From Streptomyces zaomyceticus (GTDB lineage: Bacteria > Actinomycetota > Actinomycetes > Streptomycetales > Streptomycetaceae), in contig NZ_BNBZ01000016.1 of assembly GCF_014656215.1 (NCBI RefSeq), positions 62,001 to 126,000 of the forward strand: 64,000 nucleotides of DNA, given 5' to 3'. The notes beneath the pieces were generated by a model. That model worked only from the letters and a program-made list of their open reading frames with translations. It was not told where the DNA came from and did no database searches. The translations under genes were made by a program, and so were the position numbers. Below are positions 1 through 64,000 of the stretch, one piece after another; the stretch's first letter is position 1; each line of letters starts with the position of its first letter.

Positions 1-843
1 GGCGCTGCACTTCTGACCGGAGTTGGACATGACGTTGGCGATGCCGACGGACACGGCCCGGGCGAGGTCGGCGCTCGGCAGGATCACGTTGGCGGACTTG
101 CCGCCGAGTTCGAGCGCGACGCGCTTGACGGCGCCGCCCGCGAGGGCGCCGATGCGGCGGCCGACGGCGGTGGAGCCGGTGAAGGAGACGAGGTCCACGT
201 CGGGGTGCTCGGCGAGGGCCTGGCCCGCGACCGGGCCGAGGCCGGTGACCAGGTTGAAGACACCGGCGGGCAGACCCGCCTCGTGCACGGCCTCGGCGAA
301 GAGCTGGGCGGTGAGCGGGGTGTCCTCGGCGGGCTTGAGGACGGTGGTGCAGCCGGCGGCGAGGGCAGGGGCGATCTTGGCGACGACCTGGTGGAGCGGG
401 AAGTTCCAGGGGGTGATCGCGGCGACGACGCCGACGGGTTCGGCGTAGACGGTCGAGTTGCCGACCTTCTCCTCGAAGGGGTGGGTCGTGGCCAGTTCGG
501 CGTACGTCCCGGCCACGACGATCGGCAGTCCGGCGTGGACGACGGCGGAGAGCTGCGGCGGGGAGCCGAGTTCGGCGGTGACGGTGGCGGCGATCTCCTC
601 CGCGCGGGCGGCGAGCGCGTCGCGCAGGGCGGCGATCCGGGCGCCGCGCTCGGCGGGCGGGGTCGCGGACCAGCCGGGCAGCGCGGCGCGGGCGGCCCGG
701 ACGGCGGCGTCGACGTCCTCGGCGGTGCCGGCCGGGACATGGCCGATGACCTGCTCGTCCGCCGGGTTGATGACGGCGATCGTGTCGGGTCCCGCGGCGG
801 GCCGCCACTCCCCGCCGATGTACATCGCGTCGTGCGCCTGCAT
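1..843 (-). CDS. NAD(P)-dependent aldehyde dehydrogenase, 3' part cut off by the window edge
   Basis: The protein oxidises an aldehyde to a carboxylate in the cytoplasm; the substrate cannot be read from sequence. The first 281 residues are visible. They carry the ALDH substrate/cofactor motifs PWNFP and GFTGSTAVG, the general-base Glu in LELGGKS, and the catalytic Cys279 in SGQKCSA, two residues before the window ends. Full-length relatives are about 460-500 aa, so roughly 40% is missing. The start is the ATG at 843, preceded on its strand by a good GAGGAG ribosome site. Two candidate operators (861-872 and 886-904) lie immediately upstream, which suggests induction by a repressor. The family call is firm; the physiological role is not. 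Confidence 0.95.
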   Translation of the reverse strand, partial: MQAHDAMYIGGEWRPAAGPDTIAVINPADEQVIGHVPAGTAEDVDAAVRAARAALPGWSATPPAERGARIAALRDALAARAEEIAATVTAELGSPPQLSAVVHAGLPIVVAGTYAELATTHPFEEKVGNSTVYAEPVGVVAAITPWNFPLHQVVAKIAPALAAGCTTVLKPAEDTPLTAQLFAEAVHEAGLPAGVFNLVTGLGPVAGQALAEHPDVDLVSFTGSTAVGRRIGALAGGAVKRVALELGGKSANVILPSADLARAVSVGIANVMSNSGQKCSA

Positions 844-860
844 CCGCTGTCTCCTCACGT

Positions 861-872
861 TACCGACCGGTT
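861..872. promoter_or_regulatory. Candidate TetR-type operator TACCGACCGGTT
   Basis: Quasi-palindrome located 18 bp upstream of the aldehyde dehydrogenase start. The 11-bp core TACCGACCGGT recurs exactly at 6883-6893, upstream of the molybdopterin oxidoreductase. An ACCGRCCGGT-like core is common for TetR-family repressors. The binding protein is inferred; the TetR encoded at 6943-7584 is one candidate. Confidence 0.4.
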
Positions 873-885
873 CTTCGCACCCACC

Positions 886-904
886 AAACTAGCGGTGATA
901 GTTT
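886..904. promoter_or_regulatory. Inverted repeat AAACTA-N7-TAGTTT upstream of ALDH
   Basis: Perfect 6-bp arms separated by 7 bp, about 45-60 bp upstream of the ATG, in an AT-richer patch that could also include the -10 of the leftward promoter (TAGTTT read on the minus strand). This geometry fits a dimeric TetR/MarR repressor site. No direct evidence identifies the regulator. Confidence 0.45.
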
Positions 905-1185
905 TTGGGCGCCAGGGCTTCGGAACGTGCCCCCGGTCTCAATACCCGGCCGATCGTGCCGCCGTCCCGCGTCTCCTGTCCACGTCGGGACCGGACAGAC
1001 GCCCGGCGCCGGAACTGGCCTTCGGCACCTGGACAGGGTTCCGGGACCCGGCACGGCGCCGCGTCCGGCGGGCGCACGCCGGGTGGCGCGGCCCGGCGGA
1101 CGCGGCGGGGAGGGGGCCGACGGAGCGGCTGGGATCCGTCGGACCCTGGGGGAATCTCTGCTGGAACCTGTGGCGGAACCTCCGT

Positions 1186-2010
1186 TCAGATCTTCTGGGC
1201 GATGTCCGTGAGATGGGCGAAGACGACGATGTTCGCGTCGTAGCCCTTACTGCGGTCGAAGGCGCCGCCACAGGTGAGCAGCCGCAGTTCGGGCCGCCCG
1301 GTGGCGCCGTACACCTCCTTGTCGGGGAAGTCGGCCTTGGCGTACGTCCGGACGCGGTCGACCGTGAAGACGGCGACCTTGCCGTCGGCGCGGGCGACCC
1401 GGACGGTGTTGCCGGGGCTGAGCGAGTCGAGACTGAGGAAGACGGCGGGCCCGGTACGGGTGTCGCGGTGGCCGACGACGACGGCGGTCCCGCGCTCACC
1501 GGGGGTGACCCCCTTCTCGTACCAGCCGACAACCCTCGGATTGTCGACGGGCGGCGTGACGAGCCGCCCTTCGCCGTCGAGACCGAGTCCGATCACGGGG
1601 GCCTCGATGGTGATGGCCGGTACGGCGACGACGGTCGGACGCGAACGGGCCAGCGGCGCGGGCGGGGGCGACGGCCTGGGCGACGGCACGGCCTTCGCCC
1701 TCGCCCGGGGTTTCGCCCCGGGTTTCACCGTGGGCTTCGCCCCGGACCTCACCTCCGCCTTGGCCCCGGACCTCACCTCCGCCTTCGCCCCGACCGCCGC
1801 CTTGTGGTCCAGGGCAGTCGTCTCTCCGACCGCCCCGCCCGCCCCGCCGACGGCGACCCGGCCGGCGGCGAGCGCCGGGCCGGCCGGTTCTTCGTCACCG
1901 GCCCACCAGACGCCGCCGACCACCAGGACCACGGCGATCGTCGCGGTCCTGGCGAGCCGGAACAGGCGCCGTTGACGGCGCGTGAGGCGCGCGGACCTAC
2001 GCGGCGCCAT
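1186..2010 (-). CDS. Class F sortase
   Basis: Membrane-anchored cysteine transpeptidase expected to attach secreted proteins to the cell wall. It has 274 residues. An N-terminal Arg-rich stretch and a membrane segment (about 18-38) lead into a basic/Pro linker with two KAEVRSGA repeats, then a sortase beta-barrel. The catalytic His181 lies in VVVGHRD and the catalytic Cys247 in LLTCGG. The usual catalytic Arg of class F enzymes, just before DN in the final strand, is not obvious: here the segment reads GYDANIVVFA. The gene overlaps the preceding secreted-protein gene by 14 bp and is surely co-transcribed with it. Class F is chosen for the short catalytic domain, the single N-terminal anchor and the actinobacterial pairing. 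Confidence 0.88.
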   Translation of the reverse strand: MAPRRSARLTRRQRRLFRLARTATIAVVLVVGGVWWAGDEEPAGPALAAGRVAVGGAGGAVGETTALDHKAAVGAKAEVRSGAKAEVRSGAKPTVKPGAKPRARAKAVPSPRPSPPPAPLARSRPTVVAVPAITIEAPVIGLGLDGEGRLVTPPVDNPRVVGWYEKGVTPGERGTAVVVGHRDTRTGPAVFLSLDSLSPGNTVRVARADGKVAVFTVDRVRTYAKADFPDKEVYGATGRPELRLLTCGGAFDRSKGYDANIVVFAHLTDIAQKI

Positions 2011-2824
2011 TGCCGCGGCGGCGCGAACGGCGGATCAGGACCAGCCCGACGGTGCCGGCGAGGCCGGCCGCGACGGCCGCTCCGACGCCGAAGGCGGAGG
2101 AGTCCTCGGCGGCGACCACGGCACTGCCGCCGCCACCCGCGCCGACCGCGCCCCGCGGGGGACCGTCGGCCTGTCCGCCGTTCCAGCCGTTGCCGCCGCC
2201 GTTCCAGCCGCCGCTCTCTCCCCTGCCGCTGCCCCAGTCGCCGCGATCCCCGCCCGAGCCGCCCGCACCCTGGCCGTTCGGGTTCTGGCCGTTCGGGTTC
2301 TGACCGTTCGGGTTCTGACCGTTCGGGTTCTGACCGTTCGGGCCGGGCCTGTTTCCGCCCGCGCCGTTGCCTCCGTCACCGTTCCCGTCCGCGGGTGGCG
2401 GACTGGCGAGGGTGTCCCCGGGGCACGCGACCCGGAAGGCCTTCGGCCTGACCACGACGGTCTGGCCCTGGAAGGTCCAGGTGAGCCGGTACTGCCCGCT
2501 CGGCAGGGAGAGGGAATCCGTGTGACCCGCACCGGCCGCGAGGGCGAGCTGCCCGGAGAGGGCGGGTCCGTTGGCGGACGGCAGGCGGGAGATCGTCCAG
2601 TTGACCTGCTGGACGGTCTCGAAACCGGAGGCCGCCAAGGAGAACCTGCAAACCCTCGCCTCGTCCCTCTGGGACCCGGAGGGCGTGCCGGCACTGTGGA
2701 CCTTGATGTCGCCGCTGTCGCCGGGAGCGGCGAAGGCCGAGGGCGCCCCGGCGAGGGCGAGGCCGCCGAAGGTGAGGGTTGCGGCCGCGGTGGCGGCGAG
2801 GGAGCGGACGGTACGAGCGGTCAT
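1997..2824 (-). CDS. Secreted membrane-anchored protein with NPNGQ repeats, likely sortase partner
   Basis: A 275-residue protein of unknown function that precedes and overlaps the sortase gene. An N-terminal Sec signal peptide (ending about AFA-AP at residue 33) is followed by a small beta-type extracellular domain with two Cys (about 58-133). Next come five NPNGQ/GPNGQ pentapeptides (about 155-180), a Gly/Asn/Trp-rich low-complexity linker, and a C-terminal membrane segment followed by RRSRRR. This layout is that of a sortase substrate, yet no LPXTG-like motif precedes the membrane segment. The ATG at 2824 is used, with a GGGAGG ribosome site. It may be retained simply as a membrane-anchored surface protein. 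Confidence 0.8.
   Translation of the reverse strand: MTARTVRSLAATAAATLTFGGLALAGAPSAFAAPGDSGDIKVHSAGTPSGSQRDEARVCRFSLAASGFETVQQVNWTISRLPSANGPALSGQLALAAGAGHTDSLSLPSGQYRLTWTFQGQTVVVRPKAFRVACPGDTLASPPPADGNGDGGNGAGGNRPGPNGQNPNGQNPNGQNPNGQNPNGQGAGGSGGDRGDWGSGRGESGGWNGGGNGWNGGQADGPPRGAVGAGGGGSAVVAAEDSSAFGVGAAVAAGLAGTVGLVLIRRSRRRGNGAA
2274..2343. repeat. 15-bp tandem repeat encoding NPNGQ
   Basis: About 4.7 copies of a 15-bp unit starting at 2274, 2289, 2304, 2319 and 2334. The third copy onward is nearly identical at DNA level, which suggests recent expansion by slippage. It encodes the flexible pentapeptide stalk of the secreted protein. Confidence 0.85.
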
Positions 2825-2863
2825 GCGGGGTTCCTCCCGAGGGAGCTTGTCGGACAGTTTGAA

Positions 2864-2874
2864 CCGATAATCGG
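2864..2874. promoter_or_regulatory. Palindrome CCGATAATCGG upstream of the sortase operon
   Basis: An 11-bp perfect palindrome 40 bp upstream of the ATG at 2824, in the only AT-rich patch of the gap. It overlaps the likely leftward promoter. It is a candidate regulator site of unknown owner. Confidence 0.35.
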
Positions 2875-2965
2875 ACTATCTGTCACAACATGGACACAGC
2901 GGGTGGCGACATGCGCACGCCACCCTCCGAAGTCGCCCGTCCGGCGCAGACACGCCGCCGACGGC

Positions 2966-4441
2966 TCAGATGATCCCGAAGAGGATCCCGGCCGCGAGAA
3001 CCACCAGCGAGGTGAGCGCCGCCCACTTCACCGTGAACCTGGTGTGGTCGCCGAACTCCACCTTCGCCATGCCGACGAGGACGTACACGGCGGGCACCAA
3101 CGGGCTCGACATGTGCAGCGCCTGACCGACCAGCGAGGCCCGCGCGATCTCCAGGGGCGACACACCGTGGGCGGCACCCGCCTCCGCCAGGACCGGCACC
3201 ACGCCGAAGTAGAAGCCGTCGTTCGACATGAAGTAGGTGAGCGGGATGCTGAGGACGCCCGTGACCAGGCCCATGTGCGGGCCCATGCCCTCGGGAATGG
3301 CGCCGACCAGCCAGTCGGCCATGTGCTTGACCATGCCCGTACCGGTGAGGACACCGGTGAAGACGGCGGCGGCGAAGACCATGCCCGAGACGTTGAGGAC
3401 GTTGTCGGCGTGGGCGGCGATACGGGCCTTCTGCTCGGCCATGTTCGGGTAGTTGACGGTGAGCGCGAGCGCGGCGCCGAGGAGGAAGAGCACCGGGATC
3501 GGCATCAGTTCGAGGATCATCGCGGCGAGCAGCGCGACCGTCAGACCGGCGTTGAACCAGTACAGCTTGGGACGGAGGGTCGCGCGGTGCGGGTCGAGGC
3601 CCTGGAATCCCCCGCCCGCCGCTCCGTCCGTGTCCCCGTCCACGTCTCCGTCCGCGCCGGGGCCGCCGGTCGCCCGCTCGACCAGGTCCGGACCCGTGCC
3701 GGTACCGGCACCGGCGCGACCGCCGGAGCCGTCGGCCGCACTCGCACCGGTACCCGCGCCCGCACCGCCGCCCGTCGCGACCAGCACCGTGTCGGTCTCG
3801 GGCACCAGGGCCTCGTCGAGCGTGAGGTAGCCGATGCGCTTGCGCTCGCGGCGCCCGAGGACGTACGCGAGGACGAAGACGAAGAGCAGTCCCATGCCGA
3901 GCGCCGGGATCATCGGGACGAAGACGTCGGCGGCGTCCAGCTTGAGGGCGGTCGCGGCGCGGGCCGTGGGGCCGCCCCAGGGCAGGGTGTTCATGACGCC
4001 GTTCGCCGTGGCGGCAACACCCGTCATGACCACCAGGCTCATACCGAGCCGCTTGTAGAGCGGATACATCGCCGAGACGGTGATCATGAAGGTGGTGGAG
4101 CCGTCGCCGTCCAGCGAGACGATCGCGGCGAGCACCGCCGTACCCACGACGATCCGCACCGGGTCGGCCTTGCAGAACCGCAGGATGCCCCGGACGATCG
4201 GGTCGAAGAGGCCGACGTCGATCATGACGCCGAAGTAGACGATCGCGAACATCAGCATCGCGGCGGTCGGTGCCAGCTTGCCGACGCCTTCGATGACGTA
4301 GTCGCCGAGCTGGGCCCCCTGCCCGACGGCGACGCAGAAGAGCGCCGGGATCAGCACGAGCGCCGCGATCGGCGACATCTTTTTCATCATGATCAGGACC
4401 AGGAAGGTCGCGATCATGGCGAAGCCGAGGACGGTCAGCAT
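2966..4441 (-). CDS. CitMHS-family metal-citrate/H+ symporter
   Basis: Integral membrane transporter that takes up citrate complexed with a divalent metal, driven by protons. It has 491 residues with two blocks of hydrophobic helices. Conserved family segments include DGDGSTTFMITVSAMYPLY (about residue 108-126) and NTLPWGGPTARA (about 155-166). A cytoplasmic loop rich in Gly/Ala/Asp (about 225-300) separates the halves and is longer than usual. The ATG at 4441 (MLTVLGFAM) is preferred over an upstream in-frame ATG because GAGGTG precedes it and the first helix starts at once. No two-component pair adjoins it. The metal specificity (Mg, Ca or Fe) cannot be told. Confidence 0.92.
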   Translation of the reverse strand: MLTVLGFAMIATFLVLIMMKKMSPIAALVLIPALFCVAVGQGAQLGDYVIEGVGKLAPTAAMLMFAIVYFGVMIDVGLFDPIVRGILRFCKADPVRIVVGTAVLAAIVSLDGDGSTTFMITVSAMYPLYKRLGMSLVVMTGVAATANGVMNTLPWGGPTARAATALKLDAADVFVPMIPALGMGLLFVFVLAYVLGRRERKRIGYLTLDEALVPETDTVLVATGGGAGAGTGASAADGSGGRAGAGTGTGPDLVERATGGPGADGDVDGDTDGAAGGGFQGLDPHRATLRPKLYWFNAGLTVALLAAMILELMPIPVLFLLGAALALTVNYPNMAEQKARIAAHADNVLNVSGMVFAAAVFTGVLTGTGMVKHMADWLVGAIPEGMGPHMGLVTGVLSIPLTYFMSNDGFYFGVVPVLAEAGAAHGVSPLEIARASLVGQALHMSSPLVPAVYVLVGMAKVEFGDHTRFTVKWAALTSLVVLAAGILFGII

Positions 4442-4630
4442 GGAGGGCACCTCACGTTCACCGTTGAACTCCGCCGAGCGGCGGTCCGGATGACGGTAGG
4501 TGCCCTCTTCTGCCGTTAACAAGACGTTGACGCGTGAGCAATACGAGCAAAACCCCAGGTCAAAGCAGTGGTCGCGGCAGCGTTCACGGCAGTGGGCACA
4601 CCGGGGGCGCGGCCCGGGTCGCCGCCGGGA

Positions 4631-6829
4631 TCACGGCAGGGGCGTCACCGTGACGGGGAAACCGTTGAGGACGGCGGTGCCGGAGAGCGGGTCGATCCGG
4701 GAGCCGTCGAGCAGCTGGTTGACGTTGACCCCGGGGCGTGCGGCGGCCACGTTCAGCCGGGTGCCGGGACGGTCGTGGCCCCAGCCGTGCGGCAGGCTCA
4801 CCACCCCGTTCCGCACGGTGTCGGTGATCTCCACCTCGACCGCCAGCTCGCCGCCCTCGGCCGTGACCCGGGCCAGCCCGCCCCCGGTCAGGCGCAGCCG
4901 GGCCGCGTCCTCCGGGTGGACCTGGAGGGTGCAGCGGTTCGAGCCTCCGCCGAGCGCCGGGGTGTTGTGCAGCCAGCTGTTGTTGGAGCGCAGATGCCGC
5001 CTTCCGACGAGGACGAGTCCGTCCGGGACCGCCGCTTCCAGCGCGGCGCGCAGCCGGGGCAGATCGGCGGCGACGGGGGCGGGGAGGAGCTCGATCCGTC
5101 CGCTGCGGGTCTTGAGCAGGCCGGGGACGCGGGGCTTCAGCGGACCGAGGTCGATGCCGTGGGGCGCCTTCCGGAGGTCTTCCAGGACCAGGTCGTACGG
5201 GCCGAGGCGCAGCATCAGGTCGAGCCGGCGCTCCGGCCCGCTCGCGCCGTCGAGCAGGGCGGCGTACTCCTTGGGGTCGGCTCCGTACACGGGCGAGTGC
5301 TCCTGTGTCACCGCCTTGGCGAGGGTGGTGTCGACGGCGAGGTCGTCGACGGCGGACGGCGGCGCTCCGTGCATGCCGGAGACCGCGAGGATCAGCCGGG
5401 CGTGGATCTCGCACTCGTCCATGCGGCCCTCGTCGAGGGGGACGGCGGCCGGGGTGAATCGCGCCTGGTTGCGGACGGCGAAGCCGTTGAAGGCGAAGTC
5501 GAAGTGGGCGCTCTGCGACGGCGGCGGCGGGGGAAGGACGACGTCGGCGTGACGGGTGGTCTCGTTGAGGTACGGGTCGACGGCCACCATCAGGTCGAGC
5601 GTGCCGAGGGCGGCGTCGAGCCGGTGGCCGTCGGGGGCGGAGAGGACGGGGTTGGCGGCGACGGTGATCACGGCGCGGATCCGGCCCTCCCCCGGGGTCT
5701 CGATCTCCTCGGCGAGTGCGACCATCGGCAGCTCCCCCTTGACCTCCGGGTGGTGCGAGACCCGGCTGTGCCGGCGGCCGAGGGCGAAGCCCCTGCCCGG
5801 TCCGGCGGGGCGCGGGGCGGGCGCGGTGGCGGAGAGCGGGAAGAGGGCCCCGCCGGGCCGGTCGAGGTTGCCGGTGAGGATGTTGAGGACGTCGACGAGC
5901 CAGTTGGCGAGGGTGCCGTACTCCACGGTGGAGCTGCCCATCCGCCCGTAGACGGCGGCTGTGGGCGCGGCGGCGAGTTCCCCGGCGAGGGCGCGGAGGG
6001 TGTCCGCGTCCACGTCGCAGGCGTCGGCGACCGCTTCGGGAGTGAACTCCCGTACCGCGGCCCGTACCTCCTCGACCCCCTCCACATGGGCGGCGAGCGG
6101 GCCGAGGTCGGTGAGCCCCTCCTCGAAGAGGGTGTGGACGAGCGCGGCGAGGAGCAGCGCGTCGGCGCCGGGGCGGATCGCGACGTGCCGGTCGGCGAGA
6201 CGGGCGGTGCGGGTGCGCCGGGGGTCGACGACGGTGAGGGTGCCGCCCCGGCGGCGCAGCGCCTTGAGCCTGCCGGGGAAGTCGGGGGCGGTGCACAGGC
6301 TGCCGTTGGAGTCCAGCGGGTTGGCTCCGACGATCAGCAGGTGATCGGTGCGGTCCAGGTCCGGCACGGGGACGGCGAAGGGGTCTCCGAACAGCAGCCC
6401 GCTGGAGACGTGCTTGGGCATCTGGTCGAGCGTGGACGCCGTGAAGAGGTTCCGCGTGCGCAGCGCGCCGATGAGGAGCGGCGGGTAGAGGGCGCCCGCC
6501 ATGGTGTGCACATTGGGGTTGCCCAGGACGATACCCACCGCGTCCGGGCCGTACTCCTCGATCAGCGGCCGGATCGCGGCGGCGATCGTGTCGAAGGCCT
6601 CCTCCCAGCTCGCCTCCCGGAGTTCGCCGTCCTTCCGGACCAGTGGCCCGCGCAGCCGGTCCGGGTCGGCGTCGACCTCGGGGAAGGCGGCGCCCTTGGG
6701 GCAGATGAAGCCCTGGCTGAAGACGTCGTCCCGGTCGCCGCGGGCCCCGGTGATCCGGGTTCCGTCGAGCGTGAGGGTGAGTCCGCAGGTCGCTTCGCAG
6801 AGGGGGCAGATGCGCAGGGCGGTGGACAT
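4631..6829 (-). CDS. Molybdopterin-dependent oxidoreductase (formate dehydrogenase/BisC-like)
   Basis: A cytoplasmic Mo-bis-MGD enzyme of 732 residues. The N-terminal 4Fe-4S motif is Cys8-x2-Cys11-x3-Cys15 with the fourth Cys at 43 (FICPKG). The molybdopterin domains follow (GRMGSSTVEYGTLANWL and NLDRPGGALFP in the middle). A C-terminal MGD-binding domain contains LRSNNSWLHN and LPHGWGHD. There is no twin-Arg leader, so it acts inside the cell. It has no neighbouring electron-transfer or maturation subunit. It resembles the stand-alone mycobacterial/streptomycete oxidoreductases of unknown substrate rather than a true nitrate reductase. The start at 6829 has GGGAG upstream. A TetR gene lies just upstream on the same strand. 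Confidence 0.9.
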   Translation of the reverse strand: MSTALRICPLCEATCGLTLTLDGTRITGARGDRDDVFSQGFICPKGAAFPEVDADPDRLRGPLVRKDGELREASWEEAFDTIAAAIRPLIEEYGPDAVGIVLGNPNVHTMAGALYPPLLIGALRTRNLFTASTLDQMPKHVSSGLLFGDPFAVPVPDLDRTDHLLIVGANPLDSNGSLCTAPDFPGRLKALRRRGGTLTVVDPRRTRTARLADRHVAIRPGADALLLAALVHTLFEEGLTDLGPLAAHVEGVEEVRAAVREFTPEAVADACDVDADTLRALAGELAAAPTAAVYGRMGSSTVEYGTLANWLVDVLNILTGNLDRPGGALFPLSATAPAPRPAGPGRGFALGRRHSRVSHHPEVKGELPMVALAEEIETPGEGRIRAVITVAANPVLSAPDGHRLDAALGTLDLMVAVDPYLNETTRHADVVLPPPPPSQSAHFDFAFNGFAVRNQARFTPAAVPLDEGRMDECEIHARLILAVSGMHGAPPSAVDDLAVDTTLAKAVTQEHSPVYGADPKEYAALLDGASGPERRLDLMLRLGPYDLVLEDLRKAPHGIDLGPLKPRVPGLLKTRSGRIELLPAPVAADLPRLRAALEAAVPDGLVLVGRRHLRSNNSWLHNTPALGGGSNRCTLQVHPEDAARLRLTGGGLARVTAEGGELAVEVEITDTVRNGVVSLPHGWGHDRPGTRLNVAAARPGVNVNQLLDGSRIDPLSGTAVLNGFPVTVTPLP

Positions 6830-6882
6830 GACGTCTCCCGGAGGGCGGCGGGTCGGGCCGGGGCATCGGCCCGCCGCGAGCA

Positions 6883-6894
6883 TACCGACCGGTA
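6883..6894. promoter_or_regulatory. Candidate TetR operator TACCGACCGGTA
   Basis: Near-palindrome (5 of 6 arm pairs) 54 bp upstream of the molybdopterin oxidoreductase start, between that gene and the TetR gene. It shares an 11-bp core with 861-871. It is probably the target of the adjacent TetR, by inference from position and shape. Confidence 0.5.
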
Positions 6895-6942
6895 GGCACG
6901 TCCGGGAGGGTCGGGACGAGGGGGCTTGGGACGAGCGACGGG

Positions 6943-7584
6943 TCAGGACAGGGAGGGCGCGAGATAGGCGTGGAGGAGTTGCCGGGTCTCGTCGATGACG
7001 GCGGGGTCGCCTTCGGGCACGGTGCGGAAGGCGAGCCTGACGAGGGTGTCGGCGGTCTCGACGCCGACCCGGACCTTGCGGCGCAGCGCCTCGTCGGCGG
7101 GACGGCCGAGGTGGGCGGCGAGCAGTTCGCAGATCCGCTCTGCGACCAGGGCGTTGGGGTCCTCGGCGGCCCCTTCTCCGGTCTCCTCGGCGGCCGGTAC
7201 GCCGAAGTCGACGAGGGCGAAGCCGGGGACGGTCCGCTTCATGGCGATGAACTCGTCGAGGACACCGTCGATCGCCGCGTGCGGGTCGGGGTCGGCGGTG
7301 GCGGCGAGGTGGGCGGCGATCCGCTCGGCGTACCGGTCGAGATTGCGGTGGGCGAGCGCGGCGACCATCGCCCGTTTGTTGTCGAAGAAGCGGTAGACGG
7401 AACCGATGGGGACACCGGCGCGGGCGGCGACGGCACGGGTGCTCAGCTGCTCGTAACCGGTCTCGTCGAGGAGTTCGGCACAGGTGTCGAGGATGCGGGC
7501 GAGCCGCTCGGCGCTCCGCTGCTGCACGGGAGCGCGGCGGAATGCGGACGGGGGTCGGGCGTGGGACTGGGGCACGGGGTCCAT
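6943..7584 (-). CDS. TetR/AcrR-family transcriptional regulator
   Basis: A 213-residue dimeric repressor. An N-terminal basic tail precedes the helix-turn-helix (about 40-65, STRAVAARAGVPIGSVYRFFDNK), which is a textbook TetR DNA-binding domain. The C-terminal ligand domain has no recognisable specificity. The start is the ATG at 7584; the ribosome site is weak. It lies 113 bp upstream of the molybdopterin oxidoreductase in the same direction, with a TetR-like site between the two, so local regulation of that enzyme is likely. The same half-site occurs before the aldehyde dehydrogenase. Confidence 0.92.
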   Translation of the reverse strand: MDPVPQSHARPPSAFRRAPVQQRSAERLARILDTCAELLDETGYEQLSTRAVAARAGVPIGSVYRFFDNKRAMVAALAHRNLDRYAERIAAHLAATADPDPHAAIDGVLDEFIAMKRTVPGFALVDFGVPAAEETGEGAAEDPNALVAERICELLAAHLGRPADEALRRKVRVGVETADTLVRLAFRTVPEGDPAVIDETRQLLHAYLAPSLS

Positions 7585-7646
7585 GATGCCGTTCCGGCCG
7601 TCCGGGCGGACCCGGCCGGTCGGGGAAGCGGCCGGGACACCGGCGC

Positions 7647-8969
7647 TCAGTCGCTCCGGACGAGCGGTTCCAGGGCCTCGGACACATGCCACGCGCCGTA
7701 ACCGAAGCGCTCGCCGAGCGTGCGGAAGCGGACGTACCGCTCCTCGGTGAGGGGGACGGCGAGGACGGCGAGGAGGCGTACGAGCAGCCGGAGGCCGAGG
7801 TCCGGGTCGACCTCGGTGACGACATGCGCCACGGCATCGGCCGCGACCGCTCCCGGGAGGGGGTGCGCGTGCGGACTCACCGTGCGGCGCGCGAGATCCG
7901 GCGTCAGTTCGCGGAGCAGGTCCTGGACGGCGCCGCTGTGTCCGGTCCGGACCGGGAGTGTGCCGGGCCGGTGGTCGGGGGCGACTTCGGCGAGGTGGTC
8001 GCGGCAGGCCGCGGCGATCGTCCGGAGCCACTCCCTGCCGTCCGCGCCCGCCCTCTCGATGTCGTAGCCCCGCTCCGACGCGGCCCCCCACAGGGTGACG
8101 ATCACGGCGGTGGGCAGCGGGGACTCCAGGAGCCGGAGGGCGTCCTGGAGCAGCGCGGCCGCCGCGGAGCCCGGGGTCTGTCCGGTCTCGTCGTCGGCCA
8201 CGGCAAGCGCCAGGATCTCGCGGGGCGTGTGCGCGTGCCAGGGTCCGGCGAAGCGGGACGCGAGCGCGGTGAGGCCGAAGTCCCCCTCCGCGTCACGCCG
8301 GGTGGGATCGACGGGCGGCCACCGTACGGCGAGGTCGTCGTAGACGAGTGGACCCGGGTACGCGAGGCGCTCGTCGAGCGCCATCAGCCGGTCGTACTGC
8401 GCCTTCCCCACGGTGATGCGACGGACCTTGAGGACCCGGAGGAGCAGGCGCAGGGCCAGGTCCGCGTCGGCCTCCGTGGCGATCGACTCCAGCGCTCCCG
8501 GAAGGCCGGCGAACGGCGGGGCCACGAAGGCGCCCCCCTCGGCGGCCGACGCCCGGATCTCGGCGACGACGTCCTCGCGCAGGTCCGCCTCCTCGATCAC
8601 GGGCGGGGGCAGGAGGGACCAGTGCCGAGGTGTCCTCTCCCGGGCGCGGGCCGGGTACAGCTCGGCGAGCCGGCGCAGCCGGCCGCGGAAGTCCGTGCCG
8701 TGGCCGGCCGGGTCGAAGCGCCCTCCCGTGGCCGCCCGCCACACCGTGCGCAGCGCCTCGTCGGGCACGGCCGAGTCCAGCAGGAGCCCCAGGTCCGTTC
8801 CGAGTTCGACGGCGCCCTCCCCCTCGCCGAGCCCGGCCACGTCCGCGGCGAGGCCCAGCACCGTCGACGGGTCGACGGGTCCGGAGGAGGCGTGGACGCG
8901 CGCGGCGAGCGCGCTGAGACCGAAGTCCCCCTCGTAGAAGGCTCCGTACGCCTCGCGTTGTCTTGCCAT
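7647..8969 (-). CDS. Two-domain hypothetical protein, candidate immunity protein
   Basis: A 440-residue soluble, acidic, helix-rich protein with no signal peptide and no recognised family. It is an internal duplication. EGDFGLSALAARV (residue 13) matches EGDFGLTALASRF (about 226), and a later pair reads ALRLLLRVLKV...YDRLMALDERLAYPG against GLRLLVRLLAV...YVRFRTLGERFGYGA. It lies directly downstream of the polymorphic toxin gene on the same strand. That is the normal place for the cognate immunity gene, which would bind the toxin tip in the cytoplasm. A perfect hairpin (9004-9035) separates them, so it may also have its own promoter. The start has AGAGGAAG upstream. The immunity role is inferred from position only. 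Confidence 0.75.
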   Translation of the reverse strand: MARQREAYGAFYEGDFGLSALAARVHASSGPVDPSTVLGLAADVAGLGEGEGAVELGTDLGLLLDSAVPDEALRTVWRAATGGRFDPAGHGTDFRGRLRRLAELYPARARERTPRHWSLLPPPVIEEADLREDVVAEIRASAAEGGAFVAPPFAGLPGALESIATEADADLALRLLLRVLKVRRITVGKAQYDRLMALDERLAYPGPLVYDDLAVRWPPVDPTRRDAEGDFGLTALASRFAGPWHAHTPREILALAVADDETGQTPGSAAAALLQDALRLLESPLPTAVIVTLWGAASERGYDIERAGADGREWLRTIAAACRDHLAEVAPDHRPGTLPVRTGHSGAVQDLLRELTPDLARRTVSPHAHPLPGAVAADAVAHVVTEVDPDLGLRLLVRLLAVLAVPLTEERYVRFRTLGERFGYGAWHVSEALEPLVRSD

Positions 8970-9003
8970 GCCCGCTTCCTCTCGCTTCTTCGTCCCACGC
9001 CGT

Positions 9004-9035
9004 ACGGGCCCGCTCCGTCGGAGGAGCGGGCCCGT
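9004..9035. terminator. Strong hairpin between toxin and immunity genes
   Basis: Perfect 13-bp stem (9004-9016 with 9023-9035) and 6-nt loop, located 69 bp after the toxin stop and 35 bp before the immunity start. It looks like an intrinsic terminator or attenuator for the leftward toxin transcript. Confidence 0.7.
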
Positions 9036-9103
9036 CGTCATGCTCGGCCGGCGATCAGGTCACCGGCCTCCGGCCCTCGGCCTTCGTACACCGAGGGGAT
9101 CCG

Positions 9104-12100
9104 TCAGACCGGATACGCCGTGTAGACGATGAACCCGTCGTGTCCGGTCTGTCGCGGCAGCCTCTTGAGCACCAGCCTGACCTCGTTCCCGGCTGCGACC
9201 CAATTGCCTTCGGTGTCGTACACCTTCCCGAGCGACTCGTGCTTGTCGTACCTGCCGCTGATGGGGAACTCGTCCTTGTTCCGCCACTGGCCCCGCTTGT
9301 TGAGGAAGTTGTCCAGGGCCGTGAAGCTGGCCTCCCGCCTGTTGCCGTTCGGGAAGAAGTAGTACTGGATGACGGCGTTGACCGCGTCCTGCGCGACGTC
9401 CTGGTCGGTCCAGACGGTGCTGATCGGCGCCAGACCCTTGAGCTCGTTCTGGAGCGCGAAGGCCTTGGCCTGCTCGGGCGTCACGTTGACGTGGCGGCTG
9501 AGCGTGTGCGCCCCGCTGTTGGGGAAGTCGATCTCGTCGGTGAGCTTCGCGCAGTTGTGGACCAGGAGGTCCTTCGCCCGCTGCCCCTCGGCGCGCACAT
9601 AGAACGTGTGCAGGCCCTCGACCGTCAGGTCGTGGACCTCGCGCGGAACGAGACCCGCGCGGTCCCGCAGCCCGGTGACGGCGAGCGTCGAGCCGCCGGG
9701 GGTACGCAGGGTGTCGCCCGTGCGCAGCGCGGAGACGAGCGTCCAGTCGCGCCCCTCGACGTACACCCGGTGTCCGGCGGTGCTCGTCAGGACGGACCCG
9801 TCGGCGAAGGTGATGTCGACGAGCCGGTCGGTGTCGTGCGCGTAGGTCGCGGACACCGTCTGGGAGCGACGCTCACCGCTGTCCGGGTCCGCCGCCAGGA
9901 CGCGGTCGCCGACGCGCACGTCGGCGATCGGCTTGTGGCTGCCGTCCGCCATCAGCACCCGGGTGGTTCCCGGGAAGCTGTTGCGCGCGCAGGACGTCAG
10001 CAGGTCCTCGTAGAGGTTGACCGTGTTCTCGAGCCGCGCGAGGGTCGCCGGGTCCAGCCCGTCGAGCGCCTTGAGCGTCTTGAACGCGTCCCGGACGCCG
10101 ATCCCGGTGTTCAGCGCGGCGTGGAGCGCGGTGATCGCCTCTCCGACCTTGGCGAACGCCTTGCCGGGGATGAAGTTGCTCGCGGCCCAGGCACAGCCGC
10201 CGGCGCTGCCCTTCCAGCAGTCGATGAAGTCCTGCAGCAGGGCGGCCTTGATGACCTTGTAGACAATCGTCTCCTCGATGAGGTCCCACTTGCTGAAGTA
10301 GCGGGTGACCTCCTTCTTCAGCCCCTTGAACGCCTGCCGCTGGAACGGCAGCGTGTCCTCGGACGGGCAACCCGCGGCCGTGGCCGGCACGTTCGGGTTG
10401 GTGCACATGAAGAAGTCCACCTCGACGTCGAAGGTGACGTCGAACGTGACCGTGCAACCGATCCAGCCGGGCTCCAGGACGCAGGGGGCCCGCTGCTTGG
10501 AGTCGGTGACGTTGAGGGTGCTCTCGTCGACGACGAAGAACGTGCCCCCGACCCCGCCCGTGCCCGCGCCGTCCGCGATCTGCTGGTTGGCCTGCTTCCG
10601 GGCCGCGGAGTCGGCTGCCTGCTGCGCCTCCTTGGCGTACCTCAGCGCGTCCTTGGCGGCTTCCTCCGCCTCGGTCGCGGCGGCGTCGGCGCGGTCGGCC
10701 GCGGCGCGGGCGTCCTTGGCGGCCTGCTCGGCGGCGGCAGCCGCGGACCGGGCGCCCTCGGCGTCCAGAGCCGCCTGGTCGGCGGAGTCGCGGGCGGCCC
10801 TGGCATGGCCCTCCGCGCGTCCGGCAGCCTTGTCGGCCGCGGCGGCGTCCTCGCCGGCCTGACGGTCCCACTCGACCGTACGGGTCAGGGACTCGGCCGC
10901 CTTGGCCGCGGCACGGGCGGCGTCGGCCGCGTAGCCGAGGGCCTCCTTGGCGTAGCCGCGTGCGTCGGCCGCGTGTCCGGCGGCGTTGGCGGCGTGCACG
11001 TACGCCTGCTTGGCCTCGCCGGTGGCCGCGTCCGCGATGGCCTTGGCGGCGGCCGCCTCGTCCTTCGCGTTCTCGGCGTGGGCGTCGGCGACGGCCTTCT
11101 GCTGTTCGGCGATGGTCTTCGACGCCTGACCGGTCAGCACGACCAGGCCGGCGGCGGAGTCCGTCGTCACATACGGCGAGCCGAGCTGGATCGCGTCGTT
11201 GGCGGGCTGGGCGACCTGGGAGGCCGAGTTCCCCGCGTCCACGGCCGCCTGGGCCGTGACATGGGCGAAGCCCGCGGCCTCGGCCGCGGCGGCCAGGGCC
11301 TTCGCCGCCTCCTTGTTCGCCTCGTCCGCGTGGGTCTTGGCCTCCTTCGCCCTGGCTTCCGCCTCGTCGGCGAGCTTCACGGCGGCCTTCGCCGCGTCGG
11401 CGGCGCGCTGTGATGCCTTGAGGGCGTCGGCCACGGCGCTGGTCGCGGTCTTGACCGCCGCCTCGGACTTGAGCTTGGCTGCCTGGGCCGCGTCCGAGTC
11501 GGCACGGGCCCGTCCCGCGGCGGCCTCGGCGCGCGTGGCGGCGGCGTCCGCCTCGGCTGCGGCCTCCGTCGCGGCGTCGGCCTCGCCTCGGGCCCGGCCC
11601 GCGGCGGCCTCGGCGTTGTCCGCGTGGGTGTCCGCGGCGTCGGCGGCCTCCCGGGACGACTGGGCGTGCTCGTCCGCCTTGTGCGCCTGGGCGAAGGCCT
11701 CCTTGGCGTCCGCCTTGGCGCGGGCGGCGTCGGCCCGCTGCTCGGCGGCCCAGGCGTCGTCCCGCAGCTCGCGGGCCTTGTCCTTGGCCTTCACCGCGGC
11801 GTTCTTCTTCTCGACCGCGGTGCCCTCGGCGGATTCGGCGAGCTTCCTGGCGTCCTGCGCCTTCACCGCCTCCGCCTCGGCGCTCTTGCGGTGCTGGGCC
11901 GCCTCGCCCTGCTTGGCGACGGCGGTCAGCTTCTCCTTCTCGGCGGTCTTCTCCTCCGCCTCCGCGGACAGCCGGCGGGCACGGGCTTCGGCGGCAGCCG
12001 CCTTCGCGTCCGCCTCCGCCTTCACGGCGACGGCGAGCTTGGCCTCGGCGGTCTCCTTCTCCTGCTTGGCCGTGTCGCGCTGGAACTTGGCCCCGTCGGC

Positions 12101-14032
12101 GGCGGCCTTGGCCTGCAACTCGGCGGCGCGGGCCGCCTCCTTGCGGAACTCGGCCTTGGACAGGGAGGCCTGGGCGAGCGCGCGCTGCGCGATCGTCTCG
12201 CTGTCCGCGGCGGCCGCCCGGGTGGCGGCCTCGGCGGTCTCGCCGGCCTTCACCATCGCGGTGAGCGCGGCGGAGACACCCTTGGTGACCTGGGCCTTCT
12301 GCAGACCCACCAGCAGTCCGCGGCCTCGCGGAGCACCCGTGGAGTCGGCGATGCCGTACGCGGCCTGCTCGGCGGCGTCGGAGGCGGCCACGGCCGCCAC
12401 GACGGCGGCCGCCTGCTGCTTGATGATCAGCAGCTGCGCCTTCGCGCCCGCCCGGGCGTCCGCGATGCCCTTCGCCGCCTGGTCGAAGTGGGCCTTGGGC
12501 TGCACCTCGCCCGTGTTGCCGGAGGGCTTGATGGTGAGCTGCTGCGGGCCGGTGCTGTTGCAGGTGGCGAGCAGCGCGTCCCTGCCGAGGTCGTACGTCG
12601 GGAAGTTCAGGCACTTGCCCGAGCCGACGTTCTTCAGCGCGGTGGTGGCGCGGGGGGTGTACGCCCAGGTCTGCGCCGCGGAGCTGTTGCACGTGTAGAG
12701 CTGGATCTTCGTGCCGACCGCCGTGCCCCCGCCCGCGACGTCGAGGCAGGTCATGGACTTGACGTTGCGCAGGTGCAGACCGTGGTCGTCACCCTCCATG
12801 CGCCACTTCTGTCCGGCCCCGCCGTGGCAGGTGTAGACCTGGACCGCGGTGCCGTTGGCGGTTCCGCCGCCCTGGGACTCCAGGCACTTGCCCGGTGCCG
12901 CCTTCAGCTCGATCGTCGACTCGGCGTCACCGATCCAGCCGACGCCGCCCGCGGACCAGTGGTCCTGCCAGCGGGTGAGGTGGTCGGCGACCCAGGAGTG
13001 GCCGAGCATCTGGCCCAGCGCCCTCGAGCCGGTCGCGAGCGCCTTGGTGGCGCTCTCGCTCATGTTGACGATCCGGTTCCGCTGGGCGGCCTGGGCGGCG
13101 ATCTCCTGCTGCCACTCGGCGGCGGCCGTGCCGCCGACGGGTCCGAGGACCTTGTTCGGGTCGATCGCGTCGCGCCAGGCGCAGGTCGAGTACCGCGTCT
13201 TCATGTCCTCGACGGCGATGCGGAACTCCGCCGTCCCCGGGGCGGGGGCCGTACGGGGGAAGCCGCCGGCGGCGAGGAAGAGCCGGGCGTTGTCGGCGCC
13301 CGTGGGCTCGAAGGTGGCTTCCTTCAGCCACTTGAAGCCCTCGTGCTCGGCTCCGTCGCGATACCAGTCGGTGCTGGTCTGCGGGTCGGGGGGCGTGCCG
13401 TAGCGGGGGGTGCCCAGGTCGGTGACGGCCTTGCGGGTCTTCTCGTCGGCCTTCGGCGTGGGATCGACGTAGAAGTCGCCCTCGTCCTTCCAGAACCGGT
13501 CGGCGATCCACTTGGTCAGGCCGGTCTGGGTGTGGAAGTCCTCGCCCTCGCTGATGCCGGGCGGCCAGTGGAAGGTGGCGTCGTTGATGCCCGCCGGGGT
13601 GGTGAGCCCGTACACGGGCTTCTTCCAGCTCTCGCGGAGAGCGTGGATGTCCGCCAGCTCCTTGTCGGCGGCGGCCTTGTCCTTCTCGAACGCCGTGGCG
13701 AGCGGCGTGTCCTGCCAGTACTTGCGGTCGGCCGCGGTGTGGAGGCCCTCGGGCGGCAGGTCGAGCCCGCTCTTGGCGACGGCCGCCATGGCGGGTCCGC
13801 CCACGCGCAGCACCTCGGCCATGAGGCACTGGTCCTGCCGCAGTTGCTCGGCGGCGGTGTCCGTGTACCAGTCGTAGTCGTTGCCGACCGTTCCCATCCG
13901 CGGGGCGGTGGGGAGGCCGGGCTGGACGGCAAGGCCGCCGAGCAGGGCCAGGCCGACCACGGAGGTGGTCAGTGGGCTGAGGATCGCGGAGAACCGCGGT
14001 CCGGATGCGAACATCCTTGGTCTGGAACGCAA
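9104..14032 (-). CDS. Secreted polymorphic toxin: ricin lectin, coiled coil, Hint and RNase A-like C-terminus
   Basis: A 1642-residue secreted toxin. A Sec-type signal peptide is followed by a Trp/Lys-rich N-terminal domain. A ricin-type beta-trefoil (about 371-504, CLES/CLDV/CLNF and QKW/QTW repeats) probably binds cell-surface sugars. About 640 residues of Ala/Lys/Glu-rich coiled coil follow (about 510-1157), then a Cys-containing linker. A Hint autoprocessing domain (about 1347-1494) runs from SCARNSFPGTTRVLM to LLVHNC. The last 148 residues are the toxin tip: HTLSRHV at its start and VYTAYP at the end match the bacterial CdiA-CT RNase A-like fold, suggesting tRNA/RNA cleavage. The start chosen is TTG at 14032, with AGGA seven bases upstream; ATG at 14014 is the alternative. 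The neighbour at 7647-8969 is the likely immunity gene. Confidence 0.85.
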   Translation of the reverse strand: MRSRPRMFASGPRFSAILSPLTTSVVGLALLGGLAVQPGLPTAPRMGTVGNDYDWYTDTAAEQLRQDQCLMAEVLRVGGPAMAAVAKSGLDLPPEGLHTAADRKYWQDTPLATAFEKDKAAADKELADIHALRESWKKPVYGLTTPAGINDATFHWPPGISEGEDFHTQTGLTKWIADRFWKDEGDFYVDPTPKADEKTRKAVTDLGTPRYGTPPDPQTSTDWYRDGAEHEGFKWLKEATFEPTGADNARLFLAAGGFPRTAPAPGTAEFRIAVEDMKTRYSTCAWRDAIDPNKVLGPVGGTAAAEWQQEIAAQAAQRNRIVNMSESATKALATGSRALGQMLGHSWVADHLTRWQDHWSAGGVGWIGDAESTIELKAAPGKCLESQGGGTANGTAVQVYTCHGGAGQKWRMEGDDHGLHLRNVKSMTCLDVAGGGTAVGTKIQLYTCNSSAAQTWAYTPRATTALKNVGSGKCLNFPTYDLGRDALLATCNSTGPQQLTIKPSGNTGEVQPKAHFDQAAKGIADARAGAKAQLLIIKQQAAAVVAAVAASDAAEQAAYGIADSTGAPRGRGLLVGLQKAQVTKGVSAALTAMVKAGETAEAATRAAAADSETIAQRALAQASLSKAEFRKEAARAAELQAKAAADGAKFQRDTAKQEKETAEAKLAVAVKAEADAKAAAAEARARRLSAEAEEKTAEKEKLTAVAKQGEAAQHRKSAEAEAVKAQDARKLAESAEGTAVEKKNAAVKAKDKARELRDDAWAAEQRADAARAKADAKEAFAQAHKADEHAQSSREAADAADTHADNAEAAAGRARGEADAATEAAAEADAAATRAEAAAGRARADSDAAQAAKLKSEAAVKTATSAVADALKASQRAADAAKAAVKLADEAEARAKEAKTHADEANKEAAKALAAAAEAAGFAHVTAQAAVDAGNSASQVAQPANDAIQLGSPYVTTDSAAGLVVLTGQASKTIAEQQKAVADAHAENAKDEAAAAKAIADAATGEAKQAYVHAANAAGHAADARGYAKEALGYAADAARAAAKAAESLTRTVEWDRQAGEDAAAADKAAGRAEGHARAARDSADQAALDAEGARSAAAAAEQAAKDARAAADRADAAATEAEEAAKDALRYAKEAQQAADSAARKQANQQIADGAGTGGVGGTFFVVDESTLNVTDSKQRAPCVLEPGWIGCTVTFDVTFDVEVDFFMCTNPNVPATAAGCPSEDTLPFQRQAFKGLKKEVTRYFSKWDLIEETIVYKVIKAALLQDFIDCWKGSAGGCAWAASNFIPGKAFAKVGEAITALHAALNTGIGVRDAFKTLKALDGLDPATLARLENTVNLYEDLLTSCARNSFPGTTRVLMADGSHKPIADVRVGDRVLAADPDSGERRSQTVSATYAHDTDRLVDITFADGSVLTSTAGHRVYVEGRDWTLVSALRTGDTLRTPGGSTLAVTGLRDRAGLVPREVHDLTVEGLHTFYVRAEGQRAKDLLVHNCAKLTDEIDFPNSGAHTLSRHVNVTPEQAKAFALQNELKGLAPISTVWTDQDVAQDAVNAVIQYYFFPNGNRREASFTALDNFLNKRGQWRNKDEFPISGRYDKHESLGKVYDTEGNWVAAGNEVRLVLKRLPRQTGHDGFIVYTAYPV

Positions 14033-14357
14033 AACTGCATCCTTCGTACGGAACGAGGACGGTGGGGGCTCCCGTCGGGAGAAGGAATTCCGGGTACGCG
14101 TCGGGCGGACGCGCCGCCCGGGAGCCGGGCAGCGGCCGCGGGCGGCCTCGCTCAGGGCATGGCGAAGCGTGGTCGCGGCATGGTGGTCCATCCCTCCCCG
14201 TGGCGGCACTGTTCCCCCGGCCGCCGGTGATGTGCGCGCCGTCGTGGGGGCTGGTCGGACCCCGCTCGACGCGCGGGGATCACCATAGCCACAGGCCAAC
14301 CCCCTTGATCAAGCGAAAACTTGGAACGATTTCCGCGAGGGCGACGCGGGCGGGCCG
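14033..14357. other. Intergenic leader of the toxin gene
   Basis: 325 bp between the membrane-protein stop and the toxin start. The right end has a possible leftward promoter (14282-14312), which would give a 5' leader of about 240 nt. The open frame continues upstream through it in the toxin frame, but the codons there are Arg/Pro-rich and atypical, so I treat it as untranslated. Confidence 0.5.
14282..14312 (-). promoter_or_regulatory. Possible promoter for the toxin gene
   Basis: Read on the minus strand: TTGATC (14312-14307), a 19-bp spacer and TATGGT (14287-14282). The hexamers are acceptable for a sigma-70/HrdB-like promoter, but the spacer is long. It is the only AT-rich site before the toxin gene. 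Confidence 0.35.
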
Positions 14358-15662
14358 TCAGGCGATCAGCAGGCCGATGCCGCCGAGGGTGTACGCGATC
14401 ATCAGCGCGAACAGCGGGAGTTGACCGGCGACGGCGCGGGCGGGCGGGAAGAGGCGCACGGACCGGTCGTGGGCGGCGACGACACCGAGGACGTGGCCGG
14501 TGACGATCGCGGCGACCTGGAGCGTCGCGAGGCCGGCGGGACCCAGGAGCGGGGCGGGTGCGGAGGCGTTGTCAGTGCCCCCTGCCATGATGACTGTACG
14601 TGGCCCTTCGGTGACGAAGAGTGAGAAGTAGTGGGCGACGAGATAGCCGAGGGCGATGGGCAGGAGCGAGTGGGCGAAGGAGGTCAGCGGGGTGGTGAGG
14701 GAGCGGTTCATCAGGCGCAGGGCGCCCGCGCAGAGTCCGTAGCAGGCGGCGGCGAGGGCGACGGCGGCGAGGAGGCCGAGTGTGGCGGTGGGGGTGGGGC
14801 CGAGCGAGGAGGTCTGGAGGGTGGTGATCCAGCGGGGGTTGTCGGAGAGGCCGTCGTAGGCGGTGGAGCCGAGGAGGACGCAGACGGTGGCGACGAGACC
14901 GGGGGTCGCGGGGGTGGCGTCGAGGCCGTGGAAGGGCGAGCGCAGGACCAGTCGGCCGTCGGCGCGGCGGCCGAGCGGGGAGAGCCGGGCGAGCAGGGAG
15001 GAGTAGACCTCGAAGGGATCGGCGTGGGCGAACCAGCGCTCGCCGTGGCGGGCCGCGCCGGCGAGCTGGACGCCGCAGTGGAGGGCCAGGGCGGTCAGAA
15101 GGGTGGCGGAGGAGGTGTTGTCGGGGGCGACGAGTTCGAGCCAGGTGAAGAGGAGGAGCCCGACGGCGGCCGGCCGGATGCCGACCGCGGCGGGCAGGGG
15201 GCGGGGGTTCCGCGGCGGGTGCAGGGCGTGGAGGGCGCGCAGGGGGTTGACGAGGCGCCAGACGGGGCCGAGGAGGAGGGAGGCGGGGACGAGTCCGACC
15301 CAGAACAGGACGTAGACGGCGCCGGGTGCGGGGTTGCGGTCCGGGTCGTCCGGGCCGAGAAGGAGGTGGAGGAGGAGGACGAGGCCGGCGGCGGCACCGA
15401 GGAGCCGGAGGGCGGTCCGGGTGGCGGGGGCGTCGGCGAGGCGTTGGAGGGCGGCGGGAAGGGGGCGTCCCGACAGGTCGCCGCGGAAGCGTGAGGTGGA
15501 CCAGAGCAGTCCGAGGGCGAGGAAGGAGATGAGGAGCGCGGCGAAGGCGCCCGCGTAGGCGTAGAAGGGCGAGAGGGGGAGGTCGTGCCGGGAGCCCACG
15601 CCGTGGGCGAGCGGAAGGCCGAGCTCGGCGGCGTGGGCGGCGTGGGTGGGGAGGCCGGTCAT
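14358..15662 (-). CDS. Polytopic membrane protein, third gene of the beta-helix/cupredoxin operon
   Basis: A 434-residue protein with about ten hydrophobic segments and no recognised family motif. A conserved-looking cytoplasmic stretch contains ERWFAHADPFEVYSSLLARLSPLGRR (about 203-228). Other segments include LVAHYFSLFVTEGPR. It overlaps the preceding lipoprotein gene by 4 bp (ATGA), so the three genes 14358-18873 form one transcript. The partner, a cupredoxin-like lipoprotein, makes a metal- or redox-related envelope role plausible, but nothing in this protein itself (no CXXC, no His cluster) proves it. Function unknown. Confidence 0.8.
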   Translation of the reverse strand: MTGLPTHAAHAAELGLPLAHGVGSRHDLPLSPFYAYAGAFAALLISFLALGLLWSTSRFRGDLSGRPLPAALQRLADAPATRTALRLLGAAAGLVLLLHLLLGPDDPDRNPAPGAVYVLFWVGLVPASLLLGPVWRLVNPLRALHALHPPRNPRPLPAAVGIRPAAVGLLLFTWLELVAPDNTSSATLLTALALHCGVQLAGAARHGERWFAHADPFEVYSSLLARLSPLGRRADGRLVLRSPFHGLDATPATPGLVATVCVLLGSTAYDGLSDNPRWITTLQTSSLGPTPTATLGLLAAVALAAACYGLCAGALRLMNRSLTTPLTSFAHSLLPIALGYLVAHYFSLFVTEGPRTVIMAGGTDNASAPAPLLGPAGLATLQVAAIVTGHVLGVVAAHDRSVRLFPPARAVAGQLPLFALMIAYTLGGIGLLIA

Positions 15663-16654
15663 CGGACGACGAGTTGGGTCAGGAGGAGTCCGGACCCGTG
15701 GGTCTCCACCTCGAAGAGGCCGGTGCGGTCCGCGACGAGGGTGAGGGTCGCGGTCGTGCCGGGAGAGAGGGGCAGTTCGCGGTCGTAGCCGTGGACATGG
15801 AGGGTGTCGGCGCGGTCGCCGGTGACCCGGAGGGTGAGGCGTTCGCCCTTCTTCAACTCGATGCGGGAGGGGGGTGGCGAGACGGTCTTTCCGCTGATGG
15901 TGAGGGTGACGGTCCGGCCGGGGTCGGGTGTACGGGAGGCGGTCGGGCGGGGGCTGGTGGGCGGCGAGGCGGGGGGTGAGCCGGGGGGCGCGGACCCGGT
16001 GGGAGTGGGTCCGGTGGGGGTCGGCCCGGTGGGGGTGCCGTTGAGGCGGACGGTGGTCTGGACGGGGGCGCCGGCGGCGGCCCAGACCGTGTGGTCGTCC
16101 GCGTGGAGCCGGACGGTCAGGGTGTGGGCGCCCGCCGGTACGTACCCCCAGGGCCCGTAGAGCCGGGTGAACTCCCGGCCGTCGACCAGGAGGCGGGCAT
16201 GGCCCCGGCCCGGGAGGGCCGCGCCGCCGGTGCTCTCGGGGGTGAACCGGAACCTCTCCACGGTGAGGTGGACGTTCCAGCCGCCCTCGCTGTCCGGGCG
16301 GGCCTCGGCCCTGACGGTGGGCGCGTCCGCCGTCGGAAGCTCCCTGAGCCGGTGCCCGCCCTCGTCCCGGGCCGCCAGCAGGGTGCCGCTGGTCCCGGTG
16401 GCCTCCTGATGGCTGGTACCGGGCTTGTGATGGGTGGTGGCCCGGCCGCCGCAGCCCGCGAGGGACAGTACGGCGGCCAGGACGAGCACCAGGGGTGCTG
16501 TCGCTACGGGCGACCGACGGGCCCGCACCGCCGCCCTGGACCCGGACGCGCGCGGGTGCGGGCGTGGGTTCGGGTGCGAGTTCGGGTGCGGGTGTGGGTG
16601 TGGGTGTGGGTGCTGGTGTACGCGCGGGTGCGGCTGTGGATGGGGCTGCGTCAT
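15659..16654 (-). CDS. Cupredoxin-like lipoprotein with a His-Pro-rich N-terminus
   Basis: A 331-residue exported lipoprotein. The N-terminus is odd: before the signal helix lie about 35 residues with repeated HP dipeptides (residues 5-34), a potential metal-binding tail on the cytoplasmic side. The lipobox is LSLAGC (about 70). A first extracellular domain carries HARLLVDGREF and LYGPWGYVPAGAHTL. A Thr/Pro linker with PTGPTPTG repeats follows, then a C-terminal cupredoxin-like domain (about 245-331, with LHVHGYDREL, LVADRTGLFEVE and LLLTQLVV). The His of HVHGYD could bind copper, but the Cys and Met ligands of true blue copper proteins are not evident. It starts in a 4-bp ATGA overlap with the beta-helix gene. 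Confidence 0.82.
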   Translation of the reverse strand: MTQPHPQPHPRVHQHPHPHPHPHPNSHPNPRPHPRASGSRAAVRARRSPVATAPLVLVLAAVLSLAGCGGRATTHHKPGTSHQEATGTSGTLLAARDEGGHRLRELPTADAPTVRAEARPDSEGGWNVHLTVERFRFTPESTGGAALPGRGHARLLVDGREFTRLYGPWGYVPAGAHTLTVRLHADDHTVWAAAGAPVQTTVRLNGTPTGPTPTGPTPTGSAPPGSPPASPPTSPRPTASRTPDPGRTVTLTISGKTVSPPPSRIELKKGERLTLRVTGDRADTLHVHGYDRELPLSPGTTATLTLVADRTGLFEVETHGSGLLLTQLVVR

Positions 16655-18873
16655 GCCGGTCCCTCTCCGTGCGGTCGTGCCTCGGTGTGCCCGGAGCCGG
16701 ACTCCTGCCCCGGCCTGGGCTCCGGCACGGAGGCCGAGCCCGAGGCCGGTCCAGGTGCCGGGGCCGAGGCGGAGGCGGAGGCCGGGGTGGAGGCGGAGGC
16801 CGGGGCCGGATCGGGGTCGGGGCCCGGCTCCGGATTCCGTTCCCGCTGCCGTTCTCCTTCCGCCGTGTGCGGGGTGCGGGCGCCCGCCGCGACCACGGCC
16901 CACAGGACCCAGACGATGCCGAGCAGGAGGCGGAGCCAGGCCGGGCCGACGGGGATGCCCGGGACCATCAGGACCGCCTTGTCGAAGGCGTCGAGCAGGG
17001 TGAGGGCTCCGAGGGCCACCGTGGTCCGGGCGAGAACGGGGCGGGTGGGGCGCAGGGCGAGGCCTAGGAGGGTCCACCACAGGCCGGTGAGCAGCAGGGC
17101 GAGGGCCGGGACGGCGGTCGGGGTGAGGGCGAGGGTCGAGCCGGCCACGTCGAGGCCGAGACCGGCGAAGCCGATGAGCGTGGCGGCGCCCGCGAGCCGG
17201 CTGCCGCGCAGTCGGCGCCACCAGAGGGCGAAGCCCGCCAGGGCGAGGACGAGGGAGCTGCCGAGGGCCAGTTGGGTCTCGACGCGCTGGAGGCCGCGGG
17301 CGCCGTACCAGTCGCAGCCTGCCGGGAGGCGGCGCGCCTGCACGTTGTAGTCGGCGCAGACGAGGAGCTGGGCGAGTTTCACGGGTTCGCCGACGAGCCG
17401 GTCGGTGTTCCCGGAGACGTCGCCTCGGCGCGCCCCGCAGCCGGGCAGGGCGCCGGGAGAGGAGGCGCCGGTGTCGGTCTGCCAGCAGTTGCCGCTGCCC
17501 TGGCCGTCCCACCAGACGTCGCTGCGGTTGGGGCGGGCGTTGCCCGCCCTGTCGACGCCGAGGCGGTTGCCGGCGTAGCGGTTGTGGTGGGAGGTGTCGG
17601 TCTGTTTGCCCCAGTCGGACTCGCCGCGGATGAAGGCGGGGACGGCGCTGAGGTAGAAGGCGGCGCGCTGGTGGCCGTAGACCCAGTTGTTCTCGTAGAG
17701 GTTCCAGTTGCCGCCCGCGGTGATGATGCCGGTGCCGGGGGGCATGGAGATCTGGGGGCAGACGACGCCCTGTTCGTAGCCGCGTTCGACGGGCGGTTTG
17801 GCGCAGGTGCCGTCGGCGACGTACCGGTAGTAGTTCTGGTTGTTGTCGTGGATCAGGTTGCGTTCGAAGCGGGCGTGGTTCTGCGGCAGTCCGGGGTGGC
17901 CGGGGAAGGCGGAGTCCATGGACGCGCCGCCCATGTTGTGGTCGAACTCGTTGTCGTGGACGTGGACGGAGTCGCCCGCGGTGCCGGAGTAGCCGACCAT
18001 GTTGTGGTGGCTGCGGCAGCCGGTGATCTCGATGGAGTAGCGGGGGACGTCGTAGCCGCGGCCGTCGTTGATGTCCGAGGCGGAGCCGGGGTAGATGCCG
18101 GAGTCCCCGTTGCCGTAGGACTCGCAGTTCTTGTAGAGGCCGTGGTCGGAGGCGAAGGTGAGGAAGCCGTACTCGTCGTTCCAGCGGGTGAGGACGTCGT
18201 CGATGACGAAGCCGTCGGCGGCGAGCACGTACAGGGAGTTGAACGTGGTGCGCTGGGCGGTGAAGTTGCGGAAGTAGACGCCGTCGGTGCCGTCGGCCCG
18301 CAGGGCGTTGAGCTTCTGGTACTTGGCGTCGATGACGACGTCGAGGCGTGAGGCGCCGGTGCCTTCGATCTGGAGGTTCTTCTTGCCGAGGATGGCGACG
18401 AGGTTCTGGTTGTGCGGGCACTGCCGCTGCTGTTCGTAGCTGAGGATCTGGTAGCCGAGCGCGGACCTGGGGGCCTTGAGCGTGGCGCAGGCTCCGGTGG
18501 GCGGGGGCAGCGAGGGCTCTTCCTCGTAGAGGCCGGGGAGGATCGCGATGGTGAGGCCGGGTCGGTCGACGGCGTCGACGGCCTGCTGGAGGTGGCGGTG
18601 GCCGGTGCGGGCGCAGCGCTCGTAGAGGGCGAGGTTCCGGGCCTTGAGGGTGGCCGGGAAGCCGGAGATCCGGCGCTCGAAGTCGGCGCGGTCGGTCTTG
18701 CAGACGAGGATGTCGGGTTCTCCGGTGCGGAGCTTCGGCACGCTGCCGGAGCCGTCGGGGAAGGTGACGGGCCGCTCCTCGTGGGCCTGGGCCCCGGGTG
18801 CGGTGAACAGGGCCGCGGCGAGTGCCGCGAGCACGACCGTGAGCGCGAGGACGAACCTTCGGGTCCAGGACAT
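16651..18873 (-). CDS. Secreted right-handed beta-helix protein with C-terminal membrane helices
   Basis: A 740-residue protein. The signal peptide ends about AQA-HE (residue 34). A long parallel beta-helix region (about 70-480) is rich in NxxY/xxNxIHDNN-type coils ([33 protein letters not shown]) and 14 or so Cys. About four membrane segments follow (about 520-660), then a Pro/Ala/Glu low-complexity tail. Such helices bind or cleave polysaccharide; no catalytic set is evident here. It is the first gene of a three-gene operon with a cupredoxin-like lipoprotein and a membrane protein. The start ATG at 18873 precedes [11 protein letters not shown]; no good ribosome site is visible, so the start is less certain. 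Confidence 0.85.
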
Positions 18874-18964
18874 GCGCGTGAGAGTAGAGCATTGTTCATC
18901 TTTTTTGACCCCCTCGCGCAGCACCCGGTTCGCGGGCGCCCCGCCACCGGGGACCGTTGCCCCG

Positions 18965-18993
18965 TTGACGGGAGGCGCGCGGAATCCTACGGT
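18965..18993 (+). promoter_or_regulatory. Promoter of hmgA
   Basis: TTGACG at 18965-18970, a 17-bp spacer, TACGGT at 18988-18993. This is close to the streptomycete HrdB consensus and 56 bp upstream of the hmgA start. The -10 overlaps a long inverted repeat. Confidence 0.75.
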
Positions 18994-19008
18994 CATCCAT
19001 AGGATTCC
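18981..19008. promoter_or_regulatory. Operator-like inverted repeat over the hmgA -10
   Basis: Perfect 9-bp arms GGAATCCTA (18981-18989) and TAGGATTCC (19000-19008) around a 10-bp centre. It covers the -10 box and start site, as expected for a repressor. The GntR regulator encoded downstream is a candidate ligand-responsive binder. Confidence 0.6.
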
Positions 19009-19030
19009 CTTGTGGGCTTCCCTTGTGGGC
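19005..19030 (+). repeat. Tandem 13-bp direct repeat in the hmgA leader
   Basis: Two exact adjacent copies of TTCCCTTGTGGGC (19005-19017 and 19018-19030) between promoter and ribosome site. The first overlaps the last bases of the inverted repeat. It is either a recent slippage duplication or a two-site operator. Confidence 0.8.
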
Positions 19031-19048
19031 TCAGGACAGGAGCGGGCG

Positions 19049-20371
19049 ATGACCACGGAGCAGGCCAGGAAGACGGCCGAGGCGCTCGAATACAGCACCG
19101 GTTTCGGCAACGAGCACAGCTCGGAGGCGATCCCCGGCGCTCTGCCGCACGGCCGTAACTCGCCGCAGCGCGCAGCCCTCGGCCTCTACGCCGAGCAGCT
19201 CAGCGGCAGCGCCTTCACCGAGCCGAGGGCCCACAACCGCCGCTCCTGGCTCTACCGGATCCGCCCCTCGGCGGCGCACCCGCCGTTCACCCGGATCGAC
19301 AACGGCGCCCTGCGCGGCGCGCCCTTCACCGAGACCGTGCCCGACCCCAACCGGCTGCGCTGGAACCCGCTGCCCGACCCGGCGCCCGGCACCGACTGGC
19401 TGGCCGGCCTGTGGACCCTCGGCGGCAACGGCGACGCGACCCAGCGCGCCGGTATGGCCGTGCACCTCTACCACGCCAACGCCTCCATGGAGCGGGTCTT
19501 CGGCGACGCCGACGGCGAGCTGCTGATCGTCCCGGAGCGCGGCGGCCTCCTCCTCCGTACCGAGCTGGGACTGCTCGCCGCGCACCCCGGCGAGGTCGCG
19601 CTGATCCCGCGCGGGGTCCGCTTCCGCGTGGAGCTCCTCGACGAGACCGCGCGCGGATACGTCTGCGAGAACTACGGGGCTCCGTTCCAGCTCCCCGACC
19701 TCGGCCCGATCGGCGCCAACGGCCTCGCCAACGCGCGCGACTTCCGGGCCCCCGTCGCCGCCTACGAGGACGTCGAGGGTCCGGTCGAGGTGGTCAACAA
19801 GTACTGCGGCAACCTCTGGTCGGCGACCTACGGCCACTCCCCGCTGGACGTCGTCGCCTGGCACGGCAACCACACCCCGTACGTCTACGACCTGCACCGG
19901 TTCAATGTCATCGGGACGATCTCCTACGACCACCCCGACCCGTCGATCTTCACGGTCCTCACCTCGCCCTCCGACACCCCGGGGCTCGCGAGCGTGGACT
20001 TCGTGGTCTTCGCCCCGCGCTGGCTGGTCGGCGAGGACACCTTCCGGCCGCCGTACTTCCACCGCAACGTGATGAGCGAGTACATGGGCCTCATCGAGGG
20101 CGCGTACGACGCGAAGACCGCCGGCAAGGGAGGCTTCGTCCCGGGCGGCGGCTCGCTGCACAACATGATGTCCGCGCACGGCCCCGACCGGGAGACCTTC
20201 GACAAGGCCAGCGCCGCCGAGCTCAGGCCGCAGAAGATCGACGACGGCCTTGCCTTCATGTTCGAGACCCGCTGGCCGGTGACGGCGACCCCGCAGGCCG
20301 CGGACGCCGACCATCTGCAGAGTGGGTACGACGACGTATGGCAGGGTCTTGAGCGCCACTTTCGGCCGTAG
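19049..20371 (+). CDS. hmgA: Homogentisate 1,2-dioxygenase
   Basis: Cytoplasmic non-haem iron enzyme that opens the ring of homogentisate to maleylacetoacetate in tyrosine/phenylalanine breakdown. Its 440 residues match the family length. N-terminal [10 protein letters not shown] is a family signature. The iron ligands are His338 and Glu344 in [14 protein letters not shown] and His377 in AHGPD, with the active-site His371 in GGGSLHNMM. The ATG at 19049 has AGGA upstream. It is preceded by a strong promoter and an inverted repeat and followed after 41 bp by a GntR gene. Maleylacetoacetate isomerase and fumarylacetoacetase are not in the window. Confidence 0.97.
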
Positions 20372-20412
20372 TGTCTCGGCCGTAAGCCCGTAGCCGTTCG
20401 TACGGAGAACCC

Positions 20413-21162
20413 GTGACCGCCTTCGCTCCCGACTCCCTGGTCCTGAACCGCAAGCTGCCGCTCTGGTATCAGGTCTCGCAGTCGCTGCGCGCCTCGATAC
20501 TGGGCCGCGCGCCCGACGCCTCGCTGCGGCTGCCCACCGAGGAGCAGCTCGCGGCGCACTACGGCGTGAGCGTGCTCACGATGCGCCAGGCCCTCAAGGA
20601 ACTCGAGGAGGAGGGGCTGATCAGCCGGCACCGGCGGCGCGGCACGTTCATCGAGCCGGGCGCCCGGCGTTCCACCCCTCGCCGGCTGCTGGGCTCGATC
20701 GACGCGATCGTGGCCCAGCAGTCGGGCGAGCGGACGACGGTCCTCGGGCACGGCACCGAGCCGGTGCCGGGTGAGCTCGCCGAGTACTTCCCGGACACGA
20801 CGGAGGTCGTGGCGTACCGGAGGCTGCGCCGCGACGGGGAGAGCGGTGAGCCGAGCAACTGGGCGGAGAACGCGGTGCTTCCCGAGCTCGCCGCCTCGAT
20901 CGACCCGGCCGACCTGGAGCGCTGGCCGATGACGAAGGTGCTGAGGGACGTCGTCGGGGTGCGGATCAGCCGCATCACGGACACGGTCGAGGCCCGTCTC
21001 GCCGACCCGGAGACGGCCGCACTCCTCCAGGTCCCGCTGCTGTCGCCGATCCTCCACTACACGGGCGTGACCTACGACCGGGAGGGAAGGGTCGTCGACG
21101 TGGCACGCATCCGCTACCGCGGCGACCGCTTCTCCTTCACGGTCACGGTCGAGGCCCAGTAG
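20413..21162 (+). CDS. GntR-family regulator, HutC/UTRA subfamily
   Basis: A 249-residue repressor-type protein. The winged helix-turn-helix (about 15-82) contains RLPTEEQLAAHYGVSVLTMRQALKEL and the GTFI wing. A UTRA effector domain (about 100-245) follows. The GTG start has GGAG eight bases upstream. It follows hmgA by 41 bp in the same direction, so the two may be co-transcribed. Regulation of homogentisate or aromatic amino-acid catabolism is a reasonable inference, with the hmgA inverted repeat as a candidate site. The effector is unknown. Confidence 0.93.
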   Translation: MTAFAPDSLVLNRKLPLWYQVSQSLRASILGRAPDASLRLPTEEQLAAHYGVSVLTMRQALKELEEEGLISRHRRRGTFIEPGARRSTPRRLLGSIDAIVAQQSGERTTVLGHGTEPVPGELAEYFPDTTEVVAYRRLRRDGESGEPSNWAENAVLPELAASIDPADLERWPMTKVLRDVVGVRISRITDTVEARLADPETAALLQVPLLSPILHYTGVTYDREGRVVDVARIRYRGDRFSFTVTVEAQ

Positions 21163-21328
21163 AGGAACCTCCCGCGACGCCCCGACACCTCCCTCCCCGG
21201 CACCTCCCCGGAAGACGCCGGTGGGGCCTCCCGGGGACTCCCGGCACCCCCGGACCCCGGAAGGCCGCGGACGCCGACGGCCCGCGGACTGTGGAAGCCC
21301 ACGGACGGCGGTCGTTAGCATGCGGGGC

Positions 21329-22555
21329 GTGACGGAAGCCCCCGGAGCGAACGACGCCGACCTGCCCCTCCTCGACGACCTCATGCCGTGGTCCGTCGCG
21401 CCGCTGCGCTTCGGCCGCTCGTGGATCGTGGCGCCCGACCCGCGGACCCTCCGGTCGCGCTGGGACCGGCTGGCCGCCGCCGAGGGCGCCGAGAGGGACA
21501 CCCTGTTCCGGCCCAGCCGGGCGCGGACCCCGGCGAGCGCGGTGGCCGCGCTGCCGGGGCAGCGGACCGGGACCGCGCGCTGGGCCCGTGAGCCGGGCCC
21601 CTGCCCGGAGCCGGTTCGGGTCGCGTGCGGGCCGTTCGACGAGCAGTGGCTGCTGCCCGACCACCGGCTGATCGACACCGCTCGCCCGGAACTGTGGCGG
21701 GTCGCCGGGGAGCCGCAGCTCTTCGCCGTCGAGCAGGGGTACGTGCCGGGGGCGGAGGGCCCGGCCCTCCTGGTGACGGCCGCACTGCCCGAGGGCCGCT
21801 CCCCCGCGGGCCGGCCGGGCCGCATCCGGCCGCTGTTCCGGCGCCCCGGGGGCCATGAGCCCAATCTCGCCCCCGGGCTCCTGCGCTTCCTCGGGGAGCG
21901 GTACGGGCACGAGGTCGACGCCCCGGAGTGGCTCGCGTGGACGACGGCGGCGGCCCGGCCCTCCCCCGCCGGGTGCCGGGTGCCGATCCCGGCGGACCCG
22001 GAGGTCTGGGCGGCGGGCGTGGCGCTCGGCCGGGAGCTCGTCGACGTACAGGTACGAGGGGCGTGGAGCGGGACGAAGCCCCGGCTGCCGGGCGGGCGGC
22101 GCCCCTATGTGCGGGCCGCGGTCCCGGCACGGCCGGGGACGATGACGTACGACGCGGGGGACGAGGCCCTGTGCCTCGACGAGGGACGCGTCTCGCCCGT
22201 GCCGGTGGAGGCGTGGGAGTTCGGCGTCGGAGGGGCGCGGATCCTGGAGCAGTGGTTCGCGCACCGGACCGCTCCGGCGGAGCCCGGCTCGCTGGACGCG
22301 ATCGGCCCGGCGGCCTGGCCGCAGGAGTGGACCTCGGAGCTGCTCGACCTGGTCACGGTGCTCGCGCTGCTCGGGGCGCGGGAGCGGGAGCGGACCGCGT
22401 TCGCCGCGGAGGCGGCTGCGGGAGCGGCCGGGGCCGGCGGGACGGCGGAGCTTCGGGCGGCGGGTGTGCTGCCACCGCCGGCCCGGGCCCGCCGCCCGGC
22501 GTCCGTGCTCGATCATCAGGAGGAGGGCCCGGAGGGCCAGTTCATGCTGCTGTGA
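21329..22555 (+). CDS. Stand-alone type ISP restriction-modification specificity-like protein
   Basis: A 408-residue protein resembling only the C-terminal target-recognition domain of type ISP restriction-modification enzymes. The final region reads LCLDEGRVSPVPVEAWEFGVGG, then ILEQWFAHR and WTSELLDLVTVLALL. I recall this shape from the ISP C-terminal domain, where the protein reads the DNA target. No helicase, nuclease or methyltransferase motif is present, and none is encoded nearby, so it is not a working restriction enzyme alone. The start is either GTG at 21329 (VTEAPG) or ATG at 21320. Its 3' end overlaps the convergent TetR gene by 14 bp. Confidence 0.62.
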   Translation: MTEAPGANDADLPLLDDLMPWSVAPLRFGRSWIVAPDPRTLRSRWDRLAAAEGAERDTLFRPSRARTPASAVAALPGQRTGTARWAREPGPCPEPVRVACGPFDEQWLLPDHRLIDTARPELWRVAGEPQLFAVEQGYVPGAEGPALLVTAALPEGRSPAGRPGRIRPLFRRPGGHEPNLAPGLLRFLGERYGHEVDAPEWLAWTTAAARPSPAGCRVPIPADPEVWAAGVALGRELVDVQVRGAWSGTKPRLPGGRRPYVRAAVPARPGTMTYDAGDEALCLDEGRVSPVPVEAWEFGVGGARILEQWFAHRTAPAEPGSLDAIGPAAWPQEWTSELLDLVTVLALLGARERERTAFAAEAAAGAAGAGGTAELRAAGVLPPPARARRPASVLDHQEEGPEGQFMLL

Positions 22556-23279
22556 GGGGGTCTTCCGGCGGCGCGAAGGAGTCGAGGAGGCGGGCGATGG
22601 TCATGTCGAAGATCTCGTCCGCGTCGACGGGCGCGGCGGGGGCCTCGGCGAGCAGCCCGGCCAGGTGCGGGTACCGTCCGCCCGCCACCTGCCCCATGAG
22701 GTAGGCGCCGCGCACCGCCTGCTCCTCCGCCTCGGACCAGGGCAGTCCGCGGGCCCGCTCGGCGATGGCCTGTTCGTTGGCCACGGTCGCCATCACGGTG
22801 CCGTTGACCATGGCGATCAGCTGCATCTTCAGCCCCGGGGGCACGTCCAGGGGGACGAGGCAGCCCAGGCACCACTCCAGGAACCGCAGGGCGTTGGGGC
22901 TGAACGCGTAGGCGGTGGTCATCACCCGGGCGAGCCAGGGGTGCCGGTACATGATCGCGCGGCTCTGGTGGGCGATCACGGTCATGTCGGCGCGCCAGTC
23001 GCCGCTGGGCTCCTCGGGGAACGCGTACTCGCCGCTGACGGCGTCGACCATCAGCTCGTACAGGTCCTCCTTGCGGGGGACGTAGTTGTACAGCGACATG
23101 GTGCCGCAGCCGAGTTCGGCGGCGACGCGGCGCATGGAGACCGCGTCGATGCCGTCCGCGTCGGCGATGCGCACGGCGGCGTCGACGATGTCCCGCCGGC
23201 TGTACGCCGGTTTCGGGCCCCGTCCCGCGCGCTCGGGGCGCGCCCAGATCACTTCCGGTTCGGCCGCTCGGCCCGCCAT
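22542..23279 (-). CDS. TetR-family repressor of the adjacent ABC exporter
   Basis: A 245-residue regulator. A short N-terminal arm is followed by the helix-turn-helix (about 28-72, MRRVAAELGCGTMSLYNYVPRKEDL) and a TetR_C-type ligand domain. It is divergent from the DrrA-like ATPase gene with only 63 bp between the starts. That gap and the first codons of the exporter carry two copies of a TACGTAC-N3-GTACGTA operator, so autoregulation and repression of the pump are very likely. The inducer is probably an exported toxic compound. Ribosome site GGGAGGCGAGG precedes the ATG. Confidence 0.93.
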   Translation of the reverse strand: MAGRAAEPEVIWARPERAGRGPKPAYSRRDIVDAAVRIADADGIDAVSMRRVAAELGCGTMSLYNYVPRKEDLYELMVDAVSGEYAFPEEPSGDWRADMTVIAHQSRAIMYRHPWLARVMTTAYAFSPNALRFLEWCLGCLVPLDVPPGLKMQLIAMVNGTVMATVANEQAIAERARGLPWSEAEEQAVRGAYLMGQVAGGRYPHLAGLLAEAPAAPVDADEIFDMTIARLLDSFAPPEDPLTAA

Positions 23280-23307
23280 GGATCATCACCTCGCCTCCCA
23301 TCGTAGT

Positions 23308-23324
23308 TACGTACACCGTACGTA
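23308..23324. promoter_or_regulatory. TetR operator O1: TACGTAC-ACC-GTACGTA
   Basis: Perfect 7-bp inverted repeat with a 3-bp centre, in the middle of the 63-bp divergent promoter region. It is placed to block both the repressor gene and the exporter operon. A second copy lies 43 bp downstream. Confidence 0.8.
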
Positions 23325-23342
23325 GTGCGGTATGGTCGCGCC

Positions 23343-24281
23343 ATGACGACTACGTACGCTGTACTTAGTGAGGGGCTGCAGAAGCGTTACGGCGAGGTCC
23401 ACGCACTCCGCGGACTCGATCTCGCCGTCCCCGAGGGCTCCGTCTGCGGCATCCTCGGCCCCAACGGCGCAGGCAAGACCACCGCCGTCCGCGTCCTCAC
23501 CACCCTCGTCACACCCGACGCGGGGAGCGCGCGGGTCGCCGGCCACGACGTGGTGCGCGATCCGGCGGGGGTGCGGAAGCGGATCGCGGTCACCGGGCAG
23601 TACGCCTCCGTGGACGGCGACCTCACCGGCGCCGAGAACCTGCGGCTGTTCGCCCGGCTGCTGCGCGCCCCGCGCGCCCGCGCCGACGAACTCCTGGAGC
23701 AGTTCGGCCTCACCGCGGCCGCCGGACGCCCCGCCCGCACCTACTCGGGCGGCATGCGGCGCCGGCTCGACCTGGCGGCGAGCCTGCTCGTACCGCCGCG
23801 GGTCCTCTTCCTCGACGAACCGACGACCGGGCTCGACCCTCACAGCCGCAACGGGATCCGGGACGCCGTACGGGGGTTGGCGTCCCAGGGCACTACGGTG
23901 CTGCTGACCACGCAGTATCTGGAGGAGGCCGACCAGCTCGCCGACGACATCGTCCTGGTCGACGAGGGACGCGCCGCCGAGCGCGGCACCCCGGCCGAAC
24001 TCAAGGCGCTCGTCGGCAGCTACGCCGAGGTCGTGGTCGCCGCCCCCTCCACCCTCGAAGCGGCCGCGGCCGTACTCGACCGGCTGACCGGCTCGGCCCC
24101 GGTCCTGGACACCGATCGCCGCACGGTCGGCGCGGTCACCACGGACACCACGCTCACCCTCCCCCGGATCGTCCGCGAGATCGACGCGGCCGGGGTCCTG
24201 ATCGTCGACGCGTCGCTGCGTCCGCCCACCCTCGACGAGGTGTTCCTGCGCCTCACCGACCGGAAGGAGCTCGTCGCATGA
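23343..24281 (+). CDS. DrrA-type ABC exporter ATP-binding protein
   Basis: Cytoplasmic ATPase of a drug-resistance (DrrAB-like) exporter, 312 residues. Walker A is GPNGAGKTT (about 40-48), the signature YSGGMRRRLDLA, Walker B LFLDEPTTGLD, and the C-terminal DrrA extension follows (about 225-312). The ATG at 23343 lies inside the control region; codons 4-9 form the second operator copy. It overlaps the permease gene by 4 bp (ATGA). It works with the permease next door under the divergent TetR repressor. Confidence 0.95.
   Translation: MTTTYAVLSEGLQKRYGEVHALRGLDLAVPEGSVCGILGPNGAGKTTAVRVLTTLVTPDAGSARVAGHDVVRDPAGVRKRIAVTGQYASVDGDLTGAENLRLFARLLRAPRARADELLEQFGLTAAAGRPARTYSGGMRRRLDLAASLLVPPRVLFLDEPTTGLDPHSRNGIRDAVRGLASQGTTVLLTTQYLEEADQLADDIVLVDEGRAAERGTPAELKALVGSYAEVVVAAPSTLEAAAAVLDRLTGSAPVLDTDRRTVGAVTTDTTLTLPRIVREIDAAGVLIVDASLRPPTLDEVFLRLTDRKELVA
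23351..23367. promoter_or_regulatory. TetR operator O2 inside the exporter coding sequence
   Basis: TACGTAC-GCT-GTACTTA has one arm mismatch to the perfect O1. Its centre is 43 bp from O1, about four helical turns, so two repressor dimers could bind the same face of the DNA. It begins eight bases into the ATPase gene. Confidence 0.65.
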
Positions 24282-25096
24282 GCACCGCTCTCGTCCAGGA
24301 GCAGGGAACGCGCCCGGTGAGCAGCGCTCTCCTCCACGACGGGACGGCCGTCCTCGGCCGTCACCTCCTGCGCATCCGGCACGCGCCGGCGATCACCGTG
24401 ATGACCCAGACGATGCCGATCGTGTTCCTGCTGTTCTTCGGGTACGTGTTCGGCAGCGCGCTCGCCATGCCGGGCGCGGAGTACCGCTCCCACCTCGTGC
24501 CGGGCCTGCTCGTCGCGACGGCGGCCGGGGGCCTGATGACCGGCATGTTCCAGGCCGCCCAGGACTCCCACCGCGGTGTCATGGACCGCTTCCGGACCAT
24601 GCCCGTGAGCCGTTCCGCCGTCCCGCTCGGGCAGGCCCTCGCCGATCTGGTGGCGAGCGCGGTCGGCACGATCCCGCTGCTCCTGGTGGGGCTCGCCATG
24701 GGCTGGCGCATCGAGGGAACGGCGGCGGAGGCCCTGGGCGCCTTCGGCCTGCTGCTGCTCTTCCGCTTCGCGACAACCTGGGTGGGCATCCTGCTCGGCC
24801 TCGCCTCGAAGAGCGAGGAGGCGGCGGGGCAGCTCGGCAGCGCCACGTTCATGCTGCCGCTGCTGTCCAACGCGTACATCCCGACCGACAACATGCCGGA
24901 CTGGCTGCGGACGATCGCCGAGTGGAACCCCATCTCGGCGGTCACGACGGCGGTACGGCTCCTCTTCGGCAACGCGCCCGTACCGGCGGACGCGGCCTGG
25001 CCGGTGGCGCATCCGGTCGCCGGGGCGCTGCTCTGGTCGCTGGGCCTGATCGTCCTCTTCGCCCCGCTCGCCGTCCGCCGCTACACCCGGGGCTGA
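24278..25096 (+). CDS. ABC-2 type exporter permease (DrrB-like)
   Basis: A 272-residue membrane subunit with six hydrophobic segments and the ABC-2 loop VMDRFRTMPVSRSAVPLGQ between helices 2 and 3. The late segment contains NAYIPTDNMPDWLRTIAEWNPIS, typical of DrrB/NodJ permeases. It is translationally coupled to the ATPase gene through ATGA. It forms the transmembrane pore of the exporter; the substrate is not predictable. Confidence 0.94.
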   Translation: MSTALVQEQGTRPVSSALLHDGTAVLGRHLLRIRHAPAITVMTQTMPIVFLLFFGYVFGSALAMPGAEYRSHLVPGLLVATAAGGLMTGMFQAAQDSHRGVMDRFRTMPVSRSAVPLGQALADLVASAVGTIPLLLVGLAMGWRIEGTAAEALGAFGLLLLFRFATTWVGILLGLASKSEEAAGQLGSATFMLPLLSNAYIPTDNMPDWLRTIAEWNPISAVTTAVRLLFGNAPVPADAAWPVAHPVAGALLWSLGLIVLFAPLAVRRYTRG

Positions 25097-25191
25097 CGAC
25101 CCCGCGAGCCACCGCGCCGACGACCCGCGGGACACCGGGGTGACGTAGCCCCTGATGACAAGACCGGCCCCGCAGGGTAGGCAGGGCTTCC

Positions 25192-26388
25192 ATGAGCACC
25201 CAGCCACTCCCCCTCGACGGAATCACGGTCGTCGCCGTCGAGCAGGCCGTCGCCGCCCCCTTCGCCACCCGGCAACTCGCCGACCTCGGCGCCCGCGTCG
25301 TCAAGATCGAGCGCCCCGACGGCGGGGACTTCGCCCGGGGGTACGACACGGCCGCCCGGGGCCTCGCCTCCCACTTCGTGTGGTGCAACCGCGGCAAGGA
25401 GTCCGTGGCGGTCGACCTCAAGGACCCCCGGGGCCTCGCCCTCGTCCGGCGGATGGTGGCCGGCGCGGACGTCTTCGTGCAGAACCTGGCCCAGGGTGCG
25501 GCGGCCCGGCTCGGACTCGACGCCGCCGCACTGTGCGCCGCGCACCCGCGGCTGATCGCGGTGGACGTCTCGGGATACGGCGCGGAGGGACCGTACGCGC
25601 ACAAGCGGGCGTACGACATGCTCGTCCAGTGCGAGGCGGGTCTGGTGTCGGTGACCGGCACACCGGACCGGCCGGTCAAGTCGGGGATCCCGGCCGCGGA
25701 CATCGCGGCCGGGATGTACGCCTTCTCGGGCGTGCTCGCCGCGCTCGTGCGGCGCGGGACGACCGGCCGGGGAGGGCCGGTGGAGGTCTCCCTGTTCGAT
25801 TCGCTGGCCGAGTGGATGGGGCACCCTCTGCACCATGGGGTGCATGGGGGCACGGCCCCGGCGCGCACGGGGCTCGCGCACGCGGTGATCGCACCGTACG
25901 ACGCCTATCCGACGGCCGACGGGGGCCTGGTGCTGCTCTCCGTACAGAACGACCGGGAGTGGCGGCGGCTCGCCGAGCAGGTCGTCGGCCGCCCGGAGCT
26001 GGCCGTGGATGCGGCCTTCGCGACGAACACGGCCCGGGTGGCCGGGCGCGCGGCGACGGACGCCGTGGTCGCGGAGGCGCTGGCTCCGCTGACGACGGCC
26101 GAGGCGCTGGCCCGGCTGGACGCGGCGGGCATCGCGTGCGCCCGGCTCAACTCGGTCGCGGAGCTCGCGGACCATCCCCAGCTGACGGCCCGTGACCGCT
26201 GGCGGGAGGTGGGCTCCCCGGTCGGGCCGCTGCGTTCGCTGCTGCCGCCGATCGTCTTCCCGGACGCGCCGGAACCGCGCATGGACCGGATCCCGGCCCT
26301 CGGGCAGGACACGGACGAGGTGCTCGCCGAGCTCGGGGTGCCGGAGGGCGAGGTGAAGGAGCTGCGGGAGGCGGGGGTGATCGCCTGA
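25192..26388 (+). CDS. CaiB/BaiF class III CoA-transferase
   Basis: Cytoplasmic enzyme moving CoA between carboxylic acids through an aspartyl-CoA thioester. It has 398 residues. The N-terminal Rossmann part contains APFATRQLADLGARVVKIERP, and the catalytic Asp142 lies in GPYAHKRAYDMLVQ. The C-terminal family end (IPALGQDTDEVLAELG) is present, so the gene is complete. The substrate is not given by sequence; succinyl-CoA-dependent activation of a dicarboxylate or aromatic acid is typical. The start is the ATG at 25192 with AGGCAGGG upstream. It is 95 bp after the exporter and likely separate from it. A strong hairpin follows at 26419-26478. Confidence 0.93.
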   Translation: MSTQPLPLDGITVVAVEQAVAAPFATRQLADLGARVVKIERPDGGDFARGYDTAARGLASHFVWCNRGKESVAVDLKDPRGLALVRRMVAGADVFVQNLAQGAAARLGLDAAALCAAHPRLIAVDVSGYGAEGPYAHKRAYDMLVQCEAGLVSVTGTPDRPVKSGIPAADIAAGMYAFSGVLAALVRRGTTGRGGPVEVSLFDSLAEWMGHPLHHGVHGGTAPARTGLAHAVIAPYDAYPTADGGLVLLSVQNDREWRRLAEQVVGRPELAVDAAFATNTARVAGRAATDAVVAEALAPLTTAEALARLDAAGIACARLNSVAELADHPQLTARDRWREVGSPVGPLRSLLPPIVFPDAPEPRMDRIPALGQDTDEVLAELGVPEGEVKELREAGVIA

Positions 26389-26418
26389 GATCACCGCAGG
26401 TCACGGGTGCTGCTCCGG

Positions 26419-26478
26419 GTACGACTGAGCGCCGGACGGGCGGGGACACGTCCGGCGGTGTCGCAGTCGGAGTCGTAC
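26419..26478. terminator. Bidirectional terminator-like inverted repeats
   Basis: Outer arms GTACGACT (26419-26426) and AGTCGTAC (26471-26478). An inner arm GCCGGACG (26431-26438) pairs with CGTCCGGC (26449-26456). It lies between two convergent genes and suits termination from both sides. Confidence 0.65.
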
Positions 26479-26532
26479 GGGCTACCGGGCGGAAGCGGGC
26501 GGGAACCTCGGGGTCGCTCGGCCCGGTGCGCG

Positions 26533-26805
26533 CTAGTGGCGCGTGCCGAAGAGCGAGCGGCGGAGTCGGCGGAGCGGGGCGAAGAGCGAGACCCGCGCAC
26601 TGCGGCTGCGGTGACCGTGCACCGGAACCTCGGGCGTACGTGCCGTCAGCTCCCGCATCAGCAGCGTCGCCTCGGCCGCCTCACGCTGGGGCACGGCGGG
26701 TCCGCCGAGCACCGCGAGATGACGGTCGAGCCGCGAACTCGTCGCGCTGCTCCCGCAGGTGATGGCAGGCACTCGCGGCCTGCTGCGCATTGCTATCTGT
26801 TCCAT
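26533..26805 (-). CDS. Small basic hypothetical protein
   Basis: 90 residues, Arg-rich at the C-terminus (APLRRLRRSLFGTRH), with no membrane segment, signal peptide or known motif. Support for a real gene is a clean GGGGAG ribosome site six bases before the ATG, an AT-rich promoter patch upstream, and isolation between a terminator and a divergent gene. Third-position GC is lower than in its neighbours. The amphipathic Arg/Leu tail could touch membrane or nucleic acid; function unknown. Confidence 0.6.
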   Translation of the reverse strand: MEQIAMRSRPRVPAITCGSSATSSRLDRHLAVLGGPAVPQREAAEATLLMRELTARTPEVPVHGHRSRSARVSLFAPLRRLRRSLFGTRH

Positions 26806-27117
26806 GTCACTCCCCACCCGTACAAGGGCACCCGACCCAGGGCAGGTTAACCCTATCGCCCCGCGGTGACACCCGTGTATCCCGGCGAAGGGATGGACGG
26901 CACTCGTACGGGGGTTGACGGTCACCGTCCGAATCCGTCTGATTCCAGGGCGAGTTGGACAGGATTCGAACACCTGCCGAACCGTCACGAACCATCCTGC
27001 CCTCCGGACCGCCGCGGCCGGGTATCCGGGGCGGTGTGATCTCCACCACCAAGATCGTTCGAACCCCTCCGCCGACGGACCGGAGCCAGGAGGACGGCCC
27101 TCGGCTACCGTGGATCC
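26806..27117. other. Divergent promoter region between small protein and pseudokinase
   Basis: 312 bp, clearly less GC-rich than the genes. It holds a rightward promoter candidate (26915-26943) and, for the leftward small gene, a possible -10 (TAGGGT on the minus strand near 26857). A stretch around 26960 (GGATTCGAAC) superficially resembles a tRNA T-arm but no tRNA is present. Confidence 0.5.
26915..26943 (+). promoter_or_regulatory. Possible promoter of the pseudokinase gene
   Basis: TTGACG (26915-26920), 17 bp, TCTGAT (26938-26943). A small palindrome GACGGT-C-ACCGTC (26917-26929) overlaps the -35. It would give a leader of about 165 nt. Confidence 0.4.
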
Positions 27118-28173
27118 ATGACGGTGATCGCGGGTCGTTACCGGCTTCTGGACGTCCTCGCCGAGGGGGCGACGGGCACCGTCTGGCGTGCCCTCGACGA
27201 GACGAACCGCCACGAGGTGGCCCTCAAGGAGTTCCGGGCCCCGACCGGACTCCCGGCGGACGAGGTGCCCCTGCTGTACGCGCGGCGCGAGCGCGAGGCA
27301 CGCGCCGCCGCCCGCGTCTCCCACCCCTCCGCCGTACGGATCCTCGGGGTGGCCACCGAGGACGGCCGGCCCTGGGTCGTGACGGAGCTCGTCCGGGGCC
27401 TCAGCCTCGCCGAGACGCTGGAGGCGGCCGGACCGCTGCCGCCGCGCGAGGCGGCCCGGGTCGGCGCCGAGGTGCTCGGCGCGCTCCGGGCGGCGCGGGA
27501 GGCGGGCGCCCCGCACCGGGGCGTGGAGCCGCGGCACGTCCTCCTCGCCAACGACGGGCGGATCGTGGTGACCGGCTTCGGTACGGCCCCGGGAGACGAT
27601 CCGGGGCCGGAGGCGGACCTGAGGTCCGTGGGGGCGCTGCTCGACGCGGCGGCTTCGGCGCCGTCGGCGTCCCTGCCGCGGTCGGACGCATGGGCCGGGG
27701 TGCTCCGCGCCGTGGTCGAGGACCTGCTGCGCGAGGACCTCGGGGACACGGACCGTCCGGACCGCGCCCTGACGGCGGACGGGGCCGAGCGGGAGTTGCG
27801 GCGGGTGGCGACGGGCGACGCCCGGACGACGGGGGCCACGGCGGGAGATCCGGGGGCGGCCCCGCGGGGCGGGACCTCCGTCTCCCCCGAGGGCGACCCC
27901 GCCGGGCGGAGAGGAAGCGGGGGCGGCAACGCCGGTTCCGTGGAGCCCGGTTCGGGCCGGAGGCCGCGCCGGGCGAGGCCGCCGCGCCGGATCCTTGTCC
28001 TCCTCGCCGGGCTGATCGGCGCACTGCTGATCGCGGGAGCGTTGACGTACCACCTGGTCCGGGGTGACGAACGAGGCGCCGGGCCCGGGCCGGGCGGTGT
28101 CACGAGCACCGTTCCGGCCGGCCCCGGCGCCACGGACGGCGCGGGTGGCGGTCCGGTCAGACCGCGTTCCTGA
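27118..28173 (+). CDS. Membrane-anchored serine/threonine pseudokinase
   Basis: A 351-residue PknB-like protein that has lost its catalytic residues. The N-lobe keeps the Gly-rich loop (LAEGATGTV) and the ATP-binding Lys37 (VALKEF). The catalytic loop reads HRGVEPRHVLL (133-143) instead of HRDxKPxNxL, and the DFG motif is GFG (153-155), so both essential Asp are missing. The C-lobe is short (to about 235). A disordered Gly/Pro linker, a membrane helix (about 291-312) and a short extracellular tail follow. It probably acts as a binding or scaffold protein rather than a kinase. Its 3' end overlaps the convergent esterase gene by 17 bp. Confidence 0.85.
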   Translation: MTVIAGRYRLLDVLAEGATGTVWRALDETNRHEVALKEFRAPTGLPADEVPLLYARREREARAAARVSHPSAVRILGVATEDGRPWVVTELVRGLSLAETLEAAGPLPPREAARVGAEVLGALRAAREAGAPHRGVEPRHVLLANDGRIVVTGFGTAPGDDPGPEADLRSVGALLDAAASAPSASLPRSDAWAGVLRAVVEDLLREDLGDTDRPDRALTADGAERELRRVATGDARTTGATAGDPGAAPRGGTSVSPEGDPAGRRGSGGGNAGSVEPGSGRRPRRARPPRRILVLLAGLIGALLIAGALTYHLVRGDERGAGPGPGGVTSTVPAGPGATDGAGGGPVRPRS

Positions 28174-28963
28174 AGGTGGGCAGGTAGCCGCCCGACTGTC
28201 CGGCGGCGGTCGGGTGGTAGGACTCCCCGATGTTGAGCCAGTTGACGCTGTGCAGCCAGGCGGAGCCGGAGCAGATCTCGTGTCCGGTGAAGGCCGGGAC
28301 GACGCCGGCGAAGGCGTAGCCGTGGTCGGCCGCGCGCTTGGCGACGGCCGCGTTGAGGTAGTCGGAGGCTCCGTTGATGGCCCTGCGCTCGTTCTCGCTG
28401 AGGCCGGCGATGCAGCCGCCGCCCAGCTGGTAGAAGCGCGGGTAGCCGAGGACGACCACGCGGGCGGCGGGTGCCTTGTTCCTGATCGCCGTGTAGACGG
28501 AGTCGAGCTTGCCGGGGAGCGTCGAGTCCACGTAGCTCTTGGCCTGATTCACGCGGCTGATGCACGTGGCCTCGGACTGAAGCACACAGGTGGTCATGAC
28601 GTCGGCGAATCCGGCGTCATTTCCCCCGATCGTGATGGAGACCAGGTCGGTGGCGGCCGAGAGCGGACCGAGCTGATTGGCGGTCACATCACCCGTTCGG
28701 GCGCCGGAGCAGGCGGTGAAGGCGAAGGAGGAGGGGGCGTTCGCGTTCTTCCACAGCACCGGGTAGGCCTTCGTGGAGCGCTTGCAGTCGCCGCTGGCGC
28801 TGTCGTAACTCCCGGCGCCGACACCGGAGGAGTACGAGTCCCCCAGCGCCACATAGTCGAGAGCGGCGGTCTCGGCTGCCTGGGCGGCGCCCGCCCCGGT
28901 GAGGGCGAGGACGACACCGAGGAGCAACGAGGACGAAAGGGCGGTGAATCGGGACAGTCTCAT
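28157..28963 (-). CDS. Secreted SGNH/GDSL esterase-lipase
   Basis: A 268-residue extracellular hydrolase. The signal peptide ends about AQA-AE (residue 30). Block I is ALGDSYSSG with the nucleophile Ser, block III ITIGGNDAGF and block V ESYHPTAAG with the catalytic His. Six Cys can form the three disulphides usual in streptomycete enzymes. It resembles the S. coelicolor GDSL lipases, SCO1725 in particular by remembered context. GGGAGG precedes the ATG at 28963. It probably hydrolyses short- to medium-chain esters or lipids outside the cell. Confidence 0.94.
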   Translation of the reverse strand: MRLSRFTALSSSLLLGVVLALTGAGAAQAAETAALDYVALGDSYSSGVGAGSYDSASGDCKRSTKAYPVLWKNANAPSSFAFTACSGARTGDVTANQLGPLSAATDLVSITIGGNDAGFADVMTTCVLQSEATCISRVNQAKSYVDSTLPGKLDSVYTAIRNKAPAARVVVLGYPRFYQLGGGCIAGLSENERRAINGASDYLNAAVAKRAADHGYAFAGVVPAFTGHEICSGSAWLHSVNWLNIGESYHPTAAGQSGGYLPTFRNAV

Positions 28964-29599
28964 GGAACCTCCCTGTAGCAGGATCTCTGCGCTACCAGGT
29001 AGTAGCATCGGATCCGGCCGACCGGAAGTGTTCATGTCAAAACTGAGGATGAACACCCCTCGATCCTCCGCCGGTGACCGTCGAAATCCGGCCACGCAGG
29101 GAAGCGGAGGTTCCGGTCCCGCTGAATGACCGATCGGGATCACGACACATTCACACAACAACCAACAGAAGCGTGATCCTGTATCACTGTTCCCTGCATG
29201 CAAACGGATTGAGCGAATCCGACCGGGACGGTTGCACATCTGACCGGCGAAGCTTCGCCAAACTACGGAAAAGCGGGCCACAGATCAGGGACTTGCCATA
29301 CAGTCCCATTCATCAATACCGTCGTACATCTCACCCGCACCGGTCCATCACGCAAAGCGGCTCAGGGGAGGGCTCTAGCGTCGCTGATGGTCCCGGAGCG
29401 GGGCGCGGTAGGGGGGTGCCGTGCTCGGTGTTCGAACGTGCCGAGTCGCGGGTACCGCGCGGCCAGACATGCCAACTCGCCGATCCCGCAAGGAGATCGT
29501 TTCTGTGCGGGCGGGACGAGAACCCCCCTTTCGAACCGGACACACCATCGGACCGCCCAAGGGGTGGGCGGCCCACCGGACGAGAGGGAAATCAGACCC
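28964..29599. other. Long AT-richer divergent regulatory region
   Basis: 636 bp between the esterase and the glycosyltransferase operon, with the lowest GC of the window and no supported gene. It contains three inverted repeats: 29028-29056, GGATCACG/CGTGATCC at 29137-29144 and 29172-29179, and GTGAT-N5-ATCAC at 29173-29187. A TTGCCA box (29293-29298) could be a -35 for the rightward operon. A long regulated leader or a small RNA could lie here; I cannot show either. Confidence 0.5.
29028..29056. promoter_or_regulatory. Inverted repeat GTGTTCAT-N13-ATGAACAC upstream of the esterase
   Basis: Perfect 8-bp arms, 65 bp upstream of the esterase start. A consensus -35 hexamer TTGACA for the leftward gene (29040-29035) lies inside it. 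It could be an operator; the wide spacing also allows a cruciform. Confidence 0.45.
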
Positions 29600-30430
29600 A
29601 TGAGCTCGTTCCTGCGCCCATCCATCACGGGCCACGAAATATCCGAGCCGAGTCGAATAGCCGCCCAGTACCGGGCCATCACCTCGCATCTGGCGATCAC
29701 TCCGCCGGTGAGTGTTGTCATTCCCGCGATGAACGAAGCCGAAAATCTTCCGTACGTGTTCAAGACACTGCCGGAATGGATTCACGAAGTCGTCCTCGTC
29801 GACGGAAATTCCACGGACAACACGGTGGACGTCGCCCGTGAGCTCTGGCCCGACGTCAAGGTCGTCAAGCAGGTCGGCAAGGGCAAGGGCGACGCGTTGA
29901 TCAGCGGCTTCGCCGCCTGCACCGGCGACATCATCGTCATGGTCGACGCGGACGGCTCGGCCGACGGCCAGGAGATCGTCTCCTATGTCTCCGCCCTCGT
30001 CGGCGGCGCCGACTTCGCCAAGGGATCCCGTTTCGCCAACGGCGGCGGCACGGACGACATGACGACCATTCGCAGACTGGGCAACTGGGCCCTCTGCTCG
30101 CTCGTCAACCGCAAGTTCGGCGCCCGCTACACCGACCTCTGCTACGGCTACAACGCCTTCTGGCGCCACTGCCTCGACAAGATCACCCTCGACTGCACCG
30201 GATTCGAGATCGAGACCCTCATCAACATCAGGGTCGTCAAGGCCGGCCTCAAGGTGCAGGAAGTCCCGAGCCACGAGTACAACCGCATCCACGGCGTCAG
30301 CAACCTCAACGCCGTGCGCGACGGCATCCGCGTCCTGAAGGTCATCCTCAAGGAGAAGTCCGTCAGCAGGGCCGCCCGCCGCCGGCCCGCCGCGTTCTCG
30401 GTCAACGTGCCCCGGGGAGAGGTGTCTTGA
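29600..30430 (+). CDS. Family 2 glycosyltransferase (polyprenol-phosphate-sugar synthase-like)
   Basis: A 276-residue cytoplasmic/peripheral transferase. The GT-A fold is clear: VSVVIPAMNEAENL (about 34-47), VDGNSTDNT, and the metal-binding DAD in VMVDADGSADG. Later segments (GARYTDLCYGYNAFWR, FEIETLIN, EVPSHEYNR) are typical of DPM1/Alg5-like enzymes that pass a sugar to a lipid carrier. No membrane helices. The start ATG at 29600 has GAGAGGGAAA upstream. It is the first gene of a tight three-gene operon with a second GT2 and a deacetylase, pointing to a surface glycan. Confidence 0.92.
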   Translation: MSSFLRPSITGHEISEPSRIAAQYRAITSHLAITPPVSVVIPAMNEAENLPYVFKTLPEWIHEVVLVDGNSTDNTVDVARELWPDVKVVKQVGKGKGDALISGFAACTGDIIVMVDADGSADGQEIVSYVSALVGGADFAKGSRFANGGGTDDMTTIRRLGNWALCSLVNRKFGARYTDLCYGYNAFWRHCLDKITLDCTGFEIETLINIRVVKAGLKVQEVPSHEYNRIHGVSNLNAVRDGIRVLKVILKEKSVSRAARRRPAAFSVNVPRGEVS

Positions 30431-31482
30431 ACGACCGCACGTCCCCGCACGGCTTCTCGGTGGTGATCTGCGTCTACACGGAGGAGCGGTGGGAGGACAT
30501 CCTCGCCGCCGTCGACTCCGTACGGAAGCAGTCACTGCCGCCGCGGGAGACGCTGCTCGTGGTCGACCACAACGAGCGGCTTCTCTCCCGGCTCACCGAG
30601 GAGTACGCGGAACAGCGGCTCCACGAGGAGGTGCGGGTGCTCGCCAACGCGGGCCCCCGCGGCCTCTCCGCCGGCCGCAACACCGGAATCGCCGCCGCCC
30701 GCGGCGAGTTCGTGGCCTTCCTCGACGACGACGCCGTCGCCGAGCGGGACTGGCTCCACCACTTCGCCGCCGCCTACGACGACCCGCGCGTCATGGCCGT
30801 CGGCGGCCGGACCCTGCCCGCCTGGGCCTCCGGCCACCGCCCGGCCTGGTTCCCCGAGGAGTTCGACTGGGTCGTCGGCTGTACCTACCGGGGCCTGCCC
30901 CCGGGCCGCGTCCCGGTGCGCAACGTCCTCGGCGGCAACGCCTCCTTCCGCCGTACGGCCTTCGACGCCGCGGGCGGCTTCGCCACCGGCATCGGCCGGG
31001 ACGGCGACCGGCGGCCCCTCGGCGGCGAGGAGACCGAGCTCTGCATCCGTCTCTCCAAGGCGCTGCCCGAGGCGATCCTGCTCATCGACGACCGGGCCGT
31101 CATCCACCACAAGGTGCCCGCCGTCCGCGAGCGCTTCGGCTACTTCCGCACCCGGGTGTACGCCGAGGGGCTCTCCAAGGCCCTCGTCGCGCGGAGCGTC
31201 GGTGCGCAGAAGGGCCTGGAGTCCGAACGGCGCTACACCACCCGGGTGCTGCCCACCGGTGTCCTGCGCGGGCTGCGCGACGCGGTCCTCGGCCGCGCCG
31301 GCGGCGCGGGCCGGGCCGGGGCGATCGTGACCGGGGTGACGGTCGCGGCCGGCGGCTACGCCCTGGGCCAACTGCGGGCCCGGCGGAACGGGACGACGTT
31401 CTCCTGGGGACCGATCGAGCGGGACGGGGCCGGAGAGACGACCCCGGCCGGCGCCGGCGCTCCCGAAGGGGCGGCCTCATGA
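30427..31482 (+). CDS. Family 2 glycosyltransferase
   Basis: A 351-residue transferase starting at TTG 30427, which overlaps the previous stop (TTGA). GT-A motifs are SVVICVYTEERW, GLSAGRNTGIAAARGE and the metal site FLDDDAV. NVLGGNASFRR and GGEETELCIRL are the acceptor/catalytic region of rhamnosyl- or hexosyl-transferases. A weakly hydrophobic segment (about 300-320) may touch the membrane. It sits between another GT2 and a polysaccharide deacetylase with 4-bp overlaps on both sides, so the three act in one glycan pathway. The sugar is unknown. Confidence 0.92.
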   Translation: MNDRTSPHGFSVVICVYTEERWEDILAAVDSVRKQSLPPRETLLVVDHNERLLSRLTEEYAEQRLHEEVRVLANAGPRGLSAGRNTGIAAARGEFVAFLDDDAVAERDWLHHFAAAYDDPRVMAVGGRTLPAWASGHRPAWFPEEFDWVVGCTYRGLPPGRVPVRNVLGGNASFRRTAFDAAGGFATGIGRDGDRRPLGGEETELCIRLSKALPEAILLIDDRAVIHHKVPAVRERFGYFRTRVYAEGLSKALVARSVGAQKGLESERRYTTRVLPTGVLRGLRDAVLGRAGGAGRAGAIVTGVTVAAGGYALGQLRARRNGTTFSWGPIERDGAGETTPAGAGAPEGAAS

Positions 31483-32273
31483 CCGGGACCACCGCCGTAC
31501 CCATCCTCATGTACCACGCCGTGGACCCGGACCCGGCCCCCGCGACCCTGGGGCTCTCCGTCACCCCCGAGGCGTTCGCCGCGCAGATGGAGGTGGTCGC
31601 CGAGCGGGGGTTCACCCCGCTGACCACCGCCGGACTCGCCGCCGCCTGGCGCTCCGGCGGTCCGCTGCCCGACCGGCCGCTCCTCGTCACCTTCGACGAC
31701 GGGTACGAGGGCGTGCACCGGTACGCGCTGCCGGTGCTCGCCAAGCACTCCTTCGCGAGCACCGTCTTCGTCTCCACCGGCTGGCTGCGCGGCAGGCACG
31801 AGACGGGCGGCGCCCTCGACACGATGCTCGACTGGGCCCAGGTGCGCGAACTCGCCGACGCGGGGACGGAGATCGGCGGGCACAGCCACACCCACCCGCA
31901 GCTCGACCAGCTCGACGAACGGCGGCTGCGGTTCGAGACGCTGCGCTGCCGGGAGATCGTCGGCGAGGAGCTCGGGACCGCGCCGGACTCCTTCGCCTAC
32001 CCGTACGGGTACTCCAGCCGACGGGTCCGCGACACCGTCCGGGAGGCCGGCTTCGCCCAGGCGCTCGCCGTCGGGAACGCGCTGGCCAGGCGCCGCCAGG
32101 GACCGTACGCCCTGGAGCGGGTCACCGTGCGCCGCTCCACCGGCGTCGAGGAGTTCACCCGGCTCGTGGAGGGCCGGGCGATCGCACGGAACTTCGCGGC
32201 GGACCGGGCCATGACGAAGGGGTACGCGCTCGCGCGGCGCGCCCGGGGCGCGATGCGGGGCCACTGGATCTGA
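31479..32273 (+). CDS. Polysaccharide deacetylase (NodB/CE4)
   Basis: 264 residues with a CE4 metal-dependent deacetylase domain. Motif 1 is TFDDGYEG with the catalytic and metal Asp, motif 2 HSHTHPQL gives the two metal His, and motif 3 is AYPYGYSSRR. It begins in an ATGA overlap with the upstream GT2 gene. No signal peptide or membrane segment is seen, so it may deacetylate a lipid-linked sugar inside the cell, unlike secreted peptidoglycan deacetylases. It is the last gene of the operon. Confidence 0.92.
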   Translation: MTGTTAVPILMYHAVDPDPAPATLGLSVTPEAFAAQMEVVAERGFTPLTTAGLAAAWRSGGPLPDRPLLVTFDDGYEGVHRYALPVLAKHSFASTVFVSTGWLRGRHETGGALDTMLDWAQVRELADAGTEIGGHSHTHPQLDQLDERRLRFETLRCREIVGEELGTAPDSFAYPYGYSSRRVRDTVREAGFAQALAVGNALARRRQGPYALERVTVRRSTGVEEFTRLVEGRAIARNFAADRAMTKGYALARRARGAMRGHWI

Positions 32274-32367
32274 GCGCCCTGGTCCGGGCGCCGAGCACGG
32301 CCGTTCGCGGCGGCGTGCCGTTCAAAACCCGGTGCGCGCCATGGCCGGGTGCCGGATCATGGGCGCC

Positions 32368-33477
32368 ATGGCTGACACCTCATCGGTACCGTCCGAGCCG
32401 CAGCGGTCGCTTCCGATCCGGCTCAACCTCGACGACAGCGACTCACCGGCGGATGTCGTGGACGCGCTGTTCCTCGGCCGCTTCGCGACCGGGGAGCAGC
32501 CCCACTCGCACAGCACCACCCTGGACCGGGTCAGGCCCGAGGCGACGCTGCTCCCGGCGGGGGCCACGGTGCTGCGGGCCGCGAAGGACGACGACCGCAG
32601 CGCCCTGCTCGCCGAGGGCGAGGGCTGGACGCTGCTGATCTCCCGCTGGAACCGGGGCGCGGACGTCACCGTCACGGCCGCCGACGCGGAGCTCGCCGAG
32701 CGGGTCCTGAAGGAGGCCACCGACGGGGCGAAGGACGAGCCGGAGCCCCAGCCGGAGAACGTGACGATGGGGTTCTGGTACGTGTCCCCGCGGCGCGGCC
32801 CGCACCGGACGACCCGGCAGATCAGCGCGGGGACCTGGGACGAGGTGCGGCCCAACTACTCGGCGCCGGTGGCCGAGTCCATGGACCGGCTGATGAAGGT
32901 GACGCCCGACTCGATCTCCGGCCGGCTCCTGCTGCTGCACGGCCCGCCGGGGACGGGCAAGACCTCGGCCCTGCGGACCCTCGCGCGGTCCTGGCGCGAC
33001 TGGTGCCAGGTGGACTGCGTGCTCGATCCTGAGCGGCTCTTCAACGACGTCGGCTATCTGATGGACATCGCCATCGGGGAGGACGAGGGCACGGCGAAGG
33101 GACGCTGGCGGTTGCTGCTCCTGGAGGACTGCGACGAGCTGATCCGGGGCGAGGCGAAGCACACGGCCGGTCAGGCCCTCTCCCGGCTGCTCAATCTGAC
33201 GGACGGTCTGCTCGGTCAGGGGCGGAACGTCCTGGTCGGCGTCACCACCAACGAGGACCTGGAGCGGCTCCACCCGGCCGTGGTCCGGCCGGGCCGCTGC
33301 CTGGCCCGGATCGAGGTGGGACCGCTGAGCCGGAGCGAGTCCGTGGAGTGGCTCGGGCGCGAGGAGGACGTGCCGCGCGAGGGCGCGACACTGGCGGAAC
33401 TGTTCGCCCTGCGCCGCGGCGCGCCCCCCACGGAACTCCCCGAACCCCGCACGGCGGGGGCGGGCATGTACCTCTAG
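32368..33477 (+). CDS. AAA-family ATPase with DUF5925-type N-terminus
   Basis: 369 residues. An N-terminal domain of about 150 residues (DUF5925-like, conserved in streptomycetes) precedes an AAA module with Walker A GPPGTGKT (about 192-199), Walker B LLLLEDCDEL (about 250-259), a sensor-like VGVTTNEDLERLHPAVVRPGR and a truncated lid. It probably remodels or loads a partner, but no substrate gene lies alongside. The start at 32368 (MADTSS) is preferred; ATGs at 32332 and 32359 are alternatives without a better ribosome site. A strong hairpin terminator follows. Confidence 0.85.
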   Translation: MADTSSVPSEPQRSLPIRLNLDDSDSPADVVDALFLGRFATGEQPHSHSTTLDRVRPEATLLPAGATVLRAAKDDDRSALLAEGEGWTLLISRWNRGADVTVTAADAELAERVLKEATDGAKDEPEPQPENVTMGFWYVSPRRGPHRTTRQISAGTWDEVRPNYSAPVAESMDRLMKVTPDSISGRLLLLHGPPGTGKTSALRTLARSWRDWCQVDCVLDPERLFNDVGYLMDIAIGEDEGTAKGRWRLLLLEDCDELIRGEAKHTAGQALSRLLNLTDGLLGQGRNVLVGVTTNEDLERLHPAVVRPGRCLARIEVGPLSRSESVEWLGREEDVPREGATLAELFALRRGAPPTELPEPRTAGAGMYL

Positions 33478-33493
33478 GAGGTGTCCGGACGCC

Positions 33494-33562
33494 CCCGGGC
33501 CGTCTCTTCCGGATCTTGCCCGGCCCGCGCCGCCCGGCAGGATCCGAGAGAGACGGCCCGGG
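33494..33562. terminator. Bidirectional terminator, 14-bp stem
   Basis: CCCGGGCCGTCTCT (33494-33507) pairs exactly with AGAGACGGCCCGGG (33549-33562). GGATC/GATCC inside extends the stem. It lies between the convergent AAA ATPase and GntR genes. Confidence 0.75.
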
Positions 33563-33577
33563 AGTACGCGGGCCGGG

Positions 33578-33952
33578 TCAGCTGTCGTAGGCGGCGCGCA
33601 GGGCCTCGTTCAGCGCCGCTTCCGCCGCCTCGCGGCTGAGGCCGAGCCGGCGGGCCTCCTCCGCGTACTGGGCGGCGGCGGTGGCGGCCCGGCGGGTGGC
33701 CGCGTCCCCGGCGGCCGCGACGAAGGTGCCGTGACGCCCGCGCGTCTCGATCACCCCGTCCGCCTCCAGTGCCTTGTACGCCTTGGCGACCGTGTTCGCG
33801 GCGAGGCCCAGCTGCTCCGCGAGCCCTCGTACCGTCGGCAGCTTGTATCCGACCGGCAGTCTGCCCGACCGGGCCCGCTCCGAGATCTGGGCACGCAGCT
33901 GTTCGTACGGAGCGGTGGTGGATTCGTGGTCCACGGCGATGGTGAGTGTCAC
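33578..33952 (-). CDS. GntR-family regulator, short YtrA-type
   Basis: 124 residues, almost only a winged helix-turn-helix: PYEQLRAQISERARSG, KLPTVRGLAEQLGLAANTVAKAYKAL, then VIETRGRHGTFV. A 40-residue helical tail serves dimerisation. YtrA-type proteins usually control a neighbouring ABC transporter, but none is adjacent here; the divergent gene is a GNAT acetyltransferase 74 bp away. The start is GTG at 33952. Confidence 0.9.
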   Translation of the reverse strand: MTLTIAVDHESTTAPYEQLRAQISERARSGRLPVGYKLPTVRGLAEQLGLAANTVAKAYKALEADGVIETRGRHGTFVAAAGDAATRRAATAAAQYAEEARRLGLSREAAEAALNEALRAAYDS

Positions 33953-34026
33953 CCCGCCGATTCTGCCCCCACCGCACCGGAAAATGGGAGGCGGCGGTGC
34001 ACCTCCGGCCCGTAGCGTGCGGCCAC

Positions 34027-34950
34027 ATGACTGTGATCGTCCGTGATGTACAGGCCGAGGACGCCGAGGGTTTCGCCCGGGTGCGCCGGGCCGCCCTCCC
34101 CTACATGCTCGCGACCGCTGAGCAGCTCGTCTTCGACTGGGCCCGTGCCCATCCCGACAGCCACTACCGCCCGCTCGTCGCCGTGACCGAGGCGGGCGAG
34201 ATCATCGGGACCGCCCAGGTCGGCATCGCCCACGACGCGCCGAGGCCCGGGATCGGCTACGCCAACGTCTATGTGGACCCGGCGCGTCTCGGGCGCGGTG
34301 CGGGGACGCTGCTGCTGCGCGCCGCCGAGGAGTACCTGGCCGAGCGGGGGGCCCACACCCTGTACAGCTGGGCCCTGGACGCGCCGGAGAACCTCGCCTG
34401 GGCCGGGCGGCGGGGGTACTCCCCCAGCCGTTCCGCCTACTTCCTCCGGCTCGACCTCACCACCGCCGAGCTGCCTCCGCTGCAGGCGCCGCCGGCCGGT
34501 GTCGAGCTGCTCACGGCCGAGGACTTCGCGGCCGATCCCCGGCCGCTCTTCGAGCTGGACGCGCTGACGACGGCCGACGAGCCGGGTGACGTGGGGGCCG
34601 AGCTGGACGACTTCGCGCACTGGCGGGCGACCACCTGGGTGCACCCGCTCTTCAACCGGGCGTTGACGACGGTCGCGGTGGTGGACGGCGTGCCGGCGGC
34701 GTTCAGCGCGGCGCAGACGGACGGTCTGGGCCGGTACAACTCGGGGATGACCGGCACCGCGCCGGCGTTCCGGGGACGCGGGCTCGCGAAGCTCGCCAAG
34801 AACACGTCGCTGCACCGGGCCCGGGCGGCGGGCTGCACGGAGGCGTTCACCGGGAACGACACCGGGAACGAGCCGATGCTGGCCATCAACAAGTGGTTCG
34901 GTTACGAGGTCGGCGCGCGGGAGGTACGGCATGTCCGGACGATCGGTTGA
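34027..34950 (+). CDS. GNAT N-acetyltransferase with two GNAT folds
   Basis: A 307-residue cytoplasmic acetyl-CoA-dependent transferase. The N-terminal GNAT domain (about 1-145) has the acetyl-CoA loop VYVDPARLGRGAGTLLLRAAEEY. The second half (about 155-307) repeats the fold with GTAPAFRGRGLAKLAKNTSLH, and NEPMLAINKWFGYE at the end. Tandem GNATs of this type resemble mycothiol synthase and antibiotic-modifying enzymes; the acceptor is unknown. It is divergent from a GntR gene and overlaps the DUF402 gene by 20 bp. Confidence 0.88.
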   Translation: MTVIVRDVQAEDAEGFARVRRAALPYMLATAEQLVFDWARAHPDSHYRPLVAVTEAGEIIGTAQVGIAHDAPRPGIGYANVYVDPARLGRGAGTLLLRAAEEYLAERGAHTLYSWALDAPENLAWAGRRGYSPSRSAYFLRLDLTTAELPPLQAPPAGVELLTAEDFAADPRPLFELDALTTADEPGDVGAELDDFAHWRATTWVHPLFNRALTTVAVVDGVPAAFSAAQTDGLGRYNSGMTGTAPAFRGRGLAKLAKNTSLHRARAAGCTEAFTGNDTGNEPMLAINKWFGYEVGAREVRHVRTIG

Positions 34951-35410
34951 GGTCACGCTGACGAAGGCGGGCCGGACGAAGATCCGCTACCCGGCGGAGG
35001 TGCTCACGGAGGACGGCGCCCGGCTCTCGGTGCGTGCCCCGTGGGCGGCCGAGGGGGTACGGGACTTCGGCTTCGTGCGGTTCGAGCCGGGCGACGTCTT
35101 CGTGGAGCACTACTGGAGCGACCGCTGGTTCACGGTCAAGGAGGTGTGGTCCGCCGAGGGCGCCCTCAAGGGCTGGTACTGCGACATCACCCGGCCGGCC
35201 GTGATCGACGGTTCCGGCGTGGTGATCGAGGACCTGGACCTGGACCTGTGGGTGTCGGCGGACGGCAGCGAGGTGCTGCGGCTCGACGAGGACGAGTTCG
35301 CGGCGAGCGGGCTCGCCGCCTCCGATCCGGAGGCGGCGGCGAGTGCCGTGGTCGCGCTCGACGAGCTGGAGGTCCTGGGCCGTGCGGGCCTGATCGAGCT
35401 GCTGCGCTGA
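34931..35410 (+). CDS. DUF402 (FomD-like) protein
   Basis: 159 residues of a compact beta-barrel family. Conserved residues are visible in FVEHYWSDRWFTVKEV, GWYCDITRP and DLDLDLWV, where the acidic residues bind a divalent metal. Family members hydrolyse nucleoside di/triphosphates or nucleotidyl esters (FomD acts on CMP-phosphonate). It starts inside the end of the GNAT gene (20-bp overlap), so the two are coupled. The substrate is not predictable. Confidence 0.85.
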   Translation: MSGRSVEVTLTKAGRTKIRYPAEVLTEDGARLSVRAPWAAEGVRDFGFVRFEPGDVFVEHYWSDRWFTVKEVWSAEGALKGWYCDITRPAVIDGSGVVIEDLDLDLWVSADGSEVLRLDEDEFAASGLAASDPEAAASAVVALDELEVLGRAGLIELLR

Positions 35411-35416
35411 CGCGGT

Positions 35417-35497
35417 GCGGCGTCGGGCCGTGGGGACCCGACCGGGCTTCCGCGCCCGGGTCGTCTCTCTCCGATGCTCCCTGGGCCCTGACGCCGC
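35417..35497. terminator. Terminator-like inverted repeats between convergent genes
   Basis: Outer arms GCGGCGTC (35417-35424) and GACGCCGC (35490-35497) extend inward with GGGCC/GGCCC. An inner GACCCG/CGGGTC stem (35435-35440, 35457-35462) sits within. It lies between the DUF402 gene and the leftward secreted protein. Confidence 0.55.
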
Positions 35498-35525
35498 GGG
35501 GCGGCCGGGAGTGTGACGACAGGAC

Positions 35526-35936
35526 CTAGCGCAGTTCGACGTCCGATTCCTCTACGGCGAGGAACTCGGGCTCGGGCAGGCCCGTCTCGCCGGGGGTGAG
35601 CTGCATGAGGGTGGCCTGCACCCTGGCCGCGCCCGGGCGGTAGGCGGGGTCCTTCACGACGGCGGTGTTGAACCACTGGTGGATGTGTCCGTCGCAGACG
35701 GCCCGGGTGCCGCCGATGCCGGCGGAGTGGTCTCCCTGGACAAGGGTGGAGCTGACGAAGACGGCTCCCGCGCTGTCGTCGAGGCAGCGGTACGTGCCGG
35801 AGAGGGTGACCGTGCTGTCGGCGGTGACGGTGCCGTATCCGTAGACGGAGAGGCCGTCGGTCCCTTCCGCGTGGGCGAGGGGGGCGACGGCGGCGGCCAG
35901 CAGGATGCCTGCGGCGAGGGCGAGTCGGACGCGCAT
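35526..35936 (-). CDS. Small secreted hypothetical protein
   Basis: 136 residues with a Sec signal peptide (ending AHA-EG, about residue 23) and a mature beta-rich domain with two Cys (YRCLDD and AVCDG) likely forming one disulphide. GTVTADSTVTLSGTYRC resembles a small streptomycete secreted family that I recall as DUF6299. It stands alone between two terminator-like regions. Role unknown, possibly an extracellular binding protein. Confidence 0.78.
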   Translation of the reverse strand: MRVRLALAAGILLAAAVAPLAHAEGTDGLSVYGYGTVTADSTVTLSGTYRCLDDSAGAVFVSSTLVQGDHSAGIGGTRAVCDGHIHQWFNTAVVKDPAYRPGAARVQATLMQLTPGETGLPEPEFLAVEESDVELR

Positions 35937-36012
35937 GAGCGGGGTCCTTTCGGGGTGGGGGGATGGTGCTGCCCGCCAGGCATATCGGATCCGGCCGCCC
36001 CATGGCCGAAAC

Positions 36013-36474
36013 TCACCCTATCGGGGGCGAGTTGAGGACCTTTCGATAGTGAATACGGTCATACGGTCCGTCCAACCGCCGCTCGACGATCTCGTAGCCT
36101 CGCCGCTCGTAGATCTTCTGGTTCTCCCACATCATCGCGTTGGTCAGCAGCCTGACCTCGGGGAGCCCGAGCTCGCGCGCCCGGGACTCCACGAATCCGA
36201 GCAGCCGGCCGCCCAGGCCTGTGCCCTGGGCGGCCGGGTGGACGGCGATGTTGTCGAGGTGGAGATGGTCGGCCTCGGTCCTGAGGACCACGAGGCCGAC
36301 CACCGGGTCGCCGGCGACGAACACCCTCCCGGCGGCCACGTCCGCCGCGTGGTCCGCCTCCATCGGGGCCGGCACGAGGCCGATGCGCTCGATGTAGTGG
36401 TGGTAGGCCGCGTCGGTCACGGCCTTCACCCTCGGGACGTCGAGGCCGGTCGCACGGCGGATCTCCTGTGTCAT
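36013..36474 (-). CDS. GNAT-family N-acetyltransferase
   Basis: 153 residues, a single GNAT domain with the acetyl-CoA binding segment [24 protein letters not shown] and the C-terminal [16 protein letters not shown]. It is the last gene of the tctCBA transcript: its ATG overlaps the tctA stop (ATGA). An acetyltransferase in a tricarboxylate transporter operon is unusual and its acceptor is unknown. Confidence 0.88.
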
Positions 36475-37967
36475 GCCGCCACGTTACGACGCCGGACGAT
36501 CACCTTCCTCAGCAGCGGCCAGGCGAGCAGGACCACGACGACCGCGTACACGGTGATCGAGAACGGGGTGTTCACCAGGCCCGTCACCGAGCCGTCGCTG
36601 ATCTGCAGGGCGCGGCGCAGCTGCTGCTCGGCGGCCGGGCCGAGGATGACCCCGATGACGGCCGGCAGGACCGGCAGTCCGTACCGCCGCATGCCCAGCC
36701 CGATCAGACCGATGACCAGCAGGATGACCAGGTCGAGCGCCTCGCCGCCCACCGCGTACGCGCCGACGGCGGCGAAGAAGAGGATCCCGGCGTAGAGGTA
36801 CGGGCGCGGGATGCGCAGCAGCTTCGCCCAGACGGGCGCGAGCGGCAGATTGAGCGCGAGCAGCAGCACCATGCCGACGAACAGCGAGGCGATGAGCCCC
36901 CACACCAGCTCCGGCTCCCGCTCGAACAACAGCGGGCCGGGCTGGATGCCGTACTGCTGGAACGCGGCCAGCATCACGGCGGCGACGGCCGTCGTCGGGA
37001 GTCCCAGGGTCAGCATGGCGACGAGCGTCCCGGCCGCCGAGGCCGAGGCCGCCGACTCGGGCCCCGCCACCCCTTCGATGGCGCCCTTGCCGAACTCCTC
37101 CTTGTGCTTCGAGAGACGCTTCTCCGTCACGTACGAGAGGAAGGTCGGGATCTCGGCGCCGCCGGCCGGGATCGCGCCGAACGGGAAGCCGATGAACGGA
37201 CCGCGCAGCCAGGACTTCCAGGTGCGCTTCACATCGTCCCTGCCCAGCCAGGGGCGCCCGACCGGAATGGCCTTCCCCGCCGTGCGGCGCAGATGTGCCG
37301 CGACCCACAGGGCCTCCCCGATGGCGAAGAGGCCGACCGCGACGATGACGACGTCGACACCGTCGGCGAGCTGGAGCGAACCGAAGGTGAGGCGCTGCTG
37401 CCCGGTCATCTGGTCCAGGCCGACCAGACCGATCGTGAGGCCGATGAGCAGCGAGGCGAGCCCCCGGATGCGGGAGGAGCCGAGGACCGAGGTCACCGCG
37501 ATGAAGGCGAGGACCATCAGGGCGAGATAGTCGGGGGCACCGATGTCGACGGCGAGCGCGGCGACCGTCGGAGCGAGCACCACCAGCAGGATCGTGCCGA
37601 TCATGCCACCGGCGAAGTGACCGACGGCCGCCGCCGCGAGGGCCTGGGCCCCACGGCCCGCCTTGGCCATCGGATTGCCCTCGATGGCGGCGACGACGGC
37701 GGCGCTCTCCCCGGGGGTGTTGAGGAGGATCGAGGTGGTGGAGCCGCCGAACATCGCGCCGTAGTAGATGCCGGCGAACATGATGAACGCACCGGTCGGT
37801 TCGAGGCCGTACGTCACCGGGAGCAGCAGGGCCACGGCCATGGCGGGGCCGATACCGGGCAGGACGCCGATGGCGGTGCCGAGGAGCACCCCGACGGCCG
37901 CCCACAGCAGGTTCATCGGGGTGAGGGCGGTCCCGAAGCCGTCGATGAGGGAGTTCAGGGAATCCAT
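36471..37967 (-). CDS. tctA: Tripartite tricarboxylate transporter large permease TctA
   Basis: A 498-residue membrane subunit with about 11-12 helices. Family motifs are [22 protein letters not shown] (near 40), [22 protein letters not shown] (near 68-89) and a late [19 protein letters not shown] loop. It brings citrate or another dicarboxylate/tricarboxylate into the cell using ion gradients, after delivery by TctC. It follows tctB by 3 bp and overlaps the GNAT gene at its stop. Confidence 0.95.
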
Positions 37968-37970
37968 GGG

Positions 37971-38501
37971 TCAGATCACTCCCATCAGCGGACCGCCGGG
38001 CAGCGGGACGCCGAGCAGCATGTCGAAGACGACGTAGGTGAGGAGCGAGAGGGCGGCCGCGATCAGCGGGTCACGGTGGAGGTGACGGCTGCCGAGGGCG
38101 TAGGCCGCGCCCCAGAAGAGAAGCGCTCCGGCGACGGGGAAGCCGACCGGGCCGATGAGGACGGCGAAGCCGAGGAAGACACCGGCGAGGAGCAGCACGG
38201 TACGCCAGTCGGCCGGCTCGGTCAGATCGACGTCCTCGCCGGCCTCGGCCTCGCCGCGGCCGCCGCGCAGGACGTCGACGGAGAGGAGCACGGCGACGAC
38301 GACCAGTCCGCAGCCGACGACCAGGGGAACGGTGGCGGGACCGACGGGGCCGCGGCCCGCGAGGTCGGCGTCGAGGGTGAGGGCGTCGGTGAGCACGAGC
38401 ACACCGAGGACGAACAGCAGCACACCGACGCCGAGTTCGGACCGCTCGCGCAGCCAGGAGGCGAGGTTCCTCTTCGTGGTGCCCGGGGATGTGGCGCTCA
38501 C
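37971..38501 (-). CDS. tctB: Tripartite tricarboxylate transporter small permease TctB
   Basis: 176 residues with four membrane helices and the GPVGPATVPLVVGCGLVVVA motif typical of the small subunit. A hydrophilic loop with acidic residues (EAEAGEDVDLTEPADW) separates the helix pairs. The GTG start overlaps the tctC stop (GTGA). It is co-translated between tctC and tctA. Confidence 0.93.
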   Translation of the reverse strand: MSATSPGTTKRNLASWLRERSELGVGVLLFVLGVLVLTDALTLDADLAGRGPVGPATVPLVVGCGLVVVAVLLSVDVLRGGRGEAEAGEDVDLTEPADWRTVLLLAGVFLGFAVLIGPVGFPVAGALLFWGAAYALGSRHLHRDPLIAAALSLLTYVVFDMLLGVPLPGGPLMGVI

Positions 38502-39481
38502 AGGCCGAGCTCCTTCAGTACGGAGGCGACACGTCGGTCCTGTTCGGCGAGGAAGGAGCCGAACTCCTCACCGGGCAGGAAGGCGTCGGTCCAGCCATGG
38601 GTCTTCAGCGACTCGCGCCACTGCGGGGAGTCGTGCAGTTCGGTCACCAGGGCGACGAGCTTCTCGCGCTCGGCGTCGGAGAGACCGGGCGGGGCGACGA
38701 TGCCGCGCCAGTTGGTGAACTCAGTGTCGAGGCCTGCCTCGCGGAGAGTGGGGGCGTCGAGGCCGGGGACGCGCTTCGGTCCGGTGACGGCGAGCAGGCG
38801 CAGCTCGCCGGCCTTGATCTGGTCGAGGTACTCGCCGACACCCGAGACGCCGAAGGCGACCTTGTCGCCGAGGATGGAGGCGAGGAGTTCGCCGCCGCCG
38901 TCGAAGGGGACGTAGTTGACGTCCTTGGGTGCGATGCCGGCGGCCTGGGCCATCAGCATCGGGGCGAGGTGGTCGGGACCGCCGGGCGAGGAGCCGCCGC
39001 CGACGGGCAGCTTGCCGGGGTTCTTCCTCCAGGCGGTGAGCAGCTCCTCGATCGTCCGGTACGGGGAGTCCTTGCCGACCACGACGATGTCCTGCTCCTC
39101 GGTGAGCCGGGCGATCGGGGTGGTGTCGGCGAGGGTTCTGGGGGTCTCGTTGGTGTGGACGGCGCCGACGACGCCGAGGCCCATGGACATGGCGAGACGG
39201 CCGTTGCCGCGTTCGCCGACGAGCCGGGTGAGACCGACGGTGCCGCCGGCGCCGGGCAGGTTGAAGACCTCGATGTCGCCGGTGAGACCCGCCTCCTCGG
39301 CGTTCTTGGCGGCGGTGCGGGCGGTGATGTCGTATCCGCCGCCGGGGGTGTTGGGGACCATGAAACGCAGGCCGGGTATCTGCGTGCCGGTGTCGGAGCC
39401 GCTGCCGGGACTGAGCAGCGGGGGACCCACCAGGACGAGCAGAGCGGCCCCGAGGAGGGCGAAGGGAGTGCGCAACCGCAC
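38498..39481 (-). CDS. tctC: Tripartite tricarboxylate transporter solute-binding protein TctC
   Basis: A 327-residue exported binding protein. The signal peptide is at 1-30 without a lipobox Cys. The mature part shows RFMVPNTPGGGYDITARTAA, the ligand-binding loop of the family, then GGGSSPGGPDHLAPMLMAQAAG and VPFDGGGELLASILGDKVAFG. It captures a carboxylate and feeds TctAB. The start is GTG at 39481 with GAGAGG upstream. It is divergent from a CitB-type response regulator, which is the likely activator. Confidence 0.94.
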   Translation of the reverse strand: MRLRTPFALLGAALLVLVGPPLLSPGSGSDTGTQIPGLRFMVPNTPGGGYDITARTAAKNAEEAGLTGDIEVFNLPGAGGTVGLTRLVGERGNGRLAMSMGLGVVGAVHTNETPRTLADTTPIARLTEEQDIVVVGKDSPYRTIEELLTAWRKNPGKLPVGGGSSPGGPDHLAPMLMAQAAGIAPKDVNYVPFDGGGELLASILGDKVAFGVSGVGEYLDQIKAGELRLLAVTGPKRVPGLDAPTLREAGLDTEFTNWRGIVAPPGLSDAEREKLVALVTELHDSPQWRESLKTHGWTDAFLPGEEFGSFLAEQDRRVASVLKELGL

Positions 39482-39578
39482 GTGTGCCGCCTCTCAGGCA
39501 GAAGGGACAAGGGGATGTGAGGTGGCCCACATGTTGCCCGCGCGTTAAGAAGCTGTCTCTCTTCCGCAACCAACGGAC

Positions 39579-39596
39579 GTTGTGGTCGTTGTGGTC
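39579..39596. promoter_or_regulatory. Tandem 9-bp repeat in the tctC/regulator intergenic region
   Basis: GTTGTGGTC occurs twice in direct tandem (39579-39587, 39588-39596), next to an inverted repeat CAACG-GA-CGTTG (39571-39582). Direct repeats are typical response-regulator sites. The block lies 21 bp before the regulator start in the 135-bp divergent region. Confidence 0.5.
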
Positions 39597-39616
39597 GGGA
39601 CCTAGCGTGGGTCGGC

Positions 39617-40285
39617 GTGACGAACGTGCTGGTGGTGGACGACGACTTCATGGTCGCCAAGCTGCACTGCCGCTATGTGTCGGCGGTGGCGGGCTTCACG
39701 GTGTCCGGGGTCGCGCACAACGGCGCCGAGGCGCTGCGGGCGGCCGAGCGGCTCCGGCCCGACCTGGTGCTGCTCGACGTCTTCCTGCCGGACATGGACG
39801 GCATCCAGGTGCTGCGGGAGCTGCGCGCGGCGGGCCTGGGCATGGACGCGCTCTTCATCACGGCGGCGCGGGACGTGGGCACGATCCGCGAGGCGCTGCG
39901 GGCGGGAGCGCTGCACTATCTGATCAAACCGTTCAGCCAGGCGGCACTGCACGAACAGCTCCGCCACGTGGCCTCGCTGCGCAGCCGCCTCGACGAGCTG
40001 GACGAGGCCCGCCAGGAGGACGTCGACCAGATCTTCGGCACCCGCCCCCGCGGCTCCCGGGAACTCCCCAAGGGCCTCGCCGCCCACACGGCCGACCTGG
40101 TCGACTCCGTCCTCCGCGCCCACCCGGAGGGCCTCTCGGCCACGGAGTGCGCCGAGGCCGGCTCGCTGTCCCGGGTGAGCGCCCGCCGCTACCTGGAGTA
40201 CTTCGCGGAGACGGGCCGCGCGGAGATCACGCTGCGGTACGGGGGGACGGGGCGGCCGGAGCGGCGGTACCGACGGCTGGGCTGA
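39617..40285 (+). CDS. CitB/DcuR-type response regulator
   Basis: A 222-residue transcription factor. The receiver domain has acidic pocket Asp9/Asp10, phospho-acceptor Asp54 (VLLDVFLP) and Lys104 (LIKPF). The C-terminal helix-turn-helix (about 165-200, SATECAEAGSLSRVSARRYLEYF) is of CitB/CitT type. Relatives sense C4/C6 carboxylates through a CitA-like membrane kinase and activate the neighbouring transporter, here tctCBA. No histidine kinase gene lies next to it in this window, so the partner is elsewhere. Start GTG at 39617. Confidence 0.92.
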   Translation: MTNVLVVDDDFMVAKLHCRYVSAVAGFTVSGVAHNGAEALRAAERLRPDLVLLDVFLPDMDGIQVLRELRAAGLGMDALFITAARDVGTIREALRAGALHYLIKPFSQAALHEQLRHVASLRSRLDELDEARQEDVDQIFGTRPRGSRELPKGLAAHTADLVDSVLRAHPEGLSATECAEAGSLSRVSARRYLEYFAETGRAEITLRYGGTGRPERRYRRLG

Positions 40286-40414
40286 GGCCCCGGCCCGGGG
40301 CGTCGGCCCCGCCGCTGCCCCGTGCGGGTGGCGGTGCCGAGCGGACGTCGGGGAGCGGGGGCGATCGCCGGACGGCTCCCGGGCGGGTGCTCCCTGAGGT
40401 CATGCTTTCCTGCG

Positions 40415-40433
40415 CCTTAAAGCGGTCCTAAGG
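40415..40433. promoter_or_regulatory. Inverted repeat CCTTA-N9-TAAGG upstream of the LPMO
   Basis: 5-bp arms (40415-40419, 40429-40433) about 100 bp before the LPMO start. A TAGTTT -10-like box follows at 40481-40486. Possibly a sugar-repressor site; weak evidence. Confidence 0.3.
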
Positions 40434-40530
40434 ATCGTCGTCTCCCCCTCTCCACCGGCTTTTTCGTGGATCTCGGCGGCTAGTTTGCTGGGCAACCCCC
40501 ACCTCACCCTCGTGAAGGAGCTGTCCCCCC

Positions 40531-41547
40531 ATGACTTCTCGCCGTACCGCCGCCGTCGCCACCGCCACCGCGGTTCTGGCCCTCTCCGGGCTCGCCTCGG
40601 CGCCCGCGTTCGCGCACGGGTCGATGACCGATCCGGTGAGCCGGGTCTCGGCCTGTTACGCGGAGGGGCCCGAGTCGCCGAAGTCGGCGGCGTGCAAGGC
40701 GGCTGTGGCGGCCAGTGGGACGCAGGCGTTCTACGACTGGAACGCGGTGAACATCGCCAACGCCGCCGGGAAGCACCGTGAGCTGATCCCGGACGGCAAG
40801 CTGTGCAGCGCGGGGAACGACAAGTACCGGGGGCTCGATCTGGCGCGGGCCGACTGGCCGGCGAGCCCGATGTCCTCGGGGGCGCACACCTTCCGATACA
40901 AGGGGACCGCGCCGCACCGGGGCTCGTTCGCGCTGTACGTGACGAAGGACGGGTACGACCCGTCGAAGCCGCTGAAGTGGTCGGACCTGGAGGCGAAGCC
41001 GTTCGCGACGGTGACCGACCCCCGGATGGAGAGCGGTGACTACGTCTTCCAGGGCACGGTGCCGAAGAAGTCCGGCCGACACCTGATCTACTCGGTCTGG
41101 CAGCGCTCCGACTCCCCCGAGGCCTTCTACACCTGCTCGGACGTGGTCTTCGGAAAGGACAGCGGCGGCGGTACGGCCCCGGCTCCGACCGCCTCCGCGC
41201 CGAGCGACGAGCAGATCGAGGACGGTCAGGACGAGTCCACGGTGGAGCACGGCGGGCACGGGGACGGCGACCACACCACGGGAGCGGAGCAGACGGCCGC
41301 CGCCCCCGAGCCGAGCGGTCGGCCGGAGCAGGCTTCGTCCGGTCCGTCGGCCGGGACCGGGGCGGGCGAGGCGTCCTCCGCCGCGCCGAACGCGCCGGCT
41401 CCCGCCGTCGCGGACTCCGGTGAGGTGCTCGCCGAGACCGGTGGCGACGCCACGACCCCGTATCTCGCGGTCGGTGGCGCCGCCGTGCTCGCGCTCGGTG
41501 CGGCCGTGCTCTTCGGTTCGGCCCGGCGCCGGCGCAGCCGGGTCTAG
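40531..41547 (+). CDS. AA10 lytic polysaccharide monooxygenase with a LAETG wall-sorting signal
   Basis: A 338-residue copper enzyme that oxidatively cleaves chitin or cellulose. The signal peptide ends at Ala28, so the mature chain begins with His29. His29 and His129 (TAPHRGS) make the copper histidine brace, and the AFYTCSDVVF segment carries the axial aromatic residue. After the catalytic domain (to about 208) comes a Ser/Pro/Ala/Glu linker, then LAETG at 300, a hydrophobic helix and RRRRSR. This is a class E-type sorting signal, so the enzyme should be covalently anchored to the wall instead of released. The sortase at 1186 is class F; a class E enzyme is not in the window. Confidence 0.92.
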   Translation: MTSRRTAAVATATAVLALSGLASAPAFAHGSMTDPVSRVSACYAEGPESPKSAACKAAVAASGTQAFYDWNAVNIANAAGKHRELIPDGKLCSAGNDKYRGLDLARADWPASPMSSGAHTFRYKGTAPHRGSFALYVTKDGYDPSKPLKWSDLEAKPFATVTDPRMESGDYVFQGTVPKKSGRHLIYSVWQRSDSPEAFYTCSDVVFGKDSGGGTAPAPTASAPSDEQIEDGQDESTVEHGGHGDGDHTTGAEQTAAAPEPSGRPEQASSGPSAGTGAGEASSAAPNAPAPAVADSGEVLAETGGDATTPYLAVGGAAVLALGAAVLFGSARRRRSRV

Positions 41548-41561
41548 CGGGACCGGAGGGG

Positions 41562-42431
41562 CTAGCCGATCACCGAGAGACAGGTGGTCGGGGTCGCGCG
41601 GGCCGGGTCGAGGGCGTTGGCCACCTCGTGGAAGGTGACCCGGTCCACCGTGCCGATCGCCACGTGCTCGGAGAGGTCGAGCGCGCACTTGTCCTGGATG
41701 AGGACGTTGGTGACGTTCGGGCCGGTCAGGAACTGCGAGCGGTACGGGGTGACGACCTCGTCGTACTGGGTCGCGATGACGTGGTAGCGGACACCGGGCA
41801 CGGTGTCGCCGCCCTCGTTGAGCTTGGTGATGAACGGCGAGCCGGCGATCTGGTCGGCGAGGCCCGGGGTGTTGGCCTTGATCAGGTCCTCCGCGCCGGG
41901 GAAGTACGGCAGGAGCTTGGTGAGGCCGAGCAGGGTGGTGCCGTGGTTGTCGGGGGCGATGCCGACGAGCGCGTTCACCTTCTCGGCCCCGCCGAGGAAC
42001 TTGAGGTACCAGCGGGGCATCATGCCGCCCTGCGAGTGTCCGACGATGTCCACCTCGGGGGCGCCGGTGGCGGCGAGTACCCGGTCGACGTACGTGTCGA
42101 GCTGTCCGGCGGACGCGGCGATCGGCCCGAGTCCGTGGAAGAACGGCACGTTCGGCAGCTGGCCGTAGTCGAGCGAGAAGACGCAGTAGCCACGGTTGAC
42201 CAGGTACGGCGCGAGGACGAGCCAGTTGTCGACGGAGTTCCCGAGGGTCCCGTGGACGAGGACGACGGGCCGCGGGTGCGCGGCGGAGGGCTTGCAGGAG
42301 AAGTCGTTCCAGCCCCGGCTTGCGGTGACGGTCTCGGCCTGGGCCGAGGCGGCGGTGGTCGGGGCGAGTGTGGCGGCGGCGGTCAGCAGCAGGACCGACA
42401 GCGCTCTGACGGCATGCTTCCAGGACAGCAT
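41562..42431 (-). CDS. Secreted alpha/beta-hydrolase lipase
   Basis: A 289-residue extracellular lipase/esterase. The signal peptide ends about ASA-QA (residue 31). The oxyanion region is VVLVHGTLGNSVDNW (about 56-70). The nucleophile Ser is in VGHSQGGMMPRW, the acid is likely in YDEVVTPY, and His lies in DLSEHVAIG. Paired Cys at FSCKP/RGYCVF and KCALD/TTCLS fit disulphides. It resembles the streptomycete lipase class that includes SCO1735 (from memory). It converges on the LPMO gene with only 14 bp between the stops. Two palindromes lie upstream. Confidence 0.92.
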   Translation of the reverse strand: MLSWKHAVRALSVLLLTAAATLAPTTAASAQAETVTASRGWNDFSCKPSAAHPRPVVLVHGTLGNSVDNWLVLAPYLVNRGYCVFSLDYGQLPNVPFFHGLGPIAASAGQLDTYVDRVLAATGAPEVDIVGHSQGGMMPRWYLKFLGGAEKVNALVGIAPDNHGTTLLGLTKLLPYFPGAEDLIKANTPGLADQIAGSPFITKLNEGGDTVPGVRYHVIATQYDEVVTPYRSQFLTGPNVTNVLIQDKCALDLSEHVAIGTVDRVTFHEVANALDPARATPTTCLSVIG

Positions 42432-42530
42432 CGGGCGATCTCCTTGCGGCTCAAGGGGATGGTGGGGGTGCTGTGCCCTGCGGTCCGGACCACAAGTGGG
42501 GATGCGCGGTGGGGATGCGCTTCAGCCAAG

Positions 42531-42572
42531 CTACGCACCGGTAGCCTTGGCTGGGAAGTTACGCGTCGGTAA
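42531..42572. promoter_or_regulatory. Two related 14-bp palindromes upstream of the lipase
   Basis: CTACGCACCGGTAG (42531-42544) and TTACGCGTCGGTAA (42559-42572) share the pattern yTACGCryCGGTAr, centres 28 bp apart. They lie 100-141 bp upstream of the lipase start and just past the polymerase-like gene. They look like a pair of sites for one dimeric regulator, perhaps fatty-acid responsive. A stem AGCCAAG/CTTGGCT (42524-42552) overlaps them. Confidence 0.55.
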
Positions 42573-42611
42573 AAAGTGATGTGTCGTCATGATCGTGCCG
42601 ATCGCGGGTGA

Positions 42612-43658
42612 TTACGCCGCGATCGAACCGGGCTTTCCGCCCGAACGCCCGGCCCGCACCCCCGCCGCCGGACCCGCCGTCGCCCCCGCCCCTTGCGCCG
42701 ACGCCGCCAGCGACCCCGGCAGGACCGCCCTCGGGCCGAATTTCGCCCGCGCCTTGTCGGCCACCGCCTCGATCCGCCGGGCCTTCTCGTCCGCCGGATC
42801 CAGGGAAAGCTGGTATACGGCCCCCTCCGCGCCCGTGAGGCCCTCGGCGCGCAGGGCGATGCCCCGCACCCGGGCCCGCTGGAGGCCGAAGGAGTCGTGG
42901 ACGGTGTACGCGAGGGTGGTGAGCGCCGCCGAGTGGGCGGTGGGTTCGGGCAGGGTGCGGCTCCGGGTGGTCGTGGTCCGGTCCGCGTACCGCACGGTGA
43001 CGGCGAGCCCCCGGCACACCTGCCCCTCCGTCCGCAGCCGGGCGCCCAGCTCCTCGGCGAGCGAGAGGAGGGCCCGGCGCTGTTCCGTCCGGTCGGTCTC
43101 GTCGCGCGGGAAGGCGCGCTCGGCCGCGACCGACCGGGAGGCCGCGTGCGGGACGACGGGGGTGCGGTCGATGCCTCGGGCCCGTTCCCACAGCTCACGT
43201 CCGGTCTTCGCGCCGACGAGCCGCTGGAGCACGGCGAGCGGCGCGTCCGCGACACGGCCGACGGAGTCGAGTCCGTAGCCGCAGAGGGTACGGGCGGTGG
43301 CGCGGCCGACGCCGTCGAGCGTGACGACCGGCCGGTCGCGCAGGAAGGCCGCGGGGTCGTCGACGACCAGGGTGACGCCGGGCCTCGCCCCGCCGGCCGC
43401 CATCCGGGCCAGCATCGGGTTGGGTCCGGCGCCGATGACGCAGTCGACGCCGTACAGGGCGAGCGCCCTGACCCGGATCACCGAGGCGAGCTCGGCTGGG
43501 CTCCGGTCGAAGTAGCGCAGCGCGCCGCGCACGTCGGCGAGCAGTTCGCCGGGCGGGGCCGCCTCGACGACGGGGGTGAACTCGCCTAGCAGGTCGACCA
43601 GTTGGGGAAGCAGGGCTTCGTACATCGGCTCCAGCCGGAACCGTGCGCAGAGGATCAT
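42612..43658 (-). CDS. Y-family DNA polymerase-like protein, ImuB-type and catalytically empty
   Basis: A 348-residue protein with the thumb and little-finger parts of Y-family polymerases (GVGRATARTLCGYGLDSVGRVADAPLAVLQRLVG, then the little finger). The catalytic acids are absent. The N-terminus reads MILCARFRLEP where active enzymes have a DMDAFF-like motif, and no SxDE motif follows. This is the hallmark of ImuB, which bridges DnaE2 to the sliding clamp. QLSLD (about 298-302) could be a clamp-binding motif. It overlaps the dnaE2-like stop (ATGA) and is in the same LexA-controlled transcript. ImuA is not seen. Confidence 0.82.
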   Translation of the reverse strand: MILCARFRLEPMYEALLPQLVDLLGEFTPVVEAAPPGELLADVRGALRYFDRSPAELASVIRVRALALYGVDCVIGAGPNPMLARMAAGGARPGVTLVVDDPAAFLRDRPVVTLDGVGRATARTLCGYGLDSVGRVADAPLAVLQRLVGAKTGRELWERARGIDRTPVVPHAASRSVAAERAFPRDETDRTEQRRALLSLAEELGARLRTEGQVCRGLAVTVRYADRTTTTRSRTLPEPTAHSAALTTLAYTVHDSFGLQRARVRGIALRAEGLTGAEGAVYQLSLDPADEKARRIEAVADKARAKFGPRAVLPGSLAASAQGAGATAGPAAGVRAGRSGGKPGSIAA

Positions 43659-46600
43659 CCCGCGCTCCCCGGACTGCTGTGCCACAGCTTCCTTCCGCTC
43701 GGGATCCCTTCGCCGGCCGGCTTGAGGTCGGCCCAGGGGTTCATCTCGTAACCGGTGGACAGGGTGATGCGGCGGCCGGAGTCGCCGCCGGCCGGGGTCG
43801 CGGAGTCGCCGTCGCCCGCGGTGGGCGCGGAGTCGCCGTCGCCGTCGGACGACGGGGCGGGTTCGGCGAGGCGCTCCCCCACCGCGTCCAGCCCTCCGGA
43901 CGCCCGCAGCTCGACGAGTTCGGCGAGGTTCCAGGCGGCGGCGCCGACCACGCTGACGCTGCGGGGGCCGCGCCGTTGCACCACGCCCCGGACCAGGAGC
44001 AGCCAGGAGTGGAAGACGGTGTGGGCGCAGCGCTCGTGGGCGTCGTCGAAGAAGGCGAGATCGACCAGTCCGGTGCCGTCGTCGAGGGTGGTGAAGATGA
44101 CCCGTTTGCCGGAGCGGATCGGCGGGGTCTGGGTGGCGGCCTTGGCGCCCGCGACGAGGACGGTCCGGCCGTGCGGGGTGTCGCGGAGGCGCTGGGCGGA
44201 GACGACGCCGAGTTCGCGGAGGAAGGCGTGGTGGTCGCCCATGAGGTGCCGGGAGGCGTCCATGCCGAGGATGCCGAGTTCGGCGCTGAGGCGTTCCGTC
44301 TCGTCGAGGTCGGGCAGGCCGACGGGGGCGGTCTTCCCGCCCTGGGCGAGCGGGAGTTGGCCGCCGTGGGAGGCGGCTCCCCGCTGGATGCGCCGGAGTT
44401 CGGTGAGGTGGAGGAGGAGGTCGCGGCGGTTGGCGCCGAAGGCGTCCAACGCGCCGACCTGGGCGAGGCGTTCGGCGACGGGGGTGCGGGGGCGGGCCCG
44501 CTCCCAGAAGTCGAGGAGGGAGGTGTACGGCTGTCCGGCCTCGATCCGGGCGCTCTCGGCCTCACTGATGCCGTGGACGTCGGTGAGTCCCAGCCGGAGC
44601 CCCCAGCGCGCCACGGACTCCACTGATTCGGACACCAGTTCGATACGGTGGGCGACCGCCGACCGGTTCACATCCAGCGGCAGCACCGGCACCCCGCGCC
44701 GCCGCGCGTCCGCGAGCAGCAGCCGCTTGGGGTACATGCCGGGGTCGTGGGTGAGCAGCCCGGCGTAGAAGGCCGCCGGATGGTGCGCCTTGAGCCAGGC
44801 CGACTGGTACGTCGGCACGGCGAAGGCCACCGCGTGCGCCTTGCAGAAGCCGTACGAGCCGAAGGCCGCCACGATCTCCCAGGCACGGGCGACGACCTCG
44901 TCCCCGTAACCGCGCGCCGAGGCCTGCCGGGCGAACCGGAGCGCGATCCTGCCCTGCGCCTCGGGGTCCGAGAGGCCACGCCGCACCTGGTCGGCCTCGT
45001 CACGGCCGCAGCCGGTCATGATCCGTACGATCTCGATGATCTGCTCGTGGAAGACGACCACGCCGTACGTCTCCTTCAGCGCCTCCTCCAGGTCGGGGTG
45101 CGGGTAGCGGACGGGGGCGCGGCCGTGCCGGGCCTCGATGAAGGGGCGGACCATGTCGGCGGCGACCGGGCCCGGGCGGAAGAGCGAGATGTCGACGACC
45201 AGGTCGTGGAAGGTCGCGGGCTGGAGTCGGCCGACCAGGTCGCGCTGCCCCGGCGACTCGATCTGGAAGCAGCCGAGGGTCTCGGTGGAGCGGATGAGCC
45301 GGTACGTCTCGGGGTCGCCCTCCGGGATCGCGTCGATGTCCGGGCGGGTGCCGGTGACCCGTCCGACCTCCGCGACGGCGTGGGCCATCGCGGACTGCAT
45401 CCGCACCCCGAGGACGTCGAGCTTGAGCAGCCCGAGGTCCTCCACGTCCTCCTTGTCGAACTGGGACATGGGGAACCCCTCTCCGCTGGTGGGCACCACG
45501 GGAGTGCGGGCGAGCAGCGAGGCGTCCGAGAGCAGGACCCCGCAGGGATGCATGGCGGTGCCGCGCGGCAACGCGTCGAGCGCCTCGACCAGCTCCCAGA
45601 GCCTTCCGAACTTCTGCCGCTCCCCCGCGAGTTCGCGCAGCTCGGGCAGTTCGTCGAGCGCGGCGAGGGCGTCCCGGGCGCGGATGTGCGGGAAGGCCTT
45701 GGCGATCCGGTCGATCTCGGCGGGGTCCATGGAGAGGGCCGCGCCCACGTCCCGTACCGCGTGGCGGACCCGGTAGGTCTCGGGCATGGAGACGGTGGCG
45801 ACGCGCGCGGTGCCGAAGCGGTCGATGATCGCCCGGTAGACCTCCAGGCGGCGGGCGGACTCCACGTCGATGTCGATGTCGGGCAGGGCGGTGCGGCGCT
45901 TGGAGAGGAAGCGCTCCATCAGCAGGCCGTGCTCGACCGGGTCGGCGTGGGCGATGCCGAGGAGGTGGTTGACGAGGGAGCCGGCGCCGGAGCCGCGGGC
46001 GGCGACCCGGATCCCCATCTCCCGTACGTCGTCGACGACCCGGGCGACCGTCAGGAAGTAGGTGGCGAAGTGGTGGTGGGCGATGATGTCCAGCTCGCGG
46101 TGCATCCGGTCCCAGTAGGCGCCCCGTTTCTCGTACCCCTTCAGGACCATCCCCGCGGCGGCCCGGGAGGCGAGGACGCGCTGGGCGGTGCGGTGCCCGG
46201 CGCCGACGAGGTGCGGTTCGGGGAAGTGCGCGGAGCCGATGCCGAGGTCGTCCTCGGGGTCGACCAGGCAGGCGGCGGCGACCGCTCCGGTCCGGTCCAG
46301 GAGCCGGTGGGCGGTGTCCCGGCGGAAGCCGGCGGCCTCGACGATCCGCTCGGCGGCGGCCAGCATGGCGTCGGCGCCCTTGAGCCAGGCCTCGCCGCTG
46401 TCGAGTTCCTTGCGGGGGTCGACGGGGACCAGGCGGCGGGCGGAGTCGAGGACGTCGGCCACCGGGCCCTGGCCGGGGTCGGCGTAGCGGACGGCGTTGC
46501 CGATGACGGGCCGGACGCCCTGCTCGGCGGCGAAGCCGACGGTACGGGCGGCGAGCCGCAGGGAGCCGGGCCCGGTGCCGGAGCGGCCGTGGTCGACGGC

Positions 46601-47197
46601 CGTCAGGCTCAGCGCGTCGCCGTACCGCTCGCGCCAGGGGGCGAGCAGCCGCACGGCCCGGTCGGGGCGGCCGGCGGCGAGGGCCCGGCCGACGTCGGAC
46701 GCGGGGCCGAGCAGGACGAAGACGTCGTCGTCGCGCAGCGCGGACCAGGGCAGCAGGGGGTACTCCCCGCCTCCGGCGTGGGCGGCGGTGACCATCGCGC
46801 AGAGCGAGGCCCAGCCGGTGCGGGAGCGGGCGAGGAAGAGGGCGCGGGGCGCGGACTCGTCGACGAAGGCGCCGCCGCGGACGGGCACGCGCCGGACGTC
46901 CCGCGTACCCTCGGGCCCCGGCCCGCGCCCCTGCCCTCGTCCCGAGCCCGGTCCCGGCTCCCGCCCCGGCCCCGGTGTCGTCGCCTCGTACGCGAGGTCC
47001 ACGCCGAACAGGGGCCGGACCCCGGCCTTCGCGCAGGCCTTCGCGAAGCGGATGGTGCCCGCGAGGGTGTCGCGGTCGGTCAGGGCGAGCGCGTCCATGC
47101 CGCGCTCGGCGGCACGCGCGGCCAATCGTTCGGGGTGGGAGGCGCCGTAGCGCAGGGAGTATCCCGACGCGGTGTGCAGATGCGTGAATCCCGGCAT
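43655..47197 (-). CDS. dnaE2: Error-prone DNA polymerase III alpha subunit (DnaE2-type)
   Basis: A 1180-residue C-family polymerase. A PHP domain is N-terminal (FTHLHTASGYSLRYG); a Gly/Arg/Pro low-complexity insert (about 88-112) interrupts it. The polymerase core has the catalytic Asp in PDIDIDVE (about 436-443). The finger region contains SQFDKEDVEDLGLLKLDVLG, and ISLFRPGP and SYGFCKAHAVAFA follow. An OB fold is near the end. Its length and pairing with an ImuB-like gene mark it as the SOS mutagenesis polymerase, not the replicative one. The ATG at 47197 has GGGAGGTG upstream. LexA-like boxes lie at 47226-47241 and 47270-47285. Confidence 0.9.
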   Translation of the reverse strand: MPGFTHLHTASGYSLRYGASHPERLAARAAERGMDALALTDRDTLAGTIRFAKACAKAGVRPLFGVDLAYEATTPGPGREPGPGSGRGQGRGPGPEGTRDVRRVPVRGGAFVDESAPRALFLARSRTGWASLCAMVTAAHAGGGEYPLLPWSALRDDDVFVLLGPASDVGRALAAGRPDRAVRLLAPWRERYGDALSLTAVDHGRSGTGPGSLRLAARTVGFAAEQGVRPVIGNAVRYADPGQGPVADVLDSARRLVPVDPRKELDSGEAWLKGADAMLAAAERIVEAAGFRRDTAHRLLDRTGAVAAACLVDPEDDLGIGSAHFPEPHLVGAGHRTAQRVLASRAAAGMVLKGYEKRGAYWDRMHRELDIIAHHHFATYFLTVARVVDDVREMGIRVAARGSGAGSLVNHLLGIAHADPVEHGLLMERFLSKRRTALPDIDIDVESARRLEVYRAIIDRFGTARVATVSMPETYRVRHAVRDVGAALSMDPAEIDRIAKAFPHIRARDALAALDELPELRELAGERQKFGRLWELVEALDALPRGTAMHPCGVLLSDASLLARTPVVPTSGEGFPMSQFDKEDVEDLGLLKLDVLGVRMQSAMAHAVAEVGRVTGTRPDIDAIPEGDPETYRLIRSTETLGCFQIESPGQRDLVGRLQPATFHDLVVDISLFRPGPVAADMVRPFIEARHGRAPVRYPHPDLEEALKETYGVVVFHEQIIEIVRIMTGCGRDEADQVRRGLSDPEAQGRIALRFARQASARGYGDEVVARAWEIVAAFGSYGFCKAHAVAFAVPTYQSAWLKAHHPAAFYAGLLTHDPGMYPKRLLLADARRRGVPVLPLDVNRSAVAHRIELVSESVESVARWGLRLGLTDVHGISEAESARIEAGQPYTSLLDFWERARPRTPVAERLAQVGALDAFGANRRDLLLHLTELRRIQRGAASHGGQLPLAQGGKTAPVGLPDLDETERLSAELGILGMDASRHLMGDHHAFLRELGVVSAQRLRDTPHGRTVLVAGAKAATQTPPIRSGKRVIFTTLDDGTGLVDLAFFDDAHERCAHTVFHSWLLLVRGVVQRRGPRSVSVVGAAAWNLAELVELRASGGLDAVGERLAEPAPSSDGDGDSAPTAGDGDSATPAGGDSGRRITLSTGYEMNPWADLKPAGEGIPSGRKLWHSSPGSAG

Positions 47198-47225
47198 GGC
47201 GCACCTCCCGGCTCCCGCATCGAAT

Positions 47226-47241
47226 TCGTACACATGTTCCC
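47226..47241. promoter_or_regulatory. Second, weaker LexA-like box
   Basis: TCGTACACATGTTCCC matches 9 of 12 fixed positions of the actinobacterial SOS box TCGAAC-N4-GTTCGA. It lies 29 bp upstream of the dnaE2 start and 44 bp from the stronger box. Confidence 0.4.
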
Positions 47242-47269
47242 ACCCCCTCGCTCTTCACCCTAACCCATT

Positions 47270-47285
47270 TCGAACGTCCGTACGA
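47270..47285. promoter_or_regulatory. LexA (SOS) box upstream of dnaE2
   Basis: TCGAACGTCCGTACGA matches 11 of 12 fixed positions of TCGAAC-N4-GTTCGA. It is 73 bp upstream of the start, within the likely promoter (a TTAGGGT -10-like box on the minus strand follows at about 47264-47258). DNA-damage induction of the polymerase operon is expected. Confidence 0.75.
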
Positions 47286-47367
47286 TAAGCCGAACGGGTC
47301 GACCCTCCCTCAGCCATTCGGGCGCACCCCACCTGCGGAAACACCCCCCTCCCCGGAGCGTGAGGGC

Positions 47368-48417
47368 ATGAGCCTCGTCGACGAACTGAAAAGCGCCGTC
47401 ACCCCCCGAGCCGCCCTCCTCGTCCTCGGCGTCCTCGCCCTCCAGCTCCTCTTCATCACCTCGTACGTCGGAGCCCTGCACCACCCCGAGCCCCGCGACG
47501 TCCCCTTCGGCGTCGTCGCGCCCCCGAGGGTCTCCGCCTCGCTCGTCGAGCAGCTGGACCGGCTCCCCGGTGACCCGCTCGACCCCCGTACGGTCCCCGA
47601 CGAGGCCACGGCACGGGACCAGATCCTGAACCGGGACATCGACGGCGCACTGATCGTCGACCCCACCGGCCGCACCGACACCCTGCTCGTCGCCTCCGGC
47701 GGCGGCACCGTGCTCTCCTCGGCCCTGGAGACGATCCTCACCCGGGTGGAGGCCACCCAGCAGCGCACCGTCCGGACGGTCGACGTGGCACCCGCGTCAC
47801 CGGAGGACTTCGACGGGCTCTCGGCCTTCTACCTCGTCGTCGGCTGGTGCGTCGGCGGCTACATCTGCGCCGCGATCCTGGCGATCAGCGCGGGCTCCCG
47901 GCCCGCGAACCCGCAGCGCGCGATCATCCGCCTCGGGGTCCTCGCCCTCTACTCGGTCCTCGGCGGACTCGGCGGCGCGGTCATCGTCGGCCCGATCCTG
48001 GGCGCCCTGCCCGGCAGCGTCGCCGCCCTGTGGGGCCTGGGCACCCTGGTCGTCTTCGCCGTCGGCGCCGCCACCCTCGCCCTGCAGGCGGTCTTCGGGA
48101 TCGTCGGCATCGGCCTGGCGATCCTGCTCATCGTGATCGCGGGCAACCCCAGCGCGGGCGGAGCCTTCCCGCTGCCGATGCTGCCCCCGTTCTGGAACGC
48201 GATCGGCCCCGCCCTGCCACCCGGCGCGGGCACCTGGGCGGCGCGCTCGATCGCCTACTTCAAGGGCAACGACATGACGGGCTCGATGCTGGTCCTCTCG
48301 GCCTGGGCGGTCGTCGGCACGGTGGTGACCCTGGTGATGTCCTCGCTGAAGCGCAAGCCCGGGACGGAGCCGATCGCCGAGGAACTCGGCACCCCGGGCG
48401 GCGCTCCCCTCCGCTGA
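47368..48417 (+). CDS. Membrane protein of the ABC-2/YhgE-Pip-like type
   Basis: 349 residues. One N-terminal helix (about 15-36) is followed by an extracytoplasmic domain of about 120 residues (VPFGVVAPPRVSASLVEQL, TDTLLVASGGGTVLSSALE), then five helices (about 152-330). The layout is that of YhgE/Pip or DUF3533-like membrane proteins related to ABC-2 permeases. No ATPase gene is adjacent, so transport is not shown. It may support export of surface material. A clean ribosome site (CGGAGCG) precedes the ATG. Confidence 0.8.
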   Translation: MSLVDELKSAVTPRAALLVLGVLALQLLFITSYVGALHHPEPRDVPFGVVAPPRVSASLVEQLDRLPGDPLDPRTVPDEATARDQILNRDIDGALIVDPTGRTDTLLVASGGGTVLSSALETILTRVEATQQRTVRTVDVAPASPEDFDGLSAFYLVVGWCVGGYICAAILAISAGSRPANPQRAIIRLGVLALYSVLGGLGGAVIVGPILGALPGSVAALWGLGTLVVFAVGAATLALQAVFGIVGIGLAILLIVIAGNPSAGGAFPLPMLPPFWNAIGPALPPGAGTWAARSIAYFKGNDMTGSMLVLSAWAVVGTVVTLVMSSLKRKPGTEPIAEELGTPGGAPLR

Positions 48418-48509
48418 GCAGCGAAGATCCAAAAGCCCTGGCCCACCCGCCGACGGACCGTTACATTCGCGGGGCACCACCACACTGCCCCCGAGCGACA
48501 AGGCTCTCC

Positions 48510-49451
48510 GTGACATTCGTCCGCCCCGCCCGTCCCGACGAACTCCCCGCCCTGGTCGAACACCCCGACGACCCGGAGCGCAACGCCGCCACCCGCGCGT
48601 ACCTCGCCCAGCTCCTCGACAACCGGTGCACCCGGCCCGAGTGGTGCCTGGTCGCTGAGGACGGCGACGGGCGCCTCACCGGCAGCGTGGTGCTGTGGAC
48701 GATGCCGGGGCACGAGGTCCCACTGGCCCTCGTGCTGTTCGAGGCACCGGAGGACTCCCCGGAGACCGGGGCGGCGCTGCTCGACGCGGCGGCCGCCACG
48801 GCCCGGGAGCTGGGCGCGACGGAGCTGGAGCACGTCGTCGACTCCCCCGCCCAGGCCCCGCAGTTCCAGCGGAACCCGGAGCGCCGGGGCGAGCTGCTGC
48901 GCGGATCGGGGTACGAGGTGATCCGCGACGGCCGCCGGTTCAGCCTCCGGACCCCCGGCACACCGGACGGACTGCCCGCCGACGACCCCCGTCTGACCTT
49001 CCGCTCGCTCGCCGAGCTCGGTCCGGAGCCCTTCGTCGCGGTCCTCGCCGAGCTGCTCGCGGACACCGCCGACGCCCGGCTCGCGGCCGACGTACGGCAG
49101 CACGGCGCGCGGCGCGCGGCCGAGCTGCTCTTCGAGGAGACGGCCGAGCTGAAGCACGAGCCCGAGTGGTGGGAGCTCGGTTTCGACGCGGACGGCACCG
49201 TCGCCGTGATCAGCCTGCCCGCCGAGAACCCCAGTGTTCCGGTGATCGGTTTCGTCGGCGTCGCGCCCGCCCACCGCGGCAAGGGGTACGCCACCTCGGT
49301 CGTGGTCCGGGGGACGCGTGTCCTGGTCGCCGCCGGGGCCACGGAGATCCGCGGCGACTGCGACGCCGCGAACGTGGCGATGGCCAGGGCCTTCGAGCGG
49401 GCCGGGTACGAGAACTTCGCCGACCGGCTGGAGTTCGCCCGCGCCGTCTGA
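48510..49451 (+). CDS. GNAT-family acetyltransferase with tandem domains
   Basis: A 313-residue protein starting at GTG 48510. Two GNAT-like halves are present. The first (about 1-140) lacks a clear acetyl-CoA loop. The second has VPVIGFVGVAPAHRGKGYATSVVVRGTRVL with the R/Q-x-x-G-x-G/A loop and ANVAMARAFERAGYENF. The acceptor is unknown. It stands alone, and a perfect hairpin follows its stop. Confidence 0.87.
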   Translation: MTFVRPARPDELPALVEHPDDPERNAATRAYLAQLLDNRCTRPEWCLVAEDGDGRLTGSVVLWTMPGHEVPLALVLFEAPEDSPETGAALLDAAAATARELGATELEHVVDSPAQAPQFQRNPERRGELLRGSGYEVIRDGRRFSLRTPGTPDGLPADDPRLTFRSLAELGPEPFVAVLAELLADTADARLAADVRQHGARRAAELLFEETAELKHEPEWWELGFDADGTVAVISLPAENPSVPVIGFVGVAPAHRGKGYATSVVVRGTRVLVAAGATEIRGDCDAANVAMARAFERAGYENFADRLEFARAV

Positions 49452-49475
49452 GCCGGACGCACGCCCACGGCGACA

Positions 49476-49508
49476 GGACCGCCCCGCGCCACTCGCGCGG
49501 GGCGGTCC
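49476..49508. terminator. Perfect bidirectional terminator hairpin
   Basis: GGACCGCCCCGCG (49476-49488) and CGCGGGGCGGTCC (49496-49508) with a 7-nt loop, between the rightward GNAT gene and the end of the leftward organosulfur operon. Confidence 0.8.
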
Positions 49509-49527
49509 CGCGTACGCCCGCGGTGCG

Positions 49528-50346
49528 TCAGGCTCCGACCAGCAGCCGCTCGCCCGCCGCCACGGCGGTGTCCAGCGTGTTCCCGGGCGGCGGGAAGGGG
49601 CAGATGAAGTGGTCGGCGAAGGCGCACGGCGGCAGCAGCGCACGGTTGAGGTCCACCGTCACCGAGCCGTCCGCCGCCGGGGCCGGCGGGCGCAGGAAGC
49701 GGAAGCGGTAGCTGTCCCGGCCGCTGGTGGCGTCCGCGAAGACCGCCCACAGCGAACCGTCGTCCTCGACGGCCACCTGGAGGGTGTGCTCCCCGCCGTG
49801 CAGGTCGAAGACCAGCTCCCCGGCGAGCCCGAGACCGCGCTCCCTGCCGTCGGCGTTCTCCACCCGCACGCTGCGGGCCTGCTCGTACGGGCGGAAGACG
49901 CCGGGCACCACCCAGCGCTCGTCGTACGGGGTGGCCTCGATGCCCCGGAAGGCGCCGCGCGCCTCGGAGCCGGGGTCGAAGTCCCGTACGGCCCAGAGCC
50001 CTTCGCGGCGCAGCACGACGAGCCGCCGCCCCGCCGACTCCACCCGGGACTCGTGGATCGGACCGTGGTCGGCGGTGAGCCGGACCGTGCCCGTGAGGGG
50101 CTTGCCGTCGACGGTGACCCCGTCCTCGGCCCGCGCGCTGAGGAGGATCTCGTCGCCGTCCTCCCGCCACTCCCCCGGAACGGCCGGGATACGTCCTTCC
50201 GGGAAGTCCGAGAGCCAGTGGGTGCCCGTGAGGGACAGCGGGCCGTACGAGGAGGAGACCGCGGCCTCCCGCTGCTCGTGCCAGTGCTGCCACTCCCGCC
50301 GGGCGTCCGCCCCCGCGCCCGTGCCGTTGTCGTTGTCCGTGCTCAT
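49528..50346 (-). CDS. DUF1684 protein, last gene of the organosulfur operon
   Basis: 272 residues, a soluble beta-rich family (DUF1684). Conserved-looking segments are SLTGTHWLSDFPEGR, ATPYDERWVVPGVFRPYE, FADATSGRDSYRFRFLRPP and LPPCAFADHFICPFPPPGN. The last region carries two Cys and a His that could bind metal. Function is not established. It follows the monooxygenase gene by only 5 bp and belongs to the eight-gene leftward transcript, so a role in processing the oxidised substrate is a fair guess. Confidence 0.82.
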   Translation of the reverse strand: MSTDNDNGTGAGADARREWQHWHEQREAAVSSSYGPLSLTGTHWLSDFPEGRIPAVPGEWREDGDEILLSARAEDGVTVDGKPLTGTVRLTADHGPIHESRVESAGRRLVVLRREGLWAVRDFDPGSEARGAFRGIEATPYDERWVVPGVFRPYEQARSVRVENADGRERGLGLAGELVFDLHGGEHTLQVAVEDDGSLWAVFADATSGRDSYRFRFLRPPAPAADGSVTVDLNRALLPPCAFADHFICPFPPPGNTLDTAVAAGERLLVGA

Positions 50347-50351
50347 GGAGC

Positions 50352-51659
50352 TCAACCTTTCCATACGGGCTCGGGGAGCCCGAGGTGCGACCGCAGCGTG
50401 GTGCCGGAGTACTCCGTACGGAAGACTCCGCGCTCCTGCAGCAGCGGGACGACCCGGTCGACGAAGTCGTCGAGGCCGCCGGGGGTGAGGTGCGGGACGA
50501 GGATGAAGCCGTCGGCGGCGCCCGTCACGACGAACTCCTCCAGGGCCGCGGCCACCGTCTCCGGGGTGCCCACGAAGGACTGCCGGCCGGAGGTCTCGAT
50601 GACGGTCTGACGGATCGACAGCCCCCGGGCCTCGGAGAGCGCCCGCCACTTCCTGGCCACCGCCACCGGGTCGGCGACCCTGACCCGGCCCTGGACCAGG
50701 GTCGAGTCGGGGTCGGGGTCGACGTCCGGGAGCGGCCCGTCCGGGTCGTAGCCGGACAGGTCGCGGCCCCAGATCTGCTCCAGGGCGAAGATCGCGTTCT
50801 GCGGGGAGACCTGCTGCCGGCGGATCTCGGCGGCCCGTTCCTGCGCCTCGGCGTCGGTGTCCCCGAGGGCGTAGGTGACCGCAGGCATGATCTTCAGGTC
50901 CTCGGGCGCGCGGCCGTACCGGGCGAGCCGCCCCTTGGCGTCGGCGTAGAACTCCCGGCCGGCCTCCAGGGTGGAGTGCCGGCTGAAGATCACGTCGGCG
51001 GCCGAGGCGGCGAACTCCCGTCCCTCGGCGGAGTCCCCGGCCTGGATGACGACGGGGTGTCCCTGCGGGGAGCGCGGGACGGTGAACTCGCCCTCGATCC
51101 CGAACTGCGGCCCGCTGTGGGCGAAGGGCCGCGGCTCCCCTTCCGGGGTCCAGGAGTCCCACAGCTCCCGTGCGGTGGTGAGGAACTCGGCGGCCCTGGT
51201 GTACCGGTCGGCCCGGTCCAGATAGCCGCCGCGCCGGAAGTTCTCGCCGGTGAAGGCGTCCGACGAGGTGACCACGTTCCAGGCGGCCCGGCCCGCGCTG
51301 AGGTGGTCGAGCGAGGCGAACCGGCGGGCCAGTTCGTACGGCTCGTTGAAGGTGGCGTTGACCGTGCCGGCCAGACCGAGCCGGTCGGTGACGGCGGCGA
51401 GGGCGTTCAGGACGGTGATCGACTCGGGCCGGCCGACGACGTCGAGGTCGTGGATGCGCCCGTTGTGCTCGCGCAGCCGCAGCCCCTCGGCCAGGAAGAA
51501 GAAGTCGAAGAGACCACGCTCCGCCGTCCTGGCGAGATGCTCGAAGGAGGAGAAGTCGATCTGCGAACCCGAGCGCGGATCGGCCCAGACCGTGGTGGAG
51601 TTGACGCCGGGGAAGTGCGCGGCGAGATGGATCTGCTTCCGGCCCGGAGCCGTACTCAT
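50352..51659 (-). CDS. NtaA/SnaA/DszA-family FMN-dependent monooxygenase
   Basis: 435 residues of the bacterial-luciferase-like superfamily. The N-terminal KQIHLAAHFPGVNSTTVW is the NtaA/DszA signature. GLFDFFFLAEGL, TVNATFNEPYELARRFASLDHLSAGRAAWNVVTS and HPVVIQAGDSAEGREFAA form the flavin site. Such enzymes use reduced FMN and O2 to cleave C-S or C-N bonds (NTA, dibenzothiophene sulfone, S-alkyl cysteine derivatives in Bacillus CmoJ). It needs a separate flavin reductase, which is not in the window. It overlaps the next monooxygenase gene (ATGA). Substrate inferred to be an organosulfur compound from the neighbours. Confidence 0.92.
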   Translation of the reverse strand: MSTAPGRKQIHLAAHFPGVNSTTVWADPRSGSQIDFSSFEHLARTAERGLFDFFFLAEGLRLREHNGRIHDLDVVGRPESITVLNALAAVTDRLGLAGTVNATFNEPYELARRFASLDHLSAGRAAWNVVTSSDAFTGENFRRGGYLDRADRYTRAAEFLTTARELWDSWTPEGEPRPFAHSGPQFGIEGEFTVPRSPQGHPVVIQAGDSAEGREFAASAADVIFSRHSTLEAGREFYADAKGRLARYGRAPEDLKIMPAVTYALGDTDAEAQERAAEIRRQQVSPQNAIFALEQIWGRDLSGYDPDGPLPDVDPDPDSTLVQGRVRVADPVAVARKWRALSEARGLSIRQTVIETSGRQSFVGTPETVAAALEEFVVTGAADGFILVPHLTPGGLDDFVDRVVPLLQERGVFRTEYSGTTLRSHLGLPEPVWKG

Positions 51660-52705
51660 GCGCGTGCTCCCGTCGTCGCCCGTGCGTCGGTGGCGTACTG
51701 GCTGACGGGGCGGGTGAGCCCCAGGTGGTCGCGGAGGGTGGTGCCCTCGTAGGCCTTGCGGAAGAGGCCGCGGTCCCCGAGCCGGGTCACGGTCTCGGCG
51801 GTGAACCGTTCCAGGTCCCGTTCGGGCACGGCCGGCACCAGGTGGAAGCCGTCGACCGCCCCACCGCCGTACCAGCCGGCGATCAGTTCGGCGAGGGCGC
51901 CGGGCCCGCCCTCGTACGCGTCGAGGTCGACGGTCGCCGAGAGCAGGACGCGCAGCTGCCCGGGGTCCCTGCCGTGGGCGCGGGCTCCCTGGTGCAGTTC
52001 GGCGCGCAGGGCCGCGGCCTCCTCCGCGGAGGAGGCCCGGATCAGGGCCACGTCGGCGTGGTGGGCGGCGGTGTCCCGGGCGGCGGGACGGGTGGCGTCG
52101 ACGACGGTCACCGGGTTGCCCTGCGGGGGCCGGGGAACGATCGAGGGGCCCTTGACCGAGAAGGTCGAGCCCTGGAAGTTCACGTAGTGGAGCTTGCGGC
52201 GGTCGACGAACCGTCCGGTCGTCACGTCGCGGATCTCGGCATCGTCCTCCCAGCTGTCCCACAGCTTGCGGGAGACCTCGGCGACCTCCCCCGCCTCCTG
52301 CCAGAGCTCGGCGGTGGGCGGCACCGGGCGGCGGCCGATGAGCCGGGCCTCGGCGGCGGTCGGGGAGACCGCGATCCGCCAGCCCGCCCGGCCCCGGCTG
52401 ACCCAGTCGAGGGTGGCGACGGCGGCCTGGACGTGGAAGGGCTCGGTGTGGGTGGTGGTCACGGTCGGCACCAGGCCGACGGAGCGGGTCTCGGGGGCGA
52501 CCCGGGCGAGGACGGCGAGCGCGTCGAGGCCGGGCCGTCCGAAGGAGTCGTCGTGGGTCAGGAAGTCGAGCGCGGCGGCCTCGGCGAGCCGGGCGAGCGC
52601 GACGGTGCGCGCGGCGGCGGTCCGGGCGTCGGCGGAGGCGGACGACGCCGGGGAGCCGCCCGGGGCGAGTTCGGCGGCGAGGTGGAGCGTTCGGGTGCTG
52701 GTCAT
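51656..52705 (-). CDS. LLM-class flavin-dependent monooxygenase
   Basis: A 349-residue second luciferase-like monooxygenase, shorter than its neighbour. LHLAAELAPGG opens the barrel. FLTHDDSFGRPGLDALAVLARVAP, ATLDWVSRGRAGWRIAVSP and PPQGNPVTVVDATRPAARD are the flavin-fold segments. The end (RKAYEGTTLRDHLGL) resembles the partner's end (RTEYSGTTLRSHLGL), so the two are paralogues and may form a heteromeric or sequential pair. It is translationally coupled upstream of the NtaA-like gene. Confidence 0.9.
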   Translation of the reverse strand: MTSTRTLHLAAELAPGGSPASSASADARTAAARTVALARLAEAAALDFLTHDDSFGRPGLDALAVLARVAPETRSVGLVPTVTTTHTEPFHVQAAVATLDWVSRGRAGWRIAVSPTAAEARLIGRRPVPPTAELWQEAGEVAEVSRKLWDSWEDDAEIRDVTTGRFVDRRKLHYVNFQGSTFSVKGPSIVPRPPQGNPVTVVDATRPAARDTAAHHADVALIRASSAEEAAALRAELHQGARAHGRDPGQLRVLLSATVDLDAYEGGPGALAELIAGWYGGGAVDGFHLVPAVPERDLERFTAETVTRLGDRGLFRKAYEGTTLRDHLGLTRPVSQYATDARATTGARA

Positions 52706-52838
52706 GCGGTCTCTCTCGGTGCGGATCCCGGTGCGGATCGCGGTGGGCCCGGAGCGGAACGCGCTCCAGGACGGGTGTGGCCCCCGGAGCGGAGCGCGGT
52801 CCGGCTCCGGGAGCGACGCCCGGGACGGCGGCGGTCGG

Positions 52839-53816
52839 TCAGTTCTTGGTGCGGGGCAGGCCGGGCGGGTTGATCTCCGACTTCTTCACGGCCTCGCCGT
52901 CGAGACCCCAGCGCTTGAGGACCTGGGCGTAGGTGCCGTTCTCGACGAGGTGGTCGATCGCGGCGGCGTAGGCGGCGACGAGGCCGCTGTCCTTCTTCGT
53001 GGTGGCGGCGATCTTGCCCTGGAGGCCGGCGCCCGCACCGGAGAACTTGCCGACGATCTCGGTCTGTCCGGCGGAGAGCACGTGGTACGCGGCGACGGGG
53101 TTGGGGCCCAGGTAGCCGTCGATCCGGCCGGACTGGAGCGCCAGGTAGTAGTCCGAGGTGTTCTGGTAGTACTTGATGTCGACCGGCTTGCGGCCGGCCT
53201 TCTCGTTCTGCGCGGACCAGTCGACGAGGATCTTCTCCTGGTTGGTGCCGGAGCCGACGGCGATCTTCTTCCCCGCCACGTCCTCGGGGCCCTTCACCGT
53301 CCAGCCGGAGCCCTTCTTCGCCTCGAAGGCGAGGTCGTCGAGGCGGTAGGTGGCGAAGTCGTACTTGTCCTTGCGCTCCTCGGTGACGGTCACGTTGGAG
53401 AAGACGGCGTCGTACTTGCCGCTGTCGAGGCCGACGAAGAGGTTCTCCCAGGAGACCGGGTTGAACTCGGGCTTCAGACCGAGGGCGTCGGCGACCAGGG
53501 TCGCGAGGTCGATCTCGACGCCGATCAGTGTCTTGTCGTCGGTGGCGTGGAAGGCGAGCGGCGGATTGCTCGTCGCGGAGACGCCGAGGACCAGGGTGCC
53601 TCTCTTGCGGACGGCCTCGGGCAGCCGGTCGGCGAGTGCGTCGACCTTGGGGGTGTGGACGCGGTTCTGCTCGGGGCTCAGGTTGATGCCGCCGGCGGTC
53701 TTCTTCGCCTCGGGCCCGGCCGCGCCTATGGCGGCGTCACCCGAGCCGCAGGCGGTGAGGACCCCGAGGGCGGTGAGTGAGGCGAGGGCGGTGAGAAGGG
53801 AGCGACGGGTCTTCAT
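52839..53816 (-). CDS. Amino-acid-type ABC transporter solute-binding lipoprotein (operon copy)
   Basis: A 325-residue family 3 binding protein. The lipobox is LTAC (Cys about 23). The mature domain begins VRKRGTLVLGVSATSNPPLAF; GVEIDLATLVADALGL, FSNVTVTEERKDKYDF and GSGTNQEKIL are ligand-lobe motifs. It delivers a polar amino acid-like ligand, probably a cysteine derivative or cystine, to the two permeases and ATPase upstream. It resembles the second binding protein at 59324 in size and ending (SEINPPGLP against SQISPPELP). Confidence 0.92.
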   Translation of the reverse strand: MKTRRSLLTALASLTALGVLTACGSGDAAIGAAGPEAKKTAGGINLSPEQNRVHTPKVDALADRLPEAVRKRGTLVLGVSATSNPPLAFHATDDKTLIGVEIDLATLVADALGLKPEFNPVSWENLFVGLDSGKYDAVFSNVTVTEERKDKYDFATYRLDDLAFEAKKGSGWTVKGPEDVAGKKIAVGSGTNQEKILVDWSAQNEKAGRKPVDIKYYQNTSDYYLALQSGRIDGYLGPNPVAAYHVLSAGQTEIVGKFSGAGAGLQGKIAATTKKDSGLVAAYAAAIDHLVENGTYAQVLKRWGLDGEAVKKSEINPPGLPRTKN

Positions 53817-53846
53817 GGCAGTACTCCTGAAGGGGAGGGGTGGTGG

Positions 53847-54656
53847 TCAGAGAACCTTGGAGAGGAAGGCGCGGGTGCGCTCGTGGCGTGGGCTGTCGAG
53901 CACCTCGGCCGGCGGTCCCTGCTCGACGATCCGGCCCTCGTCCATGAAGACCACGGTGTCGGCGACCTCGCGGGCGAAGCCGATCTCGTGGGTGACGACG
54001 ATCATGGTGGTGCCGGAGGCGGCCAGGTCCTTGATGACGTCGAGGACCTCGCCGACGAGTTCGGGGTCGAGCGCGGAGGTCGGCTCGTCGAAGAGGAGCA
54101 GGCCGGGTTCGAGGGCGAGCGCGCGGGCGATGGCGACCCGCTGCTGCTGTCCGCCGGAGAGCTGCTTGGGGTACGACTCCGCCTTGTCGGCGAGCCCGAC
54201 GCGTTCGAGCAGCTTCCGGGCCGCGGCCTCGGCCTCCTTGCGGGGGCGCTTCAGGGCCGAGACGGGGGCCTCGACGATGTTGTCCAGCACGGTGAGGTGC
54301 GGGAAGAGATGGAAGTTCTGGAAGACGAAGCCGATCCGGGTGCGCTGCTTGAGGACGTCCCGCTCGCGCAGCTCGTACAGCTTGTTCCCGGAGCGGCGGT
54401 AGCCGACGAGGGTGCCGTCGACGCTGACGGTTCCGCTGTCGACCTTCTCCAGGTGGTTGATGGTCCGCAGGAGGGTGGACTTGCCGGAGCCCGAGGGGCC
54501 GAGGACGACGGTGACCTCGCCGGCGCGGACGTCGAGGTCGATGCCGCGCAGGACGTGGAGCGGACCGAAGTTCTTGTGGACGGCCCGGATCTCGACCTTG
54601 GCCGTGGTGGTGGCGGTGGACCCGGCGGCCGGGTCGGCGGTGGTGACGGAGCTCAT
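53847..54656 (-). CDS. Amino-acid ABC transporter ATP-binding protein
   Basis: 269 residues of the polar amino-acid importer class. Walker A is GPSGSGKST, Q-loop FQNFHLFPHLTVLDNI, signature LSGGQQQRVAIARAL and Walker B LLLFDEPTSALDPE. It is the only ATPase in the cluster and must serve both permeases. ATGA overlap with the upstream permease; the binding-protein gene follows after 30 bp. Resembles TcyN/GlnQ-type ATPases. Confidence 0.95.
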   Translation of the reverse strand: MSSVTTADPAAGSTATTTAKVEIRAVHKNFGPLHVLRGIDLDVRAGEVTVVLGPSGSGKSTLLRTINHLEKVDSGTVSVDGTLVGYRRSGNKLYELRERDVLKQRTRIGFVFQNFHLFPHLTVLDNIVEAPVSALKRPRKEAEAAARKLLERVGLADKAESYPKQLSGGQQQRVAIARALALEPGLLLFDEPTSALDPELVGEVLDVIKDLAASGTTMIVVTHEIGFAREVADTVVFMDEGRIVEQGPPAEVLDSPRHERTRAFLSKVL

Positions 54657-55558
54657 CGGGCGCTCCCCTTCGCGTAGTGGCGTTCGACGTAGTGCTGGAC
54701 GACGGAGAGCGCGGTGGTGAGCAGGACGTACCAGGCGGTGGCGACCATCAGGAGCGGGACGACCCGTCCGTTGCGGCCGTAGACGACCTGCACCTGGTAG
54801 AAGAGTTCGCCGATCGCCATGACCGAGACGATCGAGGTGCCCTTGAAGAGCGAGATGATCTCGTTGGCGGCGTTGGGCAGGATCGAGCGCATGGCCTGGG
54901 GCAGCACGATCCGCCGCACCTGCCGGAGCCTCGGGATGCCGAGGGAGGCCGCCGCCTCCAACTGGCCCTCGTCCACGGCGAGTACGCCGCCCCGGACGAT
55001 CTCCGCCGCGTAGGCCGCCTGGTGCAGGGCGAGCCCGAGGACGGCGGCGCTCATCTCGCCGACCAGGCCCGTCGTGTCGAAGGAGAGGAAGCTCGGCCCG
55101 AAGGGGATGCCGATGCTCAGCTCCTTGTAGAGATAGGCGAGGTTGAACCAGAAGAGCAGCTGGACGATGAGCGGGATGGAGCGGAAGGCCCAGATGTAGC
55201 CGAAGGCGACGGACCGCAGGAACGGGCTGGCCGACAGGCGCATGAAGGCGAGCACGATGCCGATCGCGAAGCCGAGCGCGGTGCCGTGGAAGGTGAGCTG
55301 GAGGGTGACCCAGACGGCCCGGAGGATCGTCTCGGTGGTGAAGAACGCGGCGAAGACGTCCCACTCCCAGCCGGGGTTGGTGACGAGCCCGTGGACGAAC
55401 TGTGTGAGCAGGACGGCGGTGGCGGCGACGGCCACCCAGCGCCAGGGGTGGCGCACCGGGACGACCACGAGTTCGGCGGGCGCCGGCGGCGTGGTGACGG
55501 CGGTGCCCGGTTCCTTCGTGAGGCTCGGTGCGGCGGGCGGATCGCTGGTGAGAGACAT
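54653..55558 (-). CDS. Amino-acid ABC transporter permease (second)
   Basis: A 301-residue HisM/GlnP-type permease with five or more helices and the coupling loop VDEGQLEAAASLGIPRLRQVRRIVLPQAMRSILP. A long N-terminal hydrophilic tail (about 1-40) precedes the first helix. Helix 3 contains FRSIPLIVQLLFWFN. It likely pairs with the permease at 57408 as a heterodimer, as in TcyL/TcyM. It follows the FAD protein gene by 47 bp. Confidence 0.93.
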   Translation of the reverse strand: MSLTSDPPAAPSLTKEPGTAVTTPPAPAELVVVPVRHPWRWVAVAATAVLLTQFVHGLVTNPGWEWDVFAAFFTTETILRAVWVTLQLTFHGTALGFAIGIVLAFMRLSASPFLRSVAFGYIWAFRSIPLIVQLLFWFNLAYLYKELSIGIPFGPSFLSFDTTGLVGEMSAAVLGLALHQAAYAAEIVRGGVLAVDEGQLEAAASLGIPRLRQVRRIVLPQAMRSILPNAANEIISLFKGTSIVSVMAIGELFYQVQVVYGRNGRVVPLLMVATAWYVLLTTALSVVQHYVERHYAKGSAR

Positions 55559-55605
55559 GGCGGTTCCTCGGAGACGGGTCGGGCAGCGGGAGGAGCGGCG
55601 CGGGA

Positions 55606-57411
55606 TCAGGCGCTCAGCGGGGCCGGGAGGCGACACTCCCGGTCGCGCAGGAACGTCAGCGCGGCCCGCGCGGTGACGTCGTTCTGCCCGAAGGCGACCC
55701 CGCCCGTACGAGGCCGGGTGAAGGCGCTGTCGGTGCGGGCGGTGGTGTGCGGACCGAGCGCGAAGCGGCGCGGGTGGGGGCGTCCGTCGTGCTCGAGGAC
55801 CCGGCCGTCGACGGGGTCGACGACGAGGAGGCCGCTGGCGGTGGCGCGGGCTCCCTCCTCGTACAGGGCGCGCAGGAGCGGGCTGCCGGTGAGCTCCAGG
55901 GTGGGGTCGGGCAGCCGGGCCTCGACCAGGGCCCCGGCTTCGGTCCACTCCCCCGCCACGGCGGCGGAGGCGGCCCGGAAGACGCCGCGTTCCTCGTCGG
56001 TCTCGACGGTGATCCCGGGGCCGAGGAAGCTGACGACTCCGGCGCGGGAGAGGGCGAGGAGCTGGTGCAGCCGGGGGCCCGGCGGTCCGGAGGCGAGATA
56101 GCTGAAGAAGCCGTGCCACCAGCCGCCGAGGTCGATCCTCTTCCCGAGCCGCAGGAGTTGCCCGTAGACGGAGAGCAGGCCGGCGAAGACGGCGGCGTCG
56201 GGGCTGTGGGCGGGGTCGTGGCGGCGGGTCAGGTCGTCGGTGATGTAGTCGCGCAGCCCGTGCTGGAGCGCTTCCGCCGAGGTGAAGCGGATGCCGTCCA
56301 GGGGGTGGTCGAGAGCGTCCAGGTCGAGCCGGTCGGCGGGGTCGGGGACGGCCGCGGCGACGACGGCGGCGAGTTCGGCCCCGCGCGGCGGCGCTTCCTC
56401 GTAGGCCCGCTCGAAGTCGGACCAGGCGAGCGTGGTCCGCTCGGGGTGGGTGGAGAAGAGCCGGTGGTAGTGGGCCCAGCCGAGTTCCTTGTCGACGAGG
56501 GGCCACACATCGCGCCGGAAGTCGATCGGCCCGGTCCTCCGCAGCAGGGCGTCGGTCTGCTCGGGTCCGAAGAAGCGGGGCAGCGGGGGGCGTTCGCCGT
56601 CGAGGGCGTAGCCGAGCTTGGAGTGGTACGGGACTCCCCGCCGCGATCCGACGTGCAGGACCGGCTCCTTGCCCGACGGTATGTAGACGAGCGTGTCGCC
56701 CTCGCCCTCGTACCGTCCTCCGCGGCCCTCGGTGAGCAGCACCATCAGGTCGACGAAGGCGAGTCCGAAGCCCCGGACGATGACGGGTTCACCGGCGGGC
56801 AGCGCGCCGAGGTCGCTGTCGGCGGTGAAGTCGGGCGGCAGGTGGACGAGGCCGTGGCGGGCGGCGAAGTCGGCCAGGGCCCGCTGCTCCGGGTCGGGTT
56901 CGGCGTCGAGGTGGCCCACGGTGAGGACGACGAGGTCGGCGAGGAGGGGTGCGGCGGTGCCGTCCAGCCAGACCCGCTGGCGTCCCTCGCGGGGGCCGCC
57001 GATCCGCAGGGCGGCGGTGCGGTGTTCGTGGACGGTGACGGAGGCGGGCAGCGCGGCGCGGGCCCGCTCGTACACCCAGCGCAGATAGGCGCCCTGCTGG
57101 CGGCGGGTGGGGAAGGCGCGGCCGTCGATGCCGGCCCATTCGGCGACCGTGGGTCCGGGCCGTACGGGGCCCGCCAGCTCCACGGTCTCGTCGGTGAACA
57201 TGGTGACGTCCTCGGCCCGGGAGTTCATCCAGAGCAGGGGGGACTGTTCGGTGCGCCAGATCCGGCCGGGGCCGGGCGGGTGCGGGTCGACGAGGTGGAT
57301 GTCGAGGGGGTCGTCGCCGTACACCTCGGGCAGGTTGGCGGCGAGCCGTTCCAGGAAGCCGGTCCCCCGCGGCCCGGCGCCCACGATCACGATCGACGGT
57401 CGGGGGCTCAT
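55606..57411 (-). CDS. FAD/NAD(P)-binding protein in the organosulfur operon
   Basis: A 601-residue flavoprotein of the FAD-NAD(P)-binding family (PF13454-like). The N-terminal dinucleotide motif is IVIVGAGPRGTGFLERLA (GxGxxG). LWMNSRAEDVTMFTDE, VVLTVGHLD and VIVRGFGLAFVDLMVLLTEGRGG are family segments, and a second nucleotide-binding part follows. It is placed between two ABC permease genes, which is unusual for an enzyme, and overlaps the first by ATGA. It could be an N- or S-oxygenase, or supply electrons to the flavin monooxygenases; neither is shown by sequence. Confidence 0.85.
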   Translation of the reverse strand: MSPRPSIVIVGAGPRGTGFLERLAANLPEVYGDDPLDIHLVDPHPPGPGRIWRTEQSPLLWMNSRAEDVTMFTDETVELAGPVRPGPTVAEWAGIDGRAFPTRRQQGAYLRWVYERARAALPASVTVHEHRTAALRIGGPREGRQRVWLDGTAAPLLADLVVLTVGHLDAEPDPEQRALADFAARHGLVHLPPDFTADSDLGALPAGEPVIVRGFGLAFVDLMVLLTEGRGGRYEGEGDTLVYIPSGKEPVLHVGSRRGVPYHSKLGYALDGERPPLPRFFGPEQTDALLRRTGPIDFRRDVWPLVDKELGWAHYHRLFSTHPERTTLAWSDFERAYEEAPPRGAELAAVVAAAVPDPADRLDLDALDHPLDGIRFTSAEALQHGLRDYITDDLTRRHDPAHSPDAAVFAGLLSVYGQLLRLGKRIDLGGWWHGFFSYLASGPPGPRLHQLLALSRAGVVSFLGPGITVETDEERGVFRAASAAVAGEWTEAGALVEARLPDPTLELTGSPLLRALYEEGARATASGLLVVDPVDGRVLEHDGRPHPRRFALGPHTTARTDSAFTRPRTGGVAFGQNDVTARAALTFLRDRECRLPAPLSA

Positions 57412-58265
57412 CGCGCACCTGCCGTACCGCGGGCGTAGTGCCGCTCCACGTAGTACTGGCCGACACTGAGGACCGAGGTGACCACGACGTACCAGAGGGT
57501 GGCGACGAGCAGCAGCGGGATGACCTCGTAGGTGCGGTGGTAGACGAGCTGGGTCGAGTAGAGCAGGTCCTGGACGGCGATCACGGAGACGATCGAGGTG
57601 CCCTTGAGGGTGCCGATCAGCATGTTCCCGGCCGGCGGGACGATGGCACGCATGGCCTGCGGCAGCACGATGCGGGTGAGCCGGCGCCACCGGCCGAGCC
57701 CGAGGGACTCGGCGGCCTCGATCTGGCCCCGGTCGACGGAGAGGATGCCGCCGCGGACGACCTCGGCGGCGTAGGCGGCCTCGTGCAGGGTGAGGCCGAT
57801 GACGGCGACGGCGACGGGCCCGAGGAGGTTGACGGTGTTCACCCCGAGGATCTGCGGGTAGAGCGCGCCGATGTTGAACCAGAAGAGCAGCTGGACCAGG
57901 ATCGGGGTGGATCTGAAGAACCAGACGTATCCCCAACTCACCGCGCGCAGAACGGGGTTGGCGGAGAGCCGGAGTACGGCGAGCAGGGTTCCGAGGAGGA
58001 AGCCCAGGGCCATGACGACGGCGGTCAGCCACAGCGTGAGGACGAGTCCGCGCAGGACGGACACGGAGGTGAAGTACTGGGCGACCACGTCCCACTGGAA
58101 GGCCTTGTTGCGGACGACGGATACGAGGCCGAGGCCGATCAGGACGAGGACGAGGGTCGCGGCGGCCCACTGTCCGGCGCGGCGGGTGGGAACGACACGA
58201 AGGGGTGGTGCGGCCGGCGGTGGGGCGGGGTCCGTCTTGGAGAGGGTGGCGAGGGGTGTCGACAT
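57408..58265 (-). CDS. Amino-acid ABC transporter permease (first gene of the operon)
   Basis: A 285-residue HisM/GlnP-type permease. The coupling loop is VDRGQIEAAESLGLGRWRRLTRIVLPQAMRAIVP, and helix 3 has FRSTPILVQLLFWFN, nearly identical to the second permease. The start ATG at 58265 (MSTPLATL) has GGAG upstream; an in-frame extension to 58361 exists but lacks a site. It heads the leftward operon from the divergent promoter region 58266-58515. Confidence 0.92.
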   Translation of the reverse strand: MSTPLATLSKTDPAPPPAAPPLRVVPTRRAGQWAAATLVLVLIGLGLVSVVRNKAFQWDVVAQYFTSVSVLRGLVLTLWLTAVVMALGFLLGTLLAVLRLSANPVLRAVSWGYVWFFRSTPILVQLLFWFNIGALYPQILGVNTVNLLGPVAVAVIGLTLHEAAYAAEVVRGGILSVDRGQIEAAESLGLGRWRRLTRIVLPQAMRAIVPPAGNMLIGTLKGTSIVSVIAVQDLLYSTQLVYHRTYEVIPLLLVATLWYVVVTSVLSVGQYYVERHYARGTAGAR

Positions 58266-58413
58266 GTGAAGGGCTCCGTGGATGCCAGGGGGCGGATCGA
58301 ACACGGGAGTGCACACGGGAACGCACGGGGCGTTCACCCTGGAGTGCGCCTTCACACGCACGGCGAGCCATTGAGCGCGGATGCGGGCCCCTCAGCCCGA
58401 TGTCCGCCCTGTG

Positions 58414-58444
58414 AGGCTACGGCCGTCGAGCGGAGGCTTGTCAA
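58414..58444 (-). promoter_or_regulatory. Promoter candidate of the leftward organosulfur operon
   Basis: On the minus strand: TTGACA (58444-58439), 19-bp spacer, TAGCCT (58419-58414). The -35 is perfect, the spacer is long. The leader to the permease start would be about 140 nt. Confidence 0.5.
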
Positions 58445-58480
58445 GTCCGTCCGGAATATGAGCCGTTCGTCTCATCGTGG

Positions 58481-58509
58481 TTGACGGGGCAACGGATGCC
58501 TGTTCCACT
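58481..58509 (+). promoter_or_regulatory. Promoter candidate of the leader peptide transcript
   Basis: TTGACG (58481-58486), 17 bp, TCCACT (58504-58509), only a few bases before the leader-peptide ATG at 58516. If used, the leader peptide would be nearly leaderless, as is common for such peptides. Confidence 0.45.
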
Positions 58510-58515
58510 GGGGCC

Positions 58516-58584
58516 ATGCATCCGCAGCAGCTGGTCACGCGCTCCCACATCGACTTCGGTCGCGTGTGGTCCTCTTCCTGTTGA
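58516..58584 (+). CDS. Sulfur-associated leader peptide (22 aa, Cys at the end)
   Basis: A short open frame of 22 codons plus stop. Its core LVTRSHIDFGRV and terminal SSSC match the streptomycete 'putative leader peptide' pattern (LVTRxHxDxxRVxSxxC) that I know from genes for sulfur acquisition. The single Cys is the last codon before TGA, so ribosome stalling there when Cys-tRNA is scarce would be informative. A pyrimidine-rich, G-poor leader follows. It should control the downstream GNAT and binding-protein genes by attenuation. The peptide is probably non-functional apart from being translated. Confidence 0.8.
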   Translation: MHPQQLVTRSHIDFGRVWSSSC

Positions 58585-58829
58585 GCCGACCCTCTGCGCC
58601 TTCGCCTGCCTTTCTCTTCAGCGCACCCCTGCCCGGGGCTTCCTTCGTGATGTCCTTCGCGGCACCTTCACCTGCGCGGCACTGAGCCTCGACTCCCCTC
58701 GCTCTCCCTTTTCCCGGTTCTCCTGACCCTGTTCGCCGTGTCCTCCGCCGTTCCCCCGGCGCTCGATCGGCGTTCGACCGGCGTGGGTTCGACCTTCTCC
58801 TCGTCGTTCTCTCCGCCCGAAAGAGACAC
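58585..58829 (+). promoter_or_regulatory. C/T-rich, G-poor leader, possible Rho-dependent attenuator
   Basis: 245 bases between the leader peptide and the GNAT start, markedly pyrimidine-rich on the coding strand and without a strong hairpin, unlike the rest of the window. Such a bubble is a typical Rho loading site. If the ribosome finishes the leader peptide quickly, Rho could terminate here. When it stalls at Cys, Rho would be kept off. Confidence 0.5.
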
Positions 58830-59327
58830 ATGCCTCTCACGCCCAGCCGTGAGTCCGCGCTGTCCGTGCGCCGGACCACGGCCGACGACCCGTTGGCGCG
58901 CCCGCTCCTCGACGAGCTGGCGCACGAGTACACGACCCGTTACGGCTCCGCGCACGACCTGAGCCGCTATCCGGCGGAGGAGTTCGCCCCTCCGCACGGC
59001 GCCTTCCTGCTCCTTCTGGAACAGGGCAGGCCCGTCGCGGGCGGCGCCTACCGTCGCTACGACGACCGCACCGCCGAGCTGAAGCGGATCTGGACCCACT
59101 CGGCGCACCGCAGGCGCGGCCTCGCCCGGCGCGTCCTGACCGTGCTCGAACGTGAGGCCGCCGCCCGCGGCTACTCCCGCATCTATCTGACGACCGGGCC
59201 GCGCCAGCCCGAGGCCAGGGGCCTCTACCTGGCGAGCGGCTACCGCCCGCTCTTCGACGTGTCCGCCGATCCCGAGTCGATCGGCCCGCTGCCGTTCGAG
59301 AAATTCCTGGAGAACTCGAAACCATGA
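58830..59327 (+). CDS. GNAT-family N-acetyltransferase, SnaA-like by context
   Basis: 165 residues, a single GNAT domain. The acetyl-CoA loop is RIWTHSAHRRRGLARRVLTVLEREA, with YSRIYLTTGPRQPEARGLYLASGYRPL. In Bacillus the first gene of the ytmI/tcy-cmo operon encodes an S-alkyl-cysteine N-acetyltransferase (SnaA); this gene has the same place relative to a cyst(e)ine-type ABC transporter and flavin monooxygenases. The start at 58830 has GAAAGAG upstream. It overlaps the binding-protein gene by ATGA. Substrate specificity is inference. Confidence 0.85.
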   Translation: MPLTPSRESALSVRRTTADDPLARPLLDELAHEYTTRYGSAHDLSRYPAEEFAPPHGAFLLLLEQGRPVAGGAYRRYDDRTAELKRIWTHSAHRRRGLARRVLTVLEREAAARGYSRIYLTTGPRQPEARGLYLASGYRPLFDVSADPESIGPLPFEKFLENSKP

Positions 59328-60301
59328 CCACGCGCACGCGCCCCGGCACCGCTCGCACCACCGTCGTCTTCGCCCTGATCACCGGCGCCGCACTCGCCCT
59401 CACCGCCTGCTCCGGGGGCGAACCCGCGACCGCCCCGGCCGGCGCCTCGGGCGCGCCGGGTCCGGCGAAGGGCGCGCTCCCGAGCGAGGACGTCGTGTCG
59501 GCGGTGAAGAAGAACGAGGCGGCGGCGAAGCTGCTTCCGGCCGATGTACGGCAGCGGGGCAGCTTCACGGTCGCCTCCTCCGTCGCCTCCCCGCCCAGCT
59601 CGACCTATCTGGCCGACGGCAAGACCGTCGTGGGAGTGGACGCCGACTTCTCCGCGGCCGTGGCGAAGGCCCTGGGCCTCGAGGTGAAGCGCGAGGTGGT
59701 CGGCTTCGAGGCGATCCTGCCGGCGCTGGGCAGCGGCAAGTACGACGTGGGCACCGGGAACTTCGGGGTGACCGAGGAGCGGCGCAAGACCATCGACTTC
59801 GTGACGTACATCAACGACGGCCAGGGCTTCGCGAGCCGGGCGGACAGCCCGTTGAAGGCGGTCACCGACCTCACGCAGCTGTGCGGTCTGAAGGTGGCCG
59901 TGAACGCGGGCACGACCTTCGAGCAGTCCCTGGAGAAGAACAAGGGCCGGTGCGCGGAGGCGGGCAAGAAGCCGTACGAGGTGAGCGTCTTCAGCGAGGC
60001 GGGGACGGTCTGGATGTCGCTCCAGCAGGGCCGCAGCGATGTCACGATGAGCACGATCAACGGTCTGCGGTACGCGGTGACGCAGCAGAAGGGCGTGAAG
60101 TTCCTCAACGAGTACCGGCGGCTCGACGTGGGCTTCGCCTTCAAGAAGGGCACGCCGCTGGCGCCCGCCTTCCAGGCGGCGGTGAACGGCCTGAAGGCGG
60201 ACGGGACGTACGACCGGATCCTGAAGAAGTGGGGGGTGACGGGCTCGGGCATCGCGAAGTCGCAGATCTCCCCGCCGGAGCTCCCGTCCCCGGAGAAGTA
60301 G
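59324..60301 (+). CDS. Amino-acid-type ABC solute-binding lipoprotein (second)
   Basis: A 325-residue family 3 binding protein. The lipobox is LTAC (Cys about 29). The mature part has VGVDADFSAAVAKALGLEV, GTGNFGVTEERRKTIDFVTY, LCGLKVAVNAGTTFEQ and FAFKKGTPL. Two internal Cys (LCGL, GRCAEA) may form a disulphide. It is coupled to the GNAT gene (ATGA) and has no permease of its own on this strand, so it should feed the divergent transporter, giving two binding proteins, two permeases and one ATPase. Confidence 0.92.
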   Translation: MTTRTRPGTARTTVVFALITGAALALTACSGGEPATAPAGASGAPGPAKGALPSEDVVSAVKKNEAAAKLLPADVRQRGSFTVASSVASPPSSTYLADGKTVVGVDADFSAAVAKALGLEVKREVVGFEAILPALGSGKYDVGTGNFGVTEERRKTIDFVTYINDGQGFASRADSPLKAVTDLTQLCGLKVAVNAGTTFEQSLEKNKGRCAEAGKKPYEVSVFSEAGTVWMSLQQGRSDVTMSTINGLRYAVTQQKGVKFLNEYRRLDVGFAFKKGTPLAPAFQAAVNGLKADGTYDRILKKWGVTGSGIAKSQISPPELPSPEK

Positions 60302-60316
60302 ACACCGGAGGGACCC

Positions 60317-60420
60317 GGCCTCCGGCGGGGACGGGACCCCGAGACCTGGTCCCCGGCGGGGACCGGACCCCGGGGCCTGGCCTCCGGCAGGGACGGGACC
60401 CCGGGGCCTCGCCTCCGACC
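60317..60420. repeat. 31-bp imperfect tandem repeat
   Basis: Units begin at about 60317, 60348, 60379 and 60410 (last one partial) with the common pattern GGCCTCCGGCGGGGACGGGA followed by CCCCG. It is just downstream of the binding-protein stop, in non-coding sequence. Probably replication slippage; a structured 3' end is possible. Confidence 0.7.
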
Positions 60421-60507
60421 GGGGCGGACCTCGTCCTGGCCGCGAAGGGGGAGGGCCGGCGCCGCCCGCGAGGGGGAAGGGTCGGCACAGCCCGCGAGGG
60501 GTGAGGA

Positions 60508-60550
60508 CCGGCGCCGGCCGGAAGGGGGTCCCCCCTCCGGCCGGCGCCGG
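60508..60550. terminator. Very long GC hairpin between convergent genes
   Basis: The two arms (60508-60528 and 60531-60550) pair almost completely, with one bulged A and a minimal loop: about 20 bp of stem. It sits 16 bp from the DUF5685 stop and should block transcription from both sides. Confidence 0.75.
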
Positions 60551-60565
60551 ACGTCGGACGGGCCG

Positions 60566-61810
60566 TCAGCCGTCGCAGGGGCAGCAGCAGTCGCAGCCGC
60601 CGCAGTCACCGCTGCCGCAGTCGCAGTTCTGGCAGCAGCCCTCGCGCTTCTTGCGGGACCAGGGCCCCTCGTACTCCCTGGCACAGCAGATCTGGCAGGT
60701 GCAGAAGAGCCAGGTGAACATGGCGCACCCGGCGAGGAAGCCGCGCGGCTTGGGTGCCTGCGGGGCGCCGCCGCCGAACTGCGGCGGCAGCCCGCCGAAA
60801 CCTCCCGAGCCGCCGGCGCCACCGCCGTAGGGGTTCCCGCCACCGCCGTGGGGGTGCCCGCCGCCGTGCGGGTTGTACGGGCCCGGGGCCCCGCCCCCGT
60901 ACGGATTGCCCGGCACCGGACCCTGGCCCGGCCCCGGCGTTCCGTGGGCGCAGGTCGTCGTGCCGAAGGCGCGGTCCACCGAGGTGCGCAGCTCGTGGGC
61001 GAGCAGCACGTGGACGAGCTTGCCGTCGGTGAACTCGGCGTCCCGCAGCGCGAGGCGGATGCCGTGCAGGGCGTCGTCGGCGAGCCGCCGGGCCTCCATG
61101 CGGGAGGTGCCGGTCGCGGTGAGCGGGTTCCAGGCGCCGCTCTCCGCGTCGGCGGTCTGGTCCTCGACGGCGTCCAGGAGATGGGCGAGGCGGCCGAAGA
61201 GCCGGCCCGCCTCGGCGAGCGGCTCCGCGTTCTCCGGCCGTCCGGCCAGGACGGCGGTGTGCGCGAAGGCGGCCGCGGTGGCGGTCTCGGTGGGTTCGGT
61301 GACGGCGAGCAGGGGGGTGCCGGGTCCGGCGAGTGCCTCGATGCCGGTCTGGCGGTCGACGGCGTCGACGAGGACGGCGGTGTCGAAGCCGAGGGCGCGG
61401 CCCGTCCTGGCGCCGGCCCTGTCCCAGGAACGGGCGACCCGGCGGGCCGCGGCGGCGACGGGCCGCCGGGCCAACAGGCCGTCCCGGTCGGCGACGTGGT
61501 CCCGTACCTTCGCCGAGGCGAGGACGAGGGAGACGGCGGCGGCGAGCCGGGCGCCCTCGCCGCGGGCCACGGGCGCGGTGCGCATTCCGCGCAGCGGGCA
61601 GGGGCCCGCGGTGCGCCGTCCGCTTGCCACGGCGCCGGTCTGAGCCTCCGTCAGGACCGAGACGATGAGCCCGTCGTAGTTGGTGACCACCCGGGCGAAC
61701 TGCCCGTGGTCGGCGCGAAGTGCCAGGCAGAGGCCGCAGAGGTGGGCCATCCACTCGGTCTTGAGGCCGTCGGTGAGCCGGTGGGTGCAGGGTCTGACGA
61801 TTCCGAACAT
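60566..61810 (-). CDS. DUF5685-family protein with a Cys-rich C-terminal tail
   Basis: A 414-residue protein of unknown function. The N-terminus MFGIVRPCTHRL with CGLCLALR (Cys pairs) is typical of DUF5685, and a helical domain runs to about 270. A Gly/Pro/Asn/His linker (about 285-355) leads to a hydrophobic stretch (AGCAMFTWLFCTCQICC) and a tail in which 15 of the last 56 or so residues are Cys (GCCQNCDCGSGDCGGCDCCC). The tail could bind metal ions or be palmitoyl-like membrane attached; this is inference. Start ATG at 61810. Confidence 0.8.
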   Translation of the reverse strand: MFGIVRPCTHRLTDGLKTEWMAHLCGLCLALRADHGQFARVVTNYDGLIVSVLTEAQTGAVASGRRTAGPCPLRGMRTAPVARGEGARLAAAVSLVLASAKVRDHVADRDGLLARRPVAAAARRVARSWDRAGARTGRALGFDTAVLVDAVDRQTGIEALAGPGTPLLAVTEPTETATAAAFAHTAVLAGRPENAEPLAEAGRLFGRLAHLLDAVEDQTADAESGAWNPLTATGTSRMEARRLADDALHGIRLALRDAEFTDGKLVHVLLAHELRTSVDRAFGTTTCAHGTPGPGQGPVPGNPYGGGAPGPYNPHGGGHPHGGGGNPYGGGAGGSGGFGGLPPQFGGGAPQAPKPRGFLAGCAMFTWLFCTCQICCAREYEGPWSRKKREGCCQNCDCGSGDCGGCDCCCPCDG

Positions 61811-62133
61811 GGACTCCCCCGTGAGTCGTGGATCTGGGCCGGGCTATGGACCGCCGGGCGGCCTCGCGGCATCGTAGCGAGCAGGCCCGTTCACCCGTAC
61901 GCGCCCATCGTCACCCTTGTGACCCGACTTTCATATTTTCAGCTACATGGCCCTCCCCCAGGGCTCGCATACCGCAAGATTCCTGACGATTCGCCAGGAA
62001 ACGGTGATCACGTTCTGCACCAGTACCGTCACGAATCCCCTGCGCGCCGACTATCCACTTGGCGCGCGATCCGCATCATGAAGGACGATAGGGATTGCGG
62101 AACCACAAGTGACCGCGCTGAAAGGAGGCGTCC
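61811..62133. other. Divergent regulatory region before the SepF paralogue
   Basis: 323 bp, clearly AT-richer around 61915-62000, with an inverted repeat CCTG-N9-CAGG near 61982-61998. Promoters for both flanking genes must lie here. I cannot assign -35/-10 boxes with confidence. The ribosome site AAAGGAGG for the SepF-like gene is at 62118-62126. Confidence 0.5.
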
Positions 62134-62568
62134 ATGGGATCGGTGCGCAAGGCGAGCGCCTGGCTGGGACTCGTCGAGGACAACGACGAGCGTTACTACG
62201 ACGACGAGTACGCCGACGGTGCCGAGGGCGGCGAAGCCTGGGTGACGGACCCCCGGGTCCGGGTCGCCACGGACACCGCCGAGGAGCGGGGCCGCCGGAT
62301 CGCCACCGTCTCCCCGGACGGATTCCGGGACGCCCGGGGCATCGGCGAGCTCTTCCGTGACGGCATTCCGGTGATCGTGAACCTGACCGCGATGGAGGGG
62401 AACGACGCCAAGCGCGTGGTCGACTTCGCCGCCGGTCTCGCCTTCGGTCTGCGCGGTTCGATCGAGCGCGTGGCGACGCGGGTCTTCCTGCTGACCCCCG
62501 CCGACACCCAGATCGTCACCGGTGAGTCGCACCGGCGCACGCAGGACGGCTTCTTCAACCAGAGCTGA
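62134..62568 (+). CDS. SepF-like cell-division protein (paralogue)
   Basis: 144 residues. An N-terminal membrane-binding helix-like stretch ([18 protein letters not shown]) is followed by an acidic linker and the SepF core (about 55-134): [54 protein letters not shown]. SepF links FtsZ to the membrane. At 144 aa it is shorter than the main streptomycete SepF (about 210 aa), which lies in the dcw cluster, so this is a paralogue similar, from memory, to SCO1749. No ftsZ or ylm genes are near. Strong AAAGGAGG site. Confidence 0.9.
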
Positions 62569-62610
62569 GCGGGTCCGCCGGCCCGGCCGGGCACCACCCG
62601 AAGGATCGGG

Positions 62611-63999
62611 TCAGTGCGCCGGACGTCCCGAGCCGGCGGGCTCGATCGCTTCCCGGGTCGCGGGCACCCGCGGCTCGGACGATTCGGCGAGACCGGAGCG
62701 CTCCGCCGCCTCCGTCGGCCTCGGCTGCCGCACCGGCTCGCAGCCCTCCCCCGACTCGTGCGGCCCGCGCGGCTCGCCCACCCCGCGCCGTCCGTCCGAC
62801 CCCCGCGGCTCGTCCGGCCCGAAGTCCTCGGCGGACATCGCCTCCACCGCCTCCTCCACGTCCACCGGGCACTCCATCACCCGGGGCAGCCGCCGGGCCA
62901 TCACCGCTCCCAGCAGCAGCAGCCCCGCGCTCACGAAGAGCGTGATGTGCAGCCCGCCCACGAAGGCGTGCCGGGCGGCCTGGTGCAGCGCCCCGCCGGC
63001 CGCGCCGCCGAGCTGTCCGGCGACCTGATAGGCCTCGCCGAGCGAGTTCGCGGCGGCCCGGCTCGCCTCCTCGGGGACCCCGGGGACCGCGGCGAGCCCG
63101 GGAGCGTACGCCGCGTTCATCACACTGCCGAGCAGAGCGGTGCCCATGCCCGCGCCGAGCTGGTACGAGGTCTCGCCGATCGAGGCCGCGGCCCCCGCGC
63201 TCCGCTGGGGCGCCTCGCTGAGCATCGACTCGTACGCCGAGAAGAGCGTGGTCTGCAGGCCGAAGCCGAGCAGCACGAAGCCCACCGTGAGCAGCAGCGG
63301 CCGGTCGTGCTGCCCCATGAAGGTGAGCAGCAGCACCGCGGCGGCGGTGAGGACGAAGCCCCAGCCCACCATCCGGCGCGGTCCGATCCTGCGCAGGGTG
63401 TACGAGCCGGTGGCGCCGGCGGCCATGGCGGCGAAGGTGAGCGGCAGCAGGCGCAGCCCGGTCTCCAGGGGACTGAGCCCCAGGACCAGCTGGAGGTACT
63501 GGACGGCGATCAGCTGCAGACCGACCAGGGCCAGCATGGCGAGCACGATGCAGCCGACCGAGGTGGTGAAGGCCGCCCGGGAGAAGAGCCGCATGTCGAT
63601 CAGCGGGTGGGTGCGCCGCTTCTGCCGCCGTACGAAGAGGACGAGGAGCGCGGCGCCGAGGAGCAGCGGTCCCGCGGTCGGGAGCGCGAGGATCGGGTCG
63701 CCGGCTCCCGCGCGCTTGACCCCGAGGACACAGCCGAGGACACCGGCGGCGGCCATGAGCGCGCCGAGGACGTCCCAGGGACCGTCGGCGGTTCCCCTTG
63801 ACTCGGGGAGCAGGCGGCGGCCGAGCGGCAGGATCAGGGCCATCAGCGGAATGTTGATGAGGAAGACGGAGCCCCACCAGTAGTGCTCGACGAGGAAGCC
63901 GCCGAGGACGGGCCCGGTGGCGGCGCCTATCGCGGCGACGGCCGTCCAGACGCCGATGGCGGTGGCACGCTCCCGCCGGTCGGGGAAGACCGCCCGGAG
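62611..63999 (-). CDS. DHA2-family MFS exporter, N-terminus cut off by the window edge
   Basis: 463 residues of a drug/H+ antiporter are visible; the start lies beyond 64000. The visible N-terminal end has RAVFPDRRERATAIGVWTAV and IGAATGPVLGGFLVEHYWWGSVFLINIP, the motif C and helix 5/6 region of EmrB/QacA proteins. About eight to nine further helices follow. The last 90 residues or so form a long hydrophilic tail rich in Glu, Pro and Arg (SEPRVPATREAIEP), unusual for the family. Exported compound unknown. Confidence 0.93.
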   Translation of the reverse strand, partial: LRAVFPDRRERATAIGVWTAVAAIGAATGPVLGGFLVEHYWWGSVFLINIPLMALILPLGRRLLPESRGTADGPWDVLGALMAAAGVLGCVLGVKRAGAGDPILALPTAGPLLLGAALLVLFVRRQKRRTHPLIDMRLFSRAAFTTSVGCIVLAMLALVGLQLIAVQYLQLVLGLSPLETGLRLLPLTFAAMAAGATGSYTLRRIGPRRMVGWGFVLTAAAVLLLTFMGQHDRPLLLTVGFVLLGFGLQTTLFSAYESMLSEAPQRSAGAAASIGETSYQLGAGMGTALLGSVMNAAYAPGLAAVPGVPEEASRAAANSLGEAYQVAGQLGGAAGGALHQAARHAFVGGLHITLFVSAGLLLLGAVMARRLPRVMECPVDVEEAVEAMSAEDFGPDEPRGSDGRRGVGEPRGPHESGEGCEPVRQPRPTEAAERSGLAESSEPRVPATREAIEPAGSGRPAH

Positions 64000-64000
64000 G

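What the first reader, a model, noticed from the sequence alone, without database searches (positions are those of the whole stretch)
9104..14032. 1642-aa secreted polymorphic toxin with lectin, coiled-coil stalk, Hint and RNase A-like tip
Seen: signal peptide, three Cys-Leu/QxW lectin repeats, about 640 residues of Ala-rich coiled coil, a Hint domain bounded by SCARNSF and VHNC, and a 148-residue tip with HTLSRHV and a terminal YTAYP. Known: Hint domains release C-terminal toxins, and the CdiA-CT RNase A-like family has a His near the start and a T-x-Y motif at the end. Inference: a contact or diffusible antibacterial ribonuclease carried on a sugar-binding stalk, exported by Sec and not a type VII or V system.
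Basis: partly seen in the sequence, partly recalled or inferred. Interest (0 to 1): 0.7.

Follow-up and report, generated by a model that had tools for sequence, protein, structure and literature searches.

The report
Streptomyces lectin-stalk toxin with RNase tip
A soil Streptomyces carries a gene for a large secreted protein, probably an antibacterial weapon, that joins a sugar-binding head, a long helical stalk, a self-cutting domain and an RNA-destroying tip; relatives on the same stalk carry many different tips, and the next gene encodes the probable antidote.

Summary
In detail: a minus-strand gene (9104-14032, TTG start, 1642 aa) encodes signal peptide, ricin-type lectin, Ala-rich coiled coil, Hint domain and a 148-residue tip. 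The tip matches Pfam RNAse_A_bac (E 3.3e-11), and its AlphaFold model matches the CdiA-CT RNase of Yersinia kristensenii (PDB 5e3e, Z 10.4; next hit 4.2). This chassis occurs in 80 of 296 sampled Streptomyces genomes and in sister genera, with at least nine tip clusters. All 22 distinct RNase A tips are followed by a homologue of the 7647-8969 protein; none of 29 other tips is (Fisher p 6e-15). Tip and immunity distances correlate; tip and N-terminal-domain distances do not. Two relatives about 97% identical in chassis diverge after residue ~1150 and carry different Hint, tip and immunity genes: a natural cassette swap. So it is a genuine polymorphic toxin system, probably antibacterial. A conserved stalk break is shared with two ALF-repeat (umbrella-type) proteins, but ALF repeats and partner genes are missing. 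The parts are known; I found no description of this combination. Toxicity, RNase activity and cell entry are untested.

The parts
9104..14032 (-). toxin gene, 1642 aa, TTG start
   Evidence: open frame, conserved N-terminus, domains by Pfam
13904..14032 (-). signal peptide or N-terminal anchor (residues 1-43), Sec-like, no twin-arginine motif
   Evidence: hydrophobic stretch conserved in relatives; cleavage site not tested
12938..13900 (-). all-helical N-terminal domain (residues 45-365), two invariant Cys (69, 284), no Pfam family
   Evidence: AlphaFold mean pLDDT 82.8; no convincing PDB match
12539..12961 (-). ricin-type beta-trefoil lectin (residues 358-498)
   Evidence: Pfam PF14200 E 4.9e-27, PF00652 E 6.5e-23
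10595..12481 (-). Ala-rich coiled-coil stalk (residues 518-1146)
   Evidence: composition; most conserved part of the family, median identity about 0.7
11171..11206 (-). conserved stalk break PANDAIQLGSPY (residues 943-954)
   Evidence: present in nearly all members and in one ALF-type protein of this genome
9998..10585 (-). pre-toxin region (residues 1150-1345), start of the exchangeable cassette
   Evidence: identity falls sharply at about residue 1150 between near-identical chassis
9551..9979 (-). Hint domain (residues 1352-1494): Ser1352, TAGH motif, C-terminal HN and Cys1494
   Evidence: PT-HINT E 6.4e-17; alignment of 34 Hint members
9104..9550 (-). RNase A-like tip (residues 1495-1642), no Cys; conserved His1509, His1514, Thr1638
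   Evidence: RNAse_A_bac E 3.3e-11; fold match 5e3e Z 10.4; 22-member alignment
7647..8969 (-). immunity protein, two tandem domains of about 210 aa, distantly CdiI_2-like
   Evidence: follows every RNase A tip and no other tip; CdiI_2 17.1 bits here, 28.2 bits (over cut-off) in relative L096
9005..9034 (-). GC-rich hairpin between toxin and immunity genes, without a T run; possible terminator or attenuator
   Evidence: sequence and fold; conservation not tested

Best explanation
This is a secreted polymorphic toxin with its own immunity gene. The protein leaves the cell by a Sec-like route. The lectin binds a surface sugar on a neighbouring cell, and the helical stalk holds the C-terminal cassette away from the head. 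The Hint domain cuts at Asn1493-Cys1494 and frees the RNase A-like tip, which enters the target cell and degrades RNA. The producer and its kin are protected by the tandem immunity protein encoded next door. Pre-toxin, Hint, tip and immunity gene move between chassis as one cassette. Shown here: domain make-up, RNase A-like fold of the tip, tip-immunity linkage, cassette exchange. Inferred: export, sugar binding, cleavage, entry, RNase activity and antibacterial effect.
For: RNAse_A_bac E 3.3e-11. Fold match to 5e3e: Foldseek E 6.6e-6; Z 10.4, rmsd 3.3 over 111 residues, next hit Z 4.2, mammalian RNases about Z 3.5-3.8. His1509 and His1514 in 22 of 22 tips, Thr1638 in 21 of 22. At least nine tip clusters on one chassis, including XOO_2897-like deaminase, Ntox27, Colicin D and Tox-REase-5. 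Immunity homologue adjacent to 22 of 22 distinct RNase A tips and to none of 29 others. Tip-immunity rank correlation 0.53 (Mantel p 0.0005), tip to N-terminal domain 0.06. Chassis about 97% identical but cassette 15-82% per block in one pair, boundary near residue 1150. Hint with TxxH, C-terminal HN and following Cys.
Against: No experiment. The counterpart of the catalytic Arg of the Yersinia enzyme (R186, PMC9086364) is not identifiable from sequence, and Tyr1640 is Phe or His in some tips. The Hint nucleophile position is Ser, so cleavage efficiency is uncertain. How a tip crosses a Gram-positive wall and membrane is unknown. About two fifths of the members compared show no Hint match and a few show no lectin match, so neither is needed for every version.
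Confidence: 0.78

Rival explanations
1. A single-chain cousin of the umbrella toxins: the stalk descends from the same stalk as ALF-repeat (UmbC-like) proteins, but the ALF ring with its separate lectin partners is replaced by a helical head and a lectin in the same chain.
For: The stalk-break profile scores 40.8 and 46.4 bits in two ALF-type proteins (L109 of this genome, L129), above the best of 260 shuffled controls, 26.1. More distant relatives carry two head-plus-coil modules, as UmbC carries two ALF sets and two coiled coils (PMC11062931).
Against: Eleven of the 13 ALF-type proteins score 18-29 bits, close to shuffles. Head-to-ALF profile comparison is weak, probability 12%. No convincing PDB match of the head. 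Coiled coils can resemble each other by composition. Compatible with the best explanation rather than opposed to it.
Confidence: 0.35
2. The protein acts on eukaryotic neighbours (amoebae, fungi, insects) rather than bacteria: the lectin binds eukaryotic glycans and the RNase kills those cells.
For: Ricin-type lectins often bind eukaryotic glycans and RNase A-like enzymes can act in any cytoplasm (general knowledge, not tested here).
Against: A dedicated immunity gene accompanies every RNase A tip and coevolves with it, as expected when close kin are targets. Streptomyces umbrella lectins bind surface glycoconjugates of other Streptomyces (PMC13274773).
Confidence: 0.12
3. A secreted scavenging or defensive extracellular RNase that works outside cells and is not a weapon.
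For: Secreted protein with an RNase-like domain.
Against: Other tips on the same chassis include deaminase, Colicin D and Ntox27 domains, toxin families expected to act inside cells; an adjacent immunity gene without a signal peptide would be pointless.
Confidence: 0.05

Closest known systems
[quoted passage not shown]
   Same: tip family, fold (Z 10.4), no Cys in the tip, His plus C-terminal T-x-Y motif, adjacent immunity gene of a family distantly related to CdiI_2
   Different: delivery part: no CdiA filament or CdiB, instead lectin, stalk and Hint in a Gram-positive; immunity protein here is a tandem duplication
Streptomyces umbrella toxins (UmbC)
   Same: secreted by Streptomyces; long coiled-coil stalk with Hint and variable toxin at the end; lectins (PMC11062931, PMC13274773); stalk-break motif shared with two ALF-type proteins
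   Different: no ALF repeats by Pfam, no twin-arginine motif, no conserved partner genes; lectin in the same chain
RHS or other polymorphic toxins with RicinB and HINT domains (PMC3482391)
   Same: adhesion domain plus Hint plus exchangeable toxin plus immunity gene
   Different: helical head and coiled-coil stalk instead of RHS repeats; an RHS-RicinB-Hint toxin is encoded elsewhere in this genome

Membership tests
Polymorphic toxin system | conserved chassis with exchangeable C-terminal toxin domains | tested here: met
   at least nine tip clusters; sharp identity drop at residue 1150
Polymorphic toxin system | tip-specific immunity gene directly downstream | tested here: met
   22 of 22 RNase A tips, none of 29 others; Mantel p 0.0005
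Polymorphic toxin system | tip toxic, immunity neutralises it | not testable with these tools
   needs expression experiments
RNAse_A_bac (bacterial RNase A branch) | profile match above the curated cut-off | tested here: met
   44.4 bits against 27, full profile length
RNAse_A_bac (bacterial RNase A branch) | RNase A-like fold | tested here: met
   AlphaFold model pLDDT 79.8; 5e3e Z 10.4
RNAse_A_bac (bacterial RNase A branch) | catalytic His, Arg, Thr, Tyr of the Yersinia enzyme | tested here: inconclusive
   His1509, His1514 and Thr1638 conserved, Tyr1640 partly, Arg counterpart not identified; residues not superposed
RNAse_A_bac (bacterial RNase A branch) | metal-independent RNase activity | not testable with these tools
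   needs assay
CdiI_2 immunity family | profile match above the curated cut-off | tested here: inconclusive
   window protein 17.1 bits against 26.7; relative L096 28.2 bits
PT-HINT | profile match and intein-like motifs | tested here: met
   62.5 bits against 27.7; TxxH, HN, following Cys; Ser at the nucleophile position
Umbrella toxin UmbC | ALF repeats forming a ring | tested here: not met
   no ALF match in this protein by Pfam
Umbrella toxin UmbC | UmbA and UmbB partner genes | tested here: not met
   no partner gene shared across the flanks of the loci compared; distant orphan umbA genes not sought
Umbrella toxin UmbC | twin-arginine signal | tested here: not met
   no RR motif in the N-terminus
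CdiA (type V, two-partner secretion) | haemagglutinin-type secretion domain, filament repeats and CdiB | tested here: not met
   no such Pfam match in the toxin

The most novel reading that the evidence does not exclude
An undescribed, widespread class of self-contained actinobacterial antagonism protein: sugar recognition, a stalk related to that of umbrella particles and an exchangeable toxin cassette in one chain, with a head domain of new fold, evolving separately from or ahead of the multi-subunit umbrella particles.
Probability: 0.35. Interest if true: 0.65.

Novelty: new variant of a known kind. Interest (0 to 1): 0.52.

Why it matters
About a quarter of the sampled Streptomyces genomes carry this chassis or a distant form of it (80 of 296, 59 of them at E 1e-50 or better), so it may be a common weapon between soil bacteria that has been overlooked. 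It places target recognition and toxin on one gene, unlike umbrella particles, and offers natural cassette swaps, an orphan immunity gene and single versus double immunity proteins with which entry, Hint release and immunity specificity can be tested.

Tried and rejected
Sequence search of the PDB with the tip alone or with its profile did not find 5e3e; the fold search did. PDB search with the N-terminal domain profile and with the stalk found nothing. Foldseek and VIA-align with the N-terminal domain model gave no convincing match (best E 0.95; best Z 5.5 at rmsd 10.1). Head against ALF repeats by profile comparison: weak. PADLOC: no match. The upstream genes (14358-18892) show no recognised secretion role and are not conserved next to the toxin beyond its closest relatives. 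The original 2017 paper on the Yersinia toxin was not held; the review PMC9086364 was used. L067, first joined to the RNase A tips by a weak link, is a Colicin D tip and was taken out. L069 carries a frame break inside the Hint domain and was left out of the counts. No paper that I found in the held library describes this chassis; papers outside it were not searched.

Full report
The observation. The gene lies on the minus strand, 9104-14032, starting at TTG 14032 with a GAAGG eight bases upstream. Pfam finds a ricin-type lectin (residues 358-498) and a PT-HINT domain (1361-1493) in the full protein, and RNAse_A_bac in the isolated 148-residue tip at E 3.3e-11, 44.4 bits against a cut-off of 27. 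The coiled coil, about 518-1146, is 36% alanine.

Residues 45-365 form a conserved domain without a Pfam family. AlphaFold predicts an all-helical domain (mean pLDDT 82.8) with two invariant Cys. Foldseek and VIA-align found no convincing solved counterpart. This domain defines the family: 18 loci in GTDB genomes, 80 of 296 sampled Streptomyces genomes, 59 of them at E 1e-50 or better, and several sister genera.

The tip. AlphaFold gives pLDDT 79.8 with a helix-rich first half and a C-terminal sheet. Foldseek ranks both toxin chains of 5e3e, the CdiA-CT of Yersinia kristensenii, first at E 6.6e-6 and 5.3e-5; nothing else is below 0.09. VIA-align gives Z 10.4, rmsd 3.3 over 111 residues; the next row has Z 4.2 and vertebrate RNases have Z about 3.5-3.8. 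Among 22 tips of the family, His1509 and His1514 are invariant and Thr1638 is kept in 21. The Yersinia active site is His175, Arg186, Thr276 and Tyr278 (PMC9086364); the T-x-Y at the C-terminus fits, Tyr1640 varies, and no Arg counterpart could be named from sequence. The tip has no Cys, and the Yersinia domain has no disulfide bonds (PMC9086364).

A polymorphic family. Splitting the members at the end of the Hint or pre-toxin region gives at least nine tip clusters. Representatives match XOO_2897-like deaminase, Ntox27, Colicin D and Tox-REase-5; others match nothing. Median pairwise identity is about 0.7 in the stalk, 0.59 in the N-terminal domain, 0.52 in the lectin and 0.28 in the tip region. 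Two near relatives, L015 (S. gardneri) and L063, are about 97% identical up to residue 1150 and then fall to about 70% and finally 15% in the tip; L063 and L016 share the other cassette. The exchangeable unit is therefore pre-toxin, Hint, tip and immunity gene.

The immunity gene. The 7647-8969 protein is a tandem duplication (visible; each half matches single-domain homologues). A homologue, single (about 220 aa) or double (about 450 aa), follows every one of 22 distinct RNase A tips within 200 bases and none of the 29 other tips (Fisher p 6.4e-15). Tip and immunity distances correlate (rank correlation 0.53, Mantel p 0.0005), tip and N-terminal-domain distances do not (0.06). L015 has the double form and L063 the single form, so tip and immunity were exchanged together. 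The family is distantly CdiI_2-like: below the cut-off here (17.1 bits), above it in L096 (28.2 bits). A second double homologue stands without a toxin on another contig of this genome.

Hint. Thirty-four members carry it, including all distinct RNase A-tip members; TxxH and the final HN are kept in the RNase A-tip members. Deaminase tips of this family show no Hint match. Cleavage at Asn1493-Cys1494 is an inference from motif and position.

Relation to umbrella toxins. UmbC proteins have ALF rings, two coiled coils and C-terminal toxin domains, one described with a HINT domain, with lectins on separate chains (PMC11062931, PMC13274773). This protein has no ALF match, no twin-arginine motif and no conserved partner gene. 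The stalk has a strongly conserved break, PANDAIQLGSPY. A profile of it scores 40.8 and 46.4 bits in two ALF-type proteins, against at most 26.1 in 260 locally shuffled controls; 11 others are near background. One of the two is in this genome; its ALF matches come, whereas hmmscan of the whole protein listed none at 1e-4. Distant relatives carry two head-plus-coil modules. A shared stalk ancestry is possible but not established.

Mechanism. Shown by computation: domains, RNase A-like tip, cassette exchange, immunity linkage. Inferred: Sec-type export, lectin-mediated docking, Hint release, entry and RNA cleavage in a competing actinomycete.

Limits. Genome handles in the larger sample are unnamed. 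L024/L084 and L029/L098 are the same records in two collections; the count of distinct RNase A tips leaves out L084, the count of other tips still holds both L029 and L098. Gene calls downstream were made by open frame and codon composition, not by annotation. The Mantel test compares single with double immunity proteins, whose length difference adds to the distances.

Noticed in passing
G000 contig C27:86020-87297 (L135): A second, double-length immunity homologue (45% identical) without a toxin gene seen beside it, resembling the immunity proteins of another RNase A tip subtype (L068, L069): a candidate orphan immunity gene.
   Followed up: partly
L076, 994-3758 bases downstream of the toxin stop: A member with a different tip has immunity homologues of the RNase A kind further downstream, suggesting a polyimmunity array or spare cassette; L089 shows something similar.
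   Followed up: no
L103, L104, L105: Distant relatives of about 2550 aa with two copies of the N-terminal domain plus coiled coil and no lectin seen; L103 runs into Hint and an RNase A-like tip: a double-module version of the chassis.
   Followed up: partly
G000 contig C45 (L111) and C36 (L112): Two further Hint-bearing toxins in the same genome: RHS-LaminG-Hint, and RHS-RicinB-Hint with an SsdA-like deaminase end (just under the cut-off).
   Followed up: partly
G000 contig C35:1-9000 (L109): ALF-repeat proteins in two adjacent genes; the 1428-aa one carries a coiled coil with the same stalk break as the window toxin.
   Followed up: partly
L021, L026, L029, L031: Four species carry the toxin between the same flanking genes but with different tips: one chromosomal site, exchanged cassettes.
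   Followed up: partly
window 9005-9034: A strong GC-rich hairpin without a T run between toxin and immunity genes; the ATG at 9041 lies just before it, so the immunity start at 8969 is more likely.
   Followed up: partly

Follow-up and report, generated by a model that had tools for sequence, protein, structure and literature searches.

Upstream of a GNAT acetyltransferase gene of Streptomyces zaomyceticus, a frame of 22 codons (58516-58584) closes with a Cys codon (TGT, 58579-58581) directly before its stop codon (TGA, 58582-58584). Does this frame encode a peptide through which the cell gauges cysteine, and how would such a gauge act on the genes behind it? We addressed this question in the window, that is, the whole stretch of 64,000 nt analysed here, and in related loci of other genomes. 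The initial annotation had described the frame and its final Cys codon, which we read in the same way, and had taken the peptide for a cysteine leader of a sulfur regulon; this assignment is well supported by a conserved family, an invariant Cys and paralogs in front of sulfur genes. Very probably, a cysteine-responsive leader attenuator lies upstream of the GNAT-SBP operon. To the whole explanation, a ribosome-mediated attenuator that responds to cysteine and in which termination is most likely brought about by Rho, we assign a probability of roughly 0.6. New relative to the earlier reading are a UGU rule at the sensor codon, a hairpin within the reading frame and leaders with no gene behind them.

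Table 1. Features of the leader locus and its neighbourhood, in window coordinates.
Feature	Position	Strand	Basis or remark
Rest of left arm: FAD-NAD(P)-binding protein, permease, TcyN-like ATPase, binding protein, two luciferase-like monooxygenases, then DUF1684 protein (in reading order)	49528..57411	-	
Divergent ABC permease	57408..58265	-	Best NCBIfam model cystine ABC permease, below cut-off; start inferred from ORF
-35-like TTGACG of leader promoter	58481..58486	+	TTGAC at about the same distance in 120 aligned leaders
-10-like TCCACT, 17-nt spacer, ends 6 nt before ATG	58504..58509	+	120 aligned leaders; predicted leaderless start
Leader peptide ORF, MHPQQLVTRSHIDFGRVWSSSC and stop	58516..58584	+	Kept in 10 ortholog loci and 118 readable wider-scan loci (among the matches listed)
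In-frame RNA hairpin spanning the H-I-D-F-G-R-V-W codons, with cUUCGg loop	58546..58568	+	-10.1 kcal/mol
Sensor cysteine codon TGT	58579..58581	+	Directly before stop; TGT in 118/118 (among the matches listed)
Conserved GCCGACCCTCTGC directly after stop	58585..58597	+	Alignments; putative role
C-rich, A/G-poor leader segment, candidate Rho loading region	58585..58829	+	Composition
GNAT acetyltransferase gene, first gene downstream of leader	58830..59327	+	PF00583, E 4e-17
Amino-acid type solute-binding protein (SBP_R)	59324..60301	+	Domain and NCBIfam profile matches

On the left arm, both permeases, the ATPase and the binding protein have cystine-transporter models of NCBIfam as their best match, and one such model is found within the first four matches of SBP_R, in all cases below the equivalog cut-offs. 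The gene content of the two arms (49528-58265 on the minus strand and 58830-60301 on the plus strand) is reminiscent of the ytmI/tcyJKLMN/cmo (snaA) alkylcysteine operon of Bacillus subtilis, with cystine-type ABC parts, two luciferase-like monooxygenases and a GNAT. At the divergent left arm, no leader of the window leader's family was found.

Conservation of the leader was assessed in two sets of loci. A search with the GNAT protein in sixty relatives and in the own genome yielded 13 loci whose identity reached 58% or more across most of its length; this survey covered genomes with a close GNAT ortholog. Eleven of these loci, the own one among them, belong to Streptomyces; their GNAT orthologs share 68% identity or more, and each locus carries the leader. 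No leader was found at the two non-Streptomyces loci (G053 and G054). In the two nearest relatives (GNAT identity of 94 and 93%), the leader lies 182-183 nt upstream of the GNAT match. In the other eight loci (68-75%), a luciferase-like monooxygenase, LLM3, sits between the leader and GNAT; hence, the leader is retained while the first gene differs. For the second set, GTDB contigs were scanned for DNA encoding HIDFGRVW, a pattern that contains no Cys, and at least 119 loci were obtained. One of the 119 listed (L104) was left out because its tile cuts the leader, leaving 118 readable loci, which form a phylogenetically uneven sample whose p-values ignore shared ancestry. Among these listed matches, Cys occupies one fixed position in 118 of 118, though it is absent from the pattern. 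Conservation across the ortholog and wider-scan loci rules out a chance ORF.

Different genes follow the leader in the wider scan. Among the 118 loci listed, the first recognised gene is LLM3 in 30, SBP_R in 28, GNAT in 13, LLM1 in 5, SBP_L in 1 and DUF1684 in 1, with none recognised in 24 and a tile edge in 16. The best model of LLM3 is alkanesulfonate monooxygenase, below cut-off. In three of the 24 loci without a recognised gene (L079, L093 and L157), a DUF4395-type gene lies 47-55 nt downstream of the leader, and the match was confirmed in the one of them that was scanned. This position behind the leader suggests that DUF4395 may be part of the sulfur regulon.

Besides the window leader, about eleven leaders of the own genome share the core R-x-H-x-D-x-x-R-..-S-A-x-C. 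Behind them lie genes for a nitrite/sulfite-reductase-family protein with a PAPS reductase (cysH) that passes its cut-off, a cysteine synthase that exceeds the threshold of the cysKM subfamily, an ABC ATPase with aliphatic-sulfonate as best model and a luciferase-like pair with an NtaA/DmoA monooxygenase. The others are followed by DUF1684, a dipeptide-type binding protein, a symporter of the dicarboxylate family, a 2OG oxygenase, a GST-like protein, a ROK regulator and, in one case, a gene without assignment. By family, 4 of the 11 look sulfur-linked, and a short ORF with a C-terminal Cys at a fixed place is found before sulfur genes in many species. L014/L070, L017 and L018 were left out of the paralog set; L014/L070 was rejected as a paralog leader because it reads RRHVDFREER and lacks Cys.

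Peptides of this family are already named 'putative leader peptide' by NCBI (NF042934). The core RxHxDLxRxxSAxC is common to the window leader family, to NF042934 (the cis_reg_atten model) and to the Cys-rich leader peptide models NF042936 (Ms4527A) and NF042933 (Ms5788A), from which the window peptide differs by its HIDFGRVW subfamily, its in-frame hairpin and the Cys directly before the stop. Four of ten relatives scanned, nine of them from the own genome, pass the NF042934 cut-off. The window peptide itself passes no curated NCBIfam cut-off; its only match is to NF042936 (22.2 bits vs a cut-off of 45), and it is not reported for NF042934 at E up to 1.

Conserved sequence upstream of the frame looks like a promoter. 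When 120 leaders are aligned at the start codon, T is found at position -12 in 81%, A at -9 in 82% and T at -7 in 89%. A standard-consensus (TATAAT-type) promoter scan found none at the leader, so that the promoter call depends on this conservation. Their consensus contains no Shine-Dalgarno-like block between the -10 hexamer and the start codon, and a leaderless start of the kind found in actinobacterial cysteine leaders is predicted. Cys-rich leaderless uORFs have been described in mycobacteria, where they are kept between species and are occupied by ribosomes in M. smegmatis (Shell 2015, PMC4633059). These poly-Cys ORFs resemble the window leader in being leaderless, in their C-terminal cysteine and in preceding cysteine-metabolism genes. 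The window leader differs in having one Cys and no run, and in showing no general sign of binding-site sequestration. In alphaproteobacteria, PMC8632094 describes uORFC-8-2 before cysS, a short uORF with Cys codons that acts by ribosome-mediated attenuation; unlike the window leader, it has tandem Cys codons, mostly UGC, and a U-tailed terminator. The accessible part of a reannotation of S. lividans gives eight leaders, none of them cysteine-dependent.

These comparisons point to a selected ORF behind promoter-like sequence, with an invariant Cys encoded as UGU, a sulfur-linked family and a C-rich segment that is not unusually structured. In the mechanism that we propose, a leaderless transcript would begin at the AUG of the 22-codon leader. 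With ample Cys-tRNA, ribosomes would clear the UGU codon and depart, the C-rich RNA past the stop would be exposed and transcription would stop upstream of the GNAT-SBP operon, most likely via Rho. In cysteine shortage, a ribosome would stall at UGU and shield the first bases past the stop, and RNA polymerase would continue into the sulfur-scavenging genes. The stall, the direction of the response and the part played by Rho are what we infer from the features above; the initial annotation had likewise proposed that stalling keeps Rho away from the C-rich segment.

The segment behind the leader argues for Rho by its composition. Its 245 nt, which begin at 58585 and run up to the GNAT gene at 58830, comprise 107 C, 62 T, 57 G and 19 A (44%, 25%, 23% and 8%). 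Among windows of the same length in the 64 kb, both strands counted, 0.35% attain its pyrimidine fraction of 0.69 and 2.1% its C-minus-G excess. The C-rich segment of about 245 nt noted in the initial annotation stands, while 'G-poor' holds only in a relative sense. The same bias recurs in the 56 of the 118 listed loci that have a predicted gene 60-450 nt on, where C averages 0.476 and G 0.257 after the leader vs 0.353 and 0.331 in 224 control gaps; pyrimidine content separates these segments (n=56, among the matches listed) from the control gaps with an AUC of 0.97. RNA structure is not in excess. The 60 nt after the stop have a mean fold z of -0.41 (n=114, among the matches listed), and the whole window leader folds no better than shuffles (z -0.40); with fold z near zero, a conserved post-stop RNA structure over all loci was rejected. 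A search for U-tailed or terminator-like stems returned 0 sites in 58400-58900 (shuffles mean 0.4), and an intrinsic terminator in the window was rejected accordingly. In Rfam, no curated family was matched, and two chance-level matches both fell below the gathering score. By composition, the segment has the sequence character of a Rho attenuator, being C-rich, G-poor and poorly structured, without an intrinsic terminator.

Because the segments are C-rich and show neither excess structure nor a U-tailed terminator, we favour Rho over a hairpin terminator or masking of the Shine-Dalgarno (SD) sequence, and consider Rho the probable off-switch. TnaC of E. coli is set by free tryptophan through its nascent peptide, and catabolic genes are induced in excess, which is unlike the present proposal; the likeness is that a ribosome stalled at the leader end would cover a site next to the stop at which Rho loads. 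In the part of Seliverstov 2005 accessible to us (PMC1262725), Rho and pyrimidine-rich motifs are proposed for the cys-operon leaders of Mycobacterium, P. acnes and B. longum, and TnaC-tna is cited as a parallel of Rho attenuation. As in the window, these are Cys leaders without a terminator; they are reported for Mycobacterium, Propionibacterium and Bifidobacterium, and within that part we found no Streptomyces cys leader named. The leader-to-gene gap is only 50-89 nt in six LLM3-type loci and one GNAT locus (among the matches listed), which is tight, leaving little room for Rho termination before the gene.

Alternatively, the full transcript could always be made, and a ribosome stalled at Cys would refold the leader and open the ribosome binding site of the gene. 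The poly-Cys leaders of M. smegmatis, which are leaderless Cys leaders of the same type, reportedly act by such translational attenuation. A 2026 paper likewise notes that cysteine genes of M. smegmatis are subject to translation attenuation. The GNAT SD lies in a short TCCTTC/GAAGGA hairpin in six close relatives (L049, L050, L102, L117, L160 and L181). At GNAT-first loci, the SD is paired locally more often (mean 0.77, n=8; 0.70 in the window) than in controls (0.60, n=289). However, complementarity between leader and SD is not enriched over shuffles (68 loci, mean z +0.29), and SD pairing of the first gene over 69 genes equals that of control genes (0.62 vs 0.60, n=289, p 0.58); over all loci, neither comparison gives a signal of SD sequestration. 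Moreover, 100-400 nt usually separate leader and SD, and a C-rich, G-poor composition is not predicted by this scheme. We regard it as unlikely.

The sensor codon itself is under a rule that we found stated in no publication, within a search that reached full texts in part. The sensor Cys is TGT in 118 of 118 listed HIDFGRVW leaders (89 of 89 distinct core sequences), and in 121 of 121 once the window and its two nearest relatives are added, whereas long ORFs from the same tiles use TGT for 17% of their 1346 Cys codons. Outside the subfamily, we scanned for a general core pattern ending in TGT or TGC in 101 Streptomyces genomes and 296 genomes of the class. In Streptomyces, the TGT-ending pattern gave 197 matches in 100 genomes and the TGC-ending pattern 0. 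In the class, the TGT-ending pattern was found in 95 genomes (29 of 114 genera) vs 1 for TGC, and reversed-pattern controls gave 0 and 1. Among 31 class loci that were fetched, 30 carry TGT, one of them with no stop nearby, and the single TGC case is likewise leader-like. The His, Asp and Arg codons of these leaders vary synonymously, and among their other Cys codons TGC outnumbers TGT by 13 to 3 (Fisher p 7e-8, which ignores ancestry).

The rule has exceptions in a further 38 Streptomyces leaders: TGC occupies the sensor position in five, and seven have no Cys there. The five (L055, L057, L073, L161 and L168) are RHVDFGHVVSAACCRA/V leaders, and in four of them the next codon is TGT. Leaders of the class HIDLxRVxSAAS/G (L005, L052, L053, L057, L058, L158 and L189) have AGT, AGC, GGT or GGC at the sensor place; most carry TGC four codons upstream of it, and two have no Cys at all.

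The codon rule bears on whether the peptide, rather than its decoding, is what matters. TnaC and SpeFL are nascent-chain arrest peptides that respond to a ligand, and the conserved R-x-H-x-D-x-x-R-...-C peptide could halt the ribosome in the same manner. The His, Asp and Arg residues are constant, being required by the pattern, while their codons vary across genera, and they lie 6-11 residues before Cys, that is, within the upper exit tunnel. Yet arrest of this kind leaves the exclusion of UGC at the Cys position unexplained, and the targets are supply genes, expected to go up in shortage and not in excess. Overall, we consider ligand-dependent arrest quite improbable. In the attenuator that we favour, the relevant event is the reading of UGU, a codon decoded via wobble by a single tRNA-Cys(GCA).

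A second constraint acts on the codons upstream of the sensor. In the stem over the H-to-W codons a single base is free: the third position of the Arg codon bulges out, and all four letters occur there among the 118 listed HIDFGRVW leaders. In the same leaders, Gly is GGT in 116 of 118 (usage 9%) and Val is GTG in 118 of 118 (usage 41%). The mean hairpin energy of 121 leaders is -10.2 kcal/mol vs -3.6 kcal/mol for codon-usage recodings, and only 0.1% of 3000 recodings reach the mean of the leaders. Covariation cannot be claimed for this hairpin because its pairs hardly vary. The stem ends 10 nt upstream of UGU; any function of the hairpin in pausing RNA polymerase is speculative.

Such a strongly selected hairpin would suit a classical attenuator, with the UUCG hairpin as 1:2 element, GGTCG-YGACC pairing as the alternative and an intrinsic terminator. 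Directly behind the stop, GCYGACCC... is conserved in the C-stop class, and its forms GCCGACC/GCTGACC are complementary to the leader GGTCG; inserts shift the block in some loci (L098, L101 and L115), and L151 lacks it. The GGTCG-YGACC pairing is plausible, but covariation cannot be shown because GGTCG hardly varies. The block lies where a ribosome stalled at the adjacent Cys would sit, so the 58585..58597 segment may be reached by that ribosome, and alternative pairing with GGTCG is also possible. The LLM3 subclass (27 loci) adds a GC hairpin past the stop. Within 0-75 nt of the leader stop, LLM3 loci including L080, L138 and L173 share a conserved hairpin, GGGCCG/CGGCCC, that carries a pyrimidine tail; many have a second hairpin, CTCGG/CCGAG. 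The GC hairpin of this subclass is possibly a second RNA element or a terminator. Against classical attenuation, the window lacks the U-tailed stem, folding past the stop is as weak as given above, and GACC is missing at the pairing site in 6 of the 27 LLM3-subclass loci. In addition, Cys adjoins the stop, so that stalled and terminating ribosomes cover nearly the same RNA. We consider this scheme very unlikely.

A difficulty for the cysteine-responsive attenuator lies in leaders that have no gene to control. In 19 of the 118 listed loci, the divergent gene is FADx or LLM1 and the 800 nt behind the leader hold no right-arm gene; in 17 of these no coding-like forward ORF starts within 700 nt. 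Where the next gene at orphan loci was identified (L096, L105, L112, L148, L150 and others), it is convergent, DUF5685 or ATP_bind_1. The orphan loci retain the promoter-like sequence, the leader, the hairpin codons and UGU; one of them (L086) is without clear TTGAC and TCCACT. Among the 17 orphans, 15 different core sequences occur; their Arg and Thr codons have drifted synonymously, while the H-I-D-F-G, V-W and TGT codons are unchanged (the pattern demanded H-I-D-F-G-R-V-W as residues). Attenuation purely in cis leaves these 17 leaders unexplained. Likewise, the earlier claim that stalling turns on the right arm is consistent with the window and does not fit the orphan loci. A trans-acting trp leader peptide has been reported (PMC7298713). 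That the orphan RNA or peptide also works in trans, with no gene behind needed, would account for 17 loci that keep all elements and drift only synonymously, but they could also be recent relics held by shared ancestry, and we regard trans action as highly improbable.

Tentatively, and at slightly less than even odds, we propose that the gauge of Actinomycetes needs UGU, a weakly read codon that would halt the ribosome earlier at low charged tRNA, with the UUCG hairpin possibly timing RNA polymerase against the ribosome; orphan leaders acting in trans would be a weaker further step. A change of UGU to UGC is a one-base probe of this gauge, since the peptide is unchanged and only decoding differs. 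The near-absolute UGU rule could in this way separate hungry-codon sensing from nascent-peptide arrest across a bacterial class. The regulon at stake includes sulfate reduction and cysteine synthesis. Searching for the leader is a cheap route to its members, and could place uncharacterised monooxygenases, DUF1684 and DUF4395 in sulfur supply.
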